DNA of 64,000 nucleotides from Alphaproteobacteria bacterium (lineage in GTDB: Bacteria > Pseudomonadota > Alphaproteobacteria > Micropepsales > Micropepsaceae): assembly GCA_019241645.1 (NCBI GenBank), contig JAFAWQ010000003.1, forward strand, positions 1 to 64,000, written 5' to 3'. Each line of letters starts with the position of its first letter. The stretch's first letter is position 1. The notes beneath the pieces were generated by a model. That model did no database searches, was not told the origin of the DNA, and was given only the letters and a program-made list of their open reading frames with translations. Below, piece after piece: positions 1-64,000 of this stretch. The position numbers and the translations under genes were made by a program.

Positions 1-384
1 CTGCACAATCTTCGCCCCCTCACCCTGACCCTCTCCCCCCGTGGGGGAGAGGGAAGTCTTCTTTTCTTCTTCTTTTCTGAATTCCGACTTCTGATTCCTG
101 ATTTCTGCCGGTGCGCTAGCAGCGGCCTTCACATTGCCTTCGCCTTCGACTTCCAGTTCCACCAGCGGCGAACCGACCGCCGCCATCTGGCCCGGCTCGC
201 CGTGAAGCGACAGCACCTTGCCGGACACCGGCGAGGTCATCTCCACCGTTGCCTTGTCGGTCATCACATCGACGAGGTTCTGATCCTCGCCGACGGCATC
301 GCCCACCTTCACATGCCAGGCGACGATCTCGGCTTCCGCGGTGCCTTCGCCCACATCCGGCAGCTTGAAAACATACCGGCCCAT
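1..384 (-). CDS. bkdB: Branched-chain 2-oxoacid dehydrogenase E2 (lipoyl acyltransferase), N-terminal part
   Basis: This is the start of the dihydrolipoamide acyltransferase (E2) core subunit of a 2-oxoacid dehydrogenase complex; the window edge removes the rest. The 128 visible residues begin MGRYVFKLPDVGEG and form one lipoyl domain (about 1-80). The lipoylated lysine is K44 in the VMTDKATVEM motif. A low-complexity linker follows (see the repeat at 14-106). The ATG at 384 lies directly after the E1-beta stop, which fits co-translation. The E1 partners next door point to branched-chain rather than pyruvate substrate. The peripheral-subunit-binding and catalytic domains would lie to the left. 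Confidence 0.88.
   Translation of the reverse strand, partial: MGRYVFKLPDVGEGTAEAEIVAWHVKVGDAVGEDQNLVDVMTDKATVEMTSPVSGKVLSLHGEPGQMAAVGSPLVELEVEGEGNVKAAASAPAEIRNQKSEFRKEEEKKTSLSPTGGEGQGEGAKIVQ
14..106. repeat. Small palindromic repeat element in frame inside the E2 linker
   Basis: Positions 14-54 hold the motif ccctcaccctgaccctctc, followed by a C-run/G-run hairpin (ccccccgtgggggaga). Such sequences are usually dispersed intergenic repeats in proteobacteria. Positions 55-106 are a pyrimidine-rich tail of ttc and attc/attct units. On the minus strand the whole stretch stays open and encodes the linker after the lipoyl domain, including SEFRKEEEKKTSLSPTGGEG. It reads as an element that landed in a tolerant interdomain linker without breaking the frame. 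Confidence 0.6.
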
Positions 385-1398
385 CTAGCGCTCCATCGCC
401 TTGCGCAGCCCTTCGATCACCCGCGCCGGCCCCGGGAAGTAATGCCACTCGAAGGCGTGTGGATATGGGGTGTCCCATCCCGTCACGCGCTCGATCGGCG
501 CTTCGAGATGCCAGAAGCAATATTCCTGCACCAGCGCCGTGAGCTCGGCGCCGAAACCGCTGGTGCGCGGCGCTTCATGGACGATGACGCAACGGCCGGT
601 TTTCTCTACCGACGCCACGACGGTGTCGATGTCGAGCGGCACCAAGGTGCGCAGATCGATCACCTCTGCATCGATGCCGCTCTCTTCCGCCGCCGCCTTC
701 GACACATGCACCATGGTTCCATAGGCGAGGACAGTAACGTCGTTGCCTTGGCGCACGATGGCCGCCTTGCCCAGCGGCACCGTGTAATGCTCTGCCGGTA
801 CCTCGGCCTCCTTGAATTTGGACCACGGCTGCACGGGCTGATCGTGATGGCCGCTGAACGGGCCGTTGTAGATGCGCTTGGGCTCAAGAAAAATCACCGG
901 ATCGTCGTCCTCGATGGCCGAAATCAGCAGGCCCTTGGCATCGTAAGGCGTCGACGGAATCACCGTCTTCAGGCCCGCGATATGCGTGAATAATGACTCG
1001 GGGCTTTGACTGTGTGTCTGGCCGCCGAAGATGCCGCCGCCATAGGGCGTGCGCACCGTGATCGGCGCGGTGAATTCTCCCGCCGAGCGGTAACGCAATT
1101 TCGCCGCTTCCGACACAATCTGGTCGTAGCCCGGATAGATGTAGTCGGCGAACTGAATCTCCACCACCGGGCGCAGGCCGTAGGCGCCCATACCGATGGC
1201 CGTCGCCATAAGGCCGCCCTCGCTGATCGGCGAATCAAAACAGCGCGTGGAGCCATATTTCTTCTGCAGCCCATCGGTGACGCGAAAGACGCCGCCGAAA
1301 TAGCCGGCATCCTCGCCGAAGGTCAGCACGTTCTCGTTGCGCGAGAGCATCACATCGAGAGCGGAGTTCAGCGCCTGAATCATGTTCATTGTCGCCAT
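385..1398 (-). CDS. bkdA2: Branched-chain 2-oxoacid dehydrogenase E1 beta subunit
   Basis: This is the beta half of the thiamine-diphosphate E1 component, which decarboxylates branched-chain 2-oxoacids from Val, Leu and Ile. The 337-residue product starts MATMNMIQALNSAL and has the transketolase pyrimidine-binding domain (FGEDAGYFGGVFR near residue 30) and a C-terminal transketolase domain ending in a WHYFPGPARVIEGL region. An upstream extension of the frame to 1650 runs inside E1-alpha and was rejected, because the ATG at 1398 lies just 2 bases beyond the E1-alpha stop. The gene is followed directly by E2. Confidence 0.93.
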   Translation of the reverse strand: MATMNMIQALNSALDVMLSRNENVLTFGEDAGYFGGVFRVTDGLQKKYGSTRCFDSPISEGGLMATAIGMGAYGLRPVVEIQFADYIYPGYDQIVSEAAKLRYRSAGEFTAPITVRTPYGGGIFGGQTHSQSPESLFTHIAGLKTVIPSTPYDAKGLLISAIEDDDPVIFLEPKRIYNGPFSGHHDQPVQPWSKFKEAEVPAEHYTVPLGKAAIVRQGNDVTVLAYGTMVHVSKAAAEESGIDAEVIDLRTLVPLDIDTVVASVEKTGRCVIVHEAPRTSGFGAELTALVQEYCFWHLEAPIERVTGWDTPYPHAFEWHYFPGPARVIEGLRKAMER

Positions 1399-1400
1399 GC

Positions 1401-2660
<1,260 letters not shown>

Positions 2661-2747
2661 CTAGGATGGGGCCGAAAAAATGCAGCCCGCGCAGGCGGAC
2701 TATCCCCCTGGCGCCAACCCCGTCAAGCTGAAGAAAAAAGGCTTGGA

Positions 2748-3905
2748 CTAAGCCGCGGTGGCAAGCACCTGGGCAAGAAATTGCTCCTTGCGCGCGGGCG
2801 AGCGGCAGGATTTGAGCGTGGAGGCGAAGCGCTCCAGCACGCCGTCCTCGAAGGCCGTCACCACCGCTTCGTGCACGTAGCTCTTGCGGCAGATGGCGGG
2901 CGTGTTGGCCAGCACATCGGCGGCGCTGCGCACGGCTTCCAGCACCTGCTTCTTCCGGGTGCGGCCGGCATCGGCGGGAATGGCGCGGGCCAGGGTTTCG
3001 AGCACCGTGGCGGAGGCGCACAAGGTGCGGAAATCCTTCAGCGAAATATCGCAGCCGGCAATCTCGCGCAGGAACGCGTTCGCCTCGGGCGCGCGCACCG
3101 CATACACCTCGCCATCGGCGCCCCGATATTGGAACTGGCGCTTGCCCGGCAGTGCGCGCAGCTTTTCGATCGCGGCGGCGAGGCGGGGCGAGCGGAATTC
3201 CTTTTCCACCTGCTTGCTGCCCTTGGCCCGGAACTTGAGCGTGATGCGGTCGCCTTCCACCCGCACGTTGGATTTGAGCAGGGTGGCGGCGCCGCGCGTG
3301 CCATGTTCCTTGGCGTACTCTTCGCTGCCGGCACGGATCGATCCAACCGCAACCATTTCAATCACGGCGGCGTAGGCAAAATCCTTCGTCAAATCGTCGG
3401 CGGCCAGATGCTGGCCCACCGAGCGGCGGATTTTGGGCAGAACCTGGATGAGATCGTGCAGGTGCGCAGACTTGCGCGCCTCGCGCACCTTCTCCCAATC
3501 GGGATGGTAGCGGTACTGCAGCCGCCCCGCCGCATCGCGGCCGATGGCCTGGATGTGCGCGCGCGGATCAGGCGCGTAATGCACGTCCTCGTAGGCCGGC
3601 GGCACAGCCAGGTGATTCAGCCGCCAAACGGTTTTCTCGTCTTTGATGAGCCGTCCGCTCGCAGAGTAGAAAGCGAAGCCGTCGCCGGCGCGTTTGCGTG
3701 TGATGGTCAGCTGCTTTGGCGTGATGAGGTGCAGGCGAAAGCGCTTCGCGAGCGCCTTGACATCCGCCGTGAAAAGAGCGCCGCGGGGTGCTTTGTAGGC
3801 GATCTTCGGTTGCGCCGCTTCCAGCCCGCTGACCAGTTCCTGCGCGAGGCCTTCAGTTGCCGTGCTGTGTTCGTCGAACTGTGCGCGCAAGGGCCGGATG
3901 TCCAA
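2748..3905 (-). CDS. DNA topoisomerase IB
   Basis: This is a bacterial (poxvirus-like) type IB topoisomerase, which relaxes supercoils through a 3'-phosphotyrosyl intermediate. The 385-residue protein has the N-terminal topo-IB domain (RKRAGDGFAFY near 70 and QYRYHPDWEKVRE near 130). The catalytic domain shows R191 (IRAGSEEYAKEHG), K228 (KFRAKGSK), R293 (KDFRT) and nucleophile Y343 (CRKSYVHE). After KDFRT the common W-A-G-T is replaced by LCAS, although the catalytic residues remain. It stands alone; the 130 bases upstream show no further gene. Confidence 0.92.
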   Translation of the reverse strand: MDIRPLRAQFDEHSTATEGLAQELVSGLEAAQPKIAYKAPRGALFTADVKALAKRFRLHLITPKQLTITRKRAGDGFAFYSASGRLIKDEKTVWRLNHLAVPPAYEDVHYAPDPRAHIQAIGRDAAGRLQYRYHPDWEKVREARKSAHLHDLIQVLPKIRRSVGQHLAADDLTKDFAYAAVIEMVAVGSIRAGSEEYAKEHGTRGAATLLKSNVRVEGDRITLKFRAKGSKQVEKEFRSPRLAAAIEKLRALPGKRQFQYRGADGEVYAVRAPEANAFLREIAGCDISLKDFRTLCASATVLETLARAIPADAGRTRKKQVLEAVRSAADVLANTPAICRKSYVHEAVVTAFEDGVLERFASTLKSCRSPARKEQFLAQVLATAA

Positions 3906-4035
3906 GGTTCCGCAGCATCAACGCTGCGCCCCGCCCTTGGTTGCGCCGTAAGTTCAATGGCTTAGGTTAAGATGTGCTGACTCCATTCAATTTTGCGCTT
4001 GGCGCATATCGAGCGAACTGGTCTACATCGCCTTC

Positions 4036-4548
4036 ATGACCGTTGATGCTAAGAGCCTGAACGCCAAGGTTGATCAAGAGCTGGAGCAACTTTCGGATAA
4101 CCGTGTTGTCTCGCATATTCTGGCACTTCGTTCGGAGCCGGCGATCACGATCCGCCGCTGGGACTACGGACGAGAGGACGAGCAATATCCTTGTTGGACG
4201 GTGCTTCGCCATCCAGCTTCAAACACAGGCATCGCGTACTGCGAGCGAGGCTTCGGCCCACGGTCACCTTGGGGACTCATCATTCTCGATGGTGACGAAG
4301 GGGACATGTCTATTGGTATGGATTGCTCCTGGTACAAAAGATTTCTGCACGCGTTTTTTGAATCTTGGGCGGCGACGGATCTATCCATCTGGAGAGTTTT
4401 CAAGACGGAGTCGGCTGCAGGAGAGAGTCACGCGATCTCCGGGGAAGGCGATTGGGATGTGACGTGGTCGAAAGTGATGGCTCTTCGAGAATCCCACCCG
4501 GCGAATCGGTACGATTGCCGGACGAGCATCGATTACGAACGGGAGTGA
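4036..4548 (+). CDS. Hypothetical protein
   Basis: I do not recognise this 170-residue protein. It begins MTVDAKSLNAKVDQELEQL and has no signal peptide or membrane segment. It is rich in Trp and acidic residues: RRWDYGRED, DGDEGDMSIGMDCSWYKRF, ISGEGDWDVTW. The regular codon use and globular composition suggest a real cytosolic protein. GC is lower than in the flanking genes, which hints at acquisition. It lies between convergent-looking minus genes and shares no obvious operon. Confidence 0.6.
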   Translation: MTVDAKSLNAKVDQELEQLSDNRVVSHILALRSEPAITIRRWDYGREDEQYPCWTVLRHPASNTGIAYCERGFGPRSPWGLIILDGDEGDMSIGMDCSWYKRFLHAFFESWAATDLSIWRVFKTESAAGESHAISGEGDWDVTWSKVMALRESHPANRYDCRTSIDYERE

Positions 4549-4610
4549 TTCTTCGGCGCGTGGGTGCGCCGGATGGGTGGCCGCCTCGGCGGGCGGTTAT
4601 TCAATAAAAG

Positions 4611-5468
4611 TTAGAGTTCAAGCGTAACACGATTCTCGATTGCGCCGATGTGATCGATTTCTACCCGCACCACCTCGCCAGCCTTGAGAAACTTTGGCGG
4701 CTTCATGGCGAAGCCGACGCCGGCCGGCGTGCCGGTGTAGATCACGTCGCCCGGCTCCAATGTCATCGCCTGACTGATCCAGGCAATCTGCGCGAACACG
4801 TCGAACACCAGATGCCGCGTATTCGATTCCTGCCGCTTCTCGCCGTTGACGAAGCAGCGAACGCCGAGCGCATGCGGATCGCCGAGCCCGTCCGGCGTCA
4901 CGATCCACGGCCCGAACGGCGCGTGCGTGTCGAAGGATTTGCCGAGCACGAACTGGCCGCTGGCGAATTGCCAGTCGCGCACCGAAACATCGTTGCCGGC
5001 GCAGTAACCGAACACGACCGAGGCTGCCTCTTCCTTCCGCACATGGCGGCAGCGCTTGCCGACGATGAACACCAACTCGGCTTCATAATCCACCTGACTG
5101 GATACCTTCGGAATCAGAACCTGATCGTACGGCCCGTTCACCGCGCTCGGCATTTTCGAGAACCAGGTCTGCACCGTCGGCTTCTCGCGTCCGCTTTCCG
5201 CAATGTGGTCGGCATAGTTGAGACCGATGGCCATGATCTTCTGCGGCCGCGGCACCGGCGCCAGAAGATGCACGTCAGCCAGCGGCACATCGGCCTGCGC
5301 CTGCGAGGGCAGCGCGCGCACGGTCTGCTCCACTTGGGGCCACATGCGGATGAGGTCGCGCATGTCGCTCGGCAGGTCCGGCGCGGCGCGGGCGAAGTCG
5401 ATCAGTGCATCGCCGATTACAATGCCGATGCTTTCCCGCCCGCCGCTCTCGAATGTTGCGAGTTTCAT
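4611..5468 (-). CDS. Fumarylacetoacetate hydrolase family protein
   Basis: This is an FAH-superfamily enzyme, which cleaves or isomerises diketo-acid compounds in aromatic or sugar-acid catabolism with a divalent metal. The product is 285 residues. The metal-binding Glu/Glu/Asp signature appears as DYEAELVFIVGKR, followed by GYCAGNDVSVRDWQ and GDVIYTGTPAGVGF. The start was set to the ATG at 5468 (MKLATFESGG). The upstream extension of the frame runs into the dispersed repeat at 5481-5611. The exact substrate cannot be read from sequence. Confidence 0.88.
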   Translation of the reverse strand: MKLATFESGGRESIGIVIGDALIDFARAAPDLPSDMRDLIRMWPQVEQTVRALPSQAQADVPLADVHLLAPVPRPQKIMAIGLNYADHIAESGREKPTVQTWFSKMPSAVNGPYDQVLIPKVSSQVDYEAELVFIVGKRCRHVRKEEAASVVFGYCAGNDVSVRDWQFASGQFVLGKSFDTHAPFGPWIVTPDGLGDPHALGVRCFVNGEKRQESNTRHLVFDVFAQIAWISQAMTLEPGDVIYTGTPAGVGFAMKPPKFLKAGEVVRVEIDHIGAIENRVTLEL

Positions 5469-5480
5469 GTTGCCTTTCCT

Positions 5481-5611
5481 TATCCTCCCCCGCTTGCGGG
5501 GGAGTGCCGAATGCGAGCGCAGCAAGCATGAGGCGGAAGGGCGAAAATCCCCCTACCGTCTCGCACTCACTTCGTTCGTGCGAGCCACCTCCCCCGTAAA
5601 CGGGGGAGGAT
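5481..5611. repeat. Dispersed palindromic-ended repeat, copy 1
   Basis: This is an intergenic element of about 130 bp. It opens with atcctcccccgcttgcgggg and closes with cctcccccgtaaacggggga. The core contains aggcggaaggg and ccctaccgtctcgc. Each end can form its own C-run/G-run hairpin. The copy at 58752-58875 is the same element in opposite orientation. It fills the space between the FAH gene and the divergent M20 peptidase, so it may form part of their leaders. Confidence 0.85.
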
Positions 5612-5668
5612 GATCTTCGCCGATGCATGCTCTACGATAAAGAACGCACCTAAAGGAAAACGGCGCCG

Positions 5669-7087
5669 ATGGATACCGCGAAGCTGCAGCAGTTTGCCGA
5701 AACCTTCTGGGAGGATTCCATCCTTCCTTCCATCACCGAATATGTCCGCATCCCCAACAAGTCGCCGGCCTACGATCCGCAATGGGTGGAGCACGGCTAC
5801 ATGGAGGATGCGGTGAAGCTGATGGAAGCCTGGGCGCGCGAGCAGCTCGCCGCCTTTCCCGGCGCCACCTTGGAGGTGGTTCGCCTGAAGGGGCGCACGC
5901 CGCTGATCTTCATGGATCTGCCCGGCGACAAGGACGACACGGTGCTGCTCTACGGCCATCTCGACAAGCAGCCGGAGATGAAAGGCTGGACCGACGATCT
6001 GGGGCCGTGGAAGCCGGTGCGCAAGGGCGACAAGCTGTACGGCCGCGGCTCGGCTGACGACGGATACGCAATTTACGCGTCGCTGGCCGCGCTGAAAGCG
6101 CTGCGCGAACAGAATATTCCGCGTGCGCGCTGCGTGGTGATGATCGAAGCGTGCGAGGAATCCGGCAGCTACGATCTGCCGTTCTATGTCGATCATCTGC
6201 TGGAGCGCATTGGGCAACCGTCGCTGGTGGTGTGTCTGGATTCCGGCTGCGGCGATTACGAGCGGTTGTGGCTGACGACGAGCCTGCGCGGCATTGCGGC
6301 CGGCTCGCTCACCGTGAAGGTGCTGACGGAAGGCGTGCATTCCGGCGATGCGTCGGGCATTGTGCCGTCGTCGCTGCGGATTTTGCGCACCCTGCTGTCG
6401 CGCATCGAGGACGAGAACACCGGCGACATCAAGCTCTCGGAACTGCACGTGCAGATTCCGCCGCGGCGGATAGAGCAGGCGAAGGAAGCCGCGCGCATCC
6501 TCGGCACCGCGGTGTACGACAAATTCCCCTTCGCCGGCTCCATTCGTCCGATGTCGGACGATCTTGGCGAACTCACCTTGAACCGCACCTGGCGGCCGCA
6601 ACTCGCGGTGGTGGGGATGGACGGCTATCCCGCGCCAGAGAATGCCGGCAACGTGCTGCTGCCGTTTTCCACCGCCAAGCTCAGCATGCGCATTCCGCCG
6701 ACCCTGGATGGCGAAGGCGCGGTTCGGGCGATGAAGCGCGCGCTGGAAGCCGATCCGCCGTACAACGCAGAGGTGGAATTCCAGGCCGAAGGCGGGCAGA
6801 CCGGCTGGAACGCGCCGCCGCTAGCCGCATGGCTGGAGAAAGCCGTGGCCTATGCCTCCGAGGAAGCGTTCGGCAAACCATCGGCCTATATGGGCGAGGG
6901 CGGCACTATTCCCTTCATGGGCATGCTGGGCGAGAAATTCCCGCAAACACAGTTCGTCATCACCGGCGTGCTGGGGCCGCATTCCAACGCGCACGGACCG
7001 AACGAATTCCTCCACATTCCCACCGGCAAGCGCGTGACCATGGCCATCGCCCGCGTCATCGCGGAGCACTATTCGCGAGCGAATTAG
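5669..7087 (+). CDS. M20 family metallo-dipeptidase
   Basis: This is a zinc-dependent dipeptidase/carboxypeptidase of family M20 (carnosinase/CPG2-like), 472 residues. Metal ligands and catalytic residues are visible as LYGHLDKQPEM (first His and base Asp), GRGSADDGYA (bridging Asp), EACEESGS (Glu pair) and the C-terminal HSNAHGPNEFLHI. HSGDASG marks the lid/dimerisation domain. There is no signal peptide, so it is probably cytoplasmic. The start at 5669 follows aaaggaaaacgg, a reasonable ribosome site. Confidence 0.92.
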   Translation: MDTAKLQQFAETFWEDSILPSITEYVRIPNKSPAYDPQWVEHGYMEDAVKLMEAWAREQLAAFPGATLEVVRLKGRTPLIFMDLPGDKDDTVLLYGHLDKQPEMKGWTDDLGPWKPVRKGDKLYGRGSADDGYAIYASLAALKALREQNIPRARCVVMIEACEESGSYDLPFYVDHLLERIGQPSLVVCLDSGCGDYERLWLTTSLRGIAAGSLTVKVLTEGVHSGDASGIVPSSLRILRTLLSRIEDENTGDIKLSELHVQIPPRRIEQAKEAARILGTAVYDKFPFAGSIRPMSDDLGELTLNRTWRPQLAVVGMDGYPAPENAGNVLLPFSTAKLSMRIPPTLDGEGAVRAMKRALEADPPYNAEVEFQAEGGQTGWNAPPLAAWLEKAVAYASEEAFGKPSAYMGEGGTIPFMGMLGEKFPQTQFVITGVLGPHSNAHGPNEFLHIPTGKRVTMAIARVIAEHYSRAN

Positions 7088-7095
7088 GGTTAGGG

Positions 7096-7461
7096 ATGAG
7101 CGCAACGATCGCGGTTTACTCGTTTCGCGATCCGCATTTTGCACCGGCGGGTGATACGGTTGTAAGCGCTGCGCCGGTTGAAGCGGTCGTAGACACGTTT
7201 GGAGGCGGAGGAATCAAACAGACGGGCGGCCTTTCTGCTGTTTTTGGAGGCGTTGCCGTGTTCCGTGATGATGCAACAGATGAATACCATCTTGGTGTGT
7301 GGGGCGTTCGCAAGGCTTCTCGATTCAGGTCAGCGTTACGTCAGGCCGGGTTCGAGATAGAGATCGTGAGGTCCGCGCCACCGGGGCGACTCGTGTGGTA
7401 CGAGACCCGCCGAGTGGGCTCTGACCTCCGAATCAAACAAGCTAAGTCAGCTCGCGACTAA
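7096..7461 (+). CDS. Hypothetical protein
   Basis: This is an unrecognised 121-residue protein beginning MSATIAVYSFRDPHF. It starts 8 bases after the M20 peptidase stop with the ribosome-like ttaggg just upstream. The centre is glycine-rich (DTFGGGGIKQTGGLS); the C-terminal half is basic and contains WYETRRVGSDLRIK. It has no membrane segment. The last 15 bases overlap the convergent DUF72 gene. Its close spacing suggests expression with the peptidase, but the ORF is shortish and unproven. Confidence 0.5.
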   Translation: MSATIAVYSFRDPHFAPAGDTVVSAAPVEAVVDTFGGGGIKQTGGLSAVFGGVAVFRDDATDEYHLGVWGVRKASRFRSALRQAGFEIEIVRSAPPGRLVWYETRRVGSDLRIKQAKSARD

Positions 7462-8271
7462 CTCCATCATCGCCTGAGCCGCGGCGGGGGCGCGGACTTT
7501 GGCGCCAGAGATGAAATAGACGAACAGGTCGCGGTTCGCTTTCACTGCCTTTGCCGCTGCGCTCTTTGTTTTCGTCTTCGCCGCTGGTCCCTTTGAGAGT
7601 GAGGGGAGATCGGCAGGCATGTCGCCTGATTCATATGTCTGCGCGCGTTCGGCCCATTGTTTCAGCGCGCGTGAGGTGTAGCCGGTAGCAACGCGTTCTT
7701 CCGTCCGCTGCAAGCGCATGTAGACGAAATCCGCCGTGGCATCGGCGATCAGCGGATACTTCGCGGAATCCGCCAGCACGATGGCCGCGTTGTGTTTGCA
7801 CGCTAGTGCCACAAACTCCGGCACGAGAAAACTCTCATGCCGAACTTCCAGTGCATGGCGCAGCCTCACGCCTTCCAGTTCGGCCGGCAGCAGCGAGAAG
7901 AAAGCCTCGAAGTTTTCCGCCTCGAATTTCCGCGTCGGTGCGAATTGCCAGAGGATAGGGCCGAGCTTCGACCCCAGCGCCGTGAATCCACTATTCAGAA
8001 ACTTCTCCATCAGCGGCGCGCCTTCGGCGAGATTTTTCTTAGCGGTGGCGAACTGCCACGCTTTGACGCTGAACTGGAACCCGTCCGGCGCGGTGTCCGC
8101 CCATTTCCTGAAGCTGTCGCGCTTCTGCAGCCGGTGATACGTGGCGTTGATTTCGATGCCGGTGAGCGCGCGGCTGGCGAATTCCAGCTCCTTCGCCTGC
8201 GCCAGGCCTTTTGGATAGAACGTTCCCCGCCAAGGCGGATAGTTCCAGCCGCCAATGCCAACCCGGATCAT
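7447..8271 (-). CDS. DUF72 family protein (YecE-like)
   Basis: This member of the DUF72/YecE TIM-barrel family has 274 residues. It begins MIRVGIGGWNYPPWRG, the family hallmark. Other family features are ALTGIEINATYHRLQ, GFQFSVKAWQFAT, LGPILWQFAPT and the C-terminal DLFVYFISGAKVRAPAAAQ. The biochemical role of the family is unsettled. A Lys/Ala-rich insert (PAAKTKTKSAAAKAVKANR) precedes the final strand. It lies 11 bases after the LigD-type polymerase gene on the same strand, so it probably shares that repair transcript. Confidence 0.9.
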   Translation of the reverse strand: MIRVGIGGWNYPPWRGTFYPKGLAQAKELEFASRALTGIEINATYHRLQKRDSFRKWADTAPDGFQFSVKAWQFATAKKNLAEGAPLMEKFLNSGFTALGSKLGPILWQFAPTRKFEAENFEAFFSLLPAELEGVRLRHALEVRHESFLVPEFVALACKHNAAIVLADSAKYPLIADATADFVYMRLQRTEERVATGYTSRALKQWAERAQTYESGDMPADLPSLSKGPAAKTKTKSAAAKAVKANRDLFVYFISGAKVRAPAAAQAMMELVAS

Positions 8272-8282
8272 ACGATGCTCCT

Positions 8283-9164
8283 TCAGGCCGGCAACGGTGG
8301 CAGCTTCTGCGCCAGCTTGGCAATGCCCTCCCACGGATCGGATTTCAGTCTGGCGAGGCGCTTCGGCACTGTGTTGATGTCGAACGCTTTGGGATCGAGC
8401 CTTGGCGTCAGTTCGTTCCAGGCCAGCGGCGTCGCGACCGGTGCGCCTTCGCGGGCGCGGGTGGAGTACGGGCCGACCGCCGTAGACGTCGGATCGTTGC
8501 GCAGGTAATCAATGAAAATCTTGCCGCGCCGTTCCGCAATCGAGATACGGGTCAAATAACGCTCGGGAGATCGTTTCGTCATCGCTTCGCCGATCCGCTT
8601 GGCGAAGCTCTTCACTTCCGGCCAAGAATAGCGCCGGGCGATCGGCACCAGGATGTGCAGCCCCTTGCCGCCGGTCGTCTTCACAAAGGAGACAAGGCCG
8701 AGTTCGTCAAGAAAGGCGCGCAGATCCTTCGCGGCCTTCACCACCTCACTGAAGGCAAGTCCCTCACCCGGATCCAGATCGAAGACCACCCGATCCGGCT
8801 TCATGGGATTGTCCACGCGCGAGCCCCAGGGGTGCATCTCCAGCACGCCCATCTGCACCAGCGCCATCAACCCCGACACGTTCTTGATGAAGAGAAATGC
8901 CTCCTCTTCGCCGAAGCCCTTGACCGGCACTTCACTCAACTGTGGCAGCACGCCCGAACCGGCATGGCGCTGGAAGAAGCATTTCTTGGCCCGCCCCGCG
9001 GGGCAACGCACCAGGCTGATCGGCCGATTGACAATGTGCGGCAGCATCCAGCCCGCCACTGCAGAATAGTATTCCGCGAGCGCCCGCTTGGTGATGCCCT
9101 GTTCCGGATAGAGCACCTTTTCCGGGTTGCTGAGAGTGACGCCATGGAAAACCGGATCGCTCAT
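8283..9164 (-). CDS. Stand-alone LigD-type polymerase (PrimPol) domain
   Basis: This is the archaeo-eukaryotic primase-like polymerase domain usually found in LigD, here as a separate 293-residue protein. Family motifs are NPEKVLYPEQGITK, the catalytic DLDPGEG (metal-binding DxD), KTTGGKGLHILVP and the C-terminal DYLRNDPTSTAVGPYS. It can fill gaps, with a preference for ribonucleotides, during strand-break or excision repair. The ATG at 9164 overlaps the stop of the ligase gene by four bases (ATGA), so the two are translationally coupled. Confidence 0.93.
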   Translation of the reverse strand: MSDPVFHGVTLSNPEKVLYPEQGITKRALAEYYSAVAGWMLPHIVNRPISLVRCPAGRAKKCFFQRHAGSGVLPQLSEVPVKGFGEEEAFLFIKNVSGLMALVQMGVLEMHPWGSRVDNPMKPDRVVFDLDPGEGLAFSEVVKAAKDLRAFLDELGLVSFVKTTGGKGLHILVPIARRYSWPEVKSFAKRIGEAMTKRSPERYLTRISIAERRGKIFIDYLRNDPTSTAVGPYSTRAREGAPVATPLAWNELTPRLDPKAFDINTVPKRLARLKSDPWEGIAKLAQKLPPLPA

Positions 9165-10270
9165 CGCCGTAGCACGTCCGCAACCAGTGCCGAGGGCCGC
9201 GCCTCTTTCTGCAATTGCTCGAAGGTGCATTGTTGCGGTGCCTTGTCCGGCCGCCAGCGCAAGAGCTTGGTGCCGTGGCGGAAGCGATTGCCCGTGACGT
9301 GATCGTAGCGCACTTCGACCACCAGCTTCGGCGCCAGCGGCTCCCACTCGCCGGTGCGTTCCGTGCTCCAGCGCGATGGCCCGCCCGGCGCATCGCCGGT
9401 GAAGCCGGGCGCCTTGCGCAACTTCTCCAGCTTCTTCGTCAATGCGTTCCGTTCCGCTCGCGCGATAGTCGAGGTGAAGCCGACGTGATCCAGCTTGCCT
9501 TGTCCATTGTATAGGCCGAGCAAGAGCGAGCCCACCTCGCGCGTGCCTTGCGCGTAGCGGAAGCCCCCCACCACACAATCGGCGGTGCGCAGAAGTTTGA
9601 TCTTCAGCATCGCGCGCTCACCCGGCACGTAAGGTCCGTCGATGCGCTTCGCCACCACGCCGTCCAGCTCGCCGCCGGACCGGCTCAGCCATCGTTTCGC
9701 TTCACGAACATCGCGCGTGTAGGGCGAAAGGCGGAAGCGAGCGTTGCCTTTAAGCTTGGCGAAAATGGATTCCAGCTCCGCGCGGCGTTCGCTGAGCGGC
9801 ATTTCGAGCAAACTTGGGTTGCGCGGCGTGAGCAGGCAATCGAAGAGAATGAAAATGGCGGGAGTCTCTTTCGCCAGCTTCCGAATCCGGCTTTCCGCCG
9901 GATGCAGCCGCAACTGCAAGGCGTCGAAGGAAATGGAGTCGCCTTCCGGTATGGCCAACTCGCCATCGATGACCAGCCGCTGAAACGGCGCGTTGCGCAC
10001 GACCTCAACAATCTCAGGAAAGTACCGCGTCAAAGGCTTGCCGGATTTTGCTTGCAGCACGACTTCGTCCGCCGCCTTGAAGGCAAGACAGCGGAAGCCA
10101 TCCCATTTCGGCTCGAACTGCCAGCCGGCATCGGTGGGCAGCGCGTCCACCAGTTTTGCTTCCATCGACAAGGTGCCGGCCGGGACAGCGAGTGTGATTG
10201 GATTGTTCGGCTTCCGGTGAACTTTCGTTGCGTCGGCGCACAGCATGCGCAGATAACTCGGCCACCGCAT
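9161..10270 (-). CDS. ligC: ATP-dependent DNA ligase (LigC type)
   Basis: This ATP-dependent ligase has 369 residues. The adenylation domain carries nucleophile K55 in EPKWDGFR. DGELAIPEG and GVVAKRIDGPY are further nucleotidyltransferase motifs, and LKIKLLRTADCVV is motif V. An OB-fold follows and ends near RWRPDKAPQQCT. The order matches LigC rather than multi-domain LigD. The first 25 residues are unusual for LigC, so translation may start later. No Ku gene is in the window, so a role in excision or single-strand repair is as likely as end joining. Confidence 0.9.
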   Translation of the reverse strand: MRWPSYLRMLCADATKVHRKPNNPITLAVPAGTLSMEAKLVDALPTDAGWQFEPKWDGFRCLAFKAADEVVLQAKSGKPLTRYFPEIVEVVRNAPFQRLVIDGELAIPEGDSISFDALQLRLHPAESRIRKLAKETPAIFILFDCLLTPRNPSLLEMPLSERRAELESIFAKLKGNARFRLSPYTRDVREAKRWLSRSGGELDGVVAKRIDGPYVPGERAMLKIKLLRTADCVVGGFRYAQGTREVGSLLLGLYNGQGKLDHVGFTSTIARAERNALTKKLEKLRKAPGFTGDAPGGPSRWSTERTGEWEPLAPKLVVEVRYDHVTGNRFRHGTKLLRWRPDKAPQQCTFEQLQKEARPSALVADVLRR

Positions 10271-10318
10271 GGGAGGTTGCCTGGCGCCGCGAGGGATAAG
10301 AACGGCGGCCCGTCCCTC

Positions 10319-11269
10319 TCAGGCTCCGATGATCTCGGCGTACATCTTCGGATCGACATTACCGCCGGAAACGACGGCAACAGCTTCTTCCAATGGTTGA
10401 CCGGTGGCGAAGGCGCCTGCAGCGGCGACCGCCCCGCTGGGCTCCGCCACCAGCCGCGCTTCGGACGCGATGCGCCGCATGGCCTCGCGAATCTGATCTT
10501 CCGAGACCGTGACGATATCGTTCACATAAGCGCGGATGTGCCGCCATGGAATATCGCCGACCTGCGAAACGCGCAGCCCGTCGGCGATAGTGCGCACCGT
10601 CTCTTGCGGTGGCACATTTACGATGTGGCCGGCGCGCAGGCTCTGCTGGGCATCGTTGGCAAACTCCGGCTCGACTCCGATCACTTTGATATCGGGCTTG
10701 GTTTGCTTGATGGCTGCCGCAACGCCGGAGATGAGGCCGCCACCGGAAACCTGCACGTAGACCCGCCGCACATTCGGCTTCTGCTTTAGAATTTCCAGAC
10801 CGATGGTGCCGGTGCCGGCTACAATACGCAGGGATTCATAGGGCGGGACGATAACGTAACCGTGCTTGCGCTCCAGCGCCGCGCAGGTCTCCGCGCGCCC
10901 GTCGCCCATGAAATCGACCAGATGAATTTCCGCCCCCCAGCGGCGTGTTGCCTCCACCTTCACTGCCGGCGCATTGCTCGGGATGACGATGACCGCATTC
11001 ACGCCCAAGGTTTTCGCGGCGTAGGCGACCGCCTGCGCGTGATTGCCGCTGGAATGCGCGATGACGCCGCGCTTACGTTCCTCGTCAGTCAACGAGAGAA
11101 TCGCGTTGAAGGCACCGCGAATCTTGAAGGCGCCGACCGGCTGCAGACTTTCCGCCTTCAGCCACAAGCCGCTTGGCGTCATCGGCACTAGAGGCGTGTT
11201 GAAAATGTACGGCGCGATGCGTTCCGCCGCCGCGCGAATGTCGGCGAGACCGACGAGATCGCCGGTCAT
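10319..11269 (-). CDS. Threonine/serine dehydratase-like PLP enzyme
   Basis: This fold-type II pyridoxal-phosphate enzyme has 316 residues. It resembles catabolic threonine dehydratase or serine racemase. PLP lysine K49 sits in VGAFKIRGAF. SSGNHAQAVAYAA is the phosphate/asparagine loop and SGGGLISGVAAA is the glycine loop. There is no C-terminal ACT domain, so it is probably not feedback-inhibited by isoleucine. The start overlaps the upstream dehydrogenase stop (ATGA at 11266-11269), indicating a two-gene operon. Confidence 0.88.
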   Translation of the reverse strand: MTGDLVGLADIRAAAERIAPYIFNTPLVPMTPSGLWLKAESLQPVGAFKIRGAFNAILSLTDEERKRGVIAHSSGNHAQAVAYAAKTLGVNAVIVIPSNAPAVKVEATRRWGAEIHLVDFMGDGRAETCAALERKHGYVIVPPYESLRIVAGTGTIGLEILKQKPNVRRVYVQVSGGGLISGVAAAIKQTKPDIKVIGVEPEFANDAQQSLRAGHIVNVPPQETVRTIADGLRVSQVGDIPWRHIRAYVNDIVTVSEDQIREAMRRIASEARLVAEPSGAVAAAGAFATGQPLEEAVAVVSGGNVDPKMYAEIIGA

Positions 11270-12159
11270 GATCCGCCCTTCGCTTCACGAAGGTATTCGA
11301 GACGCGCGAACAGACTCGAGGTATCCCAACGCTTGCCCCCAAGGTTCTCCACATCGGCGTAAAACTGATCCACCAATGCGGCCATCGGCAGCGAAACCGC
11401 ATTGCGCCGCGCTTGGTCCAGACACATCGCGAGATCCTTGCGCATCCATTCCACAGCGAAGCCGTGCTCGAAATGCCCGGCCAGCATGGTCTTGTAACGA
11501 TTCTCCATCTGCCAGCTCTGCGCCGCGCCTTTCGAGATAACTTCGATAACCGCTTCCGCGTCGAGCCCCACGGCTCGGGCGAAGCTCAAGCCTTCCGACA
11601 ATCCCTGCACGATGCCGGCGATGCAGATCTGGTTGACCATCTTCGTCAGCTGGCCCGCGCCGGCAGGCCCCAACAAGCGGCATTGCCGCGCATAGGTTTT
11701 CAAAATGGGTTCGGACCTCGCGTAGTTCGGTTCCTCGCCGCCGCACATGATGGTGAGTTGGCCATTCCTGGCCCCCTGCTCGCCGCCCGACACCGGGGCA
11801 TCGACAAAGCCGAAGCCCCGCGCGGTTGCTTCCGCCGCCAGCTCGCGCGCCAGGCCCGCCGAGGCGGTGGTGTGATCCACGAACACCGCGCCCTTGGACA
11901 TGGCGCCGAACGTTCCCTGTGGCCCAAGCGTGATCTCGCGCACATCGGAATCACGGCCCACGCAGGCCAGCACAATTTCGGCCCCTGCCGCAGCCCCGGC
12001 CGGACTGCCAGCAGCAAGCCCGCCATACTCCGCAACCCAGGCGTCGGCTCGCGCCTGCGTGCGGTTAAAAATCACCACATCGTGACCGGCGCGCGCGAGG
12101 TGGCCCGCCATGGGATAGCCCATCACACCCAAGCCTATGAATGCCACGCGAATCGGCAT
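11266..12159 (-). CDS. 3-hydroxyisobutyrate dehydrogenase-like oxidoreductase
   Basis: This beta-hydroxyacid dehydrogenase has 297 residues. It shows the N-terminal NAD(P) motif GLGVMGYPMAGHLARAG, the substrate loop DAPVSGGEQGA and the catalytic lysine region GQLTKMVNQ. The family includes 3-hydroxyisobutyrate dehydrogenase (valine breakdown) and tartronate semialdehyde reductase, which motifs alone do not separate. The branched-chain dehydrogenase genes 9 kb away would fit valine catabolism. The overlap with the PLP dehydratase suggests hydroxy-amino-acid degradation instead. Confidence 0.85.
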   Translation of the reverse strand: MPIRVAFIGLGVMGYPMAGHLARAGHDVVIFNRTQARADAWVAEYGGLAAGSPAGAAAGAEIVLACVGRDSDVREITLGPQGTFGAMSKGAVFVDHTTASAGLARELAAEATARGFGFVDAPVSGGEQGARNGQLTIMCGGEEPNYARSEPILKTYARQCRLLGPAGAGQLTKMVNQICIAGIVQGLSEGLSFARAVGLDAEAVIEVISKGAAQSWQMENRYKTMLAGHFEHGFAVEWMRKDLAMCLDQARRNAVSLPMAALVDQFYADVENLGGKRWDTSSLFARLEYLREAKGGS

Positions 12160-12235
12160 TTCTCGATTGTCTCCTTGACGCTGGGCATTAGCGCGTGGCG
12201 ATCATAGAGGCGAACGGATTCTATTGCCGAGGGGA

Positions 12236-14320
12236 ATGATGATGCACACCGCCGCACGTCTTGGGCTTAGCATGACGCTGGCGCTGCTCACGCCGCAACT
12301 GGCATCGGCTGCCGGGTACAGCAGCAGGCCGCAATACGGCAGCTGGGGCTTCGACCTTGCGGGCGAGGATTCGAGCGTCAAGCCTGGGGACGATTTCTTT
12401 CGTCATGCCAACGGCCACTGGCTTGATACGCATCAGATTCCGGCGGACAAGCCAGGCGTCAGCCTGCGTCTGGAAATGACCGACCGTACCGAGGCGCGCC
12501 TGCACGAGATGATGGAAGAGGCGGCGGCGAAAACATCGCGCCAGCCCGCCGATCTCGAAGGCAAGATGGGCGCTTTCTACAAATCCTTCATGGATGAGGA
12601 ACGCATCGAAAAGCTGGGCGCGAAAGCGATCGCGCCGCAGCTGGCAGCGGTGCGCGCGGCGGCGAATCCCATTGAGCTTGCCGGGCTGATGGGCCGCAAC
12701 CTGTCGGATTTCAACGGCACGCTGTTCAACCTTTTCATCGATGTCGATCTGAAGGATCCGACACGTTACGCCGTCTATCTCTCGCAGGGCGGGTTGGGGC
12801 TTCCGGATCGCGATTACTATCTGAAGCCGGAATTCGCGGCGCAGAAAGAAAAATACCAGAGCTACGTGGCGCAACTACTGGAGTTGATCGGCTGGTCCGA
12901 TCCCGATCAATCGGCCAAGGACGTGGTGGGGTTCGAAACCGCCATCGCAGAAGCGAGCTGGACGAAGGCGCAACAGCGCGATCCCGTCGCCACCTACAAT
13001 CCCATGGCCTTACGGAGCCTGGAAAAATCCGCGCCGGGATTCCGCTGGTACCGCTTCATGCTCAACGCTGGCCTGACCCGCTCAGGCCGCGTAATCGTGG
13101 CGGAGAAATCCGCCTTCCCGAAGCTCGCGGAAATCTACGCGCGCACGCCGGTGTCCACGTTGCAGGCATGGAGCGCTTTTCACATCGCGGACAACGCCGC
13201 GCCCTATCTCTCGAAGGCATTCGCCGACGCCTATTTCGAAATGCGCGACAAGACATTGGCGGGTCAGAAAGAACAGAAGGTACGCTGGAAGCGCGGCGTG
13301 CTGGCGGTGAGCGGCGGCGATTTCCTGGTCGGCGACCGCTTCGGCACCTTTGGAACGTTGGGCTACGGAGTCGGCCAGTTCTACAGCGAAAAGTATTTTC
13401 CCCCGGAATCAAAAAACCAGATCGAGGCGCTGGTGGCGAACCTGAAAGCCGCCTACCGCGCGCGCATCGAGCATCTCGACTGGATGGGGCCGGAAACCAA
13501 GAAGCAGGCGCTGGAGAAACTCGACACCTACACCATCAAGGTCGGCTATCCCGACCATCCGCGCGACTATTCCAAACTGGCGATCGCGGATGACGATCTG
13601 ATCGGCAACGTTCGCCGCGCCGGGGCGGCCGACTGGGCGTTCTATTCCGGCCGCCTTTTCGAGCCGGTCGACAAAAGCGACTGGGTAATGACGCCGCAGA
13701 CCAACAACGCCTACAACGGCAATCTCCGCGACATCGTCTTTCCCGCAGCGATACTGCAGGCGCCGATGTTCGATGCCAACGCCGATCCCGCCATCAATTA
13801 CGGCGCGATCGGCGGCGTCATCGGGCATGAGTTGACCCACGGCTTCGACGATCAGGGCCGCAAGATCGACGCCGACGGGCGCTTGCGCGATTGGTGGACG
13901 AAAGAGGATGCGGCGAAATTCGAGGCGCGCGCCAAGCGGTTTGGCGCGCAGTATTCGCAATACGAGCCGCTGCCCGGCGTGCATGTGAATGGCGAGCTCA
14001 CCATGGGCGAGAACATCGCCGATCTCGGCGGGCTGACGCTGGCGCTCGATGCCTATCACGCTTCCCTGGGCGGCGAGCCCGCGCCGGTGATCGATGGCCT
14101 GACGGGCGATCAGCGCGTGTTCCTTGGCTGGGCGCAGGCCTGGCGCGGCAAGGTGACCGACGACTACGTGAAGAAGCAAGTGGTGAGCGATCCGCACAGC
14201 CCGCGGCAGTTCCGCGTCAACGGTCCGGTCCGCAACATCGATGCCTGGTACGACGCGTTCGCCGTGACGCCGGGCGCGGCCCTGTATGTGGCGCCGGAGC
14301 AGCGCGTCCGCATCTGGTAA
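12236..14320 (+). CDS. M13 family zinc metallopeptidase (neprilysin/PepO-like), secreted
   Basis: This zinc endopeptidase of family M13 cleaves oligopeptides outside the cytoplasm and has about 694 residues. An N-terminal signal peptide (hydrophobic GLSMTLALLTPQLASA) precedes the mature chain. Substrate motif NAYNGNLRDIVFPAAIL, zinc motif VIGHELTHGFDD and GENIADLGGL (third ligand Glu) appear in the expected order, and the C-terminus is VRIW. Three consecutive ATG codons (12236, 12239, 12242) follow aggggaa, so any may start. No lipobox is seen. Confidence 0.93.
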   Translation: MMMHTAARLGLSMTLALLTPQLASAAGYSSRPQYGSWGFDLAGEDSSVKPGDDFFRHANGHWLDTHQIPADKPGVSLRLEMTDRTEARLHEMMEEAAAKTSRQPADLEGKMGAFYKSFMDEERIEKLGAKAIAPQLAAVRAAANPIELAGLMGRNLSDFNGTLFNLFIDVDLKDPTRYAVYLSQGGLGLPDRDYYLKPEFAAQKEKYQSYVAQLLELIGWSDPDQSAKDVVGFETAIAEASWTKAQQRDPVATYNPMALRSLEKSAPGFRWYRFMLNAGLTRSGRVIVAEKSAFPKLAEIYARTPVSTLQAWSAFHIADNAAPYLSKAFADAYFEMRDKTLAGQKEQKVRWKRGVLAVSGGDFLVGDRFGTFGTLGYGVGQFYSEKYFPPESKNQIEALVANLKAAYRARIEHLDWMGPETKKQALEKLDTYTIKVGYPDHPRDYSKLAIADDDLIGNVRRAGAADWAFYSGRLFEPVDKSDWVMTPQTNNAYNGNLRDIVFPAAILQAPMFDANADPAINYGAIGGVIGHELTHGFDDQGRKIDADGRLRDWWTKEDAAKFEARAKRFGAQYSQYEPLPGVHVNGELTMGENIADLGGLTLALDAYHASLGGEPAPVIDGLTGDQRVFLGWAQAWRGKVTDDYVKKQVVSDPHSPRQFRVNGPVRNIDAWYDAFAVTPGAALYVAPEQRVRIW

Positions 14321-14415
14321 AGCGGAACGCTATGAACTCGACCGCGGTCGCCGCACGCTTCCGGAAGTTCGCCGCCGGGGGCTAGCCTTCCGGCGGATGT
14401 TGGGGGCGCTTCCAA

Positions 14416-14973
14416 ATGTCTCTGTCTGACTATGCGTCGGTGGGAAACATCATCGGAGCCTTGGCTGTCGTTGTCTCGCTTATCTATCTGGGGCTGCAAA
14501 TCCGGCAGAATACCCGCCACGCGCAGGCGGTCATCCAGCAAAGCCGATGCGCTCTCCTGAGCGAGCACAGCATGCGTATCGCCGACAGCCATGCGCTCGA
14601 TGCGTTCATGCGCGGCATGGCCGGCGACACGAATTTGGCGCCTGTTGAACAGGCGCAGTTCATCTTCATGTGCCGCTCGATGTTCCTGATCAGCGAGGAT
14701 CACTTCCTTCAGAACCGCGTTGGGCTTTTGACGAAGGACGCATGGATCACCTTCGTTTCCACAGTTCAAAGCGCCATGGGCAGTTGCGGCTACCGCGCGG
14801 CGTGGAAGGCAAACCGATCGATGTTCGGCCAGGAATTTCGCGCCTTCATGGACGAGATGATGCGGGTGACACCAGCGGAGGCGTTCGGCCCCATCCGCCT
14901 CGGGCAGATCTTTCAGACAACACTCGCCGAAGAACTCGCCTTGCTACGGAATGCCGAAGGCAAGAACGAATAA
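14416..14973 (+). CDS. Small membrane-anchored hypothetical protein
   Basis: This 185-residue protein has one N-terminal transmembrane helix (SVGNIIGALAVVVSLIYLGL, about residues 8-27). A soluble helical domain follows, with the junction LQIRQNTRHAQAVI. Proteins of this shape are common and uncharacterised in alphaproteobacteria. The stop is immediately followed by the ATG of the MFS transporter, so the two are likely co-translated. A 7-bp inverted repeat at 14372-14396 lies just upstream. Function is unknown. Confidence 0.75.
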   Translation: MSLSDYASVGNIIGALAVVVSLIYLGLQIRQNTRHAQAVIQQSRCALLSEHSMRIADSHALDAFMRGMAGDTNLAPVEQAQFIFMCRSMFLISEDHFLQNRVGLLTKDAWITFVSTVQSAMGSCGYRAAWKANRSMFGQEFRAFMDEMMRVTPAEAFGPIRLGQIFQTTLAEELALLRNAEGKNE

Positions 14974-16149
14974 ATGAATCCGCGCCACTTCGACAAACGA
15001 TCCAGCCTCGCTTTCATCGTCGCTTTCGGCATCGTGAGCCTGTTTGCCGACGCGGCCTATGAAGGGATGCGCGGCATCACGGGGCCATATCTGGCGCTGC
15101 TTGGCGCCAGCGGCACGGCGGTGGGACTCATCGCCGGATCGGGTGAATTGTTCGGCTATGTGCTGCGATTGGCCTCGGGCCGCATCGCGAGCCGCACCGG
15201 CGCCTATTGGGCCATCGCGCTCACAGGCTACGTAGTGCAGATGGCGGCGGTGCCGGCCATGGCGCTTGCCGGTGCGTGGTGGGCCGCCGCGCTTCTCATC
15301 ATTCTGGAGCGCACCGGCAAGGCGATCCGCAATCCCGCAGCCAATTTCATGATGAGCCGCGCGGGCGAGCAGATCGGCCAGGGGTGGGCCTTCGGTCTGC
15401 ACGAGGCGCTGGATCAGGCCGGCGCGCTGGCGGGGCCGCTGATCACCGCGCTGGTGCTGGCGCATCACGGACAATACGGCCACGCATTTGCCTGGCTCGG
15501 AGTGCCGGCAGCGCTGACATTGGTATCGGTGTTCGCGCTGCGCCTGCGCTTTCCTTACGCCGGCGAACTGCCACGGCCGGCGGGCGACGCAAAAGAAGGT
15601 GGCGGACTCTCGCGCGCCTTCTGGCTGTACGCAGCAAGTGCCGCGCTGGTGGCGTTCGGGTTCGCCGACTGGCCACTGATCGCCTACCGCTTGCAAGAGG
15701 CCCACGTGGTGAGCCAGCCCACGGTTCCGCTCCTCTACGCGGCGGCGATGGCTGCCTCCGGCGCAAGCGCGCTGGCGCTGGGCAAACTGTTCGATGCGCG
15801 CGGCTTCATCGCGTTGCTGCCGGGGATTCTGTTGGCCGCCTTGGCCGCACCACTCGCCTTTCTCGGGGGATCGACAGCCGCAATCGCCGGCGCTCTATGC
15901 TGGGGTGCGGCGCTGGGTGTGGAGAATTCGGTGCTGACGGCCGGCGTGGCGCACCTGGTGTCGGACACATCGCGCGCGCGGGCCTACGGCATCTTCTCCG
16001 CCACCTTCGGCATCGCGTGGTTTCTTGGCAGCGCGCTCATGGGCGCGCTTTACGACATCTCCATCCCGCTGCTGGTGATCGTTTCCATCGCAGCAGAATT
16101 TGCAGCGATCATTCCCTTTGTGATGGCAACGAAACTGACGGGGGACTGA
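14974..16149 (+). CDS. MFS transporter
   Basis: This inner-membrane major facilitator superfamily protein has 391 residues and about 12 hydrophobic helices. The first half has the segment GPYLALLGASGTAVGLIAGSG and the A-loop-like SGRIASRTG. A central cytosolic loop (GELPRPAGDAKEGGG) separates the two six-helix bundles. The substrate cannot be inferred. It is coupled to the preceding small membrane protein and ends 8 bases from the convergent TMEM175-like gene. Confidence 0.87.
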   Translation: MNPRHFDKRSSLAFIVAFGIVSLFADAAYEGMRGITGPYLALLGASGTAVGLIAGSGELFGYVLRLASGRIASRTGAYWAIALTGYVVQMAAVPAMALAGAWWAAALLIILERTGKAIRNPAANFMMSRAGEQIGQGWAFGLHEALDQAGALAGPLITALVLAHHGQYGHAFAWLGVPAALTLVSVFALRLRFPYAGELPRPAGDAKEGGGLSRAFWLYAASAALVAFGFADWPLIAYRLQEAHVVSQPTVPLLYAAAMAASGASALALGKLFDARGFIALLPGILLAALAAPLAFLGGSTAAIAGALCWGAALGVENSVLTAGVAHLVSDTSRARAYGIFSATFGIAWFLGSALMGALYDISIPLLVIVSIAAEFAAIIPFVMATKLTGD

Positions 16150-16157
16150 CAGTCCCG

Positions 16158-16730
16158 CTATGGCTGCGGGTTCTCGATGCGCCGGTCGGGCACAAACCAG
16201 GCGAGCGAAACGCCGACGTAAATCGCAATCGCCATCCACGGCCGCACGAAGGCGAGCGCGATGGCGGCGACGTACAGCGCCAGAGAAATAAGCCCCTTGC
16301 GGTCAGAACCCACTGCCGCCGCCAGCTTCGACTGCGGCCCGTTACAGGCGACCAGCGCCCGTTCCAGCAGCATGTAGCCGACGGCAGCCATCGCCAGCAC
16401 CGCGCCGTAAGCGGCGGTCGGCAGCGGCTGAAAGCCGGTTTCGTCGATCCATCGGATCACGAACGGCACAAGCGACATCCAGAACAGCAGCAACAGATTC
16501 GCCCACAGCACCGCGCCGTTCACCTTCTCCGAGGCGTGCAGCATGTGGTGATGGTTGTTCCAGAAGATGCCGACATTCACGAAGCTCAGCAGATAGGTCA
16601 GCAGAATGGGCAGGCTGGCGAGCAGCGCCGCCGGCGTGGCTTCGTGCGGCGTTTTGATCTCCAGCACCATGATGGTGATGATGATGGCCATCACGCCATC
16701 GGTGAACGCTTCCAGCCGCTGCGTACCCAT
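16158..16730 (-). CDS. TMEM175/DUF1211 family potassium channel-like protein
   Basis: This integral membrane protein has 190 residues. The first helix carries the family signature RLEAFTDGVMAIIITIMVLE, corresponding to the FSDG pore motif of TMEM175 potassium channels. A HHH motif follows in NVGIFWNNHHHMLHA. About six hydrophobic helices are visible, ending SLAWFVPDRRIENPQP. Bacterial members conduct potassium weakly or have unknown roles. It is transcribed alone from the minus strand. Confidence 0.85.
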   Translation of the reverse strand: MGTQRLEAFTDGVMAIIITIMVLEIKTPHEATPAALLASLPILLTYLLSFVNVGIFWNNHHHMLHASEKVNGAVLWANLLLLFWMSLVPFVIRWIDETGFQPLPTAAYGAVLAMAAVGYMLLERALVACNGPQSKLAAAVGSDRKGLISLALYVAAIALAFVRPWMAIAIYVGVSLAWFVPDRRIENPQP

Positions 16731-16841
16731 GTGCCGTCCACTGTCCTTGGCGGACAGTGGGCACGATTTACGCGATTCGCCAGAGGCAGCGCCAACTCCA
16801 CACGCGGGAGGAATGAACGATCTGGGTTCACCTCAACGGCG

Positions 16842-16876
16842 AAGAAAAAGGAGCGGCAGGCAAAACCGCCGCTCCT
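16842..16876 (-). terminator. Intrinsic terminator of the hemerythrin-repeat gene
   Basis: A perfect 9-bp stem (aggagcggc at 16849-16857 pairing with gccgctcct at 16868-16876) has a 10-base loop. Read on the minus strand it is followed by TTTTTCTTC. It lies 24 bases beyond the stop of the minus-strand hemerythrin gene, which is the normal arrangement for a Rho-independent terminator. Confidence 0.8.
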
Positions 16877-16899
16877 GCAATTGTTGCAATTGTTGGCGC

Positions 16900-18372
16900 C
16901 TAGCGGTTTTCCCAACCGCGCCGCGAGGCCTCGGAATGTCCGCGGGAATCGCCGAACCAGCCACCCTGGCCGCGTCCGCCGCCACCGCGAGAGCCACGGC
17001 GATCGTCATCGTCGTCGTCGCGTCTGCCGCGGGACGAAGAACCGCCCCGCGAGGAGGACCGGCTTTCCCACCCCCGCTCGGCTGCTTCGGAATGTCCCTC
17101 GGAATCGCCGAACCAGCCGCCTTGGCCTCTTCCGCCGCCACCGCCGCCACCACCGCCGCGGCCGCCACGCGATCCACGACGATCGTCGTCGTCATCATCG
17201 CGCCTGCTCCGCGAGCCTCCGCGGGAGGAAGATGATCGGCCTTCCCAGCCCCGTTCAGACGCTTCGGAATGGCCTTCGGGATCACCGTACCAGCCGCTGC
17301 CTTCATGATCGGAGCGTTCCCATCCCCGGCGTGAAGCTTGCGAATGGCCGCGGGAGTCCCCGTACCAGCCGCTGCCTTCGTGATCGGACCGTTCCCAACC
17401 CCGCCGCGAGGCCTCGGAATGCCCTTCGGAGTCGCCGAACCAGCCGCCCTGTCCACGGCCGCCGCGCGAGCCGCGACCGTCGTCGTCATCGTCTTCATAG
17501 CGCCGGCCGCGTGAGGAGCCGCCGCGGGATCTTGCGGCTTGCGAGTGGCCCTCGGAATCACCGAACCAGCCTCCTTGACCGCGTCCGCCACCGCCCCCAC
17601 GCGAGCCGCGACGATCATCGTCGTCGTCGCTCATGAAGCGGCCGCGTTCATCGCGGTCGTTTCCGCCGCCGCGCGAGGAGCGCGAGCCGCGGTTGTCGTC
17701 GTCGTCGTCGCTCATGAAGCGACCTTGGTCGTCTCTTTCTCTATAGTTTGAGCCTCTGGGCATGCGAAAGTCCTCCTGTCTCATTTGAGATGTTAGCGAT
17801 TTTGGCTTGGGAGGCTCGAGGTTGTTCTCGTCGATGCGGGACTCGAATTCCTGTTTGCGTTCCTGCAGCCTCTTTCCCAGCTCCTTCATGTCGACGCCTC
17901 CGCTGTTCGCTTTGGCGAAGATGCCCGTTCGCGGCTTCTCCTCTTCGCCCACATGGTGCTTGATGTATTCGGAGAGCACCTTCATCTTGGCGTCGTAAAA
18001 CTCGTCATCGGGCGAGCCTGCGATAAGGTCGGAGATGAGCATTTTGGCGCCGTCGTGCTCGACCTGGGCCTCGTCCATGATGTCTTCCTCGACTCCTTTT
18101 TCGCGGCACGCGGGATAGAAAATCTGCTCTTCCAGCAGCGTATGGACGATCAGCGCCTTGCAAATCTGCTTGGCGAGTTTGCTTTTTTCGTCAGAGGAAC
18201 TTGCCTTTTCATACTGCGCGAACAGTGCTTCGACTGTTCGATGATCGGCCTTCAGCAGATCGTCGGCGCTCTGAGCTGCCTGCATGCCGGTTTTGGAAGA
18301 TGCATCTGCGGCGTCGGTTTGTGTTTTCTTCGATGCATTCGTCGCTGATTTCTGATTTGCCTTTTGAGGCAT
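16900..18372 (-). CDS. Hemerythrin (HHE) domain protein with six GW(F/Y)GD repeats and Asp/RGG tail
   Basis: This 490-residue protein has an N-terminal linker (1-35) and then a hemerythrin-like four-helix domain (about 36-170) with ligand motifs KADHRTVEALF, HTLLEEQIFYP, VEHDGAK and YIKHHVGEEE. This domain probably binds a di-iron centre sensing oxygen or NO. The C-terminal 290 residues are low complexity. They include two GRFMSDDDDD units, RGS/RGG tracts, several runs of 5-6 Asp and six copies of a unit like GGWFGDSEGHSEASRRGWE. The repeat unit resembles short stress-protein modules seen in Rhizobiales. A good ribosome site (gggagaacgcc) precedes the ATG. Confidence 0.85.
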   Translation of the reverse strand: MPQKANQKSATNASKKTQTDAADASSKTGMQAAQSADDLLKADHRTVEALFAQYEKASSSDEKSKLAKQICKALIVHTLLEEQIFYPACREKGVEEDIMDEAQVEHDGAKMLISDLIAGSPDDEFYDAKMKVLSEYIKHHVGEEEKPRTGIFAKANSGGVDMKELGKRLQERKQEFESRIDENNLEPPKPKSLTSQMRQEDFRMPRGSNYRERDDQGRFMSDDDDDNRGSRSSRGGGNDRDERGRFMSDDDDDRRGSRGGGGGRGQGGWFGDSEGHSQAARSRGGSSRGRRYEDDDDDGRGSRGGRGQGGWFGDSEGHSEASRRGWERSDHEGSGWYGDSRGHSQASRRGWERSDHEGSGWYGDPEGHSEASERGWEGRSSSSRGGSRSRRDDDDDDRRGSRGGRGGGGGGGGGRGQGGWFGDSEGHSEAAERGWESRSSSRGGSSSRGRRDDDDDDRRGSRGGGGRGQGGWFGDSRGHSEASRRGWENR

Positions 18373-18655
18373 GGCGTTCTCCCGGGGAATGGTCGCGCGT
18401 GAAGTGTTGATTTAATGAACGGCGTGCATCGCCGTTCCGATCTGCGTCATAAAGATTCTGCAATTCGACCAGCGTTGCCGGCATGGCCGGCGATGGATTG
18501 CGATGGCGGCTTCGACCGCGGCGGCACGCGATTGCGTCTCAAGCGATGCGAGCAGGCATGCGGTGATCCCGCATCGATCGAATCTGTTTCGACGACGCCG
18601 CGTTCGCCCGCGGCGAGATGCATTCTATGTTAGCTTTTTGAAGCGTGAGCGCTTC
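18373..18655. other. Intergenic region upstream of the hemerythrin gene
   Basis: No convincing gene is seen here. It contains the likely minus-strand promoter of the hemerythrin gene. A 7-bp inverted repeat, gaacggc-N7-gccgttc (18417-18437), lies about 45 bases before that start and could be an operator. I looked for the alphaproteobacterial general-stress promoter (GGAAC, 16-17 bases, CGTT). I found GGAAC on the minus strand but only a 12-base gap to CGTT. Confidence 0.4.
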
Positions 18656-18964
18656 CTACTGCAGAGAGTGATGTGCCGCATGGTCCTCGCTCGCTCGAGC
18701 GGCCGTGAGCGCGGCTGGAAGCTCGGCTGCAGTGCGCGGGTAAAGGACTGCGCGTCCCTTGTCAGTGATGATCGCGCCGAGCGGGCAATATTCGATCAAT
18801 TGTTCGCTTTCGACTTCGTCCAGATCGTCTTGTGACAAACCGTCGGCAGGAAAACAGCGCGCAAGCGATCGCCACCTTCCATCGCTGCACTTCCTCAGCG
18901 GCTCGAGATTGGCCGCAATCAGCGCAAGGAGCTGCCCCTTGCGCAAATCCCAGTAGGCGATCAT
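18656..18964 (-). CDS. Small hypothetical protein
   Basis: This 102-residue protein is not recognised. It begins MIAYWDLRKGQLLALIAANL, and its middle resembles a small helical/winged domain (QDDLDEVESEQLIEY, GAIITDKGRAVLYP). A strong ribosome site, gaggggctgtc, sits directly before the ATG, which is the main reason to accept it. The C-terminus is Ala-rich. It lies alone in a gene-poor stretch between the hemerythrin gene and the outer-membrane protein gene. Confidence 0.55.
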   Translation of the reverse strand: MIAYWDLRKGQLLALIAANLEPLRKCSDGRWRSLARCFPADGLSQDDLDEVESEQLIEYCPLGAIITDKGRAVLYPRTAAELPAALTAARASEDHAAHHSLQ

Positions 18965-19300
18965 GACAGCCCCTCAGCAATCACGACTCACCTGAAGAGT
19001 GCAGAGCCCTTTGCCGAAGGGCAAGGGGCTGTGCCTGAGCAGGCTGTTTGCCGGCGCCTCCGGCTGGGCCGAATCGAACATGGCCGGCACACCGCCGAGA
19101 TGATAGCGCTGCGCGATGAGGTGCGCATGGCGGTGCAGAAAGGCGCTCAAACAACGCGGCGTGGGCCTCCGCGCTTGCCCAAGCGGGCTCGGCGGCGGGT
19201 AGATCCCTTACCCAACCGATTCGAATTCGAATCAAACGCCTAACCGTTCTTCAGCGCCCCTCGGTCTAGGCTCGCCGGTGAAAGTCCACGGGAGCGCGCG
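18965..19300. other. Intergenic region before the outer-membrane protein gene
   Basis: Short open frames on both strands here are compositionally poor (Arg/Pro/Ala-rich shadows) and were not accepted. The region holds the perfect palindrome at 19218-19233 and the likely promoter/leader of the outer-membrane protein at 19301. Nothing else was recognised. Confidence 0.4.
19218..19233. promoter_or_regulatory. Perfect 16-bp palindrome, candidate operator
   Basis: The sequence GATTCGAATTCGAATC is its own reverse complement over all 16 bases. It sits 68 bases upstream of the ATG of the outer-membrane protein in otherwise GC-rich DNA. Position and symmetry fit a dimeric regulator's operator; the regulator is unknown. 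Confidence 0.45.
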
Positions 19301-19972
19301 ATGATTCGGAAATCCCTTGCCGCCACGGCGGCCCTGTCAGTCCTGACGCTCGGCGCCATGCCTGTGTCTGCCCAGCCGACGGCCCCCAATCCCTGGGCCG
19401 GGCTTTATGTCGGAATTGGCGGACATGCCGGCGAAGCCTTTGGCAGCAACAAGCTCAGCTTCACCGACCTGACCGCGACCCACAATCTGTCGTTCGTCAC
19501 GGCGAACAATGAGGACAACATGTTCGTTGGCGGGCTGCAGCTCGGCCAGTTGTGGCCAGTGGGGGGCGTCATGCTGGGGCTCGAAAGCGACATCAGCTTC
19601 GGCAAGGATGTGGATTATCTTGCCAGCACGCGCGGCGTGCTGGGCGTGCCGGTGGGTTCGTTCCTGATCTACGGCACGGGCGGGGTGGGGCAGGAGATTG
19701 TGCAAGAGGATTTCGCCGTCAGCTCAACCAGCGGCGAAATCGACAACTTCACCGGCAAGGTCAGCAAATATGGCTGGACGGCGGGCGGTGGCATCGATGC
19801 GCTGGTGGCGCCGCATTTCAGCATCGGAGTCGAGGCCATTCACTACGATTTCGGCCGCGATAGCCAAGCCCTGAACCTGGCGATCGGCGGGGAGCCGTTC
19901 GACGTGATCGGCGAGCGCAAATTCACGGTTGTCCGTGCACGGGTCAACTACCGCTTCACCAGCATTTTCTAG
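19301..19972 (+). CDS. Outer-membrane beta-barrel protein
   Basis: This 223-residue protein has a cleavable signal peptide (AATAALSVLTLGAMPVSAQ). It then carries the NPWAGLYVGIGGHAG opening typical of small alphaproteobacterial outer-membrane barrels (Omp25/Opacity-like). Alternating hydrophobic strands run through the protein. It ends VRARVNYRFTSIF, with the terminal Phe required for BamA-dependent insertion. The ligand or function is unknown. The palindrome upstream suggests regulation. Confidence 0.87.
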   Translation: MIRKSLAATAALSVLTLGAMPVSAQPTAPNPWAGLYVGIGGHAGEAFGSNKLSFTDLTATHNLSFVTANNEDNMFVGGLQLGQLWPVGGVMLGLESDISFGKDVDYLASTRGVLGVPVGSFLIYGTGGVGQEIVQEDFAVSSTSGEIDNFTGKVSKYGWTAGGGIDALVAPHFSIGVEAIHYDFGRDSQALNLAIGGEPFDVIGERKFTVVRARVNYRFTSIF

Positions 19973-19998
19973 CCCGCGTTACGCGCAGCCAGAGCGCG

Positions 19999-20397
19999 CT
20001 ACTGGAACACGACCAGCGAAAATCCGCTCGGGTACAGCCCGCCGTTATAGATGGTGCGCACTTCCAGATCGCCGGCCGGACAGTCGGTGGCGACGGTCGT
20101 GTCCTGCCACACCGCGTAGCCTCCGTATGGGTACCACTGGCTGCTTAGGTACTCGGCGCTGGCGACCGCATAAACTATATGCGGATCGATCGGCTTGATC
20201 GGCGTGATGCAATAGGTCGCGCTAGACGGACTGGTGACGCTGGCCACGTTGTTCGAGCGCAGGATCGTGGCGGACCATGGGTTGTAGTAGAGTTGCAGCA
20301 CCACCGCGCCCGGCTTTGCCTTCCGCGCCAGTGCGATATTCGCGCTGCCGGCAGCAACAAGTGTGCCACAGATAGCGGCAAGGATAACCGGCTTCAT
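19999..20397 (-). CDS. Secreted hypothetical protein
   Basis: This 132-residue protein has a signal peptide (MKPVILAAICGTLVAAGSA) and a mature part rich in Tyr, Ser and Pro: VVLQLYYNPWSATILRSN and YLSSQWYPYGGYAVWQ. Two cysteines in the mature chain could form a disulfide. I do not recognise the family. It is convergent with the outer-membrane protein gene, 26 bases away. Confidence 0.65.
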   Translation of the reverse strand: MKPVILAAICGTLVAAGSANIALARKAKPGAVVLQLYYNPWSATILRSNNVASVTSPSSATYCITPIKPIDPHIVYAVASAEYLSSQWYPYGGYAVWQDTTVATDCPAGDLEVRTIYNGGLYPSGFSLVVFQ

Positions 20398-20489
20398 TTT
20401 CCCCTCCCCCGAAAGCCGGGATGCGGCTTAGAGGATAATTGGCTGCCCGTCCATGGCCCCCCGGGGCCCTTGCATTCCACCCCCAATCC

Positions 20490-21830
20490 CTAACTGCGCA
20501 GCGACTTGAACGATGCCCGCATCTCGTCGACGAAAATCTTCGGCTGCTCCCAGGCCGCGAAGTGGCAGCCGACGGGGAAGCGGCCGTAATGGATGAGCTT
20601 GGGGTAAGCCTGCCTCGCCCAGCTTTCCGGCACCTGGTAGATCTCATAAGCGAATGCGCTGACGGCGACCGGAAGCTGGACGCCGCGGACGTCAAAGAAC
20701 CCACCTTTGGCCGGGAGCTGCCGTGTGTCCCAATAGAGCCGCGCCGAGGAAATCGCAGTATTCGTTAGCCAGTAGAGCGTGACGTTGTCGAGGAAATCAT
20801 CTGGGGTGATGCCCTCGGCGCGACCATCAAGAGAGCGGGCGATGAGGGCGTGACTGTCCGCATCGTGATCCAGCATCCAGGCTGCGAGGCCGATCGGTGA
20901 ATCGGCGATGCCATAGAGCGTCTGCGCGCGATTGTTCATCTCGATCGCATAGCCGAGGCCCTTCTTGTAGAAGAAGTCGACCTGTTCGTAGGCGCGTTTC
21001 TCATCGGGACCGAGATCGGCCGGTGCCGGCTGCCCGGCGTTGAGCGCCTTTGAAATGTCGGGCGGTAGCGTCGCGGCCATGTTGGTGTGGATGCCGAGCA
21101 GTCCCGGCGGCTGCTGCAGCGCCATGACCTCCGAAACGGCATTCCCCCAGTCGCCGCCCTGGGCCACGTATTTCGTGTAGCCGAGCCGCTGCATCAACGT
21201 TGCCCATGCCTTGGCGATACTGAGGGGATTCCATCCCGGCGCAGTCGGTTTCCCGGAGAAGCCGTAACCGGGCAGCGATGGGATCACCAGATGGAATGCG
21301 TCGGCCTCCGTTCCGCCATGCGCGGTCGGGTTCGTCAGCGGTTCGATGATCTTCAACTGTTCGATGATCGAACCTGGCCAGCCGTGCGTTACGATCATCG
21401 GCAGCGCATTCGCATGCTTCGATTTCACGTGGATGAAGTGGATATCTAGTCCGTCGATCTCGGTGACGAAATTCGGCCACGCCATCATGCGGGCTTCGAT
21501 CTTGCGCCAATCGTGCCTGGCCCAATGCTGCTGAATTTTCTTCGCGGTGTGCAGCTGCACGCCCTGCGATTGATCGGAGACCGTTTCCCTGTCGGGCCAG
21601 CGCGTGGCGGCAACGCGCCGCTTCAGATCGGCAAGATCCTCCTCTTTCGCGTGAAAGTGAAAGGGTCGGATTGCGCCGGCCGGCTTATCCATCTGCGACT
21701 CTCCCTGCTTCGAAGGTTGGCTTGAATGCGCAGCGCCTGCGGGGGAACGTCCGGAAAATAGGCTGACTGCGCTTGCGGCTGCCGACGTGGCCAGAAGGTC
21801 GCGCCGCGTGGGCAAAGAATGCCTGGACAT
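20490..21830 (-). CDS. Tat-exported epoxide hydrolase (alpha/beta hydrolase)
   Basis: This 446-residue protein has a twin-arginine signal (LPTRRDLLATSAAASAVSL) and is therefore probably exported folded to the periplasm. The epoxide hydrolase N-terminal domain (about 50-150, IRPFHFHAKEEDLADLKRRV) precedes the alpha/beta hydrolase core. The core has oxyanion motif HGWPGS at 149-154 and nucleophile D227 in QGGDWGN. The C-terminal catalytic His lies in the RFPVGCHFAAWEQP region. It belongs to the juvenile-hormone/microsomal type epoxide hydrolases; the natural substrate is unknown. Confidence 0.9.
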   Translation of the reverse strand: MSRHSLPTRRDLLATSAAASAVSLFSGRSPAGAAHSSQPSKQGESQMDKPAGAIRPFHFHAKEEDLADLKRRVAATRWPDRETVSDQSQGVQLHTAKKIQQHWARHDWRKIEARMMAWPNFVTEIDGLDIHFIHVKSKHANALPMIVTHGWPGSIIEQLKIIEPLTNPTAHGGTEADAFHLVIPSLPGYGFSGKPTAPGWNPLSIAKAWATLMQRLGYTKYVAQGGDWGNAVSEVMALQQPPGLLGIHTNMAATLPPDISKALNAGQPAPADLGPDEKRAYEQVDFFYKKGLGYAIEMNNRAQTLYGIADSPIGLAAWMLDHDADSHALIARSLDGRAEGITPDDFLDNVTLYWLTNTAISSARLYWDTRQLPAKGGFFDVRGVQLPVAVSAFAYEIYQVPESWARQAYPKLIHYGRFPVGCHFAAWEQPKIFVDEMRASFKSLRS

Positions 21831-22303
21831 GGATCACCTCCCGCTGTGTGGCTACGCATTGATGTTACGCGCACGCTACGAACAGGACCGGGAAGGCGAC
21901 TCGCTGAACCGGTGCTACCGTGACACCCCATTACCGGTCACGGATGGCCGACTTCAAACGCCAGGCACCCTGAGTTTGAGGCCTGTGGTCAACCTACCTG
22001 TCCAGAATACAGGTCTCATTTGGTGTCGGCAAACATGGTAGGCCCGACCGCGGACCGCGGATTGTTTCCCACTGCGCTATCTTGTACGTCGCCTGCGAGA
22101 TTCGCTGGCATGTGTGCTCTGCCCGGAGCACTGCATCACCATCGCCGGCAACGGGCGACTCTATATCGCGCGCTGGCGGGGGCCGTTGTTCCCCAACACC
22201 GGCGGCCTCTACGTCTTCGAGCCGTAGGCGAGTCATCGTGGTCGGCACGTGCCGAACAGCCTGCATTGAAGGGCATCCCGTGCTTCGTTATGACCGGCGC
22301 CGC
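21831..22303. other. Intergenic region between the epoxide hydrolase gene and lepA
   Basis: This 470-bp stretch has no accepted gene. It must hold the promoters of the two divergent genes. It contains the hairpins ccgtgac-N12-gtcacgg (21918-21943) and acctgt-N7-acaggt near 22000. A 37-codon open stretch at 22114-22227 has protein-like content ([16 protein letters not shown], then GGLYVFEP) and may be a remnant of an older gene. Confidence 0.4.
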
Positions 22304-24106
22304 ATGGCAGATCTCGCGAATATCCGGAATTTTTCGATTGTCGCCCATATCGATCATGGGAAGTCGACGCTTGCAGACCGGCTGATCCAGTTCACGGGCG
22401 GGCTCTCATCCCGCGAGATGAAGGAGCAGGTGCTCGATTCCATGGACATCGAGCGCGAGCGCGGCATCACCATCAAGGCGCAGACCGTGCGCCTCGAATA
22501 CCGCGCCAAGAACAACGAGACATACATCCTGAACCTGATGGACACGCCGGGCCATGTGGACTTCGCCTATGAGGTAAGCCGCTGCCTCGCCGCCTGCGAA
22601 GGCGCGCTGCTGGTGGTGGATGCGAGCCAGGGCGTGGAGGCGCAGACACTCGCCAATGTCTATCAGGCGATTGACGCCAATCTCGAAATCGTGCCGGTGC
22701 TGAACAAGATCGACCTGCCGGCTGCCGAGCCCGACCGCGTGCGCCAGCAGATCGAGGATGTGATCGGGATCGACGCCAGCGACGCCATTCCCATTTCCGC
22801 CAAAACGGGAATCGGCATCGCCGATGTGCTGGAGGCGGTGGTGACGCGCCTGCCCCCGCCGAAGGGTGAGGCGCAAGCGCCGCTGAAGGCGCTGCTGGTG
22901 GACAGCTGGTACGACGCATACCTTGGCGTGGTGGTGCTGGTGCGCGTGGTGGATGGCGAGCTGCGCAAAGGCCAGAAGATCCGCATGATGGCGGCCGACG
23001 CTGTGTATCAGGTGGAGCGCGTCGGCGTGTTCACGCCCAAGCAGGTGATTGTCGAGCAGCTTGGCCCCGGCGAAGTGGGCTTCATCACTGCCGCCATCAA
23101 GGAAGTGGCGGACACGCAAGTCGGCGACACCATCACCGACGAACGCAAAGGCACCGACACGCCGCTGCCGGGATTCCATGCCGCGCAGCAGGTGGTGTTC
23201 TGCGGCCTGTTTCCGGTGGATGCGGCGCAGTTCGAGGATCTGCGCAATGCGCTGGCGCGGCTCCACCTGAACGACGCGAGTTTCACCTACGAGATGGAAA
23301 CGAGCGCCGCGCTGGGCTTCGGCTTCCGTTGCGGCTTCCTGGGCCTGCTGCATCTGGAGATCGTGCAGGAACGGCTGGAGCGTGAGTTCAATCTCGAACT
23401 GATCGCCACCGCGCCGTCCGTGATCTACCGCCTGCACATGACCGACGGCACGATGCGCGAACTGCACAATCCGGCGGACATGCCGGACCCGGTGCGCATC
23501 GCCTTCATCGAGGAGCCTTGGATCACCGCCACCATCTTCGTGCCCGACGATTACCTCGGCGCCGTGCTGAAGCTGTGCCAGGACCGGCGCGGCCGGCAGA
23601 TCGAGCTCACCTATGCCGGCAGCCGCGCCATGGTGCGTTATGCGCTGCCGCTGAACGAAGTGGTGTTCGACTTCTACGACCGGCTGAAGAGCGTCAGCCG
23701 CGGCTACGCCAGTTTCGACTACCACATCGAAGGTTACGAGGAAGGTGACCTGGTGAAGATGTCCATCCTGGTCAATGAAGAGCCGGTGGATGCATTATCG
23801 ATGATCGTCAACCGCTCACGCGCGGAAATGCGCGGTCGCGGCATGGTGGAAAAGCTGAAGGAACTGATCCCGCGCCACCTCTTCAAGATTCCCATTCAGG
23901 CGGCGATTGGCAGCAAGGTGATCGCGCGCGAAACGCTTTCTGCGCTGCGCAAGGATGTGACCGCGAAATGCTACGGCGGCGACATCACACGTAAGCGGAA
24001 ATTGTTGGATAAGCAGAAGGAGGGGAAGAAGAAGATGCGCCAGTTCGGCAAGGTCGACATCCCGCAGGAAGCCTTCATCGCTGCATTGAAGATGGATCAG
24101 GACTGA
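22304..24106 (+). CDS. lepA: Elongation factor 4 (back-translocating GTPase LepA)
   Basis: This is the ribosomal GTPase LepA/EF4, 600 residues, exactly the family length. The GTPase domain has G1 [11 protein letters not shown]2 [14 protein letters not shown]3 [11 protein letters not shown] and G4 LNKIDLP. EF-G-like domains II, III and V follow, then the LepA-specific C-terminal domain with [21 protein letters not shown]. The start was set to the ATG at 22304 ([13 protein letters not shown]); the frame runs on upstream but loses family character. The following gene starts at the next base after its stop. Confidence 0.97.
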
Positions 24107-24874
24107 ATGATTGCCGAATGCCTCGCGAGGATTCGCGAGTACACAAAACGTGACGATCGGTTGCGAGAAGCTACCATTTGCTCGTTTGACGTACGGCTTC
24201 CATATGCGAATCAATCTAACGATGACTCCACTGACATTGTGGTGTTTGGGCTGAATGAGGCTGAGTATCATCCAGCGGATTTGATCCTCAGAGAGAATGC
24301 AGGACACATCTTGGAGGACAACAGTTCAAAAAACTTTCGCGAGTTTTCCGCCCATGATGAACTGCAAGTACGCCTAGCGAAGGAACAAAGCGCGGGTGAG
24401 GCAAAAAAATGGTATGGTAAGGTCCGATCTTTTATCGGCGCGGACGCGTCGGTTGTTTTAGGCGAATTCTTTTTCTGGAGCTCTGTCAACACGAAAGTCG
24501 ACTTTGCTAAGCGCTACGGCACCACATTTGTAAGGTCGCCTCATCTCCAGTTTTGTCGCGACCAGAATATCGTGTTGCTCGCACACTATGCGCCAAGATT
24601 AGTAATCGTAAGCGGTAGCGCCGCCCGGCGTTGCGAGCGTCTGGCGGAGGCTTCTCTGTACAATCTAGTCTCCGACCGTGATCATCATCCGGTTCACCTT
24701 GGAAGGTATCCGGTGCGGTTTTACCGCGAACGGGCTAATGGGCGACCTTGGATATTTTCGCCTCACTTTAGTGGCGCACATGGCGTCGGTCTGAGAGATC
24801 ATGGCAGATTTCAAGAGCTCGTGATTCAAAAGCTTGGGAACACTAGGCCGCCTTGCGCTTCGGCAGCTTCTTGA
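24107..24874 (+). CDS. Hypothetical protein, AT-rich
   Basis: This unrecognised 255-residue protein begins MIAECLARIREYTKRDD. It shows a central strand pattern VVFGLNEAEYHPADL, then GEFFFWSSVNTKVDF, IVLLAHYAPRLVIVSG and a C-terminal PWIFSPHFSGAHGVGL. The blocks vaguely recall a uracil-DNA-glycosylase-like fold, but I cannot confirm this. Base composition is clearly more AT-rich than lepA, and codon use differs, suggesting horizontal gain. It abuts the lepA stop and runs slightly over the convergent higA remnant. Confidence 0.6.
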   Translation: MIAECLARIREYTKRDDRLREATICSFDVRLPYANQSNDDSTDIVVFGLNEAEYHPADLILRENAGHILEDNSSKNFREFSAHDELQVRLAKEQSAGEAKKWYGKVRSFIGADASVVLGEFFFWSSVNTKVDFAKRYGTTFVRSPHLQFCRDQNIVLLAHYAPRLVIVSGSAARRCERLAEASLYNLVSDRDHHPVHLGRYPVRFYRERANGRPWIFSPHFSGAHGVGLRDHGRFQELVIQKLGNTRPPCASAAS

Positions 24875-25129
24875 TCTCCGCACCTTTTTCCCGTTCGGCG
24901 AGGCGGAGTTCGTAAAGTGTCTGCATGTTCAGCCACATTTCTGCTCTGGTGTCGAACCAGTGGCCGAGACGCAGCGCGGTATCGGCCGTAATCGCGCGTT
25001 GCTCGTTCAGAATGCCGGTGATCCGGTTGGTCGGCACGTTGAGCTGCCGCGCCAGCTCCGCGCGCTAATGCCAGGAATCTCAAGCTCTTCCTTCAGGACC
25101 TCGCCGGGGTGAATGGGGATGCGTGCCAT
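24843..25129 (-). pseudogene. higA: Frameshifted HigA-type antitoxin
   Basis: The minus strand encodes a HigA-family XRE antitoxin in two frames. From the ATG at 25129 it reads MARIPIHPGEVLKEELEIPG-IS. After a one-base loss near 25059-25060, the other frame continues ELARQLNVPTNRITG-ILNEQRAITADTALRLGHW and on to the stop at 24843. The joined product of about 95 residues is the normal HigA length, with HTH residues intact. No HigB gene adjoins it; the upstream DNA is the repeat at 25170-25285. It is an orphan, inactivated antitoxin unless the base loss is a sequencing error. Confidence 0.8.
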
Positions 25130-25169
25130 AGCTTGCCTCAATGGTAGTCTACAATTCTTACTCTAGCCT

Positions 25170-25285
25170 CGTCATGGCCGGGCTTGACCCGGCCATCCAT
25201 CGGGCGAGCCTCCGCGAGCGCAAATGATCCTCTTCGTCACGCAGACGCGCGACGGATGGATGGCCCCACAAGGGCGGCCATGACG
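25170..25285. repeat. Dispersed repeat of the cgtcatggccgggcttg type
   Basis: The element opens with cgtcatggccgggcttgacc and ccggccatcc, and closes with gatggatggcc, aagggcggccatgacg. Both the ends (cgtcatgg/ccatgacg) and internal gccgg/ccggc are inverted repeats. This motif is a familiar intergenic repeat of Rhizobiales-like genomes. A shorter related piece is at 42077-42102. It separates the higA remnant from the nucleotidyltransferase gene. Confidence 0.75.
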
Positions 25286-25356
25286 TTTTTGGGTAAGGGC
25301 TTACTACAATATTGCGCTCTAGCCCATTTCCTGCGGCGGTATGCTACAATGCCCAC

Positions 25357-25653
25357 ATGAATCGCGAGGATGCCATTCGCCTGCTGAAAGCCGCCGAGCC
25401 CGAATTGCGGGCCCGCGGCGTGACCTCGCTCGCCATCTTCGGCTCGACCGCGCGCGGGGACGCACGGCCAGACAGTGACGTGGACGTCCTGATCGAGCTG
25501 GATGAGAATGCCGGTATCTCGCTGATCGGCCTTTCCGGAATCAAATTTCTTGCGAGCGATGTTCTTGGGGTTCCCGCTGACGTGACCATCCGCGAAAGCG
25601 TACGGCCTCGCTTTCGACGCGATATTGAAACAGACGCCATTCCGGTCTTCTGA
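25357..25653 (+). CDS. Minimal nucleotidyltransferase antitoxin (MntA-like)
   Basis: This 98-residue minimal nucleotidyltransferase has the GS-x10-DxD motif: GS at 29-30 (IFGSTARGDARPDSDVDV), D41, D43 and a third acidic residue D75. In the HepT/MntA system such proteins AMPylate and neutralise a HEPN ribonuclease. The ATG at 25357 was preferred over an upstream in-frame start inside non-coding sequence. The HEPN partner starts at the base after its stop, as usual for the module. Confidence 0.88.
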   Translation: MNREDAIRLLKAAEPELRARGVTSLAIFGSTARGDARPDSDVDVLIELDENAGISLIGLSGIKFLASDVLGVPADVTIRESVRPRFRRDIETDAIPVF

Positions 25654-26002
25654 ATGACAGCGCCGAGATCGCAACCTGCCCGCCTGGACGATATCGCCGA
25701 AGCGATTGCGAAGGTGCAACGCTTTCTTACAGGCAAGCAATTCGCGGATTTCTCCAACGATGCTCTAACCCACGATGCTGTCGTTCGAAATCTGGAGATC
25801 ATATCGGAAGCGAGCCGTCATCTGACGGCGGAGATAAAAGCGCGAGCGCCCGAGGTGCCGTGGCGCAATGTGGCCGACATCGGAAACTGGTTGCGGCACG
25901 CCTATGAGAAGGCGAACGATCCAATTCTGTGGAAAACGATTTCAGCAAGATTTGCCTGTGCTCTCCACGGCCGTGCAGCGATTGCTGCGTGAACTCGAAT
26001 AG
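25654..26002 (+). pseudogene. HEPN (DUF86) toxin with C-terminal frameshift
   Basis: This is a HEPN/DUF86 RNase-like toxin partner. Residues 1-98 are intact and include WRNVADIGNWLRHAYEK, where R81, H82 and Y84 form the RHxY active/AMPylation region. At about 25948 the frame slips. The original frame ends SARFACALHGRAAIAA at 25992. The +1 frame reads DLPVLSTAVQRLLRELE to a stop at 26002, which is the normal DUF86 C-terminal helix. A one-base insertion (or two-base loss) explains this. Activity may be reduced or lost; a sequencing error is possible. Confidence 0.75.
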
Positions 26003-26014
26003 AAGTTGTTCAGC

Positions 26015-26890
26015 TTAGCGGCTCAGGCGGGCGACGAGATCGTCGAGTTGCTCGAGGGTCTTGTAGGCGATTCTAAGCTCGCCGCCCTTGGCGCCGTGGT
26101 GCGAAATATCCACGATCAACCCGAGAATATCGCGCAGGCTGGTTTCCAGCGCCTTGGTGTCGGCATCCTTTGCCCGCGCCAACGCGCCGCCCGCGCCGGC
26201 CTTCGTCTTTGGCTTCGCTTTCGCTTCCGCCTGGCGCACGTTCATGCCGGCTTCGACGATCGCCTTGGCGCGCGCTTCCGCATCCGGCGCGCCGATCAGG
26301 GTGCGCGCATGGCCGGCGGAGAGCCGCCCATCGCGGATCATTGCCTTCACGCTCTCCGGCAATTTCAGCAGCCGAATGGTGTTGGCGACATGGCTGCGGC
26401 TCTTGCCGACTTCCTGCGCCACCCGTTCCTGCTTGTAGCTGAAGCGATCCATCAGCTCGTGATAGGCAGCCGCCTCCTCGATGGCGTTGAGATCGGCGCG
26501 CTGCACATTCTCGATTATGGCGAATTCGAGCGATTCGCCATCTGACATTTCGCGCACCACCACCGGCACGTCGTGCAGCTTGGCGAGCTGCGCGGCGCGC
26601 CAGCGGCGCTCGCCGGCAACAATCTCGAAGGCGTTCGCTTCGCCGGCGATGGGACGCACGAGAATTGGTTGCAGCACGCCTTTCTCGCGAATGGAGTTGG
26701 CAAGGTCGTTCAAATCTTCAGGGGCAAATGTCTTGCGCGGCTGAAAGCGGTTGGGCTTCAGGAACGCGATCGGGATCGTGCGTTGCGTTTTCGACGCTTC
26801 GGGCCGTGCGCTCACCGGCGCGTCGTCGCCGATCAGGGCCGAAAGGCCGCGCCCCAACCCGCGATGTTGCTGCCGTGCTTCTTCCGCCAT
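26015..26890 (-). CDS. parB: Chromosome partitioning protein ParB
   Basis: This CTPase and parS-binding protein of the chromosome segregation system has 291 residues. It opens with the conserved RGLGRGLSALIGD box. The ParB/Srx domain with IVAGERRWRAAQLA and IIENVQRADLNAIEEA follows, then the helix-turn-helix region with GKSRSHVANTIRLLKLP. A Lys/Ala linker leads to the C-terminal dimerisation domain. The ATG at 26890 has ggggagacgaag as ribosome site; another ATG at 26908 overlaps the ParA stop. Both parS sites are within 4 kb. Confidence 0.95.
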   Translation of the reverse strand: MAEEARQQHRGLGRGLSALIGDDAPVSARPEASKTQRTIPIAFLKPNRFQPRKTFAPEDLNDLANSIREKGVLQPILVRPIAGEANAFEIVAGERRWRAAQLAKLHDVPVVVREMSDGESLEFAIIENVQRADLNAIEEAAAYHELMDRFSYKQERVAQEVGKSRSHVANTIRLLKLPESVKAMIRDGRLSAGHARTLIGAPDAEARAKAIVEAGMNVRQAEAKAKPKTKAGAGGALARAKDADTKALETSLRDILGLIVDISHHGAKGGELRIAYKTLEQLDDLVARLSR

Positions 26891-26904
26891 CTTCGTCTCC
26901 CCGC

Positions 26905-27714
26905 TCATGCCGCGATGCGCGCGCGCTCGCGCTGCACAAGCTCGCCCGCCAGTTGAATGTAGGCCTGGCTGCCCGGACAGCGCAGATCGTAGACCAGCGC
27001 CGGCAATCCATGACTCGGCGCTTCCGAAATGCGAACGTTGCGCGGAATCATGGTGTTGTAGACCGTGTCGCCCATCGTGGCTCGCACGTCCGCCGCAACC
27101 TGGTCGGACAAACGGTTGCGCTTGTCGAACATGGTGAGAATGATGCCCTGAATTTCCAGCAGCGGATTGAGATTGCCGCGCACCAGCTCGATGGTTTTTA
27201 GAAGCTGGCTCAAACCTTCCAGCGCGAAGAACTCGCATTGCAGCGGCACGATGACGGCATCCGCTGCCGCCATTGCATTCACGGTAAGCAACGTAAGCGA
27301 CGGCGGGCAATCGATCAGCGCGTAAGAAAACTGCGATGATCCGTGTACGGAATACTCATCCAGCGCATCCTTGAGGCGGAAATTCCGCCGCGGCAGTTCG
27401 ATCAGTTCGAGTTCGGCACCGGAGAGATCGACGGTGGACGGCACCAGCGACAGGCGCGGAATCTTGGTGGGCATGACGGCGTCCGCCAGCGTGGTCTGGC
27501 CAACCAGCACATCGTAGATGGTCCGCTTGCGGTCGTTGCGCCCAACGCCGAGTCCGGTGGAGGCATTGCCCTGCGGGTCGATGTCGATGACCAGTGTCGG
27601 TTCGCCGATGGCGGCCAGCGCCGTGCCGAGATTGATAGCGGTTGTCGTTTTTCCCACGCCGCCCTTCTGGTTTGCGACGACCAGGACACGGGGGCGGTCA
27701 GCGGACACGGTCAA
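26905..27714 (-). CDS. parA: Chromosome partitioning ATPase ParA
   Basis: This Walker-type ATPase has 269 residues and moves ParB-parS complexes over the nucleoid. The deviant Walker A box NQKGGVGKTTTAINLG starts near residue 15; DIDPQGNAS and the Walker B region ALIDCPPSLTLLT follow. The gene overlaps the end of rsmG by 17 bases and its stop overlaps an in-frame ATG of parB, so rsmG-parA-parB are read as one unit. This order is the ancestral chromosomal one. Confidence 0.96.
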   Translation of the reverse strand: MTVSADRPRVLVVANQKGGVGKTTTAINLGTALAAIGEPTLVIDIDPQGNASTGLGVGRNDRKRTIYDVLVGQTTLADAVMPTKIPRLSLVPSTVDLSGAELELIELPRRNFRLKDALDEYSVHGSSQFSYALIDCPPSLTLLTVNAMAAADAVIVPLQCEFFALEGLSQLLKTIELVRGNLNPLLEIQGIILTMFDKRNRLSDQVAADVRATMGDTVYNTMIPRNVRISEAPSHGLPALVYDLRCPGSQAYIQLAGELVQRERARIAA

Positions 27715-28330
27715 GCTCGCGGATTTCGAGGATCGTGCCCGAGGGATCAGACCGGCTGGGGAGCCGGACCACTGACATGCTCCAATATCTACGGGCTTCG
27801 GTCAACTCGGCCTCAACATTTTGGCCCTTGAGAAAGAGATTTATCGTGCCTGTGCCCTGAAAGCTTTGCGCGTAGCCGAGCAGTTTGACAAGCGTCGCGC
27901 AGGCCCGGGCGGTGACGACGTCGAAAGGTTCTGTGGATGCATCCTCGATACGGGCGCAGCGGATTTCGGCGGGCACACCGCATCGTTCAGCCGCGACCGA
28001 GAGGAAGGCGCACTTCTTGGCCGTTGCCTCGAACAACACCGTTCGAAATCCCGGCCGCTCTCTTAGAAGTATTCCGAGCACGAGGCCCGGAAATCCCGCA
28101 CCGCTACCGAGATCGACGAGCGTCCGGGCCGGTTGGGGGATGAACAGTTCCAGTTGGGCGGAGTCCCAGACATGCCGCCGCCAGACATCCGCCAGGGAAG
28201 TTCGCGAAACAAGGTTGTGGCGGGCGCTCCAATCTTCGAGCAACGCAACATACGCCTTCAGCCGAGCCAGGGTTTCACGTGAAACACCACTGGCTTGCGC
28301 GAATTCCTCCGGGCCAAATTCAGGAGGCAA
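27698..28330 (-). CDS. rsmG: 16S rRNA (guanine-N7) methyltransferase RsmG
   Basis: This SAM-dependent methyltransferase forms m7G527 of 16S rRNA. The product has 210 residues, with [20 protein letters not shown], the SAM motif [15 protein letters not shown] and [11 protein letters not shown], all typical. The start is TTG at 28330, because no ATG or GTG fits and it overlaps the mnmG end by 11 bases. Codons for GVSRET near residue 15 carry a parS site within the gene. Confidence 0.93.
28271..28286. promoter_or_regulatory. parS: parS centromere site 1 (inside rsmG)
   Basis: GTTTCACGTGAAACA matches the near-universal ParB site TGTTTCACGTGAAACA at 15 of 16 bases; only the first base differs. It lies in the rsmG reading frame, where it encodes VSRET. 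It is about 1.4 kb upstream of the parB start. Confidence 0.93.
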
Positions 28331-30191
28331 GACGTTCGCGGGATGCCCCTTTGGCTCGGATGTGCGCCAGGACCAAAGTTAGCGCCGCAGGGGTAACCCC
28401 ATCGATGCGGCCAGCCTGCCCCAACGTCACCGGCCGAATTTGTTCAAGTTTTTGCATAGCTTCTGTAGAAAGCCCCCTCACGGCGCCATAGTCTAGATCG
28501 GACGGGATATGCAGGCCCTCCTCCCGGCGGAACGCGATCACGTCGGCCTCCTGCCGGTCGAGGTACCCGGTATATTGCGCGTCGATTTCCAGCTGCTCGA
28601 TTACATCGGGAGCAAAACCTGCCAGTTCCGGCCAAATTCGGGCCAGATTTTCCAAACGCACGTCCGGAAGGCTCAGGAGTTGCGCGCCGGATCGCCGAGC
28701 GCCGTCCGATTTGATCGCGATGCCGTGTCGCTGCGCCTGGTTGGGCGTTAAGGTCAGATTCTTCATCTGCTCTCGCGCCTGGTTGAGGCGCCGGCGTTTG
28801 TCAGCAAAAGCCGCGGAACGCTGGCTGCCGACGCATCCGGCCTGCTCGCCGAGTGTGGTTAGTCGTTGGTCCGCGTTGTCAGCCCGCAAAGTCAGGCGGT
28901 ATTCGGCGCGTGAGGTGAACATCCGATACGGCTCGGTGACACCTTTTGTAATTAGATCATCGATTAGTACGCCGGTATAGGCCGTGGCGCGATCCAGCAC
29001 CACGGCGTCCTGGCGGGCTGCCGCCCTTGCTGCGTTCAGCCCTGCCATCAGGCCTTGCGCCGCGGCTTCCTCATATCCGGTGGTACCGTTGATCTGCCCG
29101 GCGAGATAAAGGCCGGTTACTTTTTTTGTTTCCAGAGAAGGCTTTAGCTCGCGCGGGTCGACATAGTCGTACTCAATCGCGTAGCCTGGGCGGCGCATGA
29201 CCGCCCGCTCCAGTCCCGGAATTGTCTTGACCATTGCAAGCTGCACGTCTGCGGGCAGCGAAGTCGAAATACCGTTCGGATAGACGGTATCGTCGTCCAA
29301 GCCCTCCGGCTCCAGGAAGATCTGATGGCCGCCGCGGTCGGCGAATCGCACCACCTTGTCCTCGATCGAGGGGCAATAGCGCGGACCGGTACTCTCGATT
29401 TGGCCGGAATACATTGGAGCGCGATGCAAATTGGCCCGGATGATGGCGTGGGTTTCTGGCGTAGTCCGGGTGATGTGGCAGTTTATCTGCGGTGTGGTGA
29501 TTTGCGTCGTGAGGAATGAGAACGGGTAGGGCGGGTCGTCGCCTGGTTGAACCTCCAGGCCGGACCAGTCGATCGATCCGCCATCAAGACGCGGGGGCGT
29601 ACCGGTCTTAAGCCGGCCCATGCTGAAGCGAAGGCCATACAAGGTTTGCGAAAGCCCAACGGACGGCGCCTCGCCCACCCGGCCTGCCGGAATTTTCTTC
29701 TCTCCCAGATGGATAACGCCACGAAGAAACGTGCCTGTAGTCAGGATGATGGCGCGACAGCCGATCTCTCTGCCATCGCCAGTTCGCACCGCAACAGCTC
29801 GCCCTTCCCCGATGACCAAATCTTCGGCAGATGTCTCCAAAATGATGAGGTTCGGCAATTCAGCCAGGGCGGCCTGCATTGCCTGTTTGTAGAGCTTCCG
29901 GTCCGCCTGTGCGCGTGGCCCGCGCACGGCCGGCCCCTTGCGCCGATTCAGCAGCCGAAACTGGATGCCGGCGGCGTCCGCAACCCGGCCCATCAGTCCG
30001 TCGAGTGCGTCTATTTCGCGAACCAGATGGCCCTTACCCAGACCGCCAATTGCTGGGTTGCAGGACATTTCGCCGATCGTGTCGCGGCGGTGCGTGAGCA
30101 GGAGGGTTCGTGCACCAACTCGCGCGGACGCTGCCGCCGCTTCGCAGCCGGCGTGGCCGCCACCGATGACAATGACGTCTAACGACTTCAT
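28320..30191 (-). CDS. mnmG: tRNA uridine 5-carboxymethylaminomethyl modification enzyme MnmG
   Basis: This FAD-dependent half of the MnmEG complex modifies U34 of tRNAs. It has 623 residues, beginning [19 protein letters not shown] with the dinucleotide-binding motif. Other signatures are [39 protein letters not shown] and [17 protein letters not shown]. The C-terminal helical domain binds tRNA and MnmE. The ATG at 30191 was chosen by family alignment; the open frame upstream is not conserved. It sits 55 bases after mnmE with a parS site between. Confidence 0.96.
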
Positions 30192-30230
30192 CAGCGCGGA
30201 ATAACGCGCAGCGGCATCGGGGAACAAGGG

Positions 30231-30246
30231 CGTTTCACGTGAAACA
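30231..30246. promoter_or_regulatory. parS: parS centromere site 2 (between mnmE and mnmG)
   Basis: GTTTCACGTGAAACA again matches 15 of 16 bases of the ParB consensus. It occupies the 55-base gap between the mnmE stop and the mnmG start, 1.96 kb from site 1. Two sites in an rsmG-mnmG-mnmE context are typical of alphaproteobacterial chromosomes. Confidence 0.93.
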
Positions 30247-31545
30247 TCACTTCCCGATACAGAAATCACGGAAGACCACGTCCAACAGGTCTTCCACATC
30301 GACCCGACCGGTGATGCGTCCCAGCTCCCGCATTGCGAAACGCATTTCCTCTGCGACAATCTCCAGTTCGCCGGCCGCCAGGCTACGCTCCAAAGCCTCA
30401 GCCGCCCGCGCCAGCGCATGACGATGCCGCTCTCGTGTCAAGACCGGAACATCCCCGGTAACCAACCGCTTTCGGACAATATTCCCAACATGTTGTAGTA
30501 GATTGTCCAGCCCGTCTCCGGTCCGCACGGAAACCGACAGGCCTTCACAGGGCGCATGCGGCAGGTCGGCTTTGTTCCAGACCGTCAACGCAGGTGCCGA
30601 AGCCAAATTACCCTGATATTGCAATGGTTTAGTGGCATCCAGCAGAAGCAGCACGGCGTCTCCGTCCTGGGCGCGGGCGAGCGCGCGGCGGACCCCTTCT
30701 GCTTCGATTTGGTCTCCGGTCTCGCGCAGTCCAGCCGTATCAGCGAGAATGACCGGATAGCCGCCGAGATCGAGATGAACTTCAACCACATCGCGGGTGG
30801 TGCCGGGGATATCGGAGACAATCGCCACGTCGCGGCGGGCGAGGGAATTGATCAAGGAACTTTTTCCGCTGTTCGGCGGACCGATCACCGTTAGGTGGAA
30901 TCCGTCGCGCAGAATTTCGCCCCGCCGGGCATCGTTCAGATGGTCGTTGATTTCCGATGCGATCTCAATGACTTGTGCCTTCGCTTCCTCGACAGGATCT
31001 CCCGGGATTTCCTCGTCGGAGAAGTCGATGGCCGCCTCGATCCAGGCCGCGGCGCCGATTAGCCGGGCCCGCCACCCCTCGTACAAACTCGCCAGCGCGC
31101 CATCGTACTGCCGGAAGGCCTGCTTGCGCTGTGCCTCCGTCTCGGCGTTGATGAGATCGGCCAGCGCCTCGGCCTGGGTGAGATCGAATTTGCCGTTCTC
31201 CACCGCGCGGCGGGTAAATTCACCGGGCTCGGCCGGGCGCGAGCCAGGCAGAGTTCCCAGGGCGCCAAGCAGGGCTTCGATAACCGCCCGGCCGCCATGG
31301 ACGTGAAACTCCGCGACGTCTTCGCCGGTGAAACTGGCCGGCGCCGGAAACCACAGCACCAGGGCGTCGTCCAAGTGATCACCGTCCGGACCGGACAATC
31401 TATGGCGCATCGCAAGCCGCGGCTTTGGAACAGGCTCAACTCCGAGAGCAAGGAGTGCCCGGCGGGCCTGGGGCCCCGACACCCGAACGACGGCCACGCC
31501 CGCACGCCCGCGTCCGCTGGAGAGGGCAAAAATCGTGTCCGCCAT
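30247..31545 (-). CDS. mnmE: tRNA modification GTPase MnmE
   Basis: This GTPase partner of MnmG has 432 residues. The N-terminal tetrahydrofolate-binding domain opens [19 protein letters not shown]. The inserted G domain has G1 [25 protein letters not shown] and NKADLP. The chain ends with the invariant FCIGK, whose Cys takes part in the modification reaction. It starts 8 bases after the DUF6489 gene in the same minus-strand operon. Confidence 0.96.
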
Positions 31546-31553
31546 GCCTTACG

Positions 31554-31826
31554 CTAGGGCTTGTCCTTCTTCGCCCCGGGTTTTGCGGCGGAGCCTGCCG
31601 CCTGCGCCGCACTGTCCCAGAGGAATTTCTGGAACTGTTCGAAGCCCTGCGCGCCGAGCGGCATCCAGGCCTTCAGCATGGCCTGCGGGTCGGACGCATC
31701 GACCGCCGCCTTCATGCGCCGGCGCATCTCGTCCAGCATTTCGGCCTGCAAGGCGGTGACGTCCGGCAAGCCCATGAGCCTGCGGCCCTCTTCCGGCGTC
31801 ATGTCCATTTCAATGGTGATCTTCAT
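31554..31826 (-). CDS. DUF6489 family protein
   Basis: This 90-residue alphaproteobacterial protein starts MKITIEMDMTPEEGRRLMGL. The family keeps the features LPDVTALQAEMLDEMRRRM and AWMPLGAQGFEQFQKFLW, followed by an Ala/Lys tail. It habitually sits just upstream of mnmE and has no known function. The frame stays open far upstream to 32354, but that part lies opposite the thioredoxin-like gene and was rejected. It is probably the first gene of the DUF6489-mnmE-mnmG-rsmG-parA-parB operon. Confidence 0.8.
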   Translation of the reverse strand: MKITIEMDMTPEEGRRLMGLPDVTALQAEMLDEMRRRMKAAVDASDPQAMLKAWMPLGAQGFEQFQKFLWDSAAQAAGSAAKPGAKKDKP

Positions 31827-31913
31827 CGCTTGTGAGCGCCGCTTGAGCCGCGCTAGGAGACTAGCAGTTCTCCTCGCCGCCAAGAAGGCGGTCCGCAGCC
31901 GCCAGGATCCTCG

Positions 31914-33959
31914 ATGAGCCGCAACCTGCTCGACGCCGAAACCAGTCCATACCTGCTCCTGCACAAGGATAATCCGGTTCACTGGCGGGCCTGGAACGAA
32001 GATGCGCTGCTGGAAGCGCAGCAGCAGAACAAGCCCATCCTGCTCTCGATCGGCTACACCGCCTGCCACTGGTGTCACGTGATGAACGAAGAAAGCTTCA
32101 CCGATGCGGAAACCGCGGCGGTGATGAACGAGCTGTTCGTCAACATCAAAGTCGATCGCGAGGAGCGGCCCGATCTCGATCAGATTTATCAAACGGCGGC
32201 ACAGGCGCTGGGCAAGCAGGGCGGCTGGCCGCTCACCATGTTCCTGACGCCGCAGGGCGAACCGTTCTTCGCCGGCACCTACTATCCGCGCGAAGAACGT
32301 TACGGCCAGCCGGCGTTCGTCCGCGTACTGAATGAAGCGGCGCGCATCTGGCACGAACAGCCGGAGCCCGTCGCCAACACCATCAATCGCGTGCAGGAAG
32401 TCTATGCCAACCTTTGGGGCCGAGACCTTCGGGGCAAGCTGGACGGAACGCTGCTCGACAATGCGGCGATGGCGGTCGCCCGTCGCTTCGACATCTTTTA
32501 TGGCGGCGTCAGCGGGGCGCCGAAGTTTCCGTCATTCGGACTGACCGAGTTGCTCTGGCGCGCTTATTTGCGCACCGGCGTCGAGCAGTTCCAGCAGCTC
32601 ACCAATCAGACATTGGTGAACATCTGCCTGGGTGGCATCTACGATCATGTCGGCGGCGGATTGCATCGCTATTCCGTCGACGAACGCTGGCTGGTGCCGC
32701 ACTTCGAGAAGATGCTGTACGACAACGCGCAGTTCATCGACATGCTCACGCTGCTCTGGCAGCACAATCGCACGCCGCTCTATAAAGCGCGTGTCGAGGA
32801 AACGGTCGCCTGGCTGCTGCGCGAGATGATGGTGGAGCAGGGCTTCGCTGCGGCGCTGGATGCGGATTCCGAAGGCCAGGAAGGCAAGTACTACGTCTGG
32901 AGCGAAGCCGAAATCGATGCGGCGCTCGCCGGCACCTTCGCGCAGCGATTCAAATCCACTTACACCGTCAGCCGCGAAGGCAACTGGGAAGGGCACAACA
33001 TCCTTGCGCGCATGGGGGAAAATTCTTCATTTCCGCTACCAGATGCGGACGAAACGCTGCTGACGCGGCAACGTGAATTGCTGCTGGCGGCTCGCCAAAA
33101 GCGCGTCCCGCCGATGCGTGACGACAAGGTGCTGGCGGATTGGAACGGCATGACGATCGCGGCGCTCGCCAATGCCGGCGCCGTGTTCCGCAAAACCGAG
33201 TGGACGACCGCCGCAATCCGCGCCTTCGACTTTGTCGCGCGCGCGCTCGGCGATGGCGACCGGCTCTATCACTCCTGGCGCAACGGCAAGCGGCAGCACA
33301 CCGGCTTTGCGGACGATTACGCCCACATGGCACGGGCGGCGCTCACGCTGTGGGAAACCACGGGCGATCGCCGCTACCTCGAACGCGCCCAAGGCTGGAT
33401 CCACGTGCTGAACGATCATTTCTGGGACGCGCAGAACAGCGGCTATTTCTTCACCGCCGACGATTCCGATCCGCTGATCGTCCGCTCACGGATGGTGTAC
33501 GATCAGGCCACGCCGTCCGCCAACGGCGTACTGGTCGGCGTGCTGGCGCGGCTGCATCTGGCGACGTGGTCGAATGCCTACCGCGATCGCTGCAACGCGC
33601 TGATCGATGCGTTCTCCGGCGAGCCGGCGCGCGCTTTCGCTTCCATGGCGTCGTACCTCTGCGGGCTGGAAGTGGTGTTGACGGGGTTGCAGATCGTCAT
33701 TGTGGGGCCGGTTACCAATCCGAAGACGCATGAGCTGGTCTCCGCCGTGATGGGCCGCAGCTTGCCCAACCGCACGCTCGTCGTGGCCGATCCGGCGGAA
33801 AATTTCAGCGAGAGCCATCCCGCATACGGGAAGCGGATGGAGAACGGCCAGCCGACGGCCTATATCTGCCAGCAAGCGACCTGTTCTGCGCCGATTACCA
33901 ATCCTGTGACTTTGAGTCAGGTGCTGCAGCTGCCGCAGCGCGCCGCCGGGCGGGCATAA
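31914..33959 (+). CDS. Thioredoxin-domain protein of the YyaL/SSP411 family
   Basis: This 681-residue protein has an N-terminal thioredoxin-like domain with redox motif [14 protein letters not shown] (C-H-W-C near residue 50), opening [21 protein letters not shown]. It continues into a long (alpha/alpha)6-barrel like N-acylglucosamine epimerases ([42 protein letters not shown]). The family is conserved from bacteria to mammals (SPATA20) and its reaction is not known. It is divergent from DUF6489 across 87 bases. Confidence 0.92.
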
Positions 33960-33974
33960 GGAACAGGGGGAGCC

Positions 33975-34673
33975 ATGGCCGGGAAGGACATCATCATCAG
34001 CGGTCCCGATGGCAATCTCGGGGCTTATCTTGCGATTCCGTCTGCCGCTCGTGGACCAGGCATCGTCGTCATCCAGGAGATTTTCGGCATCAACAAAGTG
34101 ATCCGAGACATCGCCGACGGCTTTGCCGCGCGCGGCTACTTCGCGCTGGCGCCCGATCTTTTCTGGCATCTCGAGCCTGGCGTGCAGCTCACCGACAAAT
34201 CGGATGCTGAGTGGCAGCATGCTTTTGCGCTGATGAACAAGTTCGATCCGGATTCCGGCGTGAAGGATATCCAGGCCTCGATTTCCCATTTGCGTGGACT
34301 CGATGGCTGCACCGGGAAGGTGGGCGCCGTGGGTTACTGCCTGGGTGGATTGCTTGCATACCTTACCGGCGCGCGCACCGATGTGGACGCAGCGGTCGGC
34401 TATTACGGCGTCAACATCGACCAGAAGCTGGACGAGGCGAAAACCATCGAGAGGCCGCTCATGCTGCACATTGCGGAGAAGGACCAGTTCGTCAAACCGG
34501 AGGCGCAAAAGAAAATCGCCGAGGCATTGAAAGGCAATCCTCTTGTCACCTTGCACTTCTATCCGCAGATGGATCACGCCTTCGCGCGCGAAGGCGGCGC
34601 GCATTACGACAAGGCCTGCGCCGATCTTGCGAATGGCCGCACCTCCACCTTCTTCAAGCAGCATCTGAGTTGA
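33975..34673 (+). CDS. Dienelactone hydrolase family protein
   Basis: This alpha/beta hydrolase of the carboxymethylenebutenolidase type has 232 residues. Catalytic Cys C122 lies in [11 protein letters not shown], acidic E36 in IQEIFGIN, an Asp in AEKDQFV and the His in QMDHAFAR. It has no signal peptide, so it is cytoplasmic. It starts 15 bases after the thioredoxin-like gene behind a gggggag ribosome site, so the genes may be co-transcribed. The substrate is unknown. Confidence 0.9.
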
Positions 34674-35293
34674 GTTCGCGTAACAACACAGAGCGATTGC
34701 AGCCGGTTACCCTGAACGGCCGCTTCGTGCGGCTGGAGCCGCTGACGCTTGCGCATCTCGACGATCTCGCCGATGCCGGGCTGGATTCGGAATTGTGGCG
34801 CTGGATACCCAATCAGGTGACGTCGCGCGAGGAAATGCGCAGCTACATCGAAACCGCGCTCGGCGAACAGGACGCCAGCATCTCGCTGCCGTTCGCGGTC
34901 ATCCATCTGGAAAGCGGTCGCGCCAGCGGCAGCACGCGCTACAGCGCGATCAACCTGCCTAACCGCCGGCTGGAAATCGGCTGGACGTGGTACGCGCCTG
35001 CCTTCCAGCGCACGCCGGTGAACACGGAATGCAAGTTGTTGTTGCTCACCCACGCCTTCGAACGACTCGGCATGATCCGCGTGGAGTTCAAGACCGATGC
35101 TTTGAACGAGAAATCCCGCGCTGCGCTGGCCCGCATCGGCGCGGTTGAGGAAGGCACCTTCCGCAAGCACCTGATCTGCCAGTCGGGCCGCATCCGCGAC
35201 ACGGTCTATTTCTCCATCCTCGACAGCGAGTGGCCGGAAAGGAAGGCAGCGCTCGAAGCAAGGCTGGGCGGACAACCCCACAGTCGCGCATGA
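34670..35293 (+). CDS. GNAT family N-acetyltransferase (RimJ-like)
   Basis: This acetyltransferase has about 207 residues and resembles RimJ/RimL-type GNATs: [35 protein letters not shown] and the acetyl-CoA region [29 protein letters not shown]. No ATG is available. A TTG at 34670 overlapping the dienelactone hydrolase stop is the likeliest start ([16 protein letters not shown] follows). The overlap implies coupling. The target, protein N-terminus or small amine, cannot be told. Confidence 0.85.
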
Positions 35294-35351
35294 TTGTGAA
35301 GTTTGTGTCATACGGCTAGTCTAGGCTCTCAGGTTTTCCGGGGAGGGAGTC

Positions 35352-35726
35352 ATGCGCAAATTTTCCATGATGGCGGCAGCGGCGGCGCTGGTTGTGTCGG
35401 GCTCGGCGCAAGCAAAAGTACCGGTGCTCGATCTGGGCGACATCTGCCATTTCATGGCGGTTGTCGTGGATCATTCAACCGTTAGCGGTTTTTCGCACTT
35501 CACCTGCCAGACCGGCAATTTTGTTGGCGTGATCGGCAGGGTGCAGGGAACGGAAGGCCGGTCGATGATTGCCAGCGTGCGATTGCTCGACAAGCCGAAG
35601 AAAAACCAGTTCCTCCTGCGCGTGGACTATCCACTGGTCAACGGCGGAGGCTGGACGATGTACTACACGAAGGCCGGCTACACGGCGAAAGTCTATCAGA
35701 GCGGCACCTACTCTGTAATCAAGTAG
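35352..35726 (+). CDS. Small secreted protein, paralogue A
   Basis: This 124-residue protein has a signal peptide (MAAAAALVVSGSAQA) and is probably periplasmic. The mature chain has LDLGDICHFMAVVVDHSTVSG, then a second Cys 20 residues after the first, then GVIGRVQGTEGRSM, and ends in a Tyr-rich strand region. It is clearly paralogous to the protein at 36966, sharing LGDIC, VDH, VSG and GTEGRS and the C-x19-C spacing. I do not recognise the family. A gggagggag ribosome site precedes the ATG. Confidence 0.75.
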   Translation: MRKFSMMAAAAALVVSGSAQAKVPVLDLGDICHFMAVVVDHSTVSGFSHFTCQTGNFVGVIGRVQGTEGRSMIASVRLLDKPKKNQFLLRVDYPLVNGGGWTMYYTKAGYTAKVYQSGTYSVIK

Positions 35727-35814
35727 ACTCAATCGCCTGCATCCGATGCCTGAGCCGCGGCGCAACCAGAGGGCCGCCATCTCGTTGTCACTCGCGTCTT
35801 ATCTGGACGGTGAC

Positions 35815-36282
35815 ATGAGCATCTTCGGCAGCATTCTGGGCGCCATCTTCGGTCGCGCGCAGCAAACAGCACCGGCGCCTTCATCCGCCACGGCCGGCAG
35901 TCAGCAAGCCCATCCACAAAGCGGCCAAGGGAAGGCGGCTTCGCCAACCCAGCAGGCACACGCCGCGCCGCAGCAGCAGCCAAAACCGGTGAGTCCGCCA
36001 CCGCAGGCTGCCAAGCCGCAGCAGTCGGTGGATGTGGAAGCCATTCTCGAAAAGCTAAAGGCGGAAAAGCATGCCAACCTGGATTGGCGGCACTCGATCG
36101 TAGACCTATTGAAGCTACTGGATCTCGACAGCAGCCTGTCCGCCCGTCAGGAGCTGGCGAAGGAGCTGCATTATAGCGGCGATCAGCACGATTCCGCTGC
36201 CATGAACATCTGGCTGCACAAGCGGGTGATGGCTAAGCTGGCGGAAAGCGGCGGCAAGGTTCCGGACAGTCTGAAGCACTGA
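35815..36282 (+). CDS. DUF3597 family protein
   Basis: This 155-residue protein opens MSIFGSILGAIFGRA, the hallmark of DUF3597. A Pro/Gln/Ala-rich linker (about 20-70) leads to the conserved C-terminal helical domain with NLDWRHSIVDLLKLLDLDSS and AMNIWLHKRVMAKLAESGG. The start was moved to the ATG at 35815, where the family begins. It is followed 18 bases later by the YidB-like gene. The function of the family is unknown. Confidence 0.85.
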   Translation: MSIFGSILGAIFGRAQQTAPAPSSATAGSQQAHPQSGQGKAASPTQQAHAAPQQQPKPVSPPPQAAKPQQSVDVEAILEKLKAEKHANLDWRHSIVDLLKLLDLDSSLSARQELAKELHYSGDQHDSAAMNIWLHKRVMAKLAESGGKVPDSLKH

Positions 36283-36300
36283 CAGAAAGGGTCTTCGCGC

Positions 36301-36846
36301 ATGGCTCTGTTTAATCTCGGTGGTTCCCATCGCGGTATGTCGCCGATCACCATGGCGCTGCTGGGTGTGCTTGCTTACCGCACGCTGCACGGCAAGGGCC
36401 GTCTTGCCGACATATTGGGCATGAACAAGCCGGGCAATCCTTCCGGCGCGCCGGTTCCTGAGACGGGTACGGGCACGCCGGGTGGATTGGGAGGCGTGCT
36501 CTCCGGCGGTCTGGACGGACTTGGCGGGATGCTCGGCGGCATTCTGGGAGGCGGCGCGTTGTCCGGCGGGCTGCAGGATCTGCTGAAGCAATTCCAGCAG
36601 AACGGGCATGGCGAAAAAGCGGACAGCTGGGTCGGCACCGGTCCCAACAAGCCGGTGGCGCCACACGAACTCGAACAGGCGCTGGGCAGTGACCGCATCG
36701 ACTGGCTGACGCGCGAAACCGGGATGTCGCGCGAGCAATTGCTGTCGGGCCTCAGTCAGGCGCTGCCCGAGGCCGTCAACAAACTCACCCCGAACGGCCA
36801 GGTGCCGGACGAACAGGAGATGGGGAAACTCATCGCTTCCGGATAG
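36301..36846 (+). CDS. YidB family (DUF937-like) protein
   Basis: This 181-residue protein has an N-terminal hydrophobic/helical part (SPITMALLGVLAYRTLHGKG). A long Gly-rich centre follows (GGLGGVLSGGLDGLGGMLGG). The conserved YidB C-terminal domain is LEQALGSDRIDWLTRETGMSREQLLSGLSQALP with NKLTPNGQVPDEQE. It probably forms an operon with DUF3597. The role is unknown. Confidence 0.85.
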   Translation: MALFNLGGSHRGMSPITMALLGVLAYRTLHGKGRLADILGMNKPGNPSGAPVPETGTGTPGGLGGVLSGGLDGLGGMLGGILGGGALSGGLQDLLKQFQQNGHGEKADSWVGTGPNKPVAPHELEQALGSDRIDWLTRETGMSREQLLSGLSQALPEAVNKLTPNGQVPDEQEMGKLIASG

Positions 36847-36965
36847 CCCGCATAGCGCTGTGCAATGCCGCCCGGCCGCTCTCGCGGCGGTCCCGCGCCA
36901 TTGAGCCCCGATTGTTAGAGCCCCATCCTGAGCGTAGCCTGGGCGCTCACTTTGGGAGGCACACC

Positions 36966-37337
36966 ATGCGGAAGTGCGCGATCATCGCGGCTGCGGCCGC
37001 TGCGTTGACTATGTCAGGCACAGCCGAGGCCAAAGGTCCGGTGCTCAATTTGGGCGACATCTGCAAATCGCTGCTCCTGATCGTCGATCACGCGCGCGTC
37101 AGCGGCTATCCCATCGAGCATTGCCAAATCGACAGCGTCGTGGGCGCAATCGGAAAAGTAACCGGAACGGAAGGCCGGTCGATCATCGGCGGTCTTGAAA
37201 TGCGGGGGCATCGGCGCCCCTATCTGATCGAGATTTCGTATCCCATGGTCGATGGCGGGACCTGGCGCCTTTACGTGGCGACGCACCAGTACAAATCGAA
37301 ACTATACCGGCAGGGCACCTACACGGTGAGGGATTAG
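36966..37337 (+). CDS. Small secreted protein, paralogue B
   Basis: This 123-residue protein has a signal peptide (IIAAAAAALTMSGTAEA) and the same plan as the protein at 35352: LNLGDICKSLLLIVDHARVSG, two Cys separated by 19 residues, GAIGKVTGTEGRSI and a C-terminal YRQGTYTVRD. The pair brackets the DUF3597 and YidB genes on the same strand. The start was set to the ATG at 36966 after ggaggcacacc. Family and function are unknown. Confidence 0.75.
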   Translation: MRKCAIIAAAAAALTMSGTAEAKGPVLNLGDICKSLLLIVDHARVSGYPIEHCQIDSVVGAIGKVTGTEGRSIIGGLEMRGHRRPYLIEISYPMVDGGTWRLYVATHQYKSKLYRQGTYTVRD

Positions 37338-37341
37338 CGCC

Positions 37342-37812
37342 TTACCGGCGTGTATCCGGCTGCACATCGATGTCGAAGTGTAGCACGTCCTCGCGGATGC
37401 CGAGCTTGGTGTAGAGCGCAATCGCCGGCGCATCGCCCAGATCGGCCTGCACGAAGATGACACAGGCGCCGCGCCGGCTTGCAATCGCGCGCAAATTCTC
37501 GATCAGCGCGGTTGCAACACCCTGCCGCCGGTGGGGCTGCGCGACCGCGAGATCGTAGATGTAGATTTCGCTGCGCTCCTGCTCGAACTTGTCGAGCACA
37601 TAAGCAGCGATGCCGCCGACCACCCCGCCATCATCGCCCATCGCCGCCAGCGCGATGAAGCTGTCGCGCGCGAGCAGGCGCCGCAAATAGGCATCGGAAG
37701 GTTGTTCATCGCAATACGTCGGCACATCTTCGAAGGCGCGCCCGAACATGCGCAGCATGGCGCGCATCGTATCGATGTCGTTCGCGCCCAGCTGACGGAT
37801 ATCGTGACGCAT
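37342..37812 (-). CDS. AAC(3)-I family aminoglycoside N-acetyltransferase homologue
   Basis: This GNAT protein has 156 residues and strong resemblance to gentamicin/fortimicin 3-N-acetyltransferases AAC(3)-I. Matching blocks are [53 protein letters not shown], the acetyl-CoA loop [11 protein letters not shown] and [17 protein letters not shown]. It would acetylate the 3-amino group of 2-deoxystreptamine drugs or a natural analogue. It is chromosomal, with no integron or transposon around it, so it is probably an ancestral relative. It starts 2 bases after the POT transporter stop. Confidence 0.88.
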
Positions 37813-37814
37813 CG

Positions 37815-39212
37815 CTACAGCTCCGCTGTCGCCGTTGCTTCGGCACGGTCCATCACCACGCCATAGGTGCGATTGAGCGCCGGCTTCATCAAGGTGCCGA
37901 ACGCCAGCACCAGCACGCCGCCCAGGCTCACCAATGCGGCATGCAGCATCCAGAATTCGCTCGCCGGCCAGCGCTCGTAGAGCGCACCCAATCGTCCGCT
38001 GATCGTGCTGCCCAAAAACACCGCCAGCGAATAGCCGCCGATCATGGTGGCGTTGATCTTGTCGGGCGCGGCACGCGAGACGAGCGCCGTGGTGGTCGGC
38101 GCAAAGAAAATCCAGCCGATGTTGGAGCCGAGATGAAATGCCACCGCCCACGCGAGCGAAGCGCGGCCGGTCGTGCCGGCCACCGCGCTCGCTGCGGCCA
38201 GAATCAAGGTCGAGGCGCCGAAAATCGAGCAGCCGATGGCCATTTTGGTGAACTCGCTCGGCTCGCGACCGCGGGCTCGCTGCCGGCTCCAGAACATCAG
38301 CACCAGCGGCATGCAGGCGAACGGCGCCAGCCCGTCCAGCGATTGCAGCCACGGCACCGGCATTGTCCAGCTGCCGAATGTGAGGTTCACGTGATCGCGC
38401 ACCCAGATGTTGTAGGTGTTCCACACCTGGCTTTGCGCGATCCAGAACAGCGCCGCGATGGGCAGCATCAGGATCAGCAGCCACACGATATACCGTTCTT
38501 CCGCCGTCAACGGAGGCGCCGCCTGTCGCTCGCGGCGCGGCGGATCGGGTGGCAGAGATGGGCGGCCGTACAGGTACACGGCGAGCCCGATGAGCATGCC
38601 GAAACCGGCGAAGGCAAATCCCACATGCCAGGTGAAGGATTTCGCCAGCTGGCCGGTGACGATGGGCGCGATGAAGCCGCCCAGCGCGATCATTGCCGCG
38701 TAGATCTGGAAGGCGGTGGTGCGGCGGCGGTCGTCCTTCGCGTACAGCTCGCCCACCTGCGGCTGCAGGTTGCCGCGCAAACATCCCGCGCCCAGGATCA
38801 GCAGCAGCAGCGCCAGCAGAAAGGAACGGTCGAAGGCGAGGCAGAAATGTCCCGCGGTCATCAAGAGCGCGCCGAGCGAAACGGTGCGCACGCGGCCCAG
38901 CACGCGGTCTCCCAGCGCGCCGCCGAACACCGGCGTGAAATAAACAAGTCCGATGTAGAGGCCGAAAATCTGAAAGGCGAGCGCCTGGGTGGAGAGCGCA
39001 CCCGTTACGGATTCGATTGCCGCGCGGAACGCGGCGAACCCCGCCACATGCTCCACGTGGCCGGGCAGCAACAGCTGCTCCACCATGTAGAGCACCAAAA
39101 GCGCCTGCATGCCGTGAAACGAGACGCGGTCCCACAGCTCCGTGCCAGCGATGAACAGCAGCCCACGCGGATGCCCGAAGATCGTTCGTTGTGCGCGCGG
39201 CGCTGAGTCCAT
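37815..39212 (-). CDS. POT/PTR family proton-peptide transporter
   Basis: This inner-membrane proton-coupled oligopeptide transporter has 465 residues and about 12-14 helices. Near the N-terminus [19 protein letters not shown] corresponds to the ExxERFxYYG motif in a divergent form. [19 protein letters not shown] is the second POT signature. Charged loops separate the bundles ([18 protein letters not shown]). It is followed by the AAC(3)-I-like gene, suggesting the two handle a shared compound or are merely co-transcribed. Confidence 0.87.
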
Positions 39213-39262
39213 GCCGCACTCTGCGTCGAACCCATGCCGTTCGGCTAGAGGTCACCTTTCGG

Positions 39263-39291
39263 GGCGCAATAGCTTGCGCCCAAATTGGGCA
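39263..39291. promoter_or_regulatory. Two overlapping palindromes, candidate higBA operator
   Basis: GGGCGCAA-TAGC-TTGCGCCC (39263-39282) is a perfect 8-bp inverted repeat. It overlaps GCCCAA-A-TTGGGC (39279-39291), a perfect 6-bp one. They end 17 bases before the higB ATG and lie in the 96-bp divergent gap with the POT gene. HigA proteins repress their own promoters through such sites, so this is the likely operator. Confidence 0.6.
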
Positions 39292-39308
39292 CATGATAAT
39301 GATGCCGT

Positions 39309-39632
39309 ATGCGAATCATTGCCCGGAGTACGCTCCATGCTTTTGTAGATTCGCTGGCGGGCCTCAAGGATTGGCGGGCCGTAAAGGCTGCATTGGATGC
39401 ATGGTTTCAAGAGGCGAAGCGCGCGCGATGGAGGAGCATGGCGGACGTAAAGCGCCATTACGCGACAGCAAGCGTCATCACCTCCGATCGCGCGGTCTTC
39501 AATATCAAAGGGAATTCCTATCGGTTGGTTGTCGCGATCGACTTCGAGAAGGCGATGGTATGGATCAAATGGATCGGCAGCCATAAAGCGTATGACAAGA
39601 TCGATGTCGCAAAGGTGCAGCATGAAAAATGA
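39309..39632 (+). CDS. higB: HigB-type mRNA interferase toxin
   Basis: This RelE-fold toxin has 107 residues of the HigB-2 type, which cuts mRNA at the ribosome. It opens [13 protein letters not shown] and carries [35 protein letters not shown] and the C-terminal [16 protein letters not shown], all typical. It precedes its antitoxin, the normal HigBA order, and overlaps it by 11 bases. The module appears intact. Confidence 0.92.
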
Positions 39633-39999
39633 TGTCAGACCCATCCGGACAGAGGCCGACTACAACAAAGCTCTGGCCGAAGTGGAAAAGCTGTGGGGCA
39701 CAAAGCTCGGAACACCCAAGGGTGATCGGCTGGATGTGCTTGCCACCTTGATCGATGCCTACGAGGCTGAACACTACCCGATGGATCCACCTGACCCTAT
39801 TGAAGCGATCAAATTTCGCATGGAGAGTCAGGGCCTCACCAGAAAGGACCTTGAGCCCTTGATCGGGACTCGAACGCGCGTTGCCGAAGTCCTCAATCGC
39901 AAACGGAGTCTCTCTATCGGGATGATCCGCCGGCTTCACACCGAACTGCAGATTCCAGCGGATGTGCTAATCCGTCCAACGCGCCGTCACGCAGCTTAA
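39622..39999 (+). CDS. higA: HigA-type antitoxin
   Basis: This 125-residue antitoxin has an N-terminal HigB-binding segment (RPIRTEADYNKALAEVEKLW) and a C-terminal HTH domain (MESQGLTRKDLEPLIGTRTRVAEVLNRKRSLS). It should neutralise HigB and repress the operon through the palindromes upstream. The ATG at 39622 lies inside the end of higB. It is a different HigA subtype from the broken gene at 24843-25129. Confidence 0.92.
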   Translation: MKNDVRPIRTEADYNKALAEVEKLWGTKLGTPKGDRLDVLATLIDAYEAEHYPMDPPDPIEAIKFRMESQGLTRKDLEPLIGTRTRVAEVLNRKRSLSIGMIRRLHTELQIPADVLIRPTRRHAA

Positions 40000-40004
40000 T
40001 CAGC

Positions 40005-41087
40005 GTGATCAAGCGCACCTACGACTTCATTGCCCGGCACGAGCGGTCGCTGTCGGCGGCCAGCATGATCGGTGGCTTCGCCTTCGACAACTACGCCTTC
40101 CGCCGGATCGACCTGCCCAACACCCAGCTGGTGTTCATCGGCTATCTCTCGCTCGCCGCCGTTTCCATGCTCATCCTGCATGTGCTGGCGGAGCGGGTGG
40201 CAAACGGCAAGCCGTGGCCGCGCTGGCGGGCCCTGCTGCCTTTCGCCACGCAATTCGCGCTGGGCGGATTGTGGAGCGCCTTCCTCATCTTCTATTCGCG
40301 CAGCGCCGTGCTCACCGCCTCATGGCCGTTCCTGATCGTGCTGCTCGCCATCTTTCTCGGCAACGAGATCTTCAAGAAGTACCATTCGCGGCTCGCCTTT
40401 GCGGCGATGCTGTTCTTCTTCGCGCTCTACTCCTACTGCATCGTCACCGTGCCGCTGTTCACGCACAGTGTCGGCGTGCTGAATTTCCTGCTGGCCGGCG
40501 GCATCGCGCTCGTCCTCTTCTTCATGCTGATGCGCGTGGTGAAGGGCCTGGGGCCGCAGGAATGGCGCGCCTCGCGGGTGGAAGTGGCGGTCGGCACCGC
40601 GCTTGTCTACGCGCTGATCAACATCTTCTATTTCGCCGGCGTGCTGCCGCCATTGCCGATCGCGCTGTCCGCCGGCGGCGTCTATCATTTCGTGAAGAAG
40701 ACGGGCGACAAGTATCAGGCAGTGGCGGAGCCGCAATCGTGGAAGGTGCGCTTCGGTGCGCCGTCGCTCATGCATGTGAGGCCGGGGGAGGCGCTGTATG
40801 TGTACAGCGCCGTGTTTGCTCCGGTGAAGCTCAACACGAAGGTGCAGCACCGCTGGCAGCGCTACGACGCGGCGCATTTCAGCTGGCGCACGGTTTCGAC
40901 GGTGACGTACCAGATTGTCGGCGGCCGCGACGATGGCTATCGCGGCTACACGCTCTCGCGCCGGATCACGCCGGGGCAGTGGCGGGTGGATGTGGATTTG
41001 CCGAACGGGCACATCATCGGCCGCGTGCGCTTCGACGTGGCGCCTGCCAACGGCGCGGTACAGACGGAACAGCGAATGCTGGGTTAG
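40005..41087 (+). CDS. DUF2914 membrane protein
   Basis: This 360-residue protein has about seven hydrophobic helices in residues 30-225 (FIGYLSLAAVSMLILHVL, WPFLIVLLAIFLGNEIF, FAAMLFFFALYSYCIVT). It also has a C-terminal periplasmic-type DUF2914 domain with HRWQRYDAAHFSWRTVS and GYRGYTLSRRITPGQWRVDV. The start is GTG at 40005. It follows higA by 5 bases, but this probably reflects insertion rather than function. The role is unknown. Confidence 0.82.
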   Translation: MIKRTYDFIARHERSLSAASMIGGFAFDNYAFRRIDLPNTQLVFIGYLSLAAVSMLILHVLAERVANGKPWPRWRALLPFATQFALGGLWSAFLIFYSRSAVLTASWPFLIVLLAIFLGNEIFKKYHSRLAFAAMLFFFALYSYCIVTVPLFTHSVGVLNFLLAGGIALVLFFMLMRVVKGLGPQEWRASRVEVAVGTALVYALINIFYFAGVLPPLPIALSAGGVYHFVKKTGDKYQAVAEPQSWKVRFGAPSLMHVRPGEALYVYSAVFAPVKLNTKVQHRWQRYDAAHFSWRTVSTVTYQIVGGRDDGYRGYTLSRRITPGQWRVDVDLPNGHIIGRVRFDVAPANGAVQTEQRMLG

Positions 41088-41127
41088 GTCGTTGTCTTAC
41101 GAACTGAACACCGCTTGGCGATACTCC

Positions 41128-41715
41128 CTACGGCGCCGTCGACAGCACCACGGAAATGGCGTCCAGGCCGTTGCAATTGTCGGTCTGCGGATCGCCGTTG
41201 ACGAATGCAATCGTCGTTTTTGTTTTCTGGGCTACGAATTCGGTCGAGAATTTCTGCCAGACCATCGTGTCACCGCTTTTCTTGGAATTGGTGAAGATGC
41301 CCGCGTCAGCGCCATCCACGTACACATGGACTGTGCTATCGACGCCCAGTTCACCGCCAGGGTTGTAGGTATTGCCGATATAGAAGGTGACAGAATATGT
41401 GGCGCCGGGCTGCGTCTTAAGCTTTTGCTGAACGCCGGTCGCCGAATTGCCGAAGGCTCCTGTCAGGTCGAGCCACTGGGCGCCTTTTTTCGCGGGAAGC
41501 GTAAACCCTCCCGATGTCTGATCCCCGCTGACAACGGCCACGTTCGTGTCGCCGACCACAGTCCAGCCATTGAATGTTTGGCCCACCGTAAATTCCACGT
41601 CCCCGCCGTCCGGAACCACCGGCTTCTCGAACGAAGGATCCATGACGAGATTGGCGGCGTAAACCGGTGAAATACCAAGCGCTATAACCCCGCCAACAAA
41701 GATTCCCTTGAGCAT
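41128..41715 (-). CDS. Secreted DUF642-like carbohydrate-binding protein
   Basis: This 195-residue protein has a signal peptide (LKGIFVGGVIALGISPVYAA). It carries one beta-sandwich domain opening NLVMDPSFEKPVVPDGG and continuing FNGWTVVGDTNVAVVSG, AKKGAQWLDLTGAFG, a pattern found in DUF642/galactose-binding folds. No PEP-CTERM anchor is visible. The ATG at 41715 has cggagggg as ribosome site and was preferred over in-frame starts upstream. The ligand is unknown. Confidence 0.7.
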   Translation of the reverse strand: MLKGIFVGGVIALGISPVYAANLVMDPSFEKPVVPDGGDVEFTVGQTFNGWTVVGDTNVAVVSGDQTSGGFTLPAKKGAQWLDLTGAFGNSATGVQQKLKTQPGATYSVTFYIGNTYNPGGELGVDSTVHVYVDGADAGIFTNSKKSGDTMVWQKFSTEFVAQKTKTTIAFVNGDPQTDNCNGLDAISVVLSTAP

Positions 41716-42324
41716 CACTGAGCCCCTCCGCATGCACAATGAATTACATTTCCCGTATGTATTGAGTCTTTCTGCGTTCAGCTCAAGCAACAAGAACTCG
41801 GGAGTCCGCGGCAAATTATCTTAACCTAGATTAAGCAACTCGCATTCACGTTCTTCCAGCCGGATTGCAACTCGCCTCGAAGAATCCGGATCACAAGATA
41901 CCGGCCTGCCGAATGCGGTGACGGTGCCGAATGAGCAATACCGTAACAGGTAATGCGAATTCGAAAACTTGTTGCGATCAGCAGGACAAATTTATTTCAT
42001 TACCACCCGTCTACCACCGCGCTTTCGGCCTTATATTGGCGTACATGAAAGCGCCGTTTGCATCGCTGCCCTCTTCCGTCATGGCCGCCCACCGGGGCGG
42101 CCGCAACCACACAATTGCGCGGAGTCGGTACTTCAAATGCGAGTCCGGTTCGCGAACCGCAACATCTGGTGTGTGATCGATGGCGGGGGGGAGGGGGTCA
42201 TCCCACTTACCACCAAACAAAACGGACAATTCCGTTGCCGGATATGGAGGGGAGGGACGAGCGATTTCGTGAAAACAACCGTCAGGCATTTTCGTTTTGA
42301 GAACAATGACTTGTGGAGCATCCG
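41716..42324. other. Intergenic region between the DUF642-like gene and the quinone oxidoreductase gene
   Basis: The region is about 610 bp of noticeably AT-richer DNA without an accepted gene; short frames on both strands lack protein-like composition. It must contain both divergent promoters. It carries a repeat fragment at 42077-42102. The rest shows nothing I can name. Confidence 0.45.
42077..42102. repeat. Fragment of the cgtcatggccgccc dispersed repeat
   Basis: The sequence cgtcatggccgcccaccgg ggcggcc matches the end of the element at 25170-25285 read on its other strand (cgtcatggccgcccttgtgg). Only one end is recognisable, so it is a truncated or decayed copy. Confidence 0.5.
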
Positions 42325-43296
42325 ATGAAAGCGATCCGGTTTGACCGCACAGGCGGTCCCGAAGTCCTGAAGCTGGAGGACATCGAACTGCCGCCGCCGG
42401 AAGCCGGCCAGGTGCGGGTGAAGCACGCTGCCATCGGCGTCAATTTCATCGACACGTACCACCGCTCCGGTTTGTATCCCGTGACCCTGCCATCGGGTCT
42501 TGGCCTGGAAGCCGCCGGTACAATCGAAGCAGTCGGCGACAATGTTTCCGATCTCAAACTTGGCGATCGTGTTGGCTACTGCACGGGCCCCATCGGCGCC
42601 TACGCGGAAGCCAACAACGTGCCGGCGGATCGGGTGGTGAAGTTGCCGGATGCCATCTCGGACGAAGTCGCGGCGGCATCGATGCTGAAAGGGATGACGG
42701 CACAGTATCTGCTCAAGCGCACCTTTCCGGTGCAGCCCGGGCAGACGATCGTATTTCATTCGGCGGCCGGCGGCGTGGGGCTCATCGCCTGCCAATGGGC
42801 CGCGTATCTCGGTGCCACCGTGATCGGCACGGTCGGTTCCGATGACAAGATCGAGCTGGCCAAACGCAATGGCTGCGCGCATGTGCTCAATACGCGCAGC
42901 GAGGATTGGCCGAAGCAGGTACGCGCGCTCACCGGCGGGGAAGGTGTGCCGGTGGTTTACGATTCCGTCGGCAAGGAGACGTGGGACGGCTCGCTCGATT
43001 GCCTTGCCGTGCGCGGCATGCTGGTGAGTTTCGGCAATTCCAGCGGCGCGGTGCCGGCGTTCGAGCCGGCAATTCTCAGTGCCAAGGGCTCGCTCTATCT
43101 CACCCGTCCGACGCTGTTTCATTACACGCGCACACGCGATGAGTTGCAGCAAACGGCGGACGATTTGTTCGCGGTGATCGAATCCGGCGCAGTGAAAATT
43201 TCGATCAATCAGCGTTTCGGTTTGGCGGACGCGCGCGCCGCGCATGAAGCGCTGCATTCCCGCACGACCACCGGCGCCACGGTGCTGTTGCCGTGA
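42325..43296 (+). CDS. qor: NADPH:quinone oxidoreductase (zinc-less MDR family)
   Basis: This quinone reductase of the QOR subfamily of medium-chain dehydrogenases has 323 residues. It has MKAIRFDRTGGPEVLKLED at the N-terminus, GVNFIDTYHRSGLYP, the substrate-side GLEAAGTIEAVG and nucleotide loop HSAAGGVGLIACQWA. It lacks the zinc ligands of alcohol dehydrogenases. It reduces quinones with NADPH, often as protection from redox cycling. ATG at 42325 follows the ggag ribosome site. Confidence 0.92.
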   Translation: MKAIRFDRTGGPEVLKLEDIELPPPEAGQVRVKHAAIGVNFIDTYHRSGLYPVTLPSGLGLEAAGTIEAVGDNVSDLKLGDRVGYCTGPIGAYAEANNVPADRVVKLPDAISDEVAAASMLKGMTAQYLLKRTFPVQPGQTIVFHSAAGGVGLIACQWAAYLGATVIGTVGSDDKIELAKRNGCAHVLNTRSEDWPKQVRALTGGEGVPVVYDSVGKETWDGSLDCLAVRGMLVSFGNSSGAVPAFEPAILSAKGSLYLTRPTLFHYTRTRDELQQTADDLFAVIESGAVKISINQRFGLADARAAHEALHSRTTTGATVLLP

Positions 43297-43370
43297 TTTT
43301 CCAAGCGCTGCTGGATTCCCAGCTCTGTACCCAGCTTGCAGACCAGTGATGACTATGGTATGGAACCCGC

Positions 43371-43595
43371 ATGGATGAAATGCGCAAAATTACCGTTGAG
43401 GTTCCAAGTCAGGATCTGGAGTACGCGCAAGCCTACACTGGCGAAGGCGTAACGGAGACTGTCCGGGCCGGGCTCAAAAAGCTGGCTTCGATTCGAGCAC
43501 AGCAGGAGTTCAGAAAACTGCGGGGGACATACAAGTCCAGCCTCAATCTCGATGTGCTGCGGGAGGATCGCAGTTTCAGCCGCAAGCGCAAATGA
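43371..43595 (+). CDS. vapB: VapB-type antitoxin
   Basis: This 74-residue antitoxin has an N-terminal ribbon-helix-helix/AbrB-like part (MRKITVEVPSQDLEYAQAYTGEGVTETVRAGL) and a C-terminal basic tail that would wrap the toxin. Its stop overlaps the vapC start (ATGA at 43592-43595). The ATG at 43380 is an alternative start. It should repress the operon together with VapC. Confidence 0.85.
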   Translation: MDEMRKITVEVPSQDLEYAQAYTGEGVTETVRAGLKKLASIRAQQEFRKLRGTYKSSLNLDVLREDRSFSRKRK

Positions 43596-43966
43596 TCGCC
43601 GCGGACTCCTCAACCATCATAGCCTATTTCGACAACCTAACCGGTGCCGACGTGGAGCTGTTCGACGCCGCGTTATCGGCTGGCGAGATCGTCCTTCCGC
43701 CGCCGGTTCTGTCGGAGATTTTCTCCGACGCGCAGATGCCAGCCCAACATGCTGCGCTTGTTCAACAACTTCCGCTGCTGGAGATTTTTGACGGATATTG
43801 GTTTCGGGTTGGTCGGTCGCGGGCGACTGTCCTCGCAAAAAAGCGCCGGGCGCGCCTGCCAGACGCCTTAATCGCGCAGTCCTGTATCGACCATGATGTC
43901 CCGCTGATTAAGCGCGATGGCGACTTCGATCATTTCGCAGCATACTGCGGATTGAAGCTGGCTTAG
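43592..43966 (+). CDS. vapC: VapC-type PIN-domain RNase toxin
   Basis: This PIN-domain endoribonuclease has 124 residues. The acidic metal-binding residues are D5 (IAADSSTIIAYFD), E42 (PPVLSEIFSD), D91 (RARLPDALIAQSC) and D109/D111 (IKRDGDFDHF), so the active site looks complete. Such toxins cut tRNA or rRNA. It ends 10 bases from the convergent rho gene, marking the edge of the accessory block. Confidence 0.9.
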   Translation: MIAADSSTIIAYFDNLTGADVELFDAALSAGEIVLPPPVLSEIFSDAQMPAQHAALVQQLPLLEIFDGYWFRVGRSRATVLAKKRRARLPDALIAQSCIDHDVPLIKRDGDFDHFAAYCGLKLA

Positions 43967-43976
43967 CGGCCAGTTC

Positions 43977-45260
<1,284 letters not shown>

Positions 45261-45424
45261 ATCGTACCTTGAACTACGGTTTGGAGGAGGGTTTCCGGAA
45301 AAGCGCTGAGGGCTCCTGCTGCCCACTGCCTTTTGGAGTCTGATCTTTGGCCGCGCCGGCTACCGGCTGGAAATTCGCCTCAGGTTAAGCGTCTCGCCCT
45401 GCGGCTTCGGATGGGAAACAACAC

Positions 45425-45453
45425 TTTATAGCTTGATTTGGCGCCGTTGAAAA
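45425..45453 (-). promoter_or_regulatory. Candidate sigma-70-type promoter of rho
   Basis: On the minus strand TTTTCA (45448-45453) and TATAAA (45425-45430) are separated by 17 bases, matching 4/6 and 5/6 of the -35 and -10 consensus. It would give a leader of roughly 155 bases before the rho ATG at 45260. Confidence 0.45.
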
Positions 45454-45472
45454 GAGGCATCGCGGCAATGGT

Positions 45473-45925
45473 TCAGAAAGGCTGAACGATCACGAGAATG
45501 ACAATGAATACCATCAGCAGGGCCGGAATCTCGTTCCAAACCCGGTAGAAGCGGGCAGAGCGACTATTGCGGTCCAGTTCAAAATCCCGCTGCCATCGCG
45601 CGAACAGGTGATGCGCCACTGTCAGTCCAACCACCAACAGGAACTTTACCTGCAGCCAGCGGTCTTCATAGGCGGCCGTAAGCCAGGCGAGCGTCGGCCC
45701 CAGGATCCAGACCGCGATCACCGCGGGGTTCATGATAGAGCGCAGCAGCTTGCGCTCCATCACCTTGAAACGTTCCGATTCGGCGGAGCCGCGCTGCGTC
45801 TCCGTGTGATAGACAAACAATCTCGGCAGATAGAGCAGGCCACTCATCCACGCGATCACCGCAATCACATGGAACGCCTTGATCCAGTCGATGTAATTGG
45901 CAAGGAAAACGCGAAGATCAGCCAT
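45473..45925 (-). CDS. hemJ: HemJ-type protoporphyrinogen oxidase
   Basis: This integral membrane HemJ (UPF0093) protein has about 150 residues and four helices. It oxidises protoporphyrinogen IX in bacteria lacking HemG/HemY. The conserved His lies in YIDWIKAFHVIAVIAWMSGLLYLPRLFVYH. A second block, RFKVMERKLLRSIMNPA, and W-Q-R-D-F-E-L-D follow. The ATG at 45925 overlaps the hemH stop by 8 bases; a GTG at 45943 is an alternative. The operon hemE-hemH-hemJ covers the end of haem synthesis. Confidence 0.9.
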   Translation of the reverse strand: MADLRVFLANYIDWIKAFHVIAVIAWMSGLLYLPRLFVYHTETQRGSAESERFKVMERKLLRSIMNPAVIAVWILGPTLAWLTAAYEDRWLQVKFLLVVGLTVAHHLFARWQRDFELDRNSRSARFYRVWNEIPALLMVFIVILVIVQPF

Positions 45926-46955
45926 CGATGTTTCCAAACCCACAGTGAGAGAGTTGCGGCGGGCAAATCCGGTCAGGGCCGCAGGTTACCACGCCGCCTC
46001 CATCCAGCGCCCGTTGCACCATGTTGGCAAGTCCTTCGATGAACAGCGGGTGCGTTCCAACCGCCGGCACCCGGATGTAATCGGGCACGCCGCATTCCTT
46101 TGCGAGGTTGCGATAGTCGATGTCCAGTTCCACCAGCGTTTCGGAATGCTCGGACACGAAGGCGATGGGCGCAACGATTACGCCTTTGCCGTCGGTTCCG
46201 GCGCGGCGAATTTCATCGTCCGTCGCCGGGTCGATCCATTCCATCGGCCCCACGCGGCTTTGGTAGCAGAGGCTCCAGTCGAGTCCGTCTATTCCCAACC
46301 TGTCCACAACCGCTTGCGCTGTTCTTTCCACCTGCCACTGATACGGATCGCCCTTGGCAATCGTGCGCTTGGGAAGTCCATGCGCGGATAACAGCAGGCA
46401 ATAATCCACACCCGACTTTCGCGATGACATCGCTGTCGCGATCAACTCCGCCAGAGCCGCGATGAAACCGTCCTCCCAGGGATAGCAGCAGGCGCGGGAC
46501 TGCGGCACCGTCAGGCCGGCCCGTTTTCTCGCCTCCCACCAATTGTCGAGCGAGGAAGCCGTGGTGGTGGTTGAGAATTGCGGGTAAAGCGGCAGCAGCA
46601 CGACGCGATCAGCACCCCAGCCTCTGATTTCCTGCGCGGCACTGAGCGCAAACGGCTTCCAGGCACGCATGGCGATAAAGCTGCGCGCCTCGATCCCGCG
46701 CCTGGCAAGCGCTGCATCCAGAGCACGCGCCTGCTTTTCGGTTTCCGGCAAAATGGGCGAACGGCCGCCGATCTTCCGGTAAATCTCGCGCGCGATCGGT
46801 GCCCGCCGCTTTGCGATCCATCGCGCCAGGGGAAGGCGCAGCGGCTTCGGCAGGGGAATCACCGCTTTGTCGGAAAACAGATTGCGAAGAAACGGCTCGA
46901 CCGCCTCGGGCGAATCCGGACCTCCGAGATTGAACAACACCACGGCAACCTTCAC
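45918..46955 (-). CDS. hemH: Ferrochelatase
   Basis: Ferrochelatase inserts ferrous iron into protoporphyrin IX; this one has 345 residues. Signatures are VVLFNLGGPDSPEAVEPFL, LLPLYPQFSTTTTASSL, the catalytic His in LLLSAHGLPKRTI, YQSRVGPMEW and FVSEHSETLVELD. Near the C-terminus C-x6-C-x6-C (TCGPDRICPPQLSHCGFG), with Cys also in RACCYPW, may hold a [2Fe-2S] cluster like that of Caulobacter ferrochelatase. The start overlaps the hemE stop (ATGA). Confidence 0.94.
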   Translation of the reverse strand: MKVAVVLFNLGGPDSPEAVEPFLRNLFSDKAVIPLPKPLRLPLARWIAKRRAPIAREIYRKIGGRSPILPETEKQARALDAALARRGIEARSFIAMRAWKPFALSAAQEIRGWGADRVVLLPLYPQFSTTTTASSLDNWWEARKRAGLTVPQSRACCYPWEDGFIAALAELIATAMSSRKSGVDYCLLLSAHGLPKRTIAKGDPYQWQVERTAQAVVDRLGIDGLDWSLCYQSRVGPMEWIDPATDDEIRRAGTDGKGVIVAPIAFVSEHSETLVELDIDYRNLAKECGVPDYIRVPAVGTHPLFIEGLANMVQRALDGGGVVTCGPDRICPPQLSHCGFGNIDG

Positions 46956-47989
46956 CGCGCCGCCCTCACCTTCTCGACCAACACGGCAACGTTCTCCGGC
47001 GGTGTATCGGGCAGAATTCCGTGACCCAGATTGAAGATCAAAGGACGGCCCGCCGTCGCCGCCAGAATGTCATCGATGCCGCGCATCAGCGCAGGGCCGC
47101 CGGCGATCACCGCGACCGGATCGAGATTGCCTTGCAAAACAACATTGCCCGGCAAATTCTCCACAGCCCATGAAAGTGGCACGCCGGTATCCATCGATAC
47201 GGCATCCACACCCGTCTCCTGCGCGTATAGAAGATAGCCTTGCAAACTCGCCGTTCGTGGAAAGCCGATGATACGAGCCCGTGGATGCGCTGCTTTCACC
47301 TTGTCCACAATCCGTTTCGTAGGCTCCACCACCCACTCGCGATAGCGGACCTCCGGCAAACCACCCGCCCAGCTGTCGAAGAGCTGCACGGCATCCGCCC
47401 CGACATCGATCTGCGCGATCAGGTGCTGCGCGACGCAATCTCCGATCCGTTCGAGGAGCACCGCAAATGAGTGCGGATCGCGATAGCCCCACAGCCTGGC
47501 GGCACGTTGCTCGTCACCGCCTCGGCCAGCCACCATATAGGTCGCGAGCGTCCATGGGGCACCCGCAAACCCCAGCACGGCGATCTCCGGTGGCAATGCG
47601 CCCCTCACACGCTGAATGGTTTCGTAAGCCGGTGCCAACCGCTCGCGCCAAACTTGTTTCTCCTGCTCCAGTTCAAGCAACGAAGTGACTGGCTGCAGCG
47701 ATGGTCCCTCGCCTTCCTCGAAGATAACCTCCCTGCCCAAAGCGTAGGGAACCGTCAAAATATCGGAAAAGATGATCGCAGCATCGAAACCAAAGCGCCG
47801 GATTGGCTGAAGCGTCGCCTCTGCCGCCAGTTCCGGCGTCATGCACAGCTTCCAGAATGATCCGGCCTTCGCCCGCAGCTCGCGATATTCCGGCAGGTAG
47901 CGTCCGGCTTGCCGCATCAGCCAGACCGGCGGGGGAGATGAGACATCTCCGTTCAACGCACACAGAAGCCGGCTACCATCTTTCTTCAA
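46952..47989 (-). CDS. hemE: Uroporphyrinogen decarboxylase
   Basis: This enzyme decarboxylates uroporphyrinogen III to coproporphyrinogen III and has 345 residues. Signatures PPVWLMRQAGRYLPEYRELR and GFAGAPWTLATYMVAG are clear. The catalytic Asp lies in IFSDILTVPYALG; LFDSWAGGLP and GNLDPVAV follow. It leads the minus-strand haem operon away from the putative origin at 47990-48221, as hemE does in Caulobacter and Rickettsia. Confidence 0.96.
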   Translation of the reverse strand: MKKDGSRLLCALNGDVSSPPPVWLMRQAGRYLPEYRELRAKAGSFWKLCMTPELAAEATLQPIRRFGFDAAIIFSDILTVPYALGREVIFEEGEGPSLQPVTSLLELEQEKQVWRERLAPAYETIQRVRGALPPEIAVLGFAGAPWTLATYMVAGRGGDEQRAARLWGYRDPHSFAVLLERIGDCVAQHLIAQIDVGADAVQLFDSWAGGLPEVRYREWVVEPTKRIVDKVKAAHPRARIIGFPRTASLQGYLLYAQETGVDAVSMDTGVPLSWAVENLPGNVVLQGNLDPVAVIAGGPALMRGIDDILAATAGRPLIFNLGHGILPDTPPENVAVLVEKVRAAR

Positions 47990-48221
47990 GAGAAAGACTC
48001 CTTAAAAGAGTGAAGATGATGTTGGCCCTGTGCTGTTGTGGATGATGTGCGTGTGAGGTTGGTCATTAGGCCTGTAATGCCTGTACCTCAAGGGTTTCGC
48101 TCTGCAGACCTTTCTGTGAGCATAGGGTGGGATGGAATCCGCAGAACGGTGAAGTTTCTCGCATCGGATGTTATGAGGCAGTGATCGCGGTTGACGGATT
48201 TTGGATGGGTGAGGGGCGATT
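47990..48221. other. Candidate chromosomal replication origin region (hemE-ppsR gap)
   Basis: The 232-bp divergent gap between hemE and the DUF299 gene is the location of the Caulobacter origin and of the proposed Rickettsia origin. It is more AT-rich than its surroundings. It contains one DnaA-box-like sequence, TTGTGGATGA (48036-48045, 8/9 to the reverse complement of TTATCCACA), and a direct repeat GCCTGTA at 48070 and 48079. Further near-boxes lie in hemE (TTGTCCACA at 47301, TTCTCCACA at 47157). No CtrA TTAA-N7-TTAA site was seen. Divergent promoters must also be here. Confidence 0.5.
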
Positions 48222-49046
48222 GTGAGTAAGGTGTTTCACATTCATCTGGTGTCGGATGCGACTGGCGAAACCCTGAACGCGATTGCAAAAGCGGCGGCCG
48301 CGCAGTTCGAGGGCGTGGACGTCCAGGATCATTTTTACGCGCTGGTGCGCAGTCAACGCCAGCTTGAACGGGTGATGGAACACATCCGCGTGGAGCCCGG
48401 CCTCGTGCTCTTCACCGTCGTCAACCCTGAGCTTCGCCGCCAACTTGAAAACCAGTGCAAGCAGCTTGGAATTCCCTGCCAGGGCGTGCTGGACGGACCT
48501 ATCGCCGCGCTGCGGAAATTCTTCGGGGATGTAACTGAATCGCACAAACCAGGCGGCCAGCATGAACTCGATCAGCGCTATCTCCACAGGATAGAAGCAC
48601 TGAATTTCGCCATCGCGCACGACGATGGCCAGTCGCTCGACATGCTGAACGATGCCGAGGTCATCCTTGTCGGCGCGAGCCGAACCTCCAAAACACCGAC
48701 CTGTGTGTATCTTGCCATTCGCGGGGTCCGTGCGGCCAACGTCCCGCTTGTACCGAACATTCCCCCGCCGCCGCAGCTGCTGACGACAGGCGCGCCGCTG
48801 ATCGTCGGGCTATGGGCCTCTCCTGACCGTCTGGTGCAGATCCGCCGCAACCGTCTGACGGTATTGGGCGAGGTGCGGGATACGTCTTATGTGGATTTGG
48901 AGAACGTAAGGGCGGAGGTTTCGACCACGCGGAAGCTCTTCGAACAACAGGGTTGGCCAGTCATCGATGTCAGCCGGCGCTCGGTGGAAGAGACAGCGGC
49001 GGCTGTGATCAATCTGCTGACAGAGAGGCGCGAAGCCGCGGAATGA
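48222..49046 (+). CDS. ppsR: Pyruvate,phosphate dikinase / PEP synthase regulatory kinase-phosphorylase (DUF299)
   Basis: This bifunctional ADP-dependent kinase/phosphorylase regulates PPDK or PEP synthase and has 274 residues. It has FHIHLVSDATGETLNAIAKA at the N-terminus and the P-loop region VGASRTSKTPTCVYLA. YLHRIEALNFAIAHDDG is also typical. The start is GTG at 48222 behind gaggggcgat. It is the RP001/CC0001-type gene that flanks alphaproteobacterial origins. Its end overlaps aroE (ATGA); maf, often next here, is absent. Confidence 0.92.
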   Translation: MSKVFHIHLVSDATGETLNAIAKAAAAQFEGVDVQDHFYALVRSQRQLERVMEHIRVEPGLVLFTVVNPELRRQLENQCKQLGIPCQGVLDGPIAALRKFFGDVTESHKPGGQHELDQRYLHRIEALNFAIAHDDGQSLDMLNDAEVILVGASRTSKTPTCVYLAIRGVRAANVPLVPNIPPPPQLLTTGAPLIVGLWASPDRLVQIRRNRLTVLGEVRDTSYVDLENVRAEVSTTRKLFEQQGWPVIDVSRRSVEETAAAVINLLTERREAAE

Positions 49047-49894
49047 GCGCCAGCCTTACACTGGCAGGGGTCGTGGGTTATCCGGTGGCACATTCGCTGT
49101 CCCCGAAACTTCATGGGTTTTGGCTGAAGCAACACCGGATACACGGATGTTATCTCCCGCTGGCGGTCAGGCCGGAGCAATTTTCGCTGCTCATACACGC
49201 CTTGCAGGTCGCGGGATTTGCCGGGGTAAACGTCACGATCCCTCACAAGCAGGCGGCGTTTGCGATCTGCGAGACCGTCGACGAGGGGGCGCGGAAGACC
49301 GGCGCGGCAAACCTCATCATCTTCAGGAACAGCCAGATCCACGGTTTCAACACGGATGTCGGGGGCTTGTGTGCGAGCCTGGAGCAGGACTTCGGCAGGG
49401 TATCCCTTGCGGGGAAAAAGGCGGTGTTGCTTGGAGCGGGAGGGGCCGCGCGTGCGGCCATCGTTGCGCTGGATCGGTTGGGGATGGCCGAGATTCGTGT
49501 CGTCAATCGCGATCCTGGCCGGATGACAACACTCATCGGGGAATTACGCCGCCATGCGACCGCCGAACTGCTCGCGTTTGAATGGCAGCGGTGGCCGGAA
49601 GCGGCTGACGCGGCCGCACTGCTCCTGAATGCCACGAGCGGCGGCATGGCGGGCGAGCGGAATTTGACCATTTCGCTGGAGCCGTTGCCGAAGGAAGCCA
49701 CTGTGTACGATCTGGTCTACAATCCGTCCGAGACCATTCTGCTCAAGCAGGCGAGAGAGCGCGGCCACAAATGCGCAAACGGCCTCGGCATGCTGATGCA
49801 CCAGGCCGTGCCCTCCTTCGAAGCCTTCTTCGGCATACGGCCTGCGGTCACGCCGGAGTTGCAGGCAGAACTCGAGCAGGCGTTGTCGTTGTGA
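49043..49894 (+). CDS. aroE: Shikimate dehydrogenase
   Basis: This enzyme performs NADPH-dependent reduction of 3-dehydroshikimate in aromatic amino acid synthesis and has 283 residues. Substrate-binding motifs are GYPVAHSLSPKLHGFWL and GVNVTIPHKQAA, with the catalytic Lys in the latter. The cofactor loop is VLLGAGGAARAAIVAL, and GMLMHQAVPSFEAFFG is the C-terminal signature. It overlaps ppsR by 4 bases and coaE by 4 bases (GTGA), a tightly packed operon. Confidence 0.95.
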   Translation: MSASLTLAGVVGYPVAHSLSPKLHGFWLKQHRIHGCYLPLAVRPEQFSLLIHALQVAGFAGVNVTIPHKQAAFAICETVDEGARKTGAANLIIFRNSQIHGFNTDVGGLCASLEQDFGRVSLAGKKAVLLGAGGAARAAIVALDRLGMAEIRVVNRDPGRMTTLIGELRRHATAELLAFEWQRWPEAADAAALLLNATSGGMAGERNLTISLEPLPKEATVYDLVYNPSETILLKQARERGHKCANGLGMLMHQAVPSFEAFFGIRPAVTPELQAELEQALSL

Positions 49895-50520
49895 CGAAGC
49901 ATCGGCCCCTTGTCCTTGGCCTCACCGGTTCGATTGGCATGGGCAAGACGGAAACGGCGAAGCTGTTCGCAAAGCTCGGCGTTCCGGTCCATGATGCCGA
50001 TGCCGCAGTTCACAAACTCTACGAGCGCGGGGGCTCGCTCGTCGATGAAATCAGCCGCGCATTTCCTGGCACGGTTCGCGATGGCAAAGTTGATCGCGCG
50101 GCGCTCGCGATGGAGATCGGTACCAGCGCGGAGAAGCTCAAACGTCTGGAACAGATCGTCCACCCGCTGGTGGCACAGGAACAACGGGCCTTTATCGAAA
50201 AAGCGGCCCAAACCGGTGCCGAAATTGTGGTTCTTGACGTCCCTCTTCTGTACGAGACCGGCGGTCACACCCGCATGGATACCGTGGTAGTGGTCTCGGC
50301 GCCGCGGGAAATTCAGCGCGCCCGCGTGCTCAGCCGCCCCGGAATGACGCCGGAGAAGCTCGATCGTCTTCTCGCTCGCCAGATGCCCGACGCAGAAAAG
50401 CGTGCACAAGCGCATTTCGTGGTTGAGACGGACAAGGGTCTCGACCACGCTTTCGTGCAGGTGAAGGAGATCGTTGCCGCGTTGCGGGAGCGGCGGCGCA
50501 GGGAAACCGGCAGTGCGTGA
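49891..50520 (+). CDS. coaE: Dephospho-CoA kinase
   Basis: This enzyme carries out the last step of CoA synthesis and has 209 residues. The P-loop GLTGSIGMGKTETAKLF is followed by VHDADAAVHKLY, HPLVAQEQRAFI and LDVPLLYETGG, then the lid SRPGMTPEKLDRLLARQMP. The start is GTG at 49891, overlapping the aroE stop. The last 8 bases overlap the dnaQ start. Confidence 0.95.
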   Translation: MTKHRPLVLGLTGSIGMGKTETAKLFAKLGVPVHDADAAVHKLYERGGSLVDEISRAFPGTVRDGKVDRAALAMEIGTSAEKLKRLEQIVHPLVAQEQRAFIEKAAQTGAEIVVLDVPLLYETGGHTRMDTVVVVSAPREIQRARVLSRPGMTPEKLDRLLARQMPDAEKRAQAHFVVETDKGLDHAFVQVKEIVAALRERRRRETGSA

Positions 50521-51196
50521 AATTGTCCTCGATACGGAAACCACCGGACTCGATCCGGTCGACGGACACCGGATCATCGAAATCGGCTGCGTGGAATTGG
50601 TCGATCACCTGCCGACCGGGGTGACATTCCAGCGCTATCTCAATCCCGAACGTCTGGTGCTGGAATCCGAGCGGGTGCACGGCATCGCCGACGCGTTCCT
50701 GGCGGACAAGCCATTGTTCGCGCACATCGCCGACGAGCTGATCGCGTTTCTGGGCGATGCGCCGGTCATCATGCACAACGCCGGCTTCGACCTGAAATTC
50801 CTTAATCACGAATTGCGTCGCGTGGCGCGGCCCACCATTTCATTCGGACGCGCCATCGACACGATCGAGATCGCGAAGACGAAACTGCCGGGCGCGCGAT
50901 ACTCGCTGGATGAATTGTGCCGCCGGTTCGGCGTGGATCTTTCCAGCCGCGTAAAGCATGGCGCGCTGCTCGATGCACAGCTCACCGCGCAAATCTATCT
51001 GGAACTGGTTGGCGGCCGTCAGGCCCGGCTCATGCTGGCACCGGCGGACAGCGTCCTCGCGGCCGCCGCCAGCGAAATCCGCGTCCCTCGGCTAAGGCCG
51101 GAGCCGCTTCTGCCCCGCCTCAGCGAGCAGGAACTCGTGTTGCATGCCGCTTTCGTCGCGGATTTGGGCGCACAAGCGGTATGGAACTGGGCCTAA
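50513..51196 (+). CDS. dnaQ: DNA polymerase III epsilon subunit (proofreading exonuclease)
   Basis: This 3'-5' exonuclease of the replicase has 227 residues. ExoI is LDTETTGLDPVDGHRIIEIG, ExoII HNAGFDLKFLNHEL and ExoIII the HGALLDAQLTAQIYLEL region, so the DEDDh active site is complete. The start is GTG at 50513 within the end of coaE. The gene order ppsR-aroE-coaE-dnaQ is conserved beside alphaproteobacterial origins. It runs 4 bases into the convergent secB. Confidence 0.94.
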   Translation: MREIVLDTETTGLDPVDGHRIIEIGCVELVDHLPTGVTFQRYLNPERLVLESERVHGIADAFLADKPLFAHIADELIAFLGDAPVIMHNAGFDLKFLNHELRRVARPTISFGRAIDTIEIAKTKLPGARYSLDELCRRFGVDLSSRVKHGALLDAQLTAQIYLELVGGRQARLMLAPADSVLAAAASEIRVPRLRPEPLLPRLSEQELVLHAAFVADLGAQAVWNWA

Positions 51197-51690
51197 ACGG
51201 TGGCCGGTGCCTGGGATTGCTGCTGCTGCGCCTCGGCCTGCTTGGCCCGATATAGCGCCGCGAAATCGATCGGCTCGATCAACAGCGGCGGCATCCCGCC
51301 GTCGCGAATGACATCGGCGACGACGCGGCGCGCGAAGGGGAATATGATGTGCGGCGCCTCGATGAGCAGGAATTGCTGCACGATCTCCGGCGGCGCGTTC
51401 TGAATCCCGAACATGCCGGCGTAGACAAGCTCCAGCAGAAAAAGAGGCTTGTCCTCGGACTTGGCGGTCACCCGCAGCTTGAGGTCGACCTCGTACCGAT
51501 CCTGATCCAGCCGCCGCGCCTGCAGATCGACGCCAAGCTCGATTTGCGGCCGTGCTGCGGCATTTCCCGGTGCGCCTGGGTTTTCGAACGACAAATCCTT
51601 TATGTACTGGCCAAGGACCTGAACGCGAACCTCTTGCGGCGAGGGAGTACCGTCGCCATTGGTCATGCCGGGATGCTGCGGTTCGCTCAT
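51193..51690 (-). CDS. secB: Preprotein export chaperone SecB
   Basis: This tetrameric cytosolic chaperone hands unfolded preproteins to SecA and has 165 residues. Conserved blocks are VLGQYIKDLSFENPGAP, YEVDLKLRVTAKSEDKPLFLLELVYAGMF and EAPHIIFPFARRVVADVIRDGGMPPLLIEPIDFAALY. The C-terminal tail is Gln/Ala-rich. The start was set to the ATG at 51690 (MSEPQHPGMTNG). It is convergent with dnaQ, as in related genomes. Confidence 0.94.
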   Translation of the reverse strand: MSEPQHPGMTNGDGTPSPQEVRVQVLGQYIKDLSFENPGAPGNAAARPQIELGVDLQARRLDQDRYEVDLKLRVTAKSEDKPLFLLELVYAGMFGIQNAPPEIVQQFLLIEAPHIIFPFARRVVADVIRDGGMPPLLIEPIDFAALYRAKQAEAQQQQSQAPATV

Positions 51691-51874
51691 GTCGGGCTCG
51701 TCGGGCTGAAGGCGGGCGGGGCTAACATGGCCCGGTTGCAATGACAAGCGCGCGAGGCGGGGCGGGAGGTGTATGCCCGCCGGCGCGCGAAATGATATGC
51801 CTGCTGCTGGACGGACAAGCGCTCGAAGTCTATTTTCAGACGTTATAGAAGGCGCGGCACTTGTCGGTTGGATC

Positions 51875-52546
51875 GTGAACTCGCAACTGCTTTACATCGT
51901 TTTGCTCGCCATGGTCGCCGGGATCGTGCTGTTCCGGCTCTACAGCGTGCTGGGCCGGCGGACCGGTCACGAACGGCCGCCTTCCGACCGTTTCGAACCT
52001 GTGAGCGCGCCCGAGGCGGCCAAGGCCGAGCCTGTTTTGCTGCCGGATGGCTCCGGCTCCCGGCAGAACGCGGCTGATCCTGCTGCACGTGGATTGCTGG
52101 ACATCAAGCTCGCAGACCGCAACTTCGATACTGCGCACTTTCTGGATGGCGCGAAGCGGGCCTACGAAACCATCGTCACGGCGTTTGCGCGCGGAGAGCG
52201 TGATACCTTGCGGCCGCTGCTGGGCGACGAAGTGTATGCCGCGTTCGATCACGTGATCGGCGAGCGAGAGAAGCGCAAGGAGAGGGTCGAATTTACGTTC
52301 ATCGGCTTTCGCGATGCGAACATCTCCGGCGCCAGTCTCAAGAACAATATTGCGGATGTCACAGTCTCCTTCGGAGCGCAGTTCAGTTCTGTTACCATCG
52401 ATTCGACAGGAGCGGCGATTGACGGCAATTCCAATGCCGTTCGCGAAGTCTCCGACGTGTGGTCCTTCGAGCGCAATGTGCGCTCGTCCGATCCGAACTG
52501 GAAACTGGTGGCCACCTCGGGCGAAGCAGGTTTGCAGGGCTCTTGA
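51875..52546 (+). CDS. Tim44/TimA family membrane-anchored protein
   Basis: This bacterial Tim44-like protein has about 223 residues. One N-terminal helix (SQLLYIVLLAMVAGIVLFRL) and a GRRTGHERPP stretch precede the Tim44-like domain. That domain has FDTAHFLDGAKRAYETIVTAFARGERDTLRPLL and EFTFIGFRDANISG. The GTG at 51875 was preferred because homologues begin just before this helix; the frame stays open to 51773. It is thought to aid membrane protein assembly. Its stop overlaps the mltA ATG. Confidence 0.87.
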   Translation: MNSQLLYIVLLAMVAGIVLFRLYSVLGRRTGHERPPSDRFEPVSAPEAAKAEPVLLPDGSGSRQNAADPAARGLLDIKLADRNFDTAHFLDGAKRAYETIVTAFARGERDTLRPLLGDEVYAAFDHVIGEREKRKERVEFTFIGFRDANISGASLKNNIADVTVSFGAQFSSVTIDSTGAAIDGNSNAVREVSDVWSFERNVRSSDPNWKLVATSGEAGLQGS

Positions 52547-53799
52547 TGGCCGGCCGGTGGCGGTCCGTCCCTCGCTTCGTTCTGATCGCCGTCGCTGCAT
52601 TGAGCGCGGTTGCCCTGTTCGCTCTCTGGCGTCTGTATGCGCCTTCGCTACCGCGGCATGCCAGCGAGGCGGTTCTCGTTCCTGTGCGGTTCGCCGATCT
52701 TGCTGGATGGAGAAGCAGCGACCCTCGCGCTGCCCTGCAGGCGTTTGTGCGCTCCTGCGTGATTTTGCAACAAAAGTCTCCCACGGTCCGCCTGGGTGCC
52801 AGGGGATACGCCGGTGCCGTCGCGGACTGGCAACAAGTCTGCGCCACCACGCCAGCCGTGAGTTCGCCCGCCGGCCGAATTCGCGGCTGGTTCGAGGCTG
52901 GCTTTCGTCCCATGGAAGTGAGATCTGAAAACGGGCCGGCGGCTCTGCTCACCGGATACTATGAACCCGAATTGGCCGCCTCGCGGACACGTCATGATCA
53001 ATTCCAGACACCGATTTACGGTCTCCCGGAAAATTTGGTCAGCGTCGACCTTGGCGATTTCAGAAATGAGCTGCGCGGCGAGCGCATCATCGGCTGCGCG
53101 GGCGGTCATCGTCTGCTGCCGTGTCCTGCGCGCGCCGCGATTGACGCAGCTGGTCTGAAGCAAGGCGAGGTGCTGTTCTATGCCGCCGATCCGGTTGCCG
53201 TTTTCTTCCTGCACATTCAGGGCTCCGGCCGTGTGCGGCTTGAGGATGGTAGTCTCGTCCGCGTGGCCTATGCCGGCCAGAACGGGCGGCCGTACAAAGC
53301 GATCGGTCGCACTTTGATTGAACGTAGACTGCTTCCGCGCAACGGCATGTCGATGCAGATTCTGCGCGATTGGCTGCACCGTAATCCATCGCAAGCGCGC
53401 GAGATCATGGAAACCGACCAGTCCTACGTCTTTTTCAAGGACGCTTCGCTCGGCGATCCGGCTCTCGGGAGTCCCGGCAGCGAGGGTGTGCCACTGACGC
53501 CGGGTGCAAGTCTCGCGATCGATCCGCGGGTCCATCCCTATGGGCTCCCGATCTATGTCGCTGCGACTCGCCCCGATGCGAATCCGGATAAACCTGAGCA
53601 AGCCTTCAACCGTCTGCTCATAGCGCAGGATAGCGGCGGCGCCATCCGCGGTCCCGCCCGCGGCGATGTGTTCTGGGGTTTTGGCAATGACGCGGAATCC
53701 ATCGCCGGCCGCATGAAAGCCACCGGCCGATTCTTCGTGCTTCTGCCAACGGCTGTCGCCGCGCGCCTGGGGCATCGAAGAGTGCTCACCACGTCATGA
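52546..53799 (+). CDS. mltA: Membrane-bound lytic murein transglycosylase A
   Basis: This MltA-family transglycosylase has 417 residues. An N-terminal helix (FVLIAVAALSAVALFALWRL) anchors it and there is no lipobox. The MltA domain includes GRIRGWFEAGFRPMEV, LLTGYYEPELAASR, FFLHIQGSGRVRLEDG and VAYAGQNGRPYKAIGRTL. The C-terminal 3D domain has the catalytic Asp in LLIAQDSGGAIRGPARGD. It cleaves peptidoglycan glycan strands. It is coupled to the Tim44-like gene (TGATG) and to the smr gene (ATGA). Confidence 0.94.
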   Translation: MAGRWRSVPRFVLIAVAALSAVALFALWRLYAPSLPRHASEAVLVPVRFADLAGWRSSDPRAALQAFVRSCVILQQKSPTVRLGARGYAGAVADWQQVCATTPAVSSPAGRIRGWFEAGFRPMEVRSENGPAALLTGYYEPELAASRTRHDQFQTPIYGLPENLVSVDLGDFRNELRGERIIGCAGGHRLLPCPARAAIDAAGLKQGEVLFYAADPVAVFFLHIQGSGRVRLEDGSLVRVAYAGQNGRPYKAIGRTLIERRLLPRNGMSMQILRDWLHRNPSQAREIMETDQSYVFFKDASLGDPALGSPGSEGVPLTPGASLAIDPRVHPYGLPIYVAATRPDANPDKPEQAFNRLLIAQDSGGAIRGPARGDVFWGFGNDAESIAGRMKATGRFFVLLPTAVAARLGHRRVLTTS

Positions 53800-54320
53800 T
53801 CCGCAGACGCCGGCCCGCAACCGATGAAGAGCGCGCGCTGTTTGAATACGTGCTGCGCGGCGGCGATCCGTCCGAGCCCGCGAAGCCGGAGAAGGCGAAA
53901 ATTGAGGCCGAGATCGCGCTCACCAAACCACATCGTCCGCCGCGGCGGCCGACAGGAATAGACGGACGGACGGCAGAGCGCCTGCGCAAAGGACTGATCG
54001 AGCCTGGCGCCAGTCTCGATCTCCACGGCTTTACCGAGACCGCCGCGCATGCCGCGTTGACGGTGTTTCTCCGAGACGCCGCCAGGCGAGGCGTTCGCCT
54101 TGCTCTCGTTGTCACCGGCAAGGGCTCGAAGTCTGTCTCGGAAGAACCCTTCAGCCTGGGTCTGGAGGGACGCGCGCGCGGAATACTCAGAACGATGGTG
54201 CCGCGATGGTTGTCGGAACCGGAACTCGTACGACTGGTTGCCGATGTGAGAACGGCCCATCGCCGTCACGGCGGCGCAGGCGCCTACTACCTCTATCTGC
54301 GCAAAGAGCGGCAGACATGA
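53796..54320 (+). CDS. Smr-domain (MutS2 C-terminal-like) nuclease protein
   Basis: This 174-residue protein has a charged N-terminal half (RRRRPATDEERALFEYVLRGG and a Pro/Lys linker). A C-terminal Smr domain follows: SLDLHGFTETAAHAALTVFL, LALVVTGKGSKS, then AHRRHGGAGAYYLYLRK. The LDLHG and TGKG motifs suggest an active endonuclease. This gene follows mltA in many alphaproteobacteria. Its last 4 bases overlap the next gene. Confidence 0.9.
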   Translation: MIRRRRPATDEERALFEYVLRGGDPSEPAKPEKAKIEAEIALTKPHRPPRRPTGIDGRTAERLRKGLIEPGASLDLHGFTETAAHAALTVFLRDAARRGVRLALVVTGKGSKSVSEEPFSLGLEGRARGILRTMVPRWLSEPELVRLVADVRTAHRRHGGAGAYYLYLRKERQT

Positions 54321-54736
54321 AGCAGCATTTTTCCGTCATCGAATTGCGCACGCGCGGGCCAGGCTTCCAGCCGTTCACGCAGGCGGCAGACTCTTTCCTG
54401 CGCGAATCCGGTGTGTCAGACGGATTGCTGACCTGTTTCGTGCGGCATACCTCTGCCTCTCTGGTCATCCAGGAGAATGCCGATCCGGACGTGCTGGCCG
54501 ATCTCGCGGATTTTATGAATCGCCTGGTTTCGCGTGACCAGAGTCTCTACCGGCACACGGCCGAAGGGCCCGACGACATGCCAAGTCACATCCGCTCCAT
54601 CCTTACGCAAACGTCGCTTTCCATTCCGGTGCGCGACAAACGAATGATGCTTGGCACCTGGCAAGGGCTCTACCTGTTCGAGCATCGCGACGCCCCGCAC
54701 CGGCGCGAAATTTTGCTGCACATCATCGGCGAGTGA
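54317..54736 (+). CDS. YjbQ family secondary thiamine-phosphate synthase-like protein
   Basis: This UPF0047/YjbQ protein has 139 residues. It has GLLTCFVRHTSASLVIQENADPDVLADL, the acidic/His site YRHTAEGPDDMPSHIRS, and the C-terminal GTWQGLYLFEHRDAPHRREI. Family members can show weak thiamine-phosphate synthase activity; the true role is unclear. It ends exactly where the convergent adenosine kinase gene ends, with no gap. Confidence 0.88.
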   Translation: MKQHFSVIELRTRGPGFQPFTQAADSFLRESGVSDGLLTCFVRHTSASLVIQENADPDVLADLADFMNRLVSRDQSLYRHTAEGPDDMPSHIRSILTQTSLSIPVRDKRMMLGTWQGLYLFEHRDAPHRREILLHIIGE

Positions 54737-55726
54737 TCAGACCAATCCCGCGTCTGCCGCAAGAGTGCGCAAGGAAGTCTCCGGCCGCGCGCCGTAATGC
54801 GAGATCACCTCCCCCGCCGCCAAACCGCCAAGCCGCCCGGCTTGCGCGAGGCCCTTGCCGTGCGTGATGCCATACAGAAATCCCGCCGCGAATTGATCCC
54901 CGGCGCCTGTGGAATCCACCACGCGCTCGACGGGCGCCGCATCGAGCACATGCACCTCCACGCCTTGCGCGATGACGCAACCTTTTTCGGAGCGCGTGAG
55001 CGCCGCGATACCTGGCCAGATTCGCGTTTTCTGCAAGACCGCATCGAAGTCTTCGGTCTCGAAGAGCGCTTTCGCCTCTTCTTCGTTGGCGAAAAGGATG
55101 TCGATGTCCTTGAGCAAAGCCAGGAACTCTGCTCTCCAACGTCCCACGCAAAAGGGATCGGAGAGCGTGAAAGCCACTTTGCGGCGGTTCGCCTTTGCCG
55201 CGGCGATGGCTTTGTTGATCGCGGCCTTGGCGTCGGGCATATCCCAAAGGTAGCCCTCGATGTAGAGAACTTCCGCAGCGGCGATATCTGCGTCGGAAAT
55301 ATCCGCAGGCGTGAGCTCGCGGCTGGCGCCGAGATAGGTGCTCATGCTGCGCTGGCCGTCCGGCGTAACCGCGATAATGCAGCAGGCCGTGGGCGGTCCT
55401 CCATCGGCCATCGGGGTGGTGTAGCGCACGCCCAATTCGCGCAAACCGCTGGCGAAGCTTTCGCCGAGTCGGTCAGCCTTCACCTTTCCGACGAACAGCC
55501 CTATTGCACCGAGCGAGGCCAGTCCGGCCATGGTGTTTGCGGCCGATCCGCCGGCCGCTTCCTGGGCCATGGGCAGCGCGCCGCACAAATGCGCCGCGCG
55601 CTCGGCATCGATCAGCGTCATCACGCCCTTTGAAATGTCGTGCTGGGCCAGGAATTCGTCGTCGGCCGGCGCAATGATGTCCACGATCGCATTGCCGATC
55701 CCGACAACGTCGTATCCCGATGACAT
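54737..55726 (-). CDS. Adenosine kinase (PfkB family)
   Basis: This PfkB-family sugar/nucleoside kinase has 329 residues and is close to the adenosine kinases of alphaproteobacteria. It has YDVVGIGNAIVDIIAPADDEFL at the N-terminus, GGSAANTMAGLASLG (PfkB signature 1), and the anion hole and base Asp in VDSTGAGDQFAAGFLYG (signature 2). LSDPFCVGRWRAEFL is subgroup-typical. It would salvage adenosine to AMP; other nucleosides are possible. Confidence 0.87.
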   Translation of the reverse strand: MSSGYDVVGIGNAIVDIIAPADDEFLAQHDISKGVMTLIDAERAAHLCGALPMAQEAAGGSAANTMAGLASLGAIGLFVGKVKADRLGESFASGLRELGVRYTTPMADGGPPTACCIIAVTPDGQRSMSTYLGASRELTPADISDADIAAAEVLYIEGYLWDMPDAKAAINKAIAAAKANRRKVAFTLSDPFCVGRWRAEFLALLKDIDILFANEEEAKALFETEDFDAVLQKTRIWPGIAALTRSEKGCVIAQGVEVHVLDAAPVERVVDSTGAGDQFAAGFLYGITHGKGLAQAGRLGGLAAGEVISHYGARPETSLRTLAADAGLV

Positions 55727-55812
55727 GGAAATCCCCTGCGCCTGTTTTGTCCCCTGCCTATTCGAGCGACCTTATGTGTGCAACTGCACACGGCGGCCGC
55801 TCATTTTGGAAT

Positions 55813-56325
55813 TCAGGTGTTTTTCAGCGGTTGGCGCGCCGAGCGCCAGACGGCCACGGGCTCTGCCGATTTCGGCGCGGAATGATTGCCGTTCTGTGCC
55901 GGTTCGGATGTATCCAGCCAACGTCCAAGGTTATGTTTCAGCCAGAATCGAAGCCGCTTGAGAAGAGTCGGCCGGGTAATGATCACATACACCTTGCGGA
56001 CGTCTTCGGAGATTTCCCAGACTCCGGCGGAGTTTGCCGGGAACCAGATCGAATCGCCGGCCCGGATATCGATGGGCTCCCCGTCGGTCGGAACGAAGCG
56101 CGCGCTGCCGCTGATGAAGTGCGCGAATTCTTCCTCCATGATGGTGCGCTGCCAACGCCCCGGCGAGCATTCCCAGATGCCCATGCTGTCTATGCCCGGG
56201 ATGTCGTCTATGAACTTTTTGCCGACCAGCGTGGCCGCCGGAAAACTCAGCGGCACTTTGACCGGACCCAACGAGTCCAGGTCAGCCTTGCGGATGGCCG
56301 CAGGTTGCGGAATGAGAATTGCCAT
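55813..56325 (-). CDS. Cupin-domain protein (DUF861 type)
   Basis: This 170-residue protein has one cupin of the cupin_3/DUF861 type (ureidoglycine aminohydrolase-like). Visible features are IMEEEFAHFISGSARFVP, the second motif DIRAGDSIWFPANSAGVWEI, and DVRKVYVIIT. The C-terminal 40 residues are a variable tail. Metal ligands are only partly present, so it may be non-enzymatic. It is divergent from the gamma-glutamyltransferase gene over 66 bases. Confidence 0.82.
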   Translation of the reverse strand: MAILIPQPAAIRKADLDSLGPVKVPLSFPAATLVGKKFIDDIPGIDSMGIWECSPGRWQRTIMEEEFAHFISGSARFVPTDGEPIDIRAGDSIWFPANSAGVWEISEDVRKVYVIITRPTLLKRLRFWLKHNLGRWLDTSEPAQNGNHSAPKSAEPVAVWRSARQPLKNT

Positions 56326-56391
56326 GAATGCCAGCGCTCACAGGCACCCTATGAATGCGATGGCCATTAAAGGATCGGTGACATTAATTTC

Positions 56392-58080
56392 ATGTTAAGG
56401 CCGCTCGTCGCCTTCGTCTTATTGCTTGGGATCGGCTCTGTAGCCGAGGCTAGGGAATTGGTCGCCACCCGGCACATGATCGCGGCCGCCAATCCCTATG
56501 CCAGCCGTGCCGGCCTGGAGATGCTGCGCAAGGGCGGCTCGGCGGTCGATGCCGCCATTGCCGCGCAGATGGTGCTGACTTTGGTCGAACCGGAATCGTC
56601 CGGCATCGGCGGCGGCGCCTTCCTGCTGGTCTACGATGCCAAGCGGAACAAGGTCACGAGCTTCGACGGCCGGGAGACCGCCCCGGCATCCGCCCGACCC
56701 GGCATGTTTCTGGACGCAAGCGGAAATCCCCGCCCGCATATGGAGGCCATTCCCGGCGGGTTGTCCGTTGGAGTTCCTGGCAACGTCGCCGTGCTGGAAT
56801 TGGCGCACAAGAAATATGGCAAGCTCAAATGGGCGGCGCTGTTTCAGCCGGCGATTGCGCTTGCCGGGCGCGGCTTTCCCGTCAGCCGCAAACTCGCCGC
56901 CGAGGTGCGCGAAGAGCCGCAGATGGCGAACATGCCTGACATTCGCAACTATCTGTATCACAAGGACGGCACGCCGGTTCGGCAGGGCGAGATCCTGAAG
57001 AATCCTGAATTCGCGCAAACCATGCGGATAATAGCGCGCGGCGGCGCCAGGGCTTTTTATTCGGGACCGATCGCGCAAGCGATTGTCAACAAGGTGCAAC
57101 ATGCACCGGTGAATCCCGGCGGCATGGCGCTGGTCGATCTGGCCCGCTACCGTGCGGTCGAGCGGCCGCCAGTGTGCGGCACATACCGCAGCCACAAACT
57201 GTGTTCGATGGGACCGCCGAGTTCCGGCGGCGTCGCAGTGCTGCAGATTCTCAGCATGCTGGAACGCTTTTCCTCGTCGCAACTCAAGCCCAACAGTTTG
57301 AGCGAAGTGCATCTCGTCACGCAGGCCGAGCGCCTCGCTTTCGCGGATCGCGCGCAATATCTGGGCGATCCCGATGCTATTCACGTCCCGGTCGCGGGAT
57401 TGCTGGACCGAACCTATCTGTCGCAACGTGCAGCGCTCATCGACCCGAAGCGCGATATGGGACCGGCGCAACCGGGAACGCCGCCGGCCACGAAATCTCC
57501 GTATGCGCCGCAGCGCACGCCGCAGCTGCCGGGCACCAGCCATCTTTCGGTGGTGGACGGTTCTGGCGACGTCGTCTCGATGACCACCACCATCGAATAC
57601 ACCTTCGGCTCGGAGATGATGGCGAAGGGATTCTTCCTCAACAATCAGCTCACCGATTTTTCGTTCGAGCCCATGCGTGACGGCAAGCCCGTGGCGAACG
57701 CGCCGGCGCCGGGCAAGCGGCCGATGAGCGCGATGTCACCCACCATTGTCTTCGGACCGGACGGCAAATTCAAAATCGCGGCTGGCTCGCCGGGCGGACC
57801 GATGATCATCACCTACGTAGCCGAAGCGCTGGTGGGCATGCTGGATGGCAATCTGTCGCCGCAACAGGCCGCCGCGCAACCGCATTTCGCCAATCCGAAC
57901 GGCCCCACAATTCTGGAGAGCGGCACATCGATTGACGCGCTTGCCCCGCAGCTTACCGCGATGGGGCACAACGTCGTCGAACGCGGCCTGGGCAGCGGCT
58001 TGCACATCATCGAACGCGTGCCGGGCGGCTATATCGGCGGCGCCGATCCCCGCCGGGACGGCATCGCGCTCGGCGATTAG
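56392..58080 (+). CDS. ggt: Gamma-glutamyltransferase, periplasmic
   Basis: This enzyme cleaves glutathione and other gamma-glutamyl compounds and has 562 residues. It has a signal peptide (PLVAFVLLLGIGSVAEA). The large-subunit part has HMIAAANPYASRAGLEMLRKGGSAVDAAIAA and ESSGIGGGAFLL. Autoprocessing would occur before nucleophile T382 in LPGTSHLSVVD, and GSPGGPMIITYVAE closes the active site. The small subunit is therefore about 180 residues. A Gly/Ser/Pro-rich loop before T382 is usual. Confidence 0.94.
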   Translation: MLRPLVAFVLLLGIGSVAEARELVATRHMIAAANPYASRAGLEMLRKGGSAVDAAIAAQMVLTLVEPESSGIGGGAFLLVYDAKRNKVTSFDGRETAPASARPGMFLDASGNPRPHMEAIPGGLSVGVPGNVAVLELAHKKYGKLKWAALFQPAIALAGRGFPVSRKLAAEVREEPQMANMPDIRNYLYHKDGTPVRQGEILKNPEFAQTMRIIARGGARAFYSGPIAQAIVNKVQHAPVNPGGMALVDLARYRAVERPPVCGTYRSHKLCSMGPPSSGGVAVLQILSMLERFSSSQLKPNSLSEVHLVTQAERLAFADRAQYLGDPDAIHVPVAGLLDRTYLSQRAALIDPKRDMGPAQPGTPPATKSPYAPQRTPQLPGTSHLSVVDGSGDVVSMTTTIEYTFGSEMMAKGFFLNNQLTDFSFEPMRDGKPVANAPAPGKRPMSAMSPTIVFGPDGKFKIAAGSPGGPMIITYVAEALVGMLDGNLSPQQAAAQPHFANPNGPTILESGTSIDALAPQLTAMGHNVVERGLGSGLHIIERVPGGYIGGADPRRDGIALGD

Positions 58081-58086
58081 CTCCGC

Positions 58087-58734
58087 ATGGCGGCTGATAT
58101 TGATCCCGCGCTCGTAGAAGCTTGGCTTACGGCGCGCTCGATTGCACGCGGCCTTCCTCTGCCGGTGCCCGATCATGGCGGATGGCGTGTCGACACATCG
58201 TCCGACAAGGAAATCCGGCGTTGGGTATTCCCGCAAATGGCGGATGGCTTGCGTGAACTAGCCGACGACATTGTAGAGGCTCGTTATTTCCTTAAGCTGT
58301 GCGGTCTGGCCGAACAACTGATCGCAGCCGTACCGCCGCGCTGGAAGCTGCAGCCTGCCGGCTACCTGATGACGGCAACGGCGTCTTGGTGTGGACCGGT
58401 CGCGAGTCCGGAACCGTACCGGTTGCAGGTCGAACGGCAAGGTGTGGTCACAAGAGTGGTAGCCACTGCTGCTGACGGAAGTATCGCCGCGAGTGGAAAC
58501 GCCGCCGAGACAGCGGATGCTTTTGTCTACGATCGCATCGAAACCGATCCAGCGTACCGCCGCCGTGGCTTGGCGCGCTGCGTCATGGCCGCCTTGGCCG
58601 CAGAGAAGAAATCCAGATCGACGCAGGAAATTCTGGTTGCCACGGAAGAGGGGCAAAAGCTGTACGCCAGGCTAGGCTGGCACGTTTGCTCGCCCTATTC
58701 GACGGTCACAATTCCGCTCCAGCCCGTACCGTAG
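58087..58734 (+). CDS. GNAT family N-acetyltransferase
   Basis: This 215-residue protein has a GNAT domain in its C-terminal half. The acetyl-CoA loop is DPAYRRRGLARCVMAALA, and a typical last strand EEGQKLYARLGWHVCSPYSTV follows. The N-terminal half (PLPVPDHGGWRVDTSSDKEIRRWVF) is common to a poorly characterised GNAT subgroup. It starts 6 bases after ggt, probably co-transcribed. The substrate is unknown. Confidence 0.82.
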   Translation: MAADIDPALVEAWLTARSIARGLPLPVPDHGGWRVDTSSDKEIRRWVFPQMADGLRELADDIVEARYFLKLCGLAEQLIAAVPPRWKLQPAGYLMTATASWCGPVASPEPYRLQVERQGVVTRVVATAADGSIAASGNAAETADAFVYDRIETDPAYRRRGLARCVMAALAAEKKSRSTQEILVATEEGQKLYARLGWHVCSPYSTVTIPLQPVP

Positions 58735-58751
58735 CGGCCCACTGATCGTTC

Positions 58752-58875
58752 TATCCTCCCCCGTTTACGGGGGAAGTGGATCGCCGCGCAGCGGCGAGAC
58801 GGTAGGGGAATGGCGCAAGACCCCCTTCCGCCTCGCACGAGAACGCGTGCTCGGCACCTCCCCCGCAAGAGGAGA
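58752..58875. repeat. Dispersed palindromic-ended repeat, copy 2 (inverted)
   Basis: This is the reverse complement of the element at 5481-5611. It opens tatcctcccccgtttacggg (copy 1 ends with the complement of this), continues gcgagacggtagggg and ttccgcctcgca, and closes cacctcccccgcaagagg. The inner hairpin differs (cgccgcgcagcggcg against the looser arm in copy 1). It lies between convergent genes, the acetyltransferase and tam. Confidence 0.85.
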
Positions 58876-58887
58876 ACGTCGAACAGA

Positions 58888-59649
58888 TCACTTCAGCGCC
58901 ACCACAAAGAGTCGGCGGAACGGAAAGAGCGTCTTTCCGTCGGCGCGGCGGGGATAGGCATCGCGCAAGCGCGCGCGATACTGCGCGATGAAATCCTCGC
59001 GCTCATCCGCACCGAGCGGCTGCACAAAGGGACGCAAGCCGGTGCCGCTCACCCATGTCAGCACCGGATCGTCACCATCCAGCACGTGAAGATAAGTCGT
59101 TTCCCAGATGTCGACTGACACCGCAAGCGGCGCGAGAATGTCGAAATACACATCCGGCGACAGCACGTTCACCTGTCGCGCACCGACGAGTTTGATTGAC
59201 CACGGACCGTTTCCGGCAACCTCGCGCATCAGCACGTGCGACGGCGCATCGAAATTCCGCGGCATCTGAAACGCGAGTGCGCCGCCATCGGCAACAAAGC
59301 CCATCAGACGCGGCAGCAGGATGTGCTGAGTGGGAATCCAGTGCAATGTCGCATTCGAAAAGATGACATCGTAGCGCGCCTTGGGACTCCACGATTCCAC
59401 ATCGCCTTCGACCCAGTTCGCACGAACTCCTGACATGCGTGCCTTGGCAAGCATCTCCGGCGAAGACTCCAATCCTTCGATCTTTGCTCTCGGCCAGCGT
59501 GCGGCAAGCAACGCCATGGAGTTCCCGGGGCCGCAGCCGAGATCGATCACCCGCGCAGGCGCGCTCAAGGGAACACGCGCCAGCAATTCCATCGCCGGCC
59601 GCGTGCGCTCGCTGGCAAACTTCATGTAGATGTCCGGATCCCAGCTCAC
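58888..59649 (-). CDS. tam: Trans-aconitate 2-methyltransferase
   Basis: This SAM-dependent methyltransferase has 253 residues. It opens MSWDPDIYMKFASERTRPAMELLARVP, followed by SAM motif IDLGCGPGNSMALLAARWP. The family-specific DVIFSNATLHWIPTQHILLPRLM, VWETTYLHVLDG-like and VSGTGLRPFVQPL blocks match Tam. It methylates trans-aconitate, an inhibitor formed from cis-aconitate. The start overlaps the stop of the histidine kinase gene (ATGA at 59646-59649). Confidence 0.92.
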   Translation of the reverse strand: MSWDPDIYMKFASERTRPAMELLARVPLSAPARVIDLGCGPGNSMALLAARWPRAKIEGLESSPEMLAKARMSGVRANWVEGDVESWSPKARYDVIFSNATLHWIPTQHILLPRLMGFVADGGALAFQMPRNFDAPSHVLMREVAGNGPWSIKLVGARQVNVLSPDVYFDILAPLAVSVDIWETTYLHVLDGDDPVLTWVSGTGLRPFVQPLGADEREDFIAQYRARLRDAYPRRADGKTLFPFRRLFVVALK

Positions 59650-61079
59650 TGCGGTTCCCGGTCCGGAATTTCGACCCGAAAGGTCGTGCCTTGCGGGCCG
59701 GTGGCGATCAGCGAGACGTCTCCGCCATGCGCGCGCGCGAGTTCACGCGCAATCACGAGGCCAAGTCCCGAGCCGCCGGGGCGGGCGCTGCCGGCGAAGG
59801 GCTGAAACAGCCGCTCGCGAACCTTGTCGGGAATGCCAGGTCCATTGTCCGCGACGTGGATCAGCACGCGGCGGCCATTACGCGAAGCGGAGAGGCGAAT
59901 TTCTCCCGCCGTCTTTCCATTCACCGCGTCTCCGGCGTTGCGCAGCAGATTCAGCACAATGCGGTAGAGCTGCTGGGGGTCCGCATCGATCTGCAATTCC
60001 GGCGGGACCTCATCGGCCAGCGCGATCGCCGTTTGGCCGGAATGTTCGGCGAGCGCCGCCTCGCCCGCCTCATCCAGCAATGGCTTGAGTGCCATCATTT
60101 TGCGCTCGGGCGGATGCTCTTCGGCGCGTCCGTAACGCAAGGTGTTGGTGGCGAGTGCCACGGCGTGGTCGATGGCGCCGATCAGGCGCGGCGCAAGCCG
60201 CTTTACGACCGGGTCCTCGCTCGCGGCAAGCCGGTCGGATGCGAGTTGCGCGCTGGAAAGAATGTTCCGCAAATCGTGCTGGATTTTCGCGACCGCGGTG
60301 CCCAGTGCCGCGAGCCGGGCCCGGTGCTGAAGCGAGCCGTAGAGTTCGGTTTGCATGGTGGCGAGCTCGCGTTCCGCGATGCCGATTTCGTCTTGGCGCG
60401 CCGACGGTACCACGATGCGGCTGGCATCTTCCGGATTTTCCCGGAATGCGATCATCGCCCGGGTGACGCGCGCCATCGGCCGCACCAGCACGAAATACAG
60501 GCTGAGGAACACCAGCAGTGCGGTGACCGCGGATAGCAGCAAGGCGAGTAGAGCTGTTTGCACGGCATAACGCGCCAAGGCCTGATGGATCGATTGTTCG
60601 CCGAGGATAATGTCGACACCCTGCGCGCCTTTGATCCCGGTAGGCGCCATCACGCGCAGAGTGCGATCGCCACCGCGCAGCAGGCAATCCAGTCCATAAT
60701 AGATTTGCTTAAGGGCATTGTCGTTTCGCAGGTCGATGATGAAATCGATGCGGCGGGGAACTTGCGTGACAAGAAAGAGTTCGTGCTCCTCCGGCCGGCG
60801 CAAAACGACAGCGCTGGCATCGGCACGCTTCAAAAGCTGCTCGCGCAGTTTGGTGGACAGCCGCTCTCCCGCGGCCTCGGTCAGTGGCAGGATGGCGAGC
60901 TCGGCCGATTCGACATGACTCTGTAGGAGTGCGTGATGGTAGCGACCCACTGAGGGTCCGAAAATGACGGCTTCGGTCAGCAGCACATAAAACAGGGTAA
61001 GAAGCAGAAGGCGGCCCGAAAGACTTTGCGCCACGAGCCGCCAGGCGCTGCGCATCCAGTTGCGAACCGATCCCGACAT
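59646..61079 (-). CDS. Membrane-bound sensor histidine kinase
   Basis: This sensor kinase has 477 residues. TM1 is at about 23-40 (LLLLTLFYVLLTEAVIFG) and a periplasmic domain spans about 41-170. TM2 is near 175-198 (LLALLLSAVTALLVFLSLYF), followed by a HAMP-like segment. The phosphoacceptor H268 lies in KIQHDLRNILSS. The ATPase domain has N-box NLLRNAGDAV, G1 DNGPGIP and G2 GGSGLGLVIAREL. No response regulator gene is adjacent, so its partner is elsewhere. It is coupled to tam. Confidence 0.92.
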   Translation of the reverse strand: MSGSVRNWMRSAWRLVAQSLSGRLLLLTLFYVLLTEAVIFGPSVGRYHHALLQSHVESAELAILPLTEAAGERLSTKLREQLLKRADASAVVLRRPEEHELFLVTQVPRRIDFIIDLRNDNALKQIYYGLDCLLRGGDRTLRVMAPTGIKGAQGVDIILGEQSIHQALARYAVQTALLALLLSAVTALLVFLSLYFVLVRPMARVTRAMIAFRENPEDASRIVVPSARQDEIGIAERELATMQTELYGSLQHRARLAALGTAVAKIQHDLRNILSSAQLASDRLAASEDPVVKRLAPRLIGAIDHAVALATNTLRYGRAEEHPPERKMMALKPLLDEAGEAALAEHSGQTAIALADEVPPELQIDADPQQLYRIVLNLLRNAGDAVNGKTAGEIRLSASRNGRRVLIHVADNGPGIPDKVRERLFQPFAGSARPGGSGLGLVIARELARAHGGDVSLIATGPQGTTFRVEIPDREPQ

Positions 61080-61144
61080 TTGGGCGCTTAAAGCACGGGC
61101 CGCCGGAGAGATGAAATCTTGCCGTGCTTGCGGGCGGCAGCGGC

Positions 61145-62017
61145 CTAAGCCGGCTCGGTCAGCGCGGCAGCTTTCTTTCTCAGCTGACGGCGCTTGCCGC
61201 GTTGCCTATCGCGCCGGGCGTTTCGGCGATCGCGGGATGCTTCACCGGGTGTTTCGGTGACCGATTTTTCCAGCAAGCGCGCGCGGCACTCCGCATACCA
61301 GGCTTCGTCCCGCTGCTCACAAACCCGCGCAAGAAATTCGCTAAATAGGCCCGCAAGGGCCTGCTGCTGCTCCTCCGTCAACTCGGACTTGTAACGATGC
61401 TGGATGCCCTTGTTCATCTGCGTGGGTGAGCGGTCGAAGGCGTGCGCTTTCACGGCGTTGTGGTCGCAGTTGAGATGCAGAATGCTCTCTATGGCGGAGA
61501 TGGCTTCGTCTGGCGCGAAAGCCGCGGTGTCGTAGTAGAGACGGAGCGAATTCTGCAGCGCGCCCCAAATCCGGAATTGTTCAATCCGCTTGGCTGTCGA
61601 TCGCGCTGCCTGATCCAGTGTCTTGAAGGTTGAGAATGGTTTTCGGCCCTTGCTGCGGGCCCTTGCCCCGGCATCGAGAAGAGACAAGCAGATGTCGCGG
61701 GGGTCGCGGTAGGACGCAATGACCTGAAGCTGCCCCTCCGTCTGCAAAGCCTCGAGCCAGGGAAACAGTGCCACGGGAGCCGCTTCATGGGTCTTCACAG
61801 CCACCTTGCGGTCGGGGCCGATGGTCTCAAGAAGCTGGCGGATGGCGGCTTCGAAAGCCTCCGGATGGCCTTGGGTTCCATAGAGGAAATTCTTGGCCAT
61901 CAGATTGGGACCGGAGAGCGGATCCTGCGGATAGCCCGCGTCCATGAGGACGCCCCGGACCAGTTCGAAGCCCAGCGTGCTGCCCGACTTCGGGATGCCA
62001 TAGCAAAGAACAAGCAT
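61145..62017 (-). CDS. Sulfotransferase family protein
   Basis: This 290-residue PAPS-dependent sulfotransferase-like protein has an N-terminal phosphosulfate loop (VLCYGIPKSGSTLGFELVRG). A second nucleotide-binding region is IASYRDPRDICLSLLDAGARAR. The C-terminus is a highly basic tail (RDRRNARRDRQRGKRRQLRKK). There is no signal peptide. The acceptor is unknown; surface polysaccharide or lipid are possible. It is divergent from rpmH across 118 bases. Confidence 0.8.
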   Translation of the reverse strand: MLVLCYGIPKSGSTLGFELVRGVLMDAGYPQDPLSGPNLMAKNFLYGTQGHPEAFEAAIRQLLETIGPDRKVAVKTHEAAPVALFPWLEALQTEGQLQVIASYRDPRDICLSLLDAGARARSKGRKPFSTFKTLDQAARSTAKRIEQFRIWGALQNSLRLYYDTAAFAPDEAISAIESILHLNCDHNAVKAHAFDRSPTQMNKGIQHRYKSELTEEQQQALAGLFSEFLARVCEQRDEAWYAECRARLLEKSVTETPGEASRDRRNARRDRQRGKRRQLRKKAAALTEPA

Positions 62018-62064
62018 CGCAGGTCTCTAGCGGAGTGCGGAGGATGCAGACAAGGCGCGTAACG

Positions 62065-62093
62065 TTGACAGATGACGGGTCGGTCCCTAGAAG
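62065..62093 (+). promoter_or_regulatory. Candidate sigma-70-type promoter of rpmH
   Basis: TTGACA (62065-62070) is a perfect -35 box. After 17 bases comes TAGAAG (62088-62093), matching the -10 box at 4 of 6 bases. It would start transcription about 35 bases before the rpmH ATG and drive rpmH-rnpA-yidD-yidC. Confidence 0.6.
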
Positions 62094-62135
62094 GCCGCCT
62101 CCCGCGCCGGACGAATTGCCTGAGGAGTATCCGCC

Positions 62136-62270
62136 ATGAAGCGCACCTACCAGCCGAGCCGGCTTGTCCGGAAGCGCCGTCATGGCTTTCGCGCCCGCAT
62201 GGCCACCGCTGGCGGCCGCAAGGTGCTTGCCCGCCGCCGCGCCCATGGCCGGAAAAAGCTCTCGGCCTGA
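62136..62270 (+). CDS. rpmH: 50S ribosomal protein L34
   Basis: This is the 44-residue ribosomal protein L34, opening [20 protein letters not shown] and ending [11 protein letters not shown], the canonical family sequence. A tgaggag ribosome site precedes the ATG. It heads the conserved rpmH-rnpA-yidD-yidC operon. The last 26 bases appear to be shared with the start of rnpA in another frame. Confidence 0.97.
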
Positions 62271-62673
62271 GCCCGAGTCGACGGCCCCCACCCCAGCTCT
62301 GACCATCGAGCGGCTGAAGCATCGGCCCGATTTCCTGCGCTGCGCGCGGGGCCTTCGAAAGGTAACCCCTTCGTTTGCGCTGGAGGCCGCTCCGACGCCT
62401 GAAAAATTTCTCAAGCCGAATTGCGCCCGTGTGGGCTTCACCGCCACCAGGAAGACTATCGGCGGGGCGGTGCAGCGCAATCGCGCCAAACGGCGATTGC
62501 GCGCGGCGGCGCAGGCCCAGTTTCCCCTTTATGGGATGCCTGGCCATGATTATGTTCTAGTCGCGCGCGCCGGCACCTTGACCCGGCCTTTCGTAGAGCT
62601 TTTGGCGGACCTTGGCGCTTCGCTGAAGGACGTGCAGGAAAAACTCGGCCAGATGCGAATCTTGAGTATATGA
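62245..62673 (+). CDS. rnpA: Ribonuclease P protein component
   Basis: This protein subunit of RNase P has about 142 residues and matures tRNA 5' ends together with the RNA subunit. The core is [18 protein letters not shown], then [26 protein letters not shown] (the RNR motif) and [18 protein letters not shown]. The only ATG that fits is at 62245, inside rpmH; it adds about 18 Pro/Ser-rich residues before the conserved core. A non-ATG start nearer the core (CTG of LTIERL) cannot be excluded. Confidence 0.93.
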
Positions 62674-62924
62674 ATAACGTTCTGCGGCGGTTTGGCATTC
62701 AGCTGCTTCTGGCGCCGATTCACATTTATCGATGGTGCGTCTCCCCGATGTTTCCACCCGCCTGCCGCTTTGCCCCCAGTTGCTCGGAATACGCCGTTGA
62801 CGCGCTGAAGCTGCACGGGCCGGTCAAAGGCCCATGGCTGGCTGCGCGGCGGCTTCTGCGCTGCCATCCGGTGAAATGGCTGGGCGGCGCGTCCGGCTTC
62901 GATCCCGTTCCCCCACCGCGATAG
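62670..62924 (+). CDS. yidD: Membrane protein insertion efficiency factor YidD
   Basis: This YidD protein has 84 residues: [28 protein letters not shown], then [29 protein letters not shown]. The four conserved Cys and the amphipathic N-terminus are present. It helps YidC-dependent membrane insertion. Its start overlaps the rnpA stop (ATGA) and yidC follows 4 bases after its stop. Confidence 0.95.
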
Positions 62925-62928
62925 GCCG

Positions 62929-64000
62929 ATGGACAATAACCGCAACTTTTTTGTCGCCATCCTGCTGTGTGCCGCCGTCATCTTCGGCTGGCAGTATTTC
63001 GTCGCCGGTCCGCAGATGGCGAAGGAAAAGGCCCATCAGACGCTCCTTGCGAAGCAGAAGGGAGAGGAGGCGCAAACCAAATCCTCCAACCTGCCGAATG
63101 CGGCCGCCAACATTGCCAAAGTGATGTCCCGCAGCGCAGCGTTGCGCGAAGGCGGCCAGCGCATTGTCATCGCCACGCCGTCGGTCAATGGCTCGCTGCG
63201 GCTGAAGGGCGCCCGCTTCGACGACCTTCAGCTGCGCAAATACCGCGAGACGCTCGATCCCAAAAGTCCGGAGATCGTGCTCTTTTCGCCGGAGAGCACG
63301 GCCTTTCCCTACTACACGGTTTTCGGCTGGGCCGCTGGACCCGGGAGCAAGGTCAGAGTGCCGGATGACGCAACGCCATGGACACTGGCGAGCGGAAATG
63401 TGCTCACGCCGGAAACACCGATCACGTTGCGCTGGGACAACGGCCAGGGGCTCACCTTCACGCGCACGATCTCCGTGGACAAACAGTACATGTTCACGAT
63501 CGCGGACACCGTCGCCAATCACGGAGCGGCCGCGGCCGTCCTCTCTCCATATGCTTACGTGTCGCGGAGCAACATTCCGCAGGACACGCACTACATGGCG
63601 CTGCACGAGGGCTTCGTCGGCATTCTGGGCGACGACCTGCAGGATCCAAGCTACTCGGACATGAAGCCGGAGACCCGCGAGAAAAATTTCCACTCCACCG
63701 GCGGCTGGCTTGGCCTCACCGACAAATACTGGATGGCGGCGATCATCCCGCCGCAGAACCAGCAGATCGACGCGAGCTATCGCGCGACCGATCCGGAGGC
63801 GAAGAAGGATTTTCAGGCCAGCTACCACCTGGGGCCGCAAACCGTTGCGCCCGGCGCAAGCGTGAAAGTTACACAACGGCTTTTTGCCGGCGCCAAGGTT
63901 GTTTCCGTGCTGCGCGAATATCAGGACAGATTGAACATTGCCCGTTTCGACTATGCCGTCGATTGGGGTTGGTTCTTCGTCCTCACCCGGCCGATGTTCT
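62929..64000 (+). CDS. yidC: Membrane protein insertase YidC, N-terminal part
   Basis: The first 357 residues of the YidC insertase are in the window; the right edge removes the rest. TM1 (NFFVAILLCAAVIFGWQYFV) is followed by a Lys/Gln-rich linker and the large periplasmic P1 domain. That domain has RIVIATPSVNGSLRLKGARFDDLQLRKY, GWLGLTDKYWMAAIIPPQ and SYHLGPQTVAPG. The last residues (FDYAVDWGWFFVLTRPMF) lead into TM2. The conserved insertase core would follow outside. Confidence 0.96.
   Translation, partial: MDNNRNFFVAILLCAAVIFGWQYFVAGPQMAKEKAHQTLLAKQKGEEAQTKSSNLPNAAANIAKVMSRSAALREGGQRIVIATPSVNGSLRLKGARFDDLQLRKYRETLDPKSPEIVLFSPESTAFPYYTVFGWAAGPGSKVRVPDDATPWTLASGNVLTPETPITLRWDNGQGLTFTRTISVDKQYMFTIADTVANHGAAAAVLSPYAYVSRSNIPQDTHYMALHEGFVGILGDDLQDPSYSDMKPETREKNFHSTGGWLGLTDKYWMAAIIPPQNQQIDASYRATDPEAKKDFQASYHLGPQTVAPGASVKVTQRLFAGAKVVSVLREYQDRLNIARFDYAVDWGWFFVLTRPMF

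Follow-up and report, generated by a model that had tools for sequence, protein, structure and literature searches.

Gene Organization at the Locus

The window, i.e., the whole stretch of 64,000 nucleotides that was analyzed, contains on its reverse strand an open reading frame with an ATG start (16,900-18,372; ORF list and Pfam) for a 490-residue protein, in which an HHE hemerythrin domain (residues 37-146; 17,935-18,264) is followed by a repetitive tail. The start codon is preceded by a GGGAG Shine-Dalgarno (SD)-like site (18,379-18,383, duplex energy -7.4). At the joint of the two parts (17,777-17,761, same strand), an internal SD sequence AGGAGG (17,772-17,777, duplex energy -10.3) lies 8 nt 5' of an in-frame ATG at residue 204 (17,761-17,763). 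From the sequence and the set-wide start-signal tests described below, this ATG is proposed as the start of a free tail, a putative second product of 287 residues encoded by 16,900-17,763 and predicted to be disordered. Directly 3' of the stop codon, on the same strand, there is a terminator-like hairpin with a T run (16,849-16,876; 11 pairs, 8 of them G-C), which is a consensus match rather than proof of termination. No sigma-70-like promoter was found in 16,600-18,800. A perfect inverted repeat, GAACGGCG / CGCCGTTC with a 5-nt spacer, occupies 18,417-18,437, some 45 nt 5' of the start of the full-length frame, and is a possible operator. Long open reading frames on the other strand or in other frames (e.g., 809 aa at 15,207-17,636) were disregarded, since it is the HHE-tail frame that homologs retain.

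The Hemerythrin Domain

The domain matches the Pfam hemerythrin model PF01814 (E 4.6e-12, 47 bits against a cut-off of 25.3), and all iron-ligand positions are occupied (H44, H77, E81, H106, H140, and E144). AlphaFold2, run on a 34-row alignment, modeled the HHE bundle with high confidence (mean pLDDT 87.7). The best solved match to the fold model was 6q09, an iron-bound Rv2633c homolog (Foldseek E 5e-5), which was also the best solved relative by sequence (E 9e-4); however, the identity is only about 20%, and the matched chain of 162-170 residues has no tail. The ligand pattern and the fold model thus support the prediction of a di-iron-type hemerythrin and, together with the Pfam match and the 287-residue tail, bear out the description of the gene in an earlier sequence-only reading as a di-iron-type HHE domain joined to a long low-complexity tail.

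Among 41 distinct HHE-tail fusions, the ligand pattern is retained in 37; in the other four (L064, L081, L115, and L118) the iron ligands are lost, and the tail and the internal start are retained. Ligand loss was also noted by eye in L183 and in L061, where the N-terminal part looks like a degenerate HHE domain. The genome that contains the window encodes a second, tailless HHE protein (L002, G000:C53:14386-14877), 34% identical.

The nearest NCBIfam model is NF053874, built for the Pseudomonas aeruginosa HHE persister protein PA2171. It covers residues 36-181 of the window protein (E 1.1e-19), but the score of 70.8 bits is below the cut-off of 190, and the model, 157 positions long, includes no repeat tail. 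It is matched by 37 of 78 members of the tail family at E values up to 1.

Composition and Repeats of the Tail

From residue 204 onward the protein is rich in Gly, Arg, Ser, and Asp, with 54 Arg, no Lys, and no Cys, a net charge of -5, and a GRAVY index of -1.96; it is predicted to be disordered (pLDDT mostly <50). The nine RGG motifs lie in a predicted disordered tract, as expected of an RGG-type protein, yet the net charge is negative. The tail contains five Asp runs of 5-6 residues and two RDxxGRFMSDDDDD units, at residues 213-226 (17,695-17,736) and 240-253 (17,614-17,655), so that the acidic, GRFMSDDDDD, and RGG elements listed in the sequence-only reading were all recovered. The six GW(F/Y)GD units listed there are present as well, at residues 268 (17,518-17,571), 310 (17,392-17,445), 335 (17,317-17,370), 360 (17,242-17,295), 419 (17,065-17,118), and 471 (16,909-16,962), but the first of them is degenerate in its second half. 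The motif GW(F/Y)GDxxGHS was counted six times, and none of 5000 shuffles of the tail's own letters produced even one.

The units share 61-89% of their DNA sequence, and codons for the same residue differ in 88 of 205 comparisons. Recent duplication by assembly is therefore an unlikely source of the repeats and of the tail length: silent positions differ, and two related genomes of the same genus carry the same architecture with other unit numbers (three and four GW units).

Distribution of the Tail

In the genus of the window, three of 69 genomes contain the tail at clear scores (the window's own, G013, and G075), always fused to HHE; tailless HHE relatives also exist within the genus. Weak tail matches in two further genomes, G071 and G086 (E 0.003-0.005), looked like TonB receptors by eye and were not counted. 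In the class sample, the tail was found in 4 of 385 genomes, one of which, G133, has a free-standing tail gene as well as an HHE fusion. Scanning named genomes yielded 79 tail loci from the best 80 of 90 confirmed stretches, labeled mostly as Alphaproteobacteria, with some Gammaproteobacteria and one Burkholderiales; a few metagenome bins with other labels may be misbinned. Five of these loci are cut at the 5' end, and L112 contains a masked run. L107 (of L025), L078 (of L026), and L099 (of L096) were dropped as duplicates or near-duplicates; A4 excludes L099 and L112.

The domains attached to the tail, which the sequence-only reading had suggested listing, fall mainly into three groups. First, 40 of the 79 loci (from the best 80 of 90 stretches) are HHE-fused according to a local HHE profile. 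Second, in L083 (2659-4104; bin labeled Armatimonadetes) the tail with its internal start follows a DUF892 (YciE/YciF ferritin-like) domain (E 1.1e-32); this is the one DUF892 fusion among 78 scanned members, and its attribution to L083 comes from inspection of the sequence. Third, apart from L061 and the truncated or masked loci, the remaining tails have no recognized N-terminal domain, and many are free-standing; an upstream open frame in some of them (e.g., L053, L113, and L114) may be due to chance. In the flanks of the loci examined, no separate HHE gene was seen directly upstream of a tail gene. In L060 (bin labeled Rickettsiales) a free-standing tail gene is followed directly by a separate HHE gene (4379-4891), L052 has a second HHE-like frame downstream of the tail, and L079 has an HHE-like frame on the other strand.

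A held-out scan of 398 genomes gave no new fusion except those of the window and G133; the stops seen inside some HHE matches fall in tailless HHE genes. In the plasmid search, 34 records matched via the HHE part, the tail being hidden by the low-complexity filter; the tail is present in two of the eight records examined out of these 34, from Beijerinckia (L176) and Paracoccus sp. MA (L183). Later examples from outside the original set are thus only two plasmid fusions, of which one has a weak SD site. Phage origin was considered and rejected, as the tail patterns had no confirmed relative in viral contigs. Of two fusion copies whose annotation was examined, one is annotated as a hemerythrin protein and the other as a hypothetical protein.

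The HHE domains of the fusions are often just about 50-60% identical to that of the window. In a tree of 43 fused and 41 tailless HHE rows, the fusion label needs four changes, compared to 28 with shuffled labels, and hence the fusion is an old, mostly inherited arrangement, retained across deep divergence, and not the result of 41 independent origins.

Translation Start Signals at the Junction

An in-frame ATG is present near the HHE/tail joint in all 41 distinct fusions. It coincides with the segment where free-standing tail proteins begin, and these open with the same MPR/MAR...RDxxGRF segment as is found at the joint of the fusions. Start signals were compared with synonymous shuffles that preserve the protein and use each gene's own codons. 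Under a uniform rule for the best junction SD site, the mean energy over the 41 fusions was -8.34, as opposed to -5.69 ± 0.39 in the shuffles, and none of 2000 shuffles reached the observed mean. Energies at or below -6.4 were found in 39 of 41 fusions (null mean 16.6, null maximum 27), and in 11 of 121 cases for the other in-frame Met codons. In 40 loci, third-position GC was 0.42 immediately 3' of the junction ATG, whereas bins at least 20 codons away ranged within 0.71-0.83 (one upstream bin, at 0.76, is an exception among the distant bins), and the 40-nt folding energy was -4.1 at the junction ATG versus -11.6 to -14.5 at distances of 60 nt and more; none of 200 synonymous shuffles was as unstructured. 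Both the SD and the weak-structure signals persisted in a thinned set of 30 representatives with <70% HHE identity (0 of 1000 shuffles each). In 27 of the 30, by a hand count made without a control, one of A, P, S, and G occupies residue 2 after the junction Met. The same SD and Met are found at the joint of the DUF892 fusion.

Hence, the signals of in-frame internal initiation, namely an SD sequence and an ATG with relaxed local structure, are conserved collectively across the fusion set, whose rows are related by descent. Where the joint held several Met codons, the one used for the structure, GC, and thinned tests was chosen by hand. L080 was omitted from the GC and folding test, because it has no clear junction, and retained in the junction, SD, and thinned sets. 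The fraction of shuffles reaching the observed SD strength ranged from 0.0075 to 0.74 for single genes and was 0.25 for the window; the case for the internal start therefore rests on the whole set; on its own, the SD site of the window is nothing out of the ordinary for its amino acids. A strong SD site (-9.5) also precedes a further in-frame Met of the window protein, at residue 162 in the HHE part. The junction SD site is weak in L056 (-5.8) and in the Beijerinckia plasmid fusion (-4.9), and in L080 none is clear.

The strongest alternative is a single-product fusion, in which the 490-residue protein alone is of importance and the SD and Met at the joint are relics of two former genes or by-products of a charged linker and of low-structure codons. 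The linkers often hold Q-E or K-E, which favors GGAG in GC-rich genes, the per-gene shuffle fractions are mostly not small, and L080 and L176 lack a strong SD site. Nevertheless, we consider this explanation unlikely: the SD strength, weak structure, and AT-rich joint codons collectively exceed synonymous shuffles, the first two also in the thinned rows, and, given the deep divergence of the HHE domains and the few changes of the fusion label on the tree, relic start signals should have decayed.

Relation of the Tail to KGG Proteins

The GW unit has the same register as the KGG repeat of YciG (DPQRASEAGKKGGQ in YciG vs. DPEGHSEASRRGWE in the GW unit, compared by eye): both are short hydrophilic repeats with an aromatic residue, D, S-E-A, two basic residues, and G. 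They differ in that the GW units have Trp where KGG has its second G, and in that the tail adds Asp/RGG blocks and GRFMSDDDD units and is not matched by the Pfam KGG model. This model (PF10685) did not match the window protein at E values up to 5, nor the place of the gene in its own genome, and KGG was absent among the best 25 of 30 families listed for 78 tail members. We therefore use the term KGG-like for the tail instead of assigning it to the KGG family. When 2959 background ORFs were scored with a GW-unit profile, the top match was a genuine KGG protein; its gene, in L086, lies approximately 2 kb from a free-standing tail gene, on the downstream side. When the GW profile was compared with shuffles of each KGG protein, 8 of 11 scored at 0 to 9 of 2000, several of them near-copies of each other, and the other three at 23, 36 (weaker), and 398 (signal absent) of 2000. 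The reverse test, with a KGG profile on the tails, was weak: three of ten tails were at or under 11 of 1000.

In E. coli, yciG directly precedes yciF, which is followed by yciE. Tail genes occur near DUF892 genes: DUF892 was the commonest family among neighboring ORFs (8 of 114, then BON with 5), these being raw counts without a background rate. The set of 114 comprises 109 of 143 ORFs and five added by hand (one from L060, one from L086, three from L183); the 34 ORFs left out were dropped by eye (the majority overlap with a fused ORF, at least four do not), and because of these manual steps the figure of 8 of 114 is not fully mechanical. The DUF892-like assignments in L074, L077, L093, L094, L112, and L114 were made by eye, as the Pfam tally gives no member names. 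No DUF892 neighbor was seen at the window gene itself. In Paracoccus sp. MA, the tail gene is located near genes annotated as ferritin-like and ECF sigma factor.

The EcfG general stress box of Alphaproteobacteria has the form GGAAC-N15-18-CGTT. It was found upstream of 3 of 76 tail genes and in 34 of 1520 random windows, which is about equal, and not at the window gene; hence control by the general stress sigma factor gains no support.

A Putative Nested Gene for Two Stress-Type Proteins

The frames of the HHE domain and the tail stay joined, and the start signals exceed what the protein sequence needs. For these reasons our preferred explanation, held with moderate confidence, is a nested stress-type gene with two products, HHE-tail and free tail, in which the tail is YciG-like and protective co-assembly is the likely role; neither the internal start nor the connection with YciG/YciF had been noticed in the sequence-only reading, whose description of the architecture stands. 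Judging from the start signals, one such gene probably yields two proteins, a joined one and one that consists of just the tail. Ribosomes starting at 18,372 would produce the 490-residue protein, a di-iron-type HHE bundle tethered to the disordered repeat tail, and ribosomes starting at the internal ATG (17,763) would use the same frame, and probably also the same mRNA, to produce the 287-residue tail, whose synthesis in vivo is likely. The motif, the neighbors, and the disorder suggest that the tail may serve as a stress protectant in the manner of the hydrophilic KGG-type stress protein YciG; in other genomes it is a separate gene often near DUF892 genes. The free tail and the tail anchored to a helical domain would be produced together at a built-in ratio and could co-assemble to protect starved, oxidized, or drying cells. 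The free tail would form the bulk, and HHE-tail, which with moderate confidence we regard as the anchored, iron-bearing or ribosome-touching form, would add an iron center and/or a ribosome-binding surface like that reported for PA2171. PA2171 reportedly binds ribosomes and FtsZ and represses translation (PMC13041383); another paper lists PA2171 and the P. aeruginosa KGG protein PA2146 as predicted neighborhood partners (PMC9262955).

A further proposal, which we put forward only tentatively, is that of a translationally programmed two-component assembly: a self-associating, disordered KGG-like scaffold, a share of which bears a di-iron HHE domain by virtue of the upstream in-frame start, so that the internal ribosome site would set the client-to-scaffold ratio of a stress-protective condensate. 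Such an arrangement would recur with the unrelated YciF domain and persist after loss of the iron site.

Rv2633c has catalase-like activity, and the HHE domain could be a similar peroxide- or NO-consuming di-iron protein with a passive tail that just maintains solubility under stress. The best solved relative by sequence and fold, 6q09, is iron-bound, and the ligands are retained in most fusions, but four fusions have lost them, tails without HHE are common, and a passive tag would not require its own start signals, so we regard this explanation as rather improbable. Least convincing is the proposal of the sequence-only reading that an O2/NO sensor switches an RNA-binding or condensing tail by its redox state: the full ligand set of the window protein and the predicted disorder of a tail rich in Arg, Gly, Trp, Tyr, and Asp agree with it, but the tail is used without HHE and with DUF892, and redox control of its behavior is unsupported and would sit awkwardly with the 4 of 41 fusions that have lost iron ligands.

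Taken separately, the elements of this gene are of familiar kinds: in-frame starts within genes, HHE domains, and KGG proteins have all been described before. The short form of CheA is an example of an in-frame internal translation start, and genes of this kind, like the one described here, have one frame with two starts and an N-terminally truncated product with its own SD site. What sets the present case apart is that the short product has a counterpart family of free-standing genes elsewhere and that the start is found again behind more than one kind of N-terminal domain (HHE and DUF892). Titles and opening parts of abstracts in the open PMC literature contained no mention of an HHE-tail fusion or of an internal start in one. 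What appears to be new with respect to this literature is a disordered stress-type tail with its own start preserved inside HHE and DUF892 fusions. Use of the internal start would mean that these genes encode an unannotated stress-type protein in addition. The HHE and DUF892 fusions give the poorly understood YciG/KGG and YciF proteins a physical link to helical iron-type domains. Altering the internal start would separate the two products, a simple genetic handle with which one could ask whether survival depends on how much of the disordered protein is free and how much is anchored.

Other Genes Near the Tail Loci

Five free-standing tail genes are directly preceded by a gene for a BON-domain (OsmY-like) protein (L072, 3222-3734; L086, 3202-3747; L089, 3059-3748; L091, 3221-3748; L105, 583-1110), and the BON-domain proteins of these loci have a charged Arg/Asp/Tyr tract at their own N-terminus. 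On the Paracoccus plasmid (L183, 1586-2401), the ECF sigma factor gene and an 80-residue ORF, which at a guess encodes a NepR-type anti-sigma factor, lie between the ferritin-like and the tail genes. Finally, a small protein with GGSHEQHVKAGQQSHKN repeats, perhaps another KGG-like type, is encoded near a short tail ORF in L111 (3213-3581).
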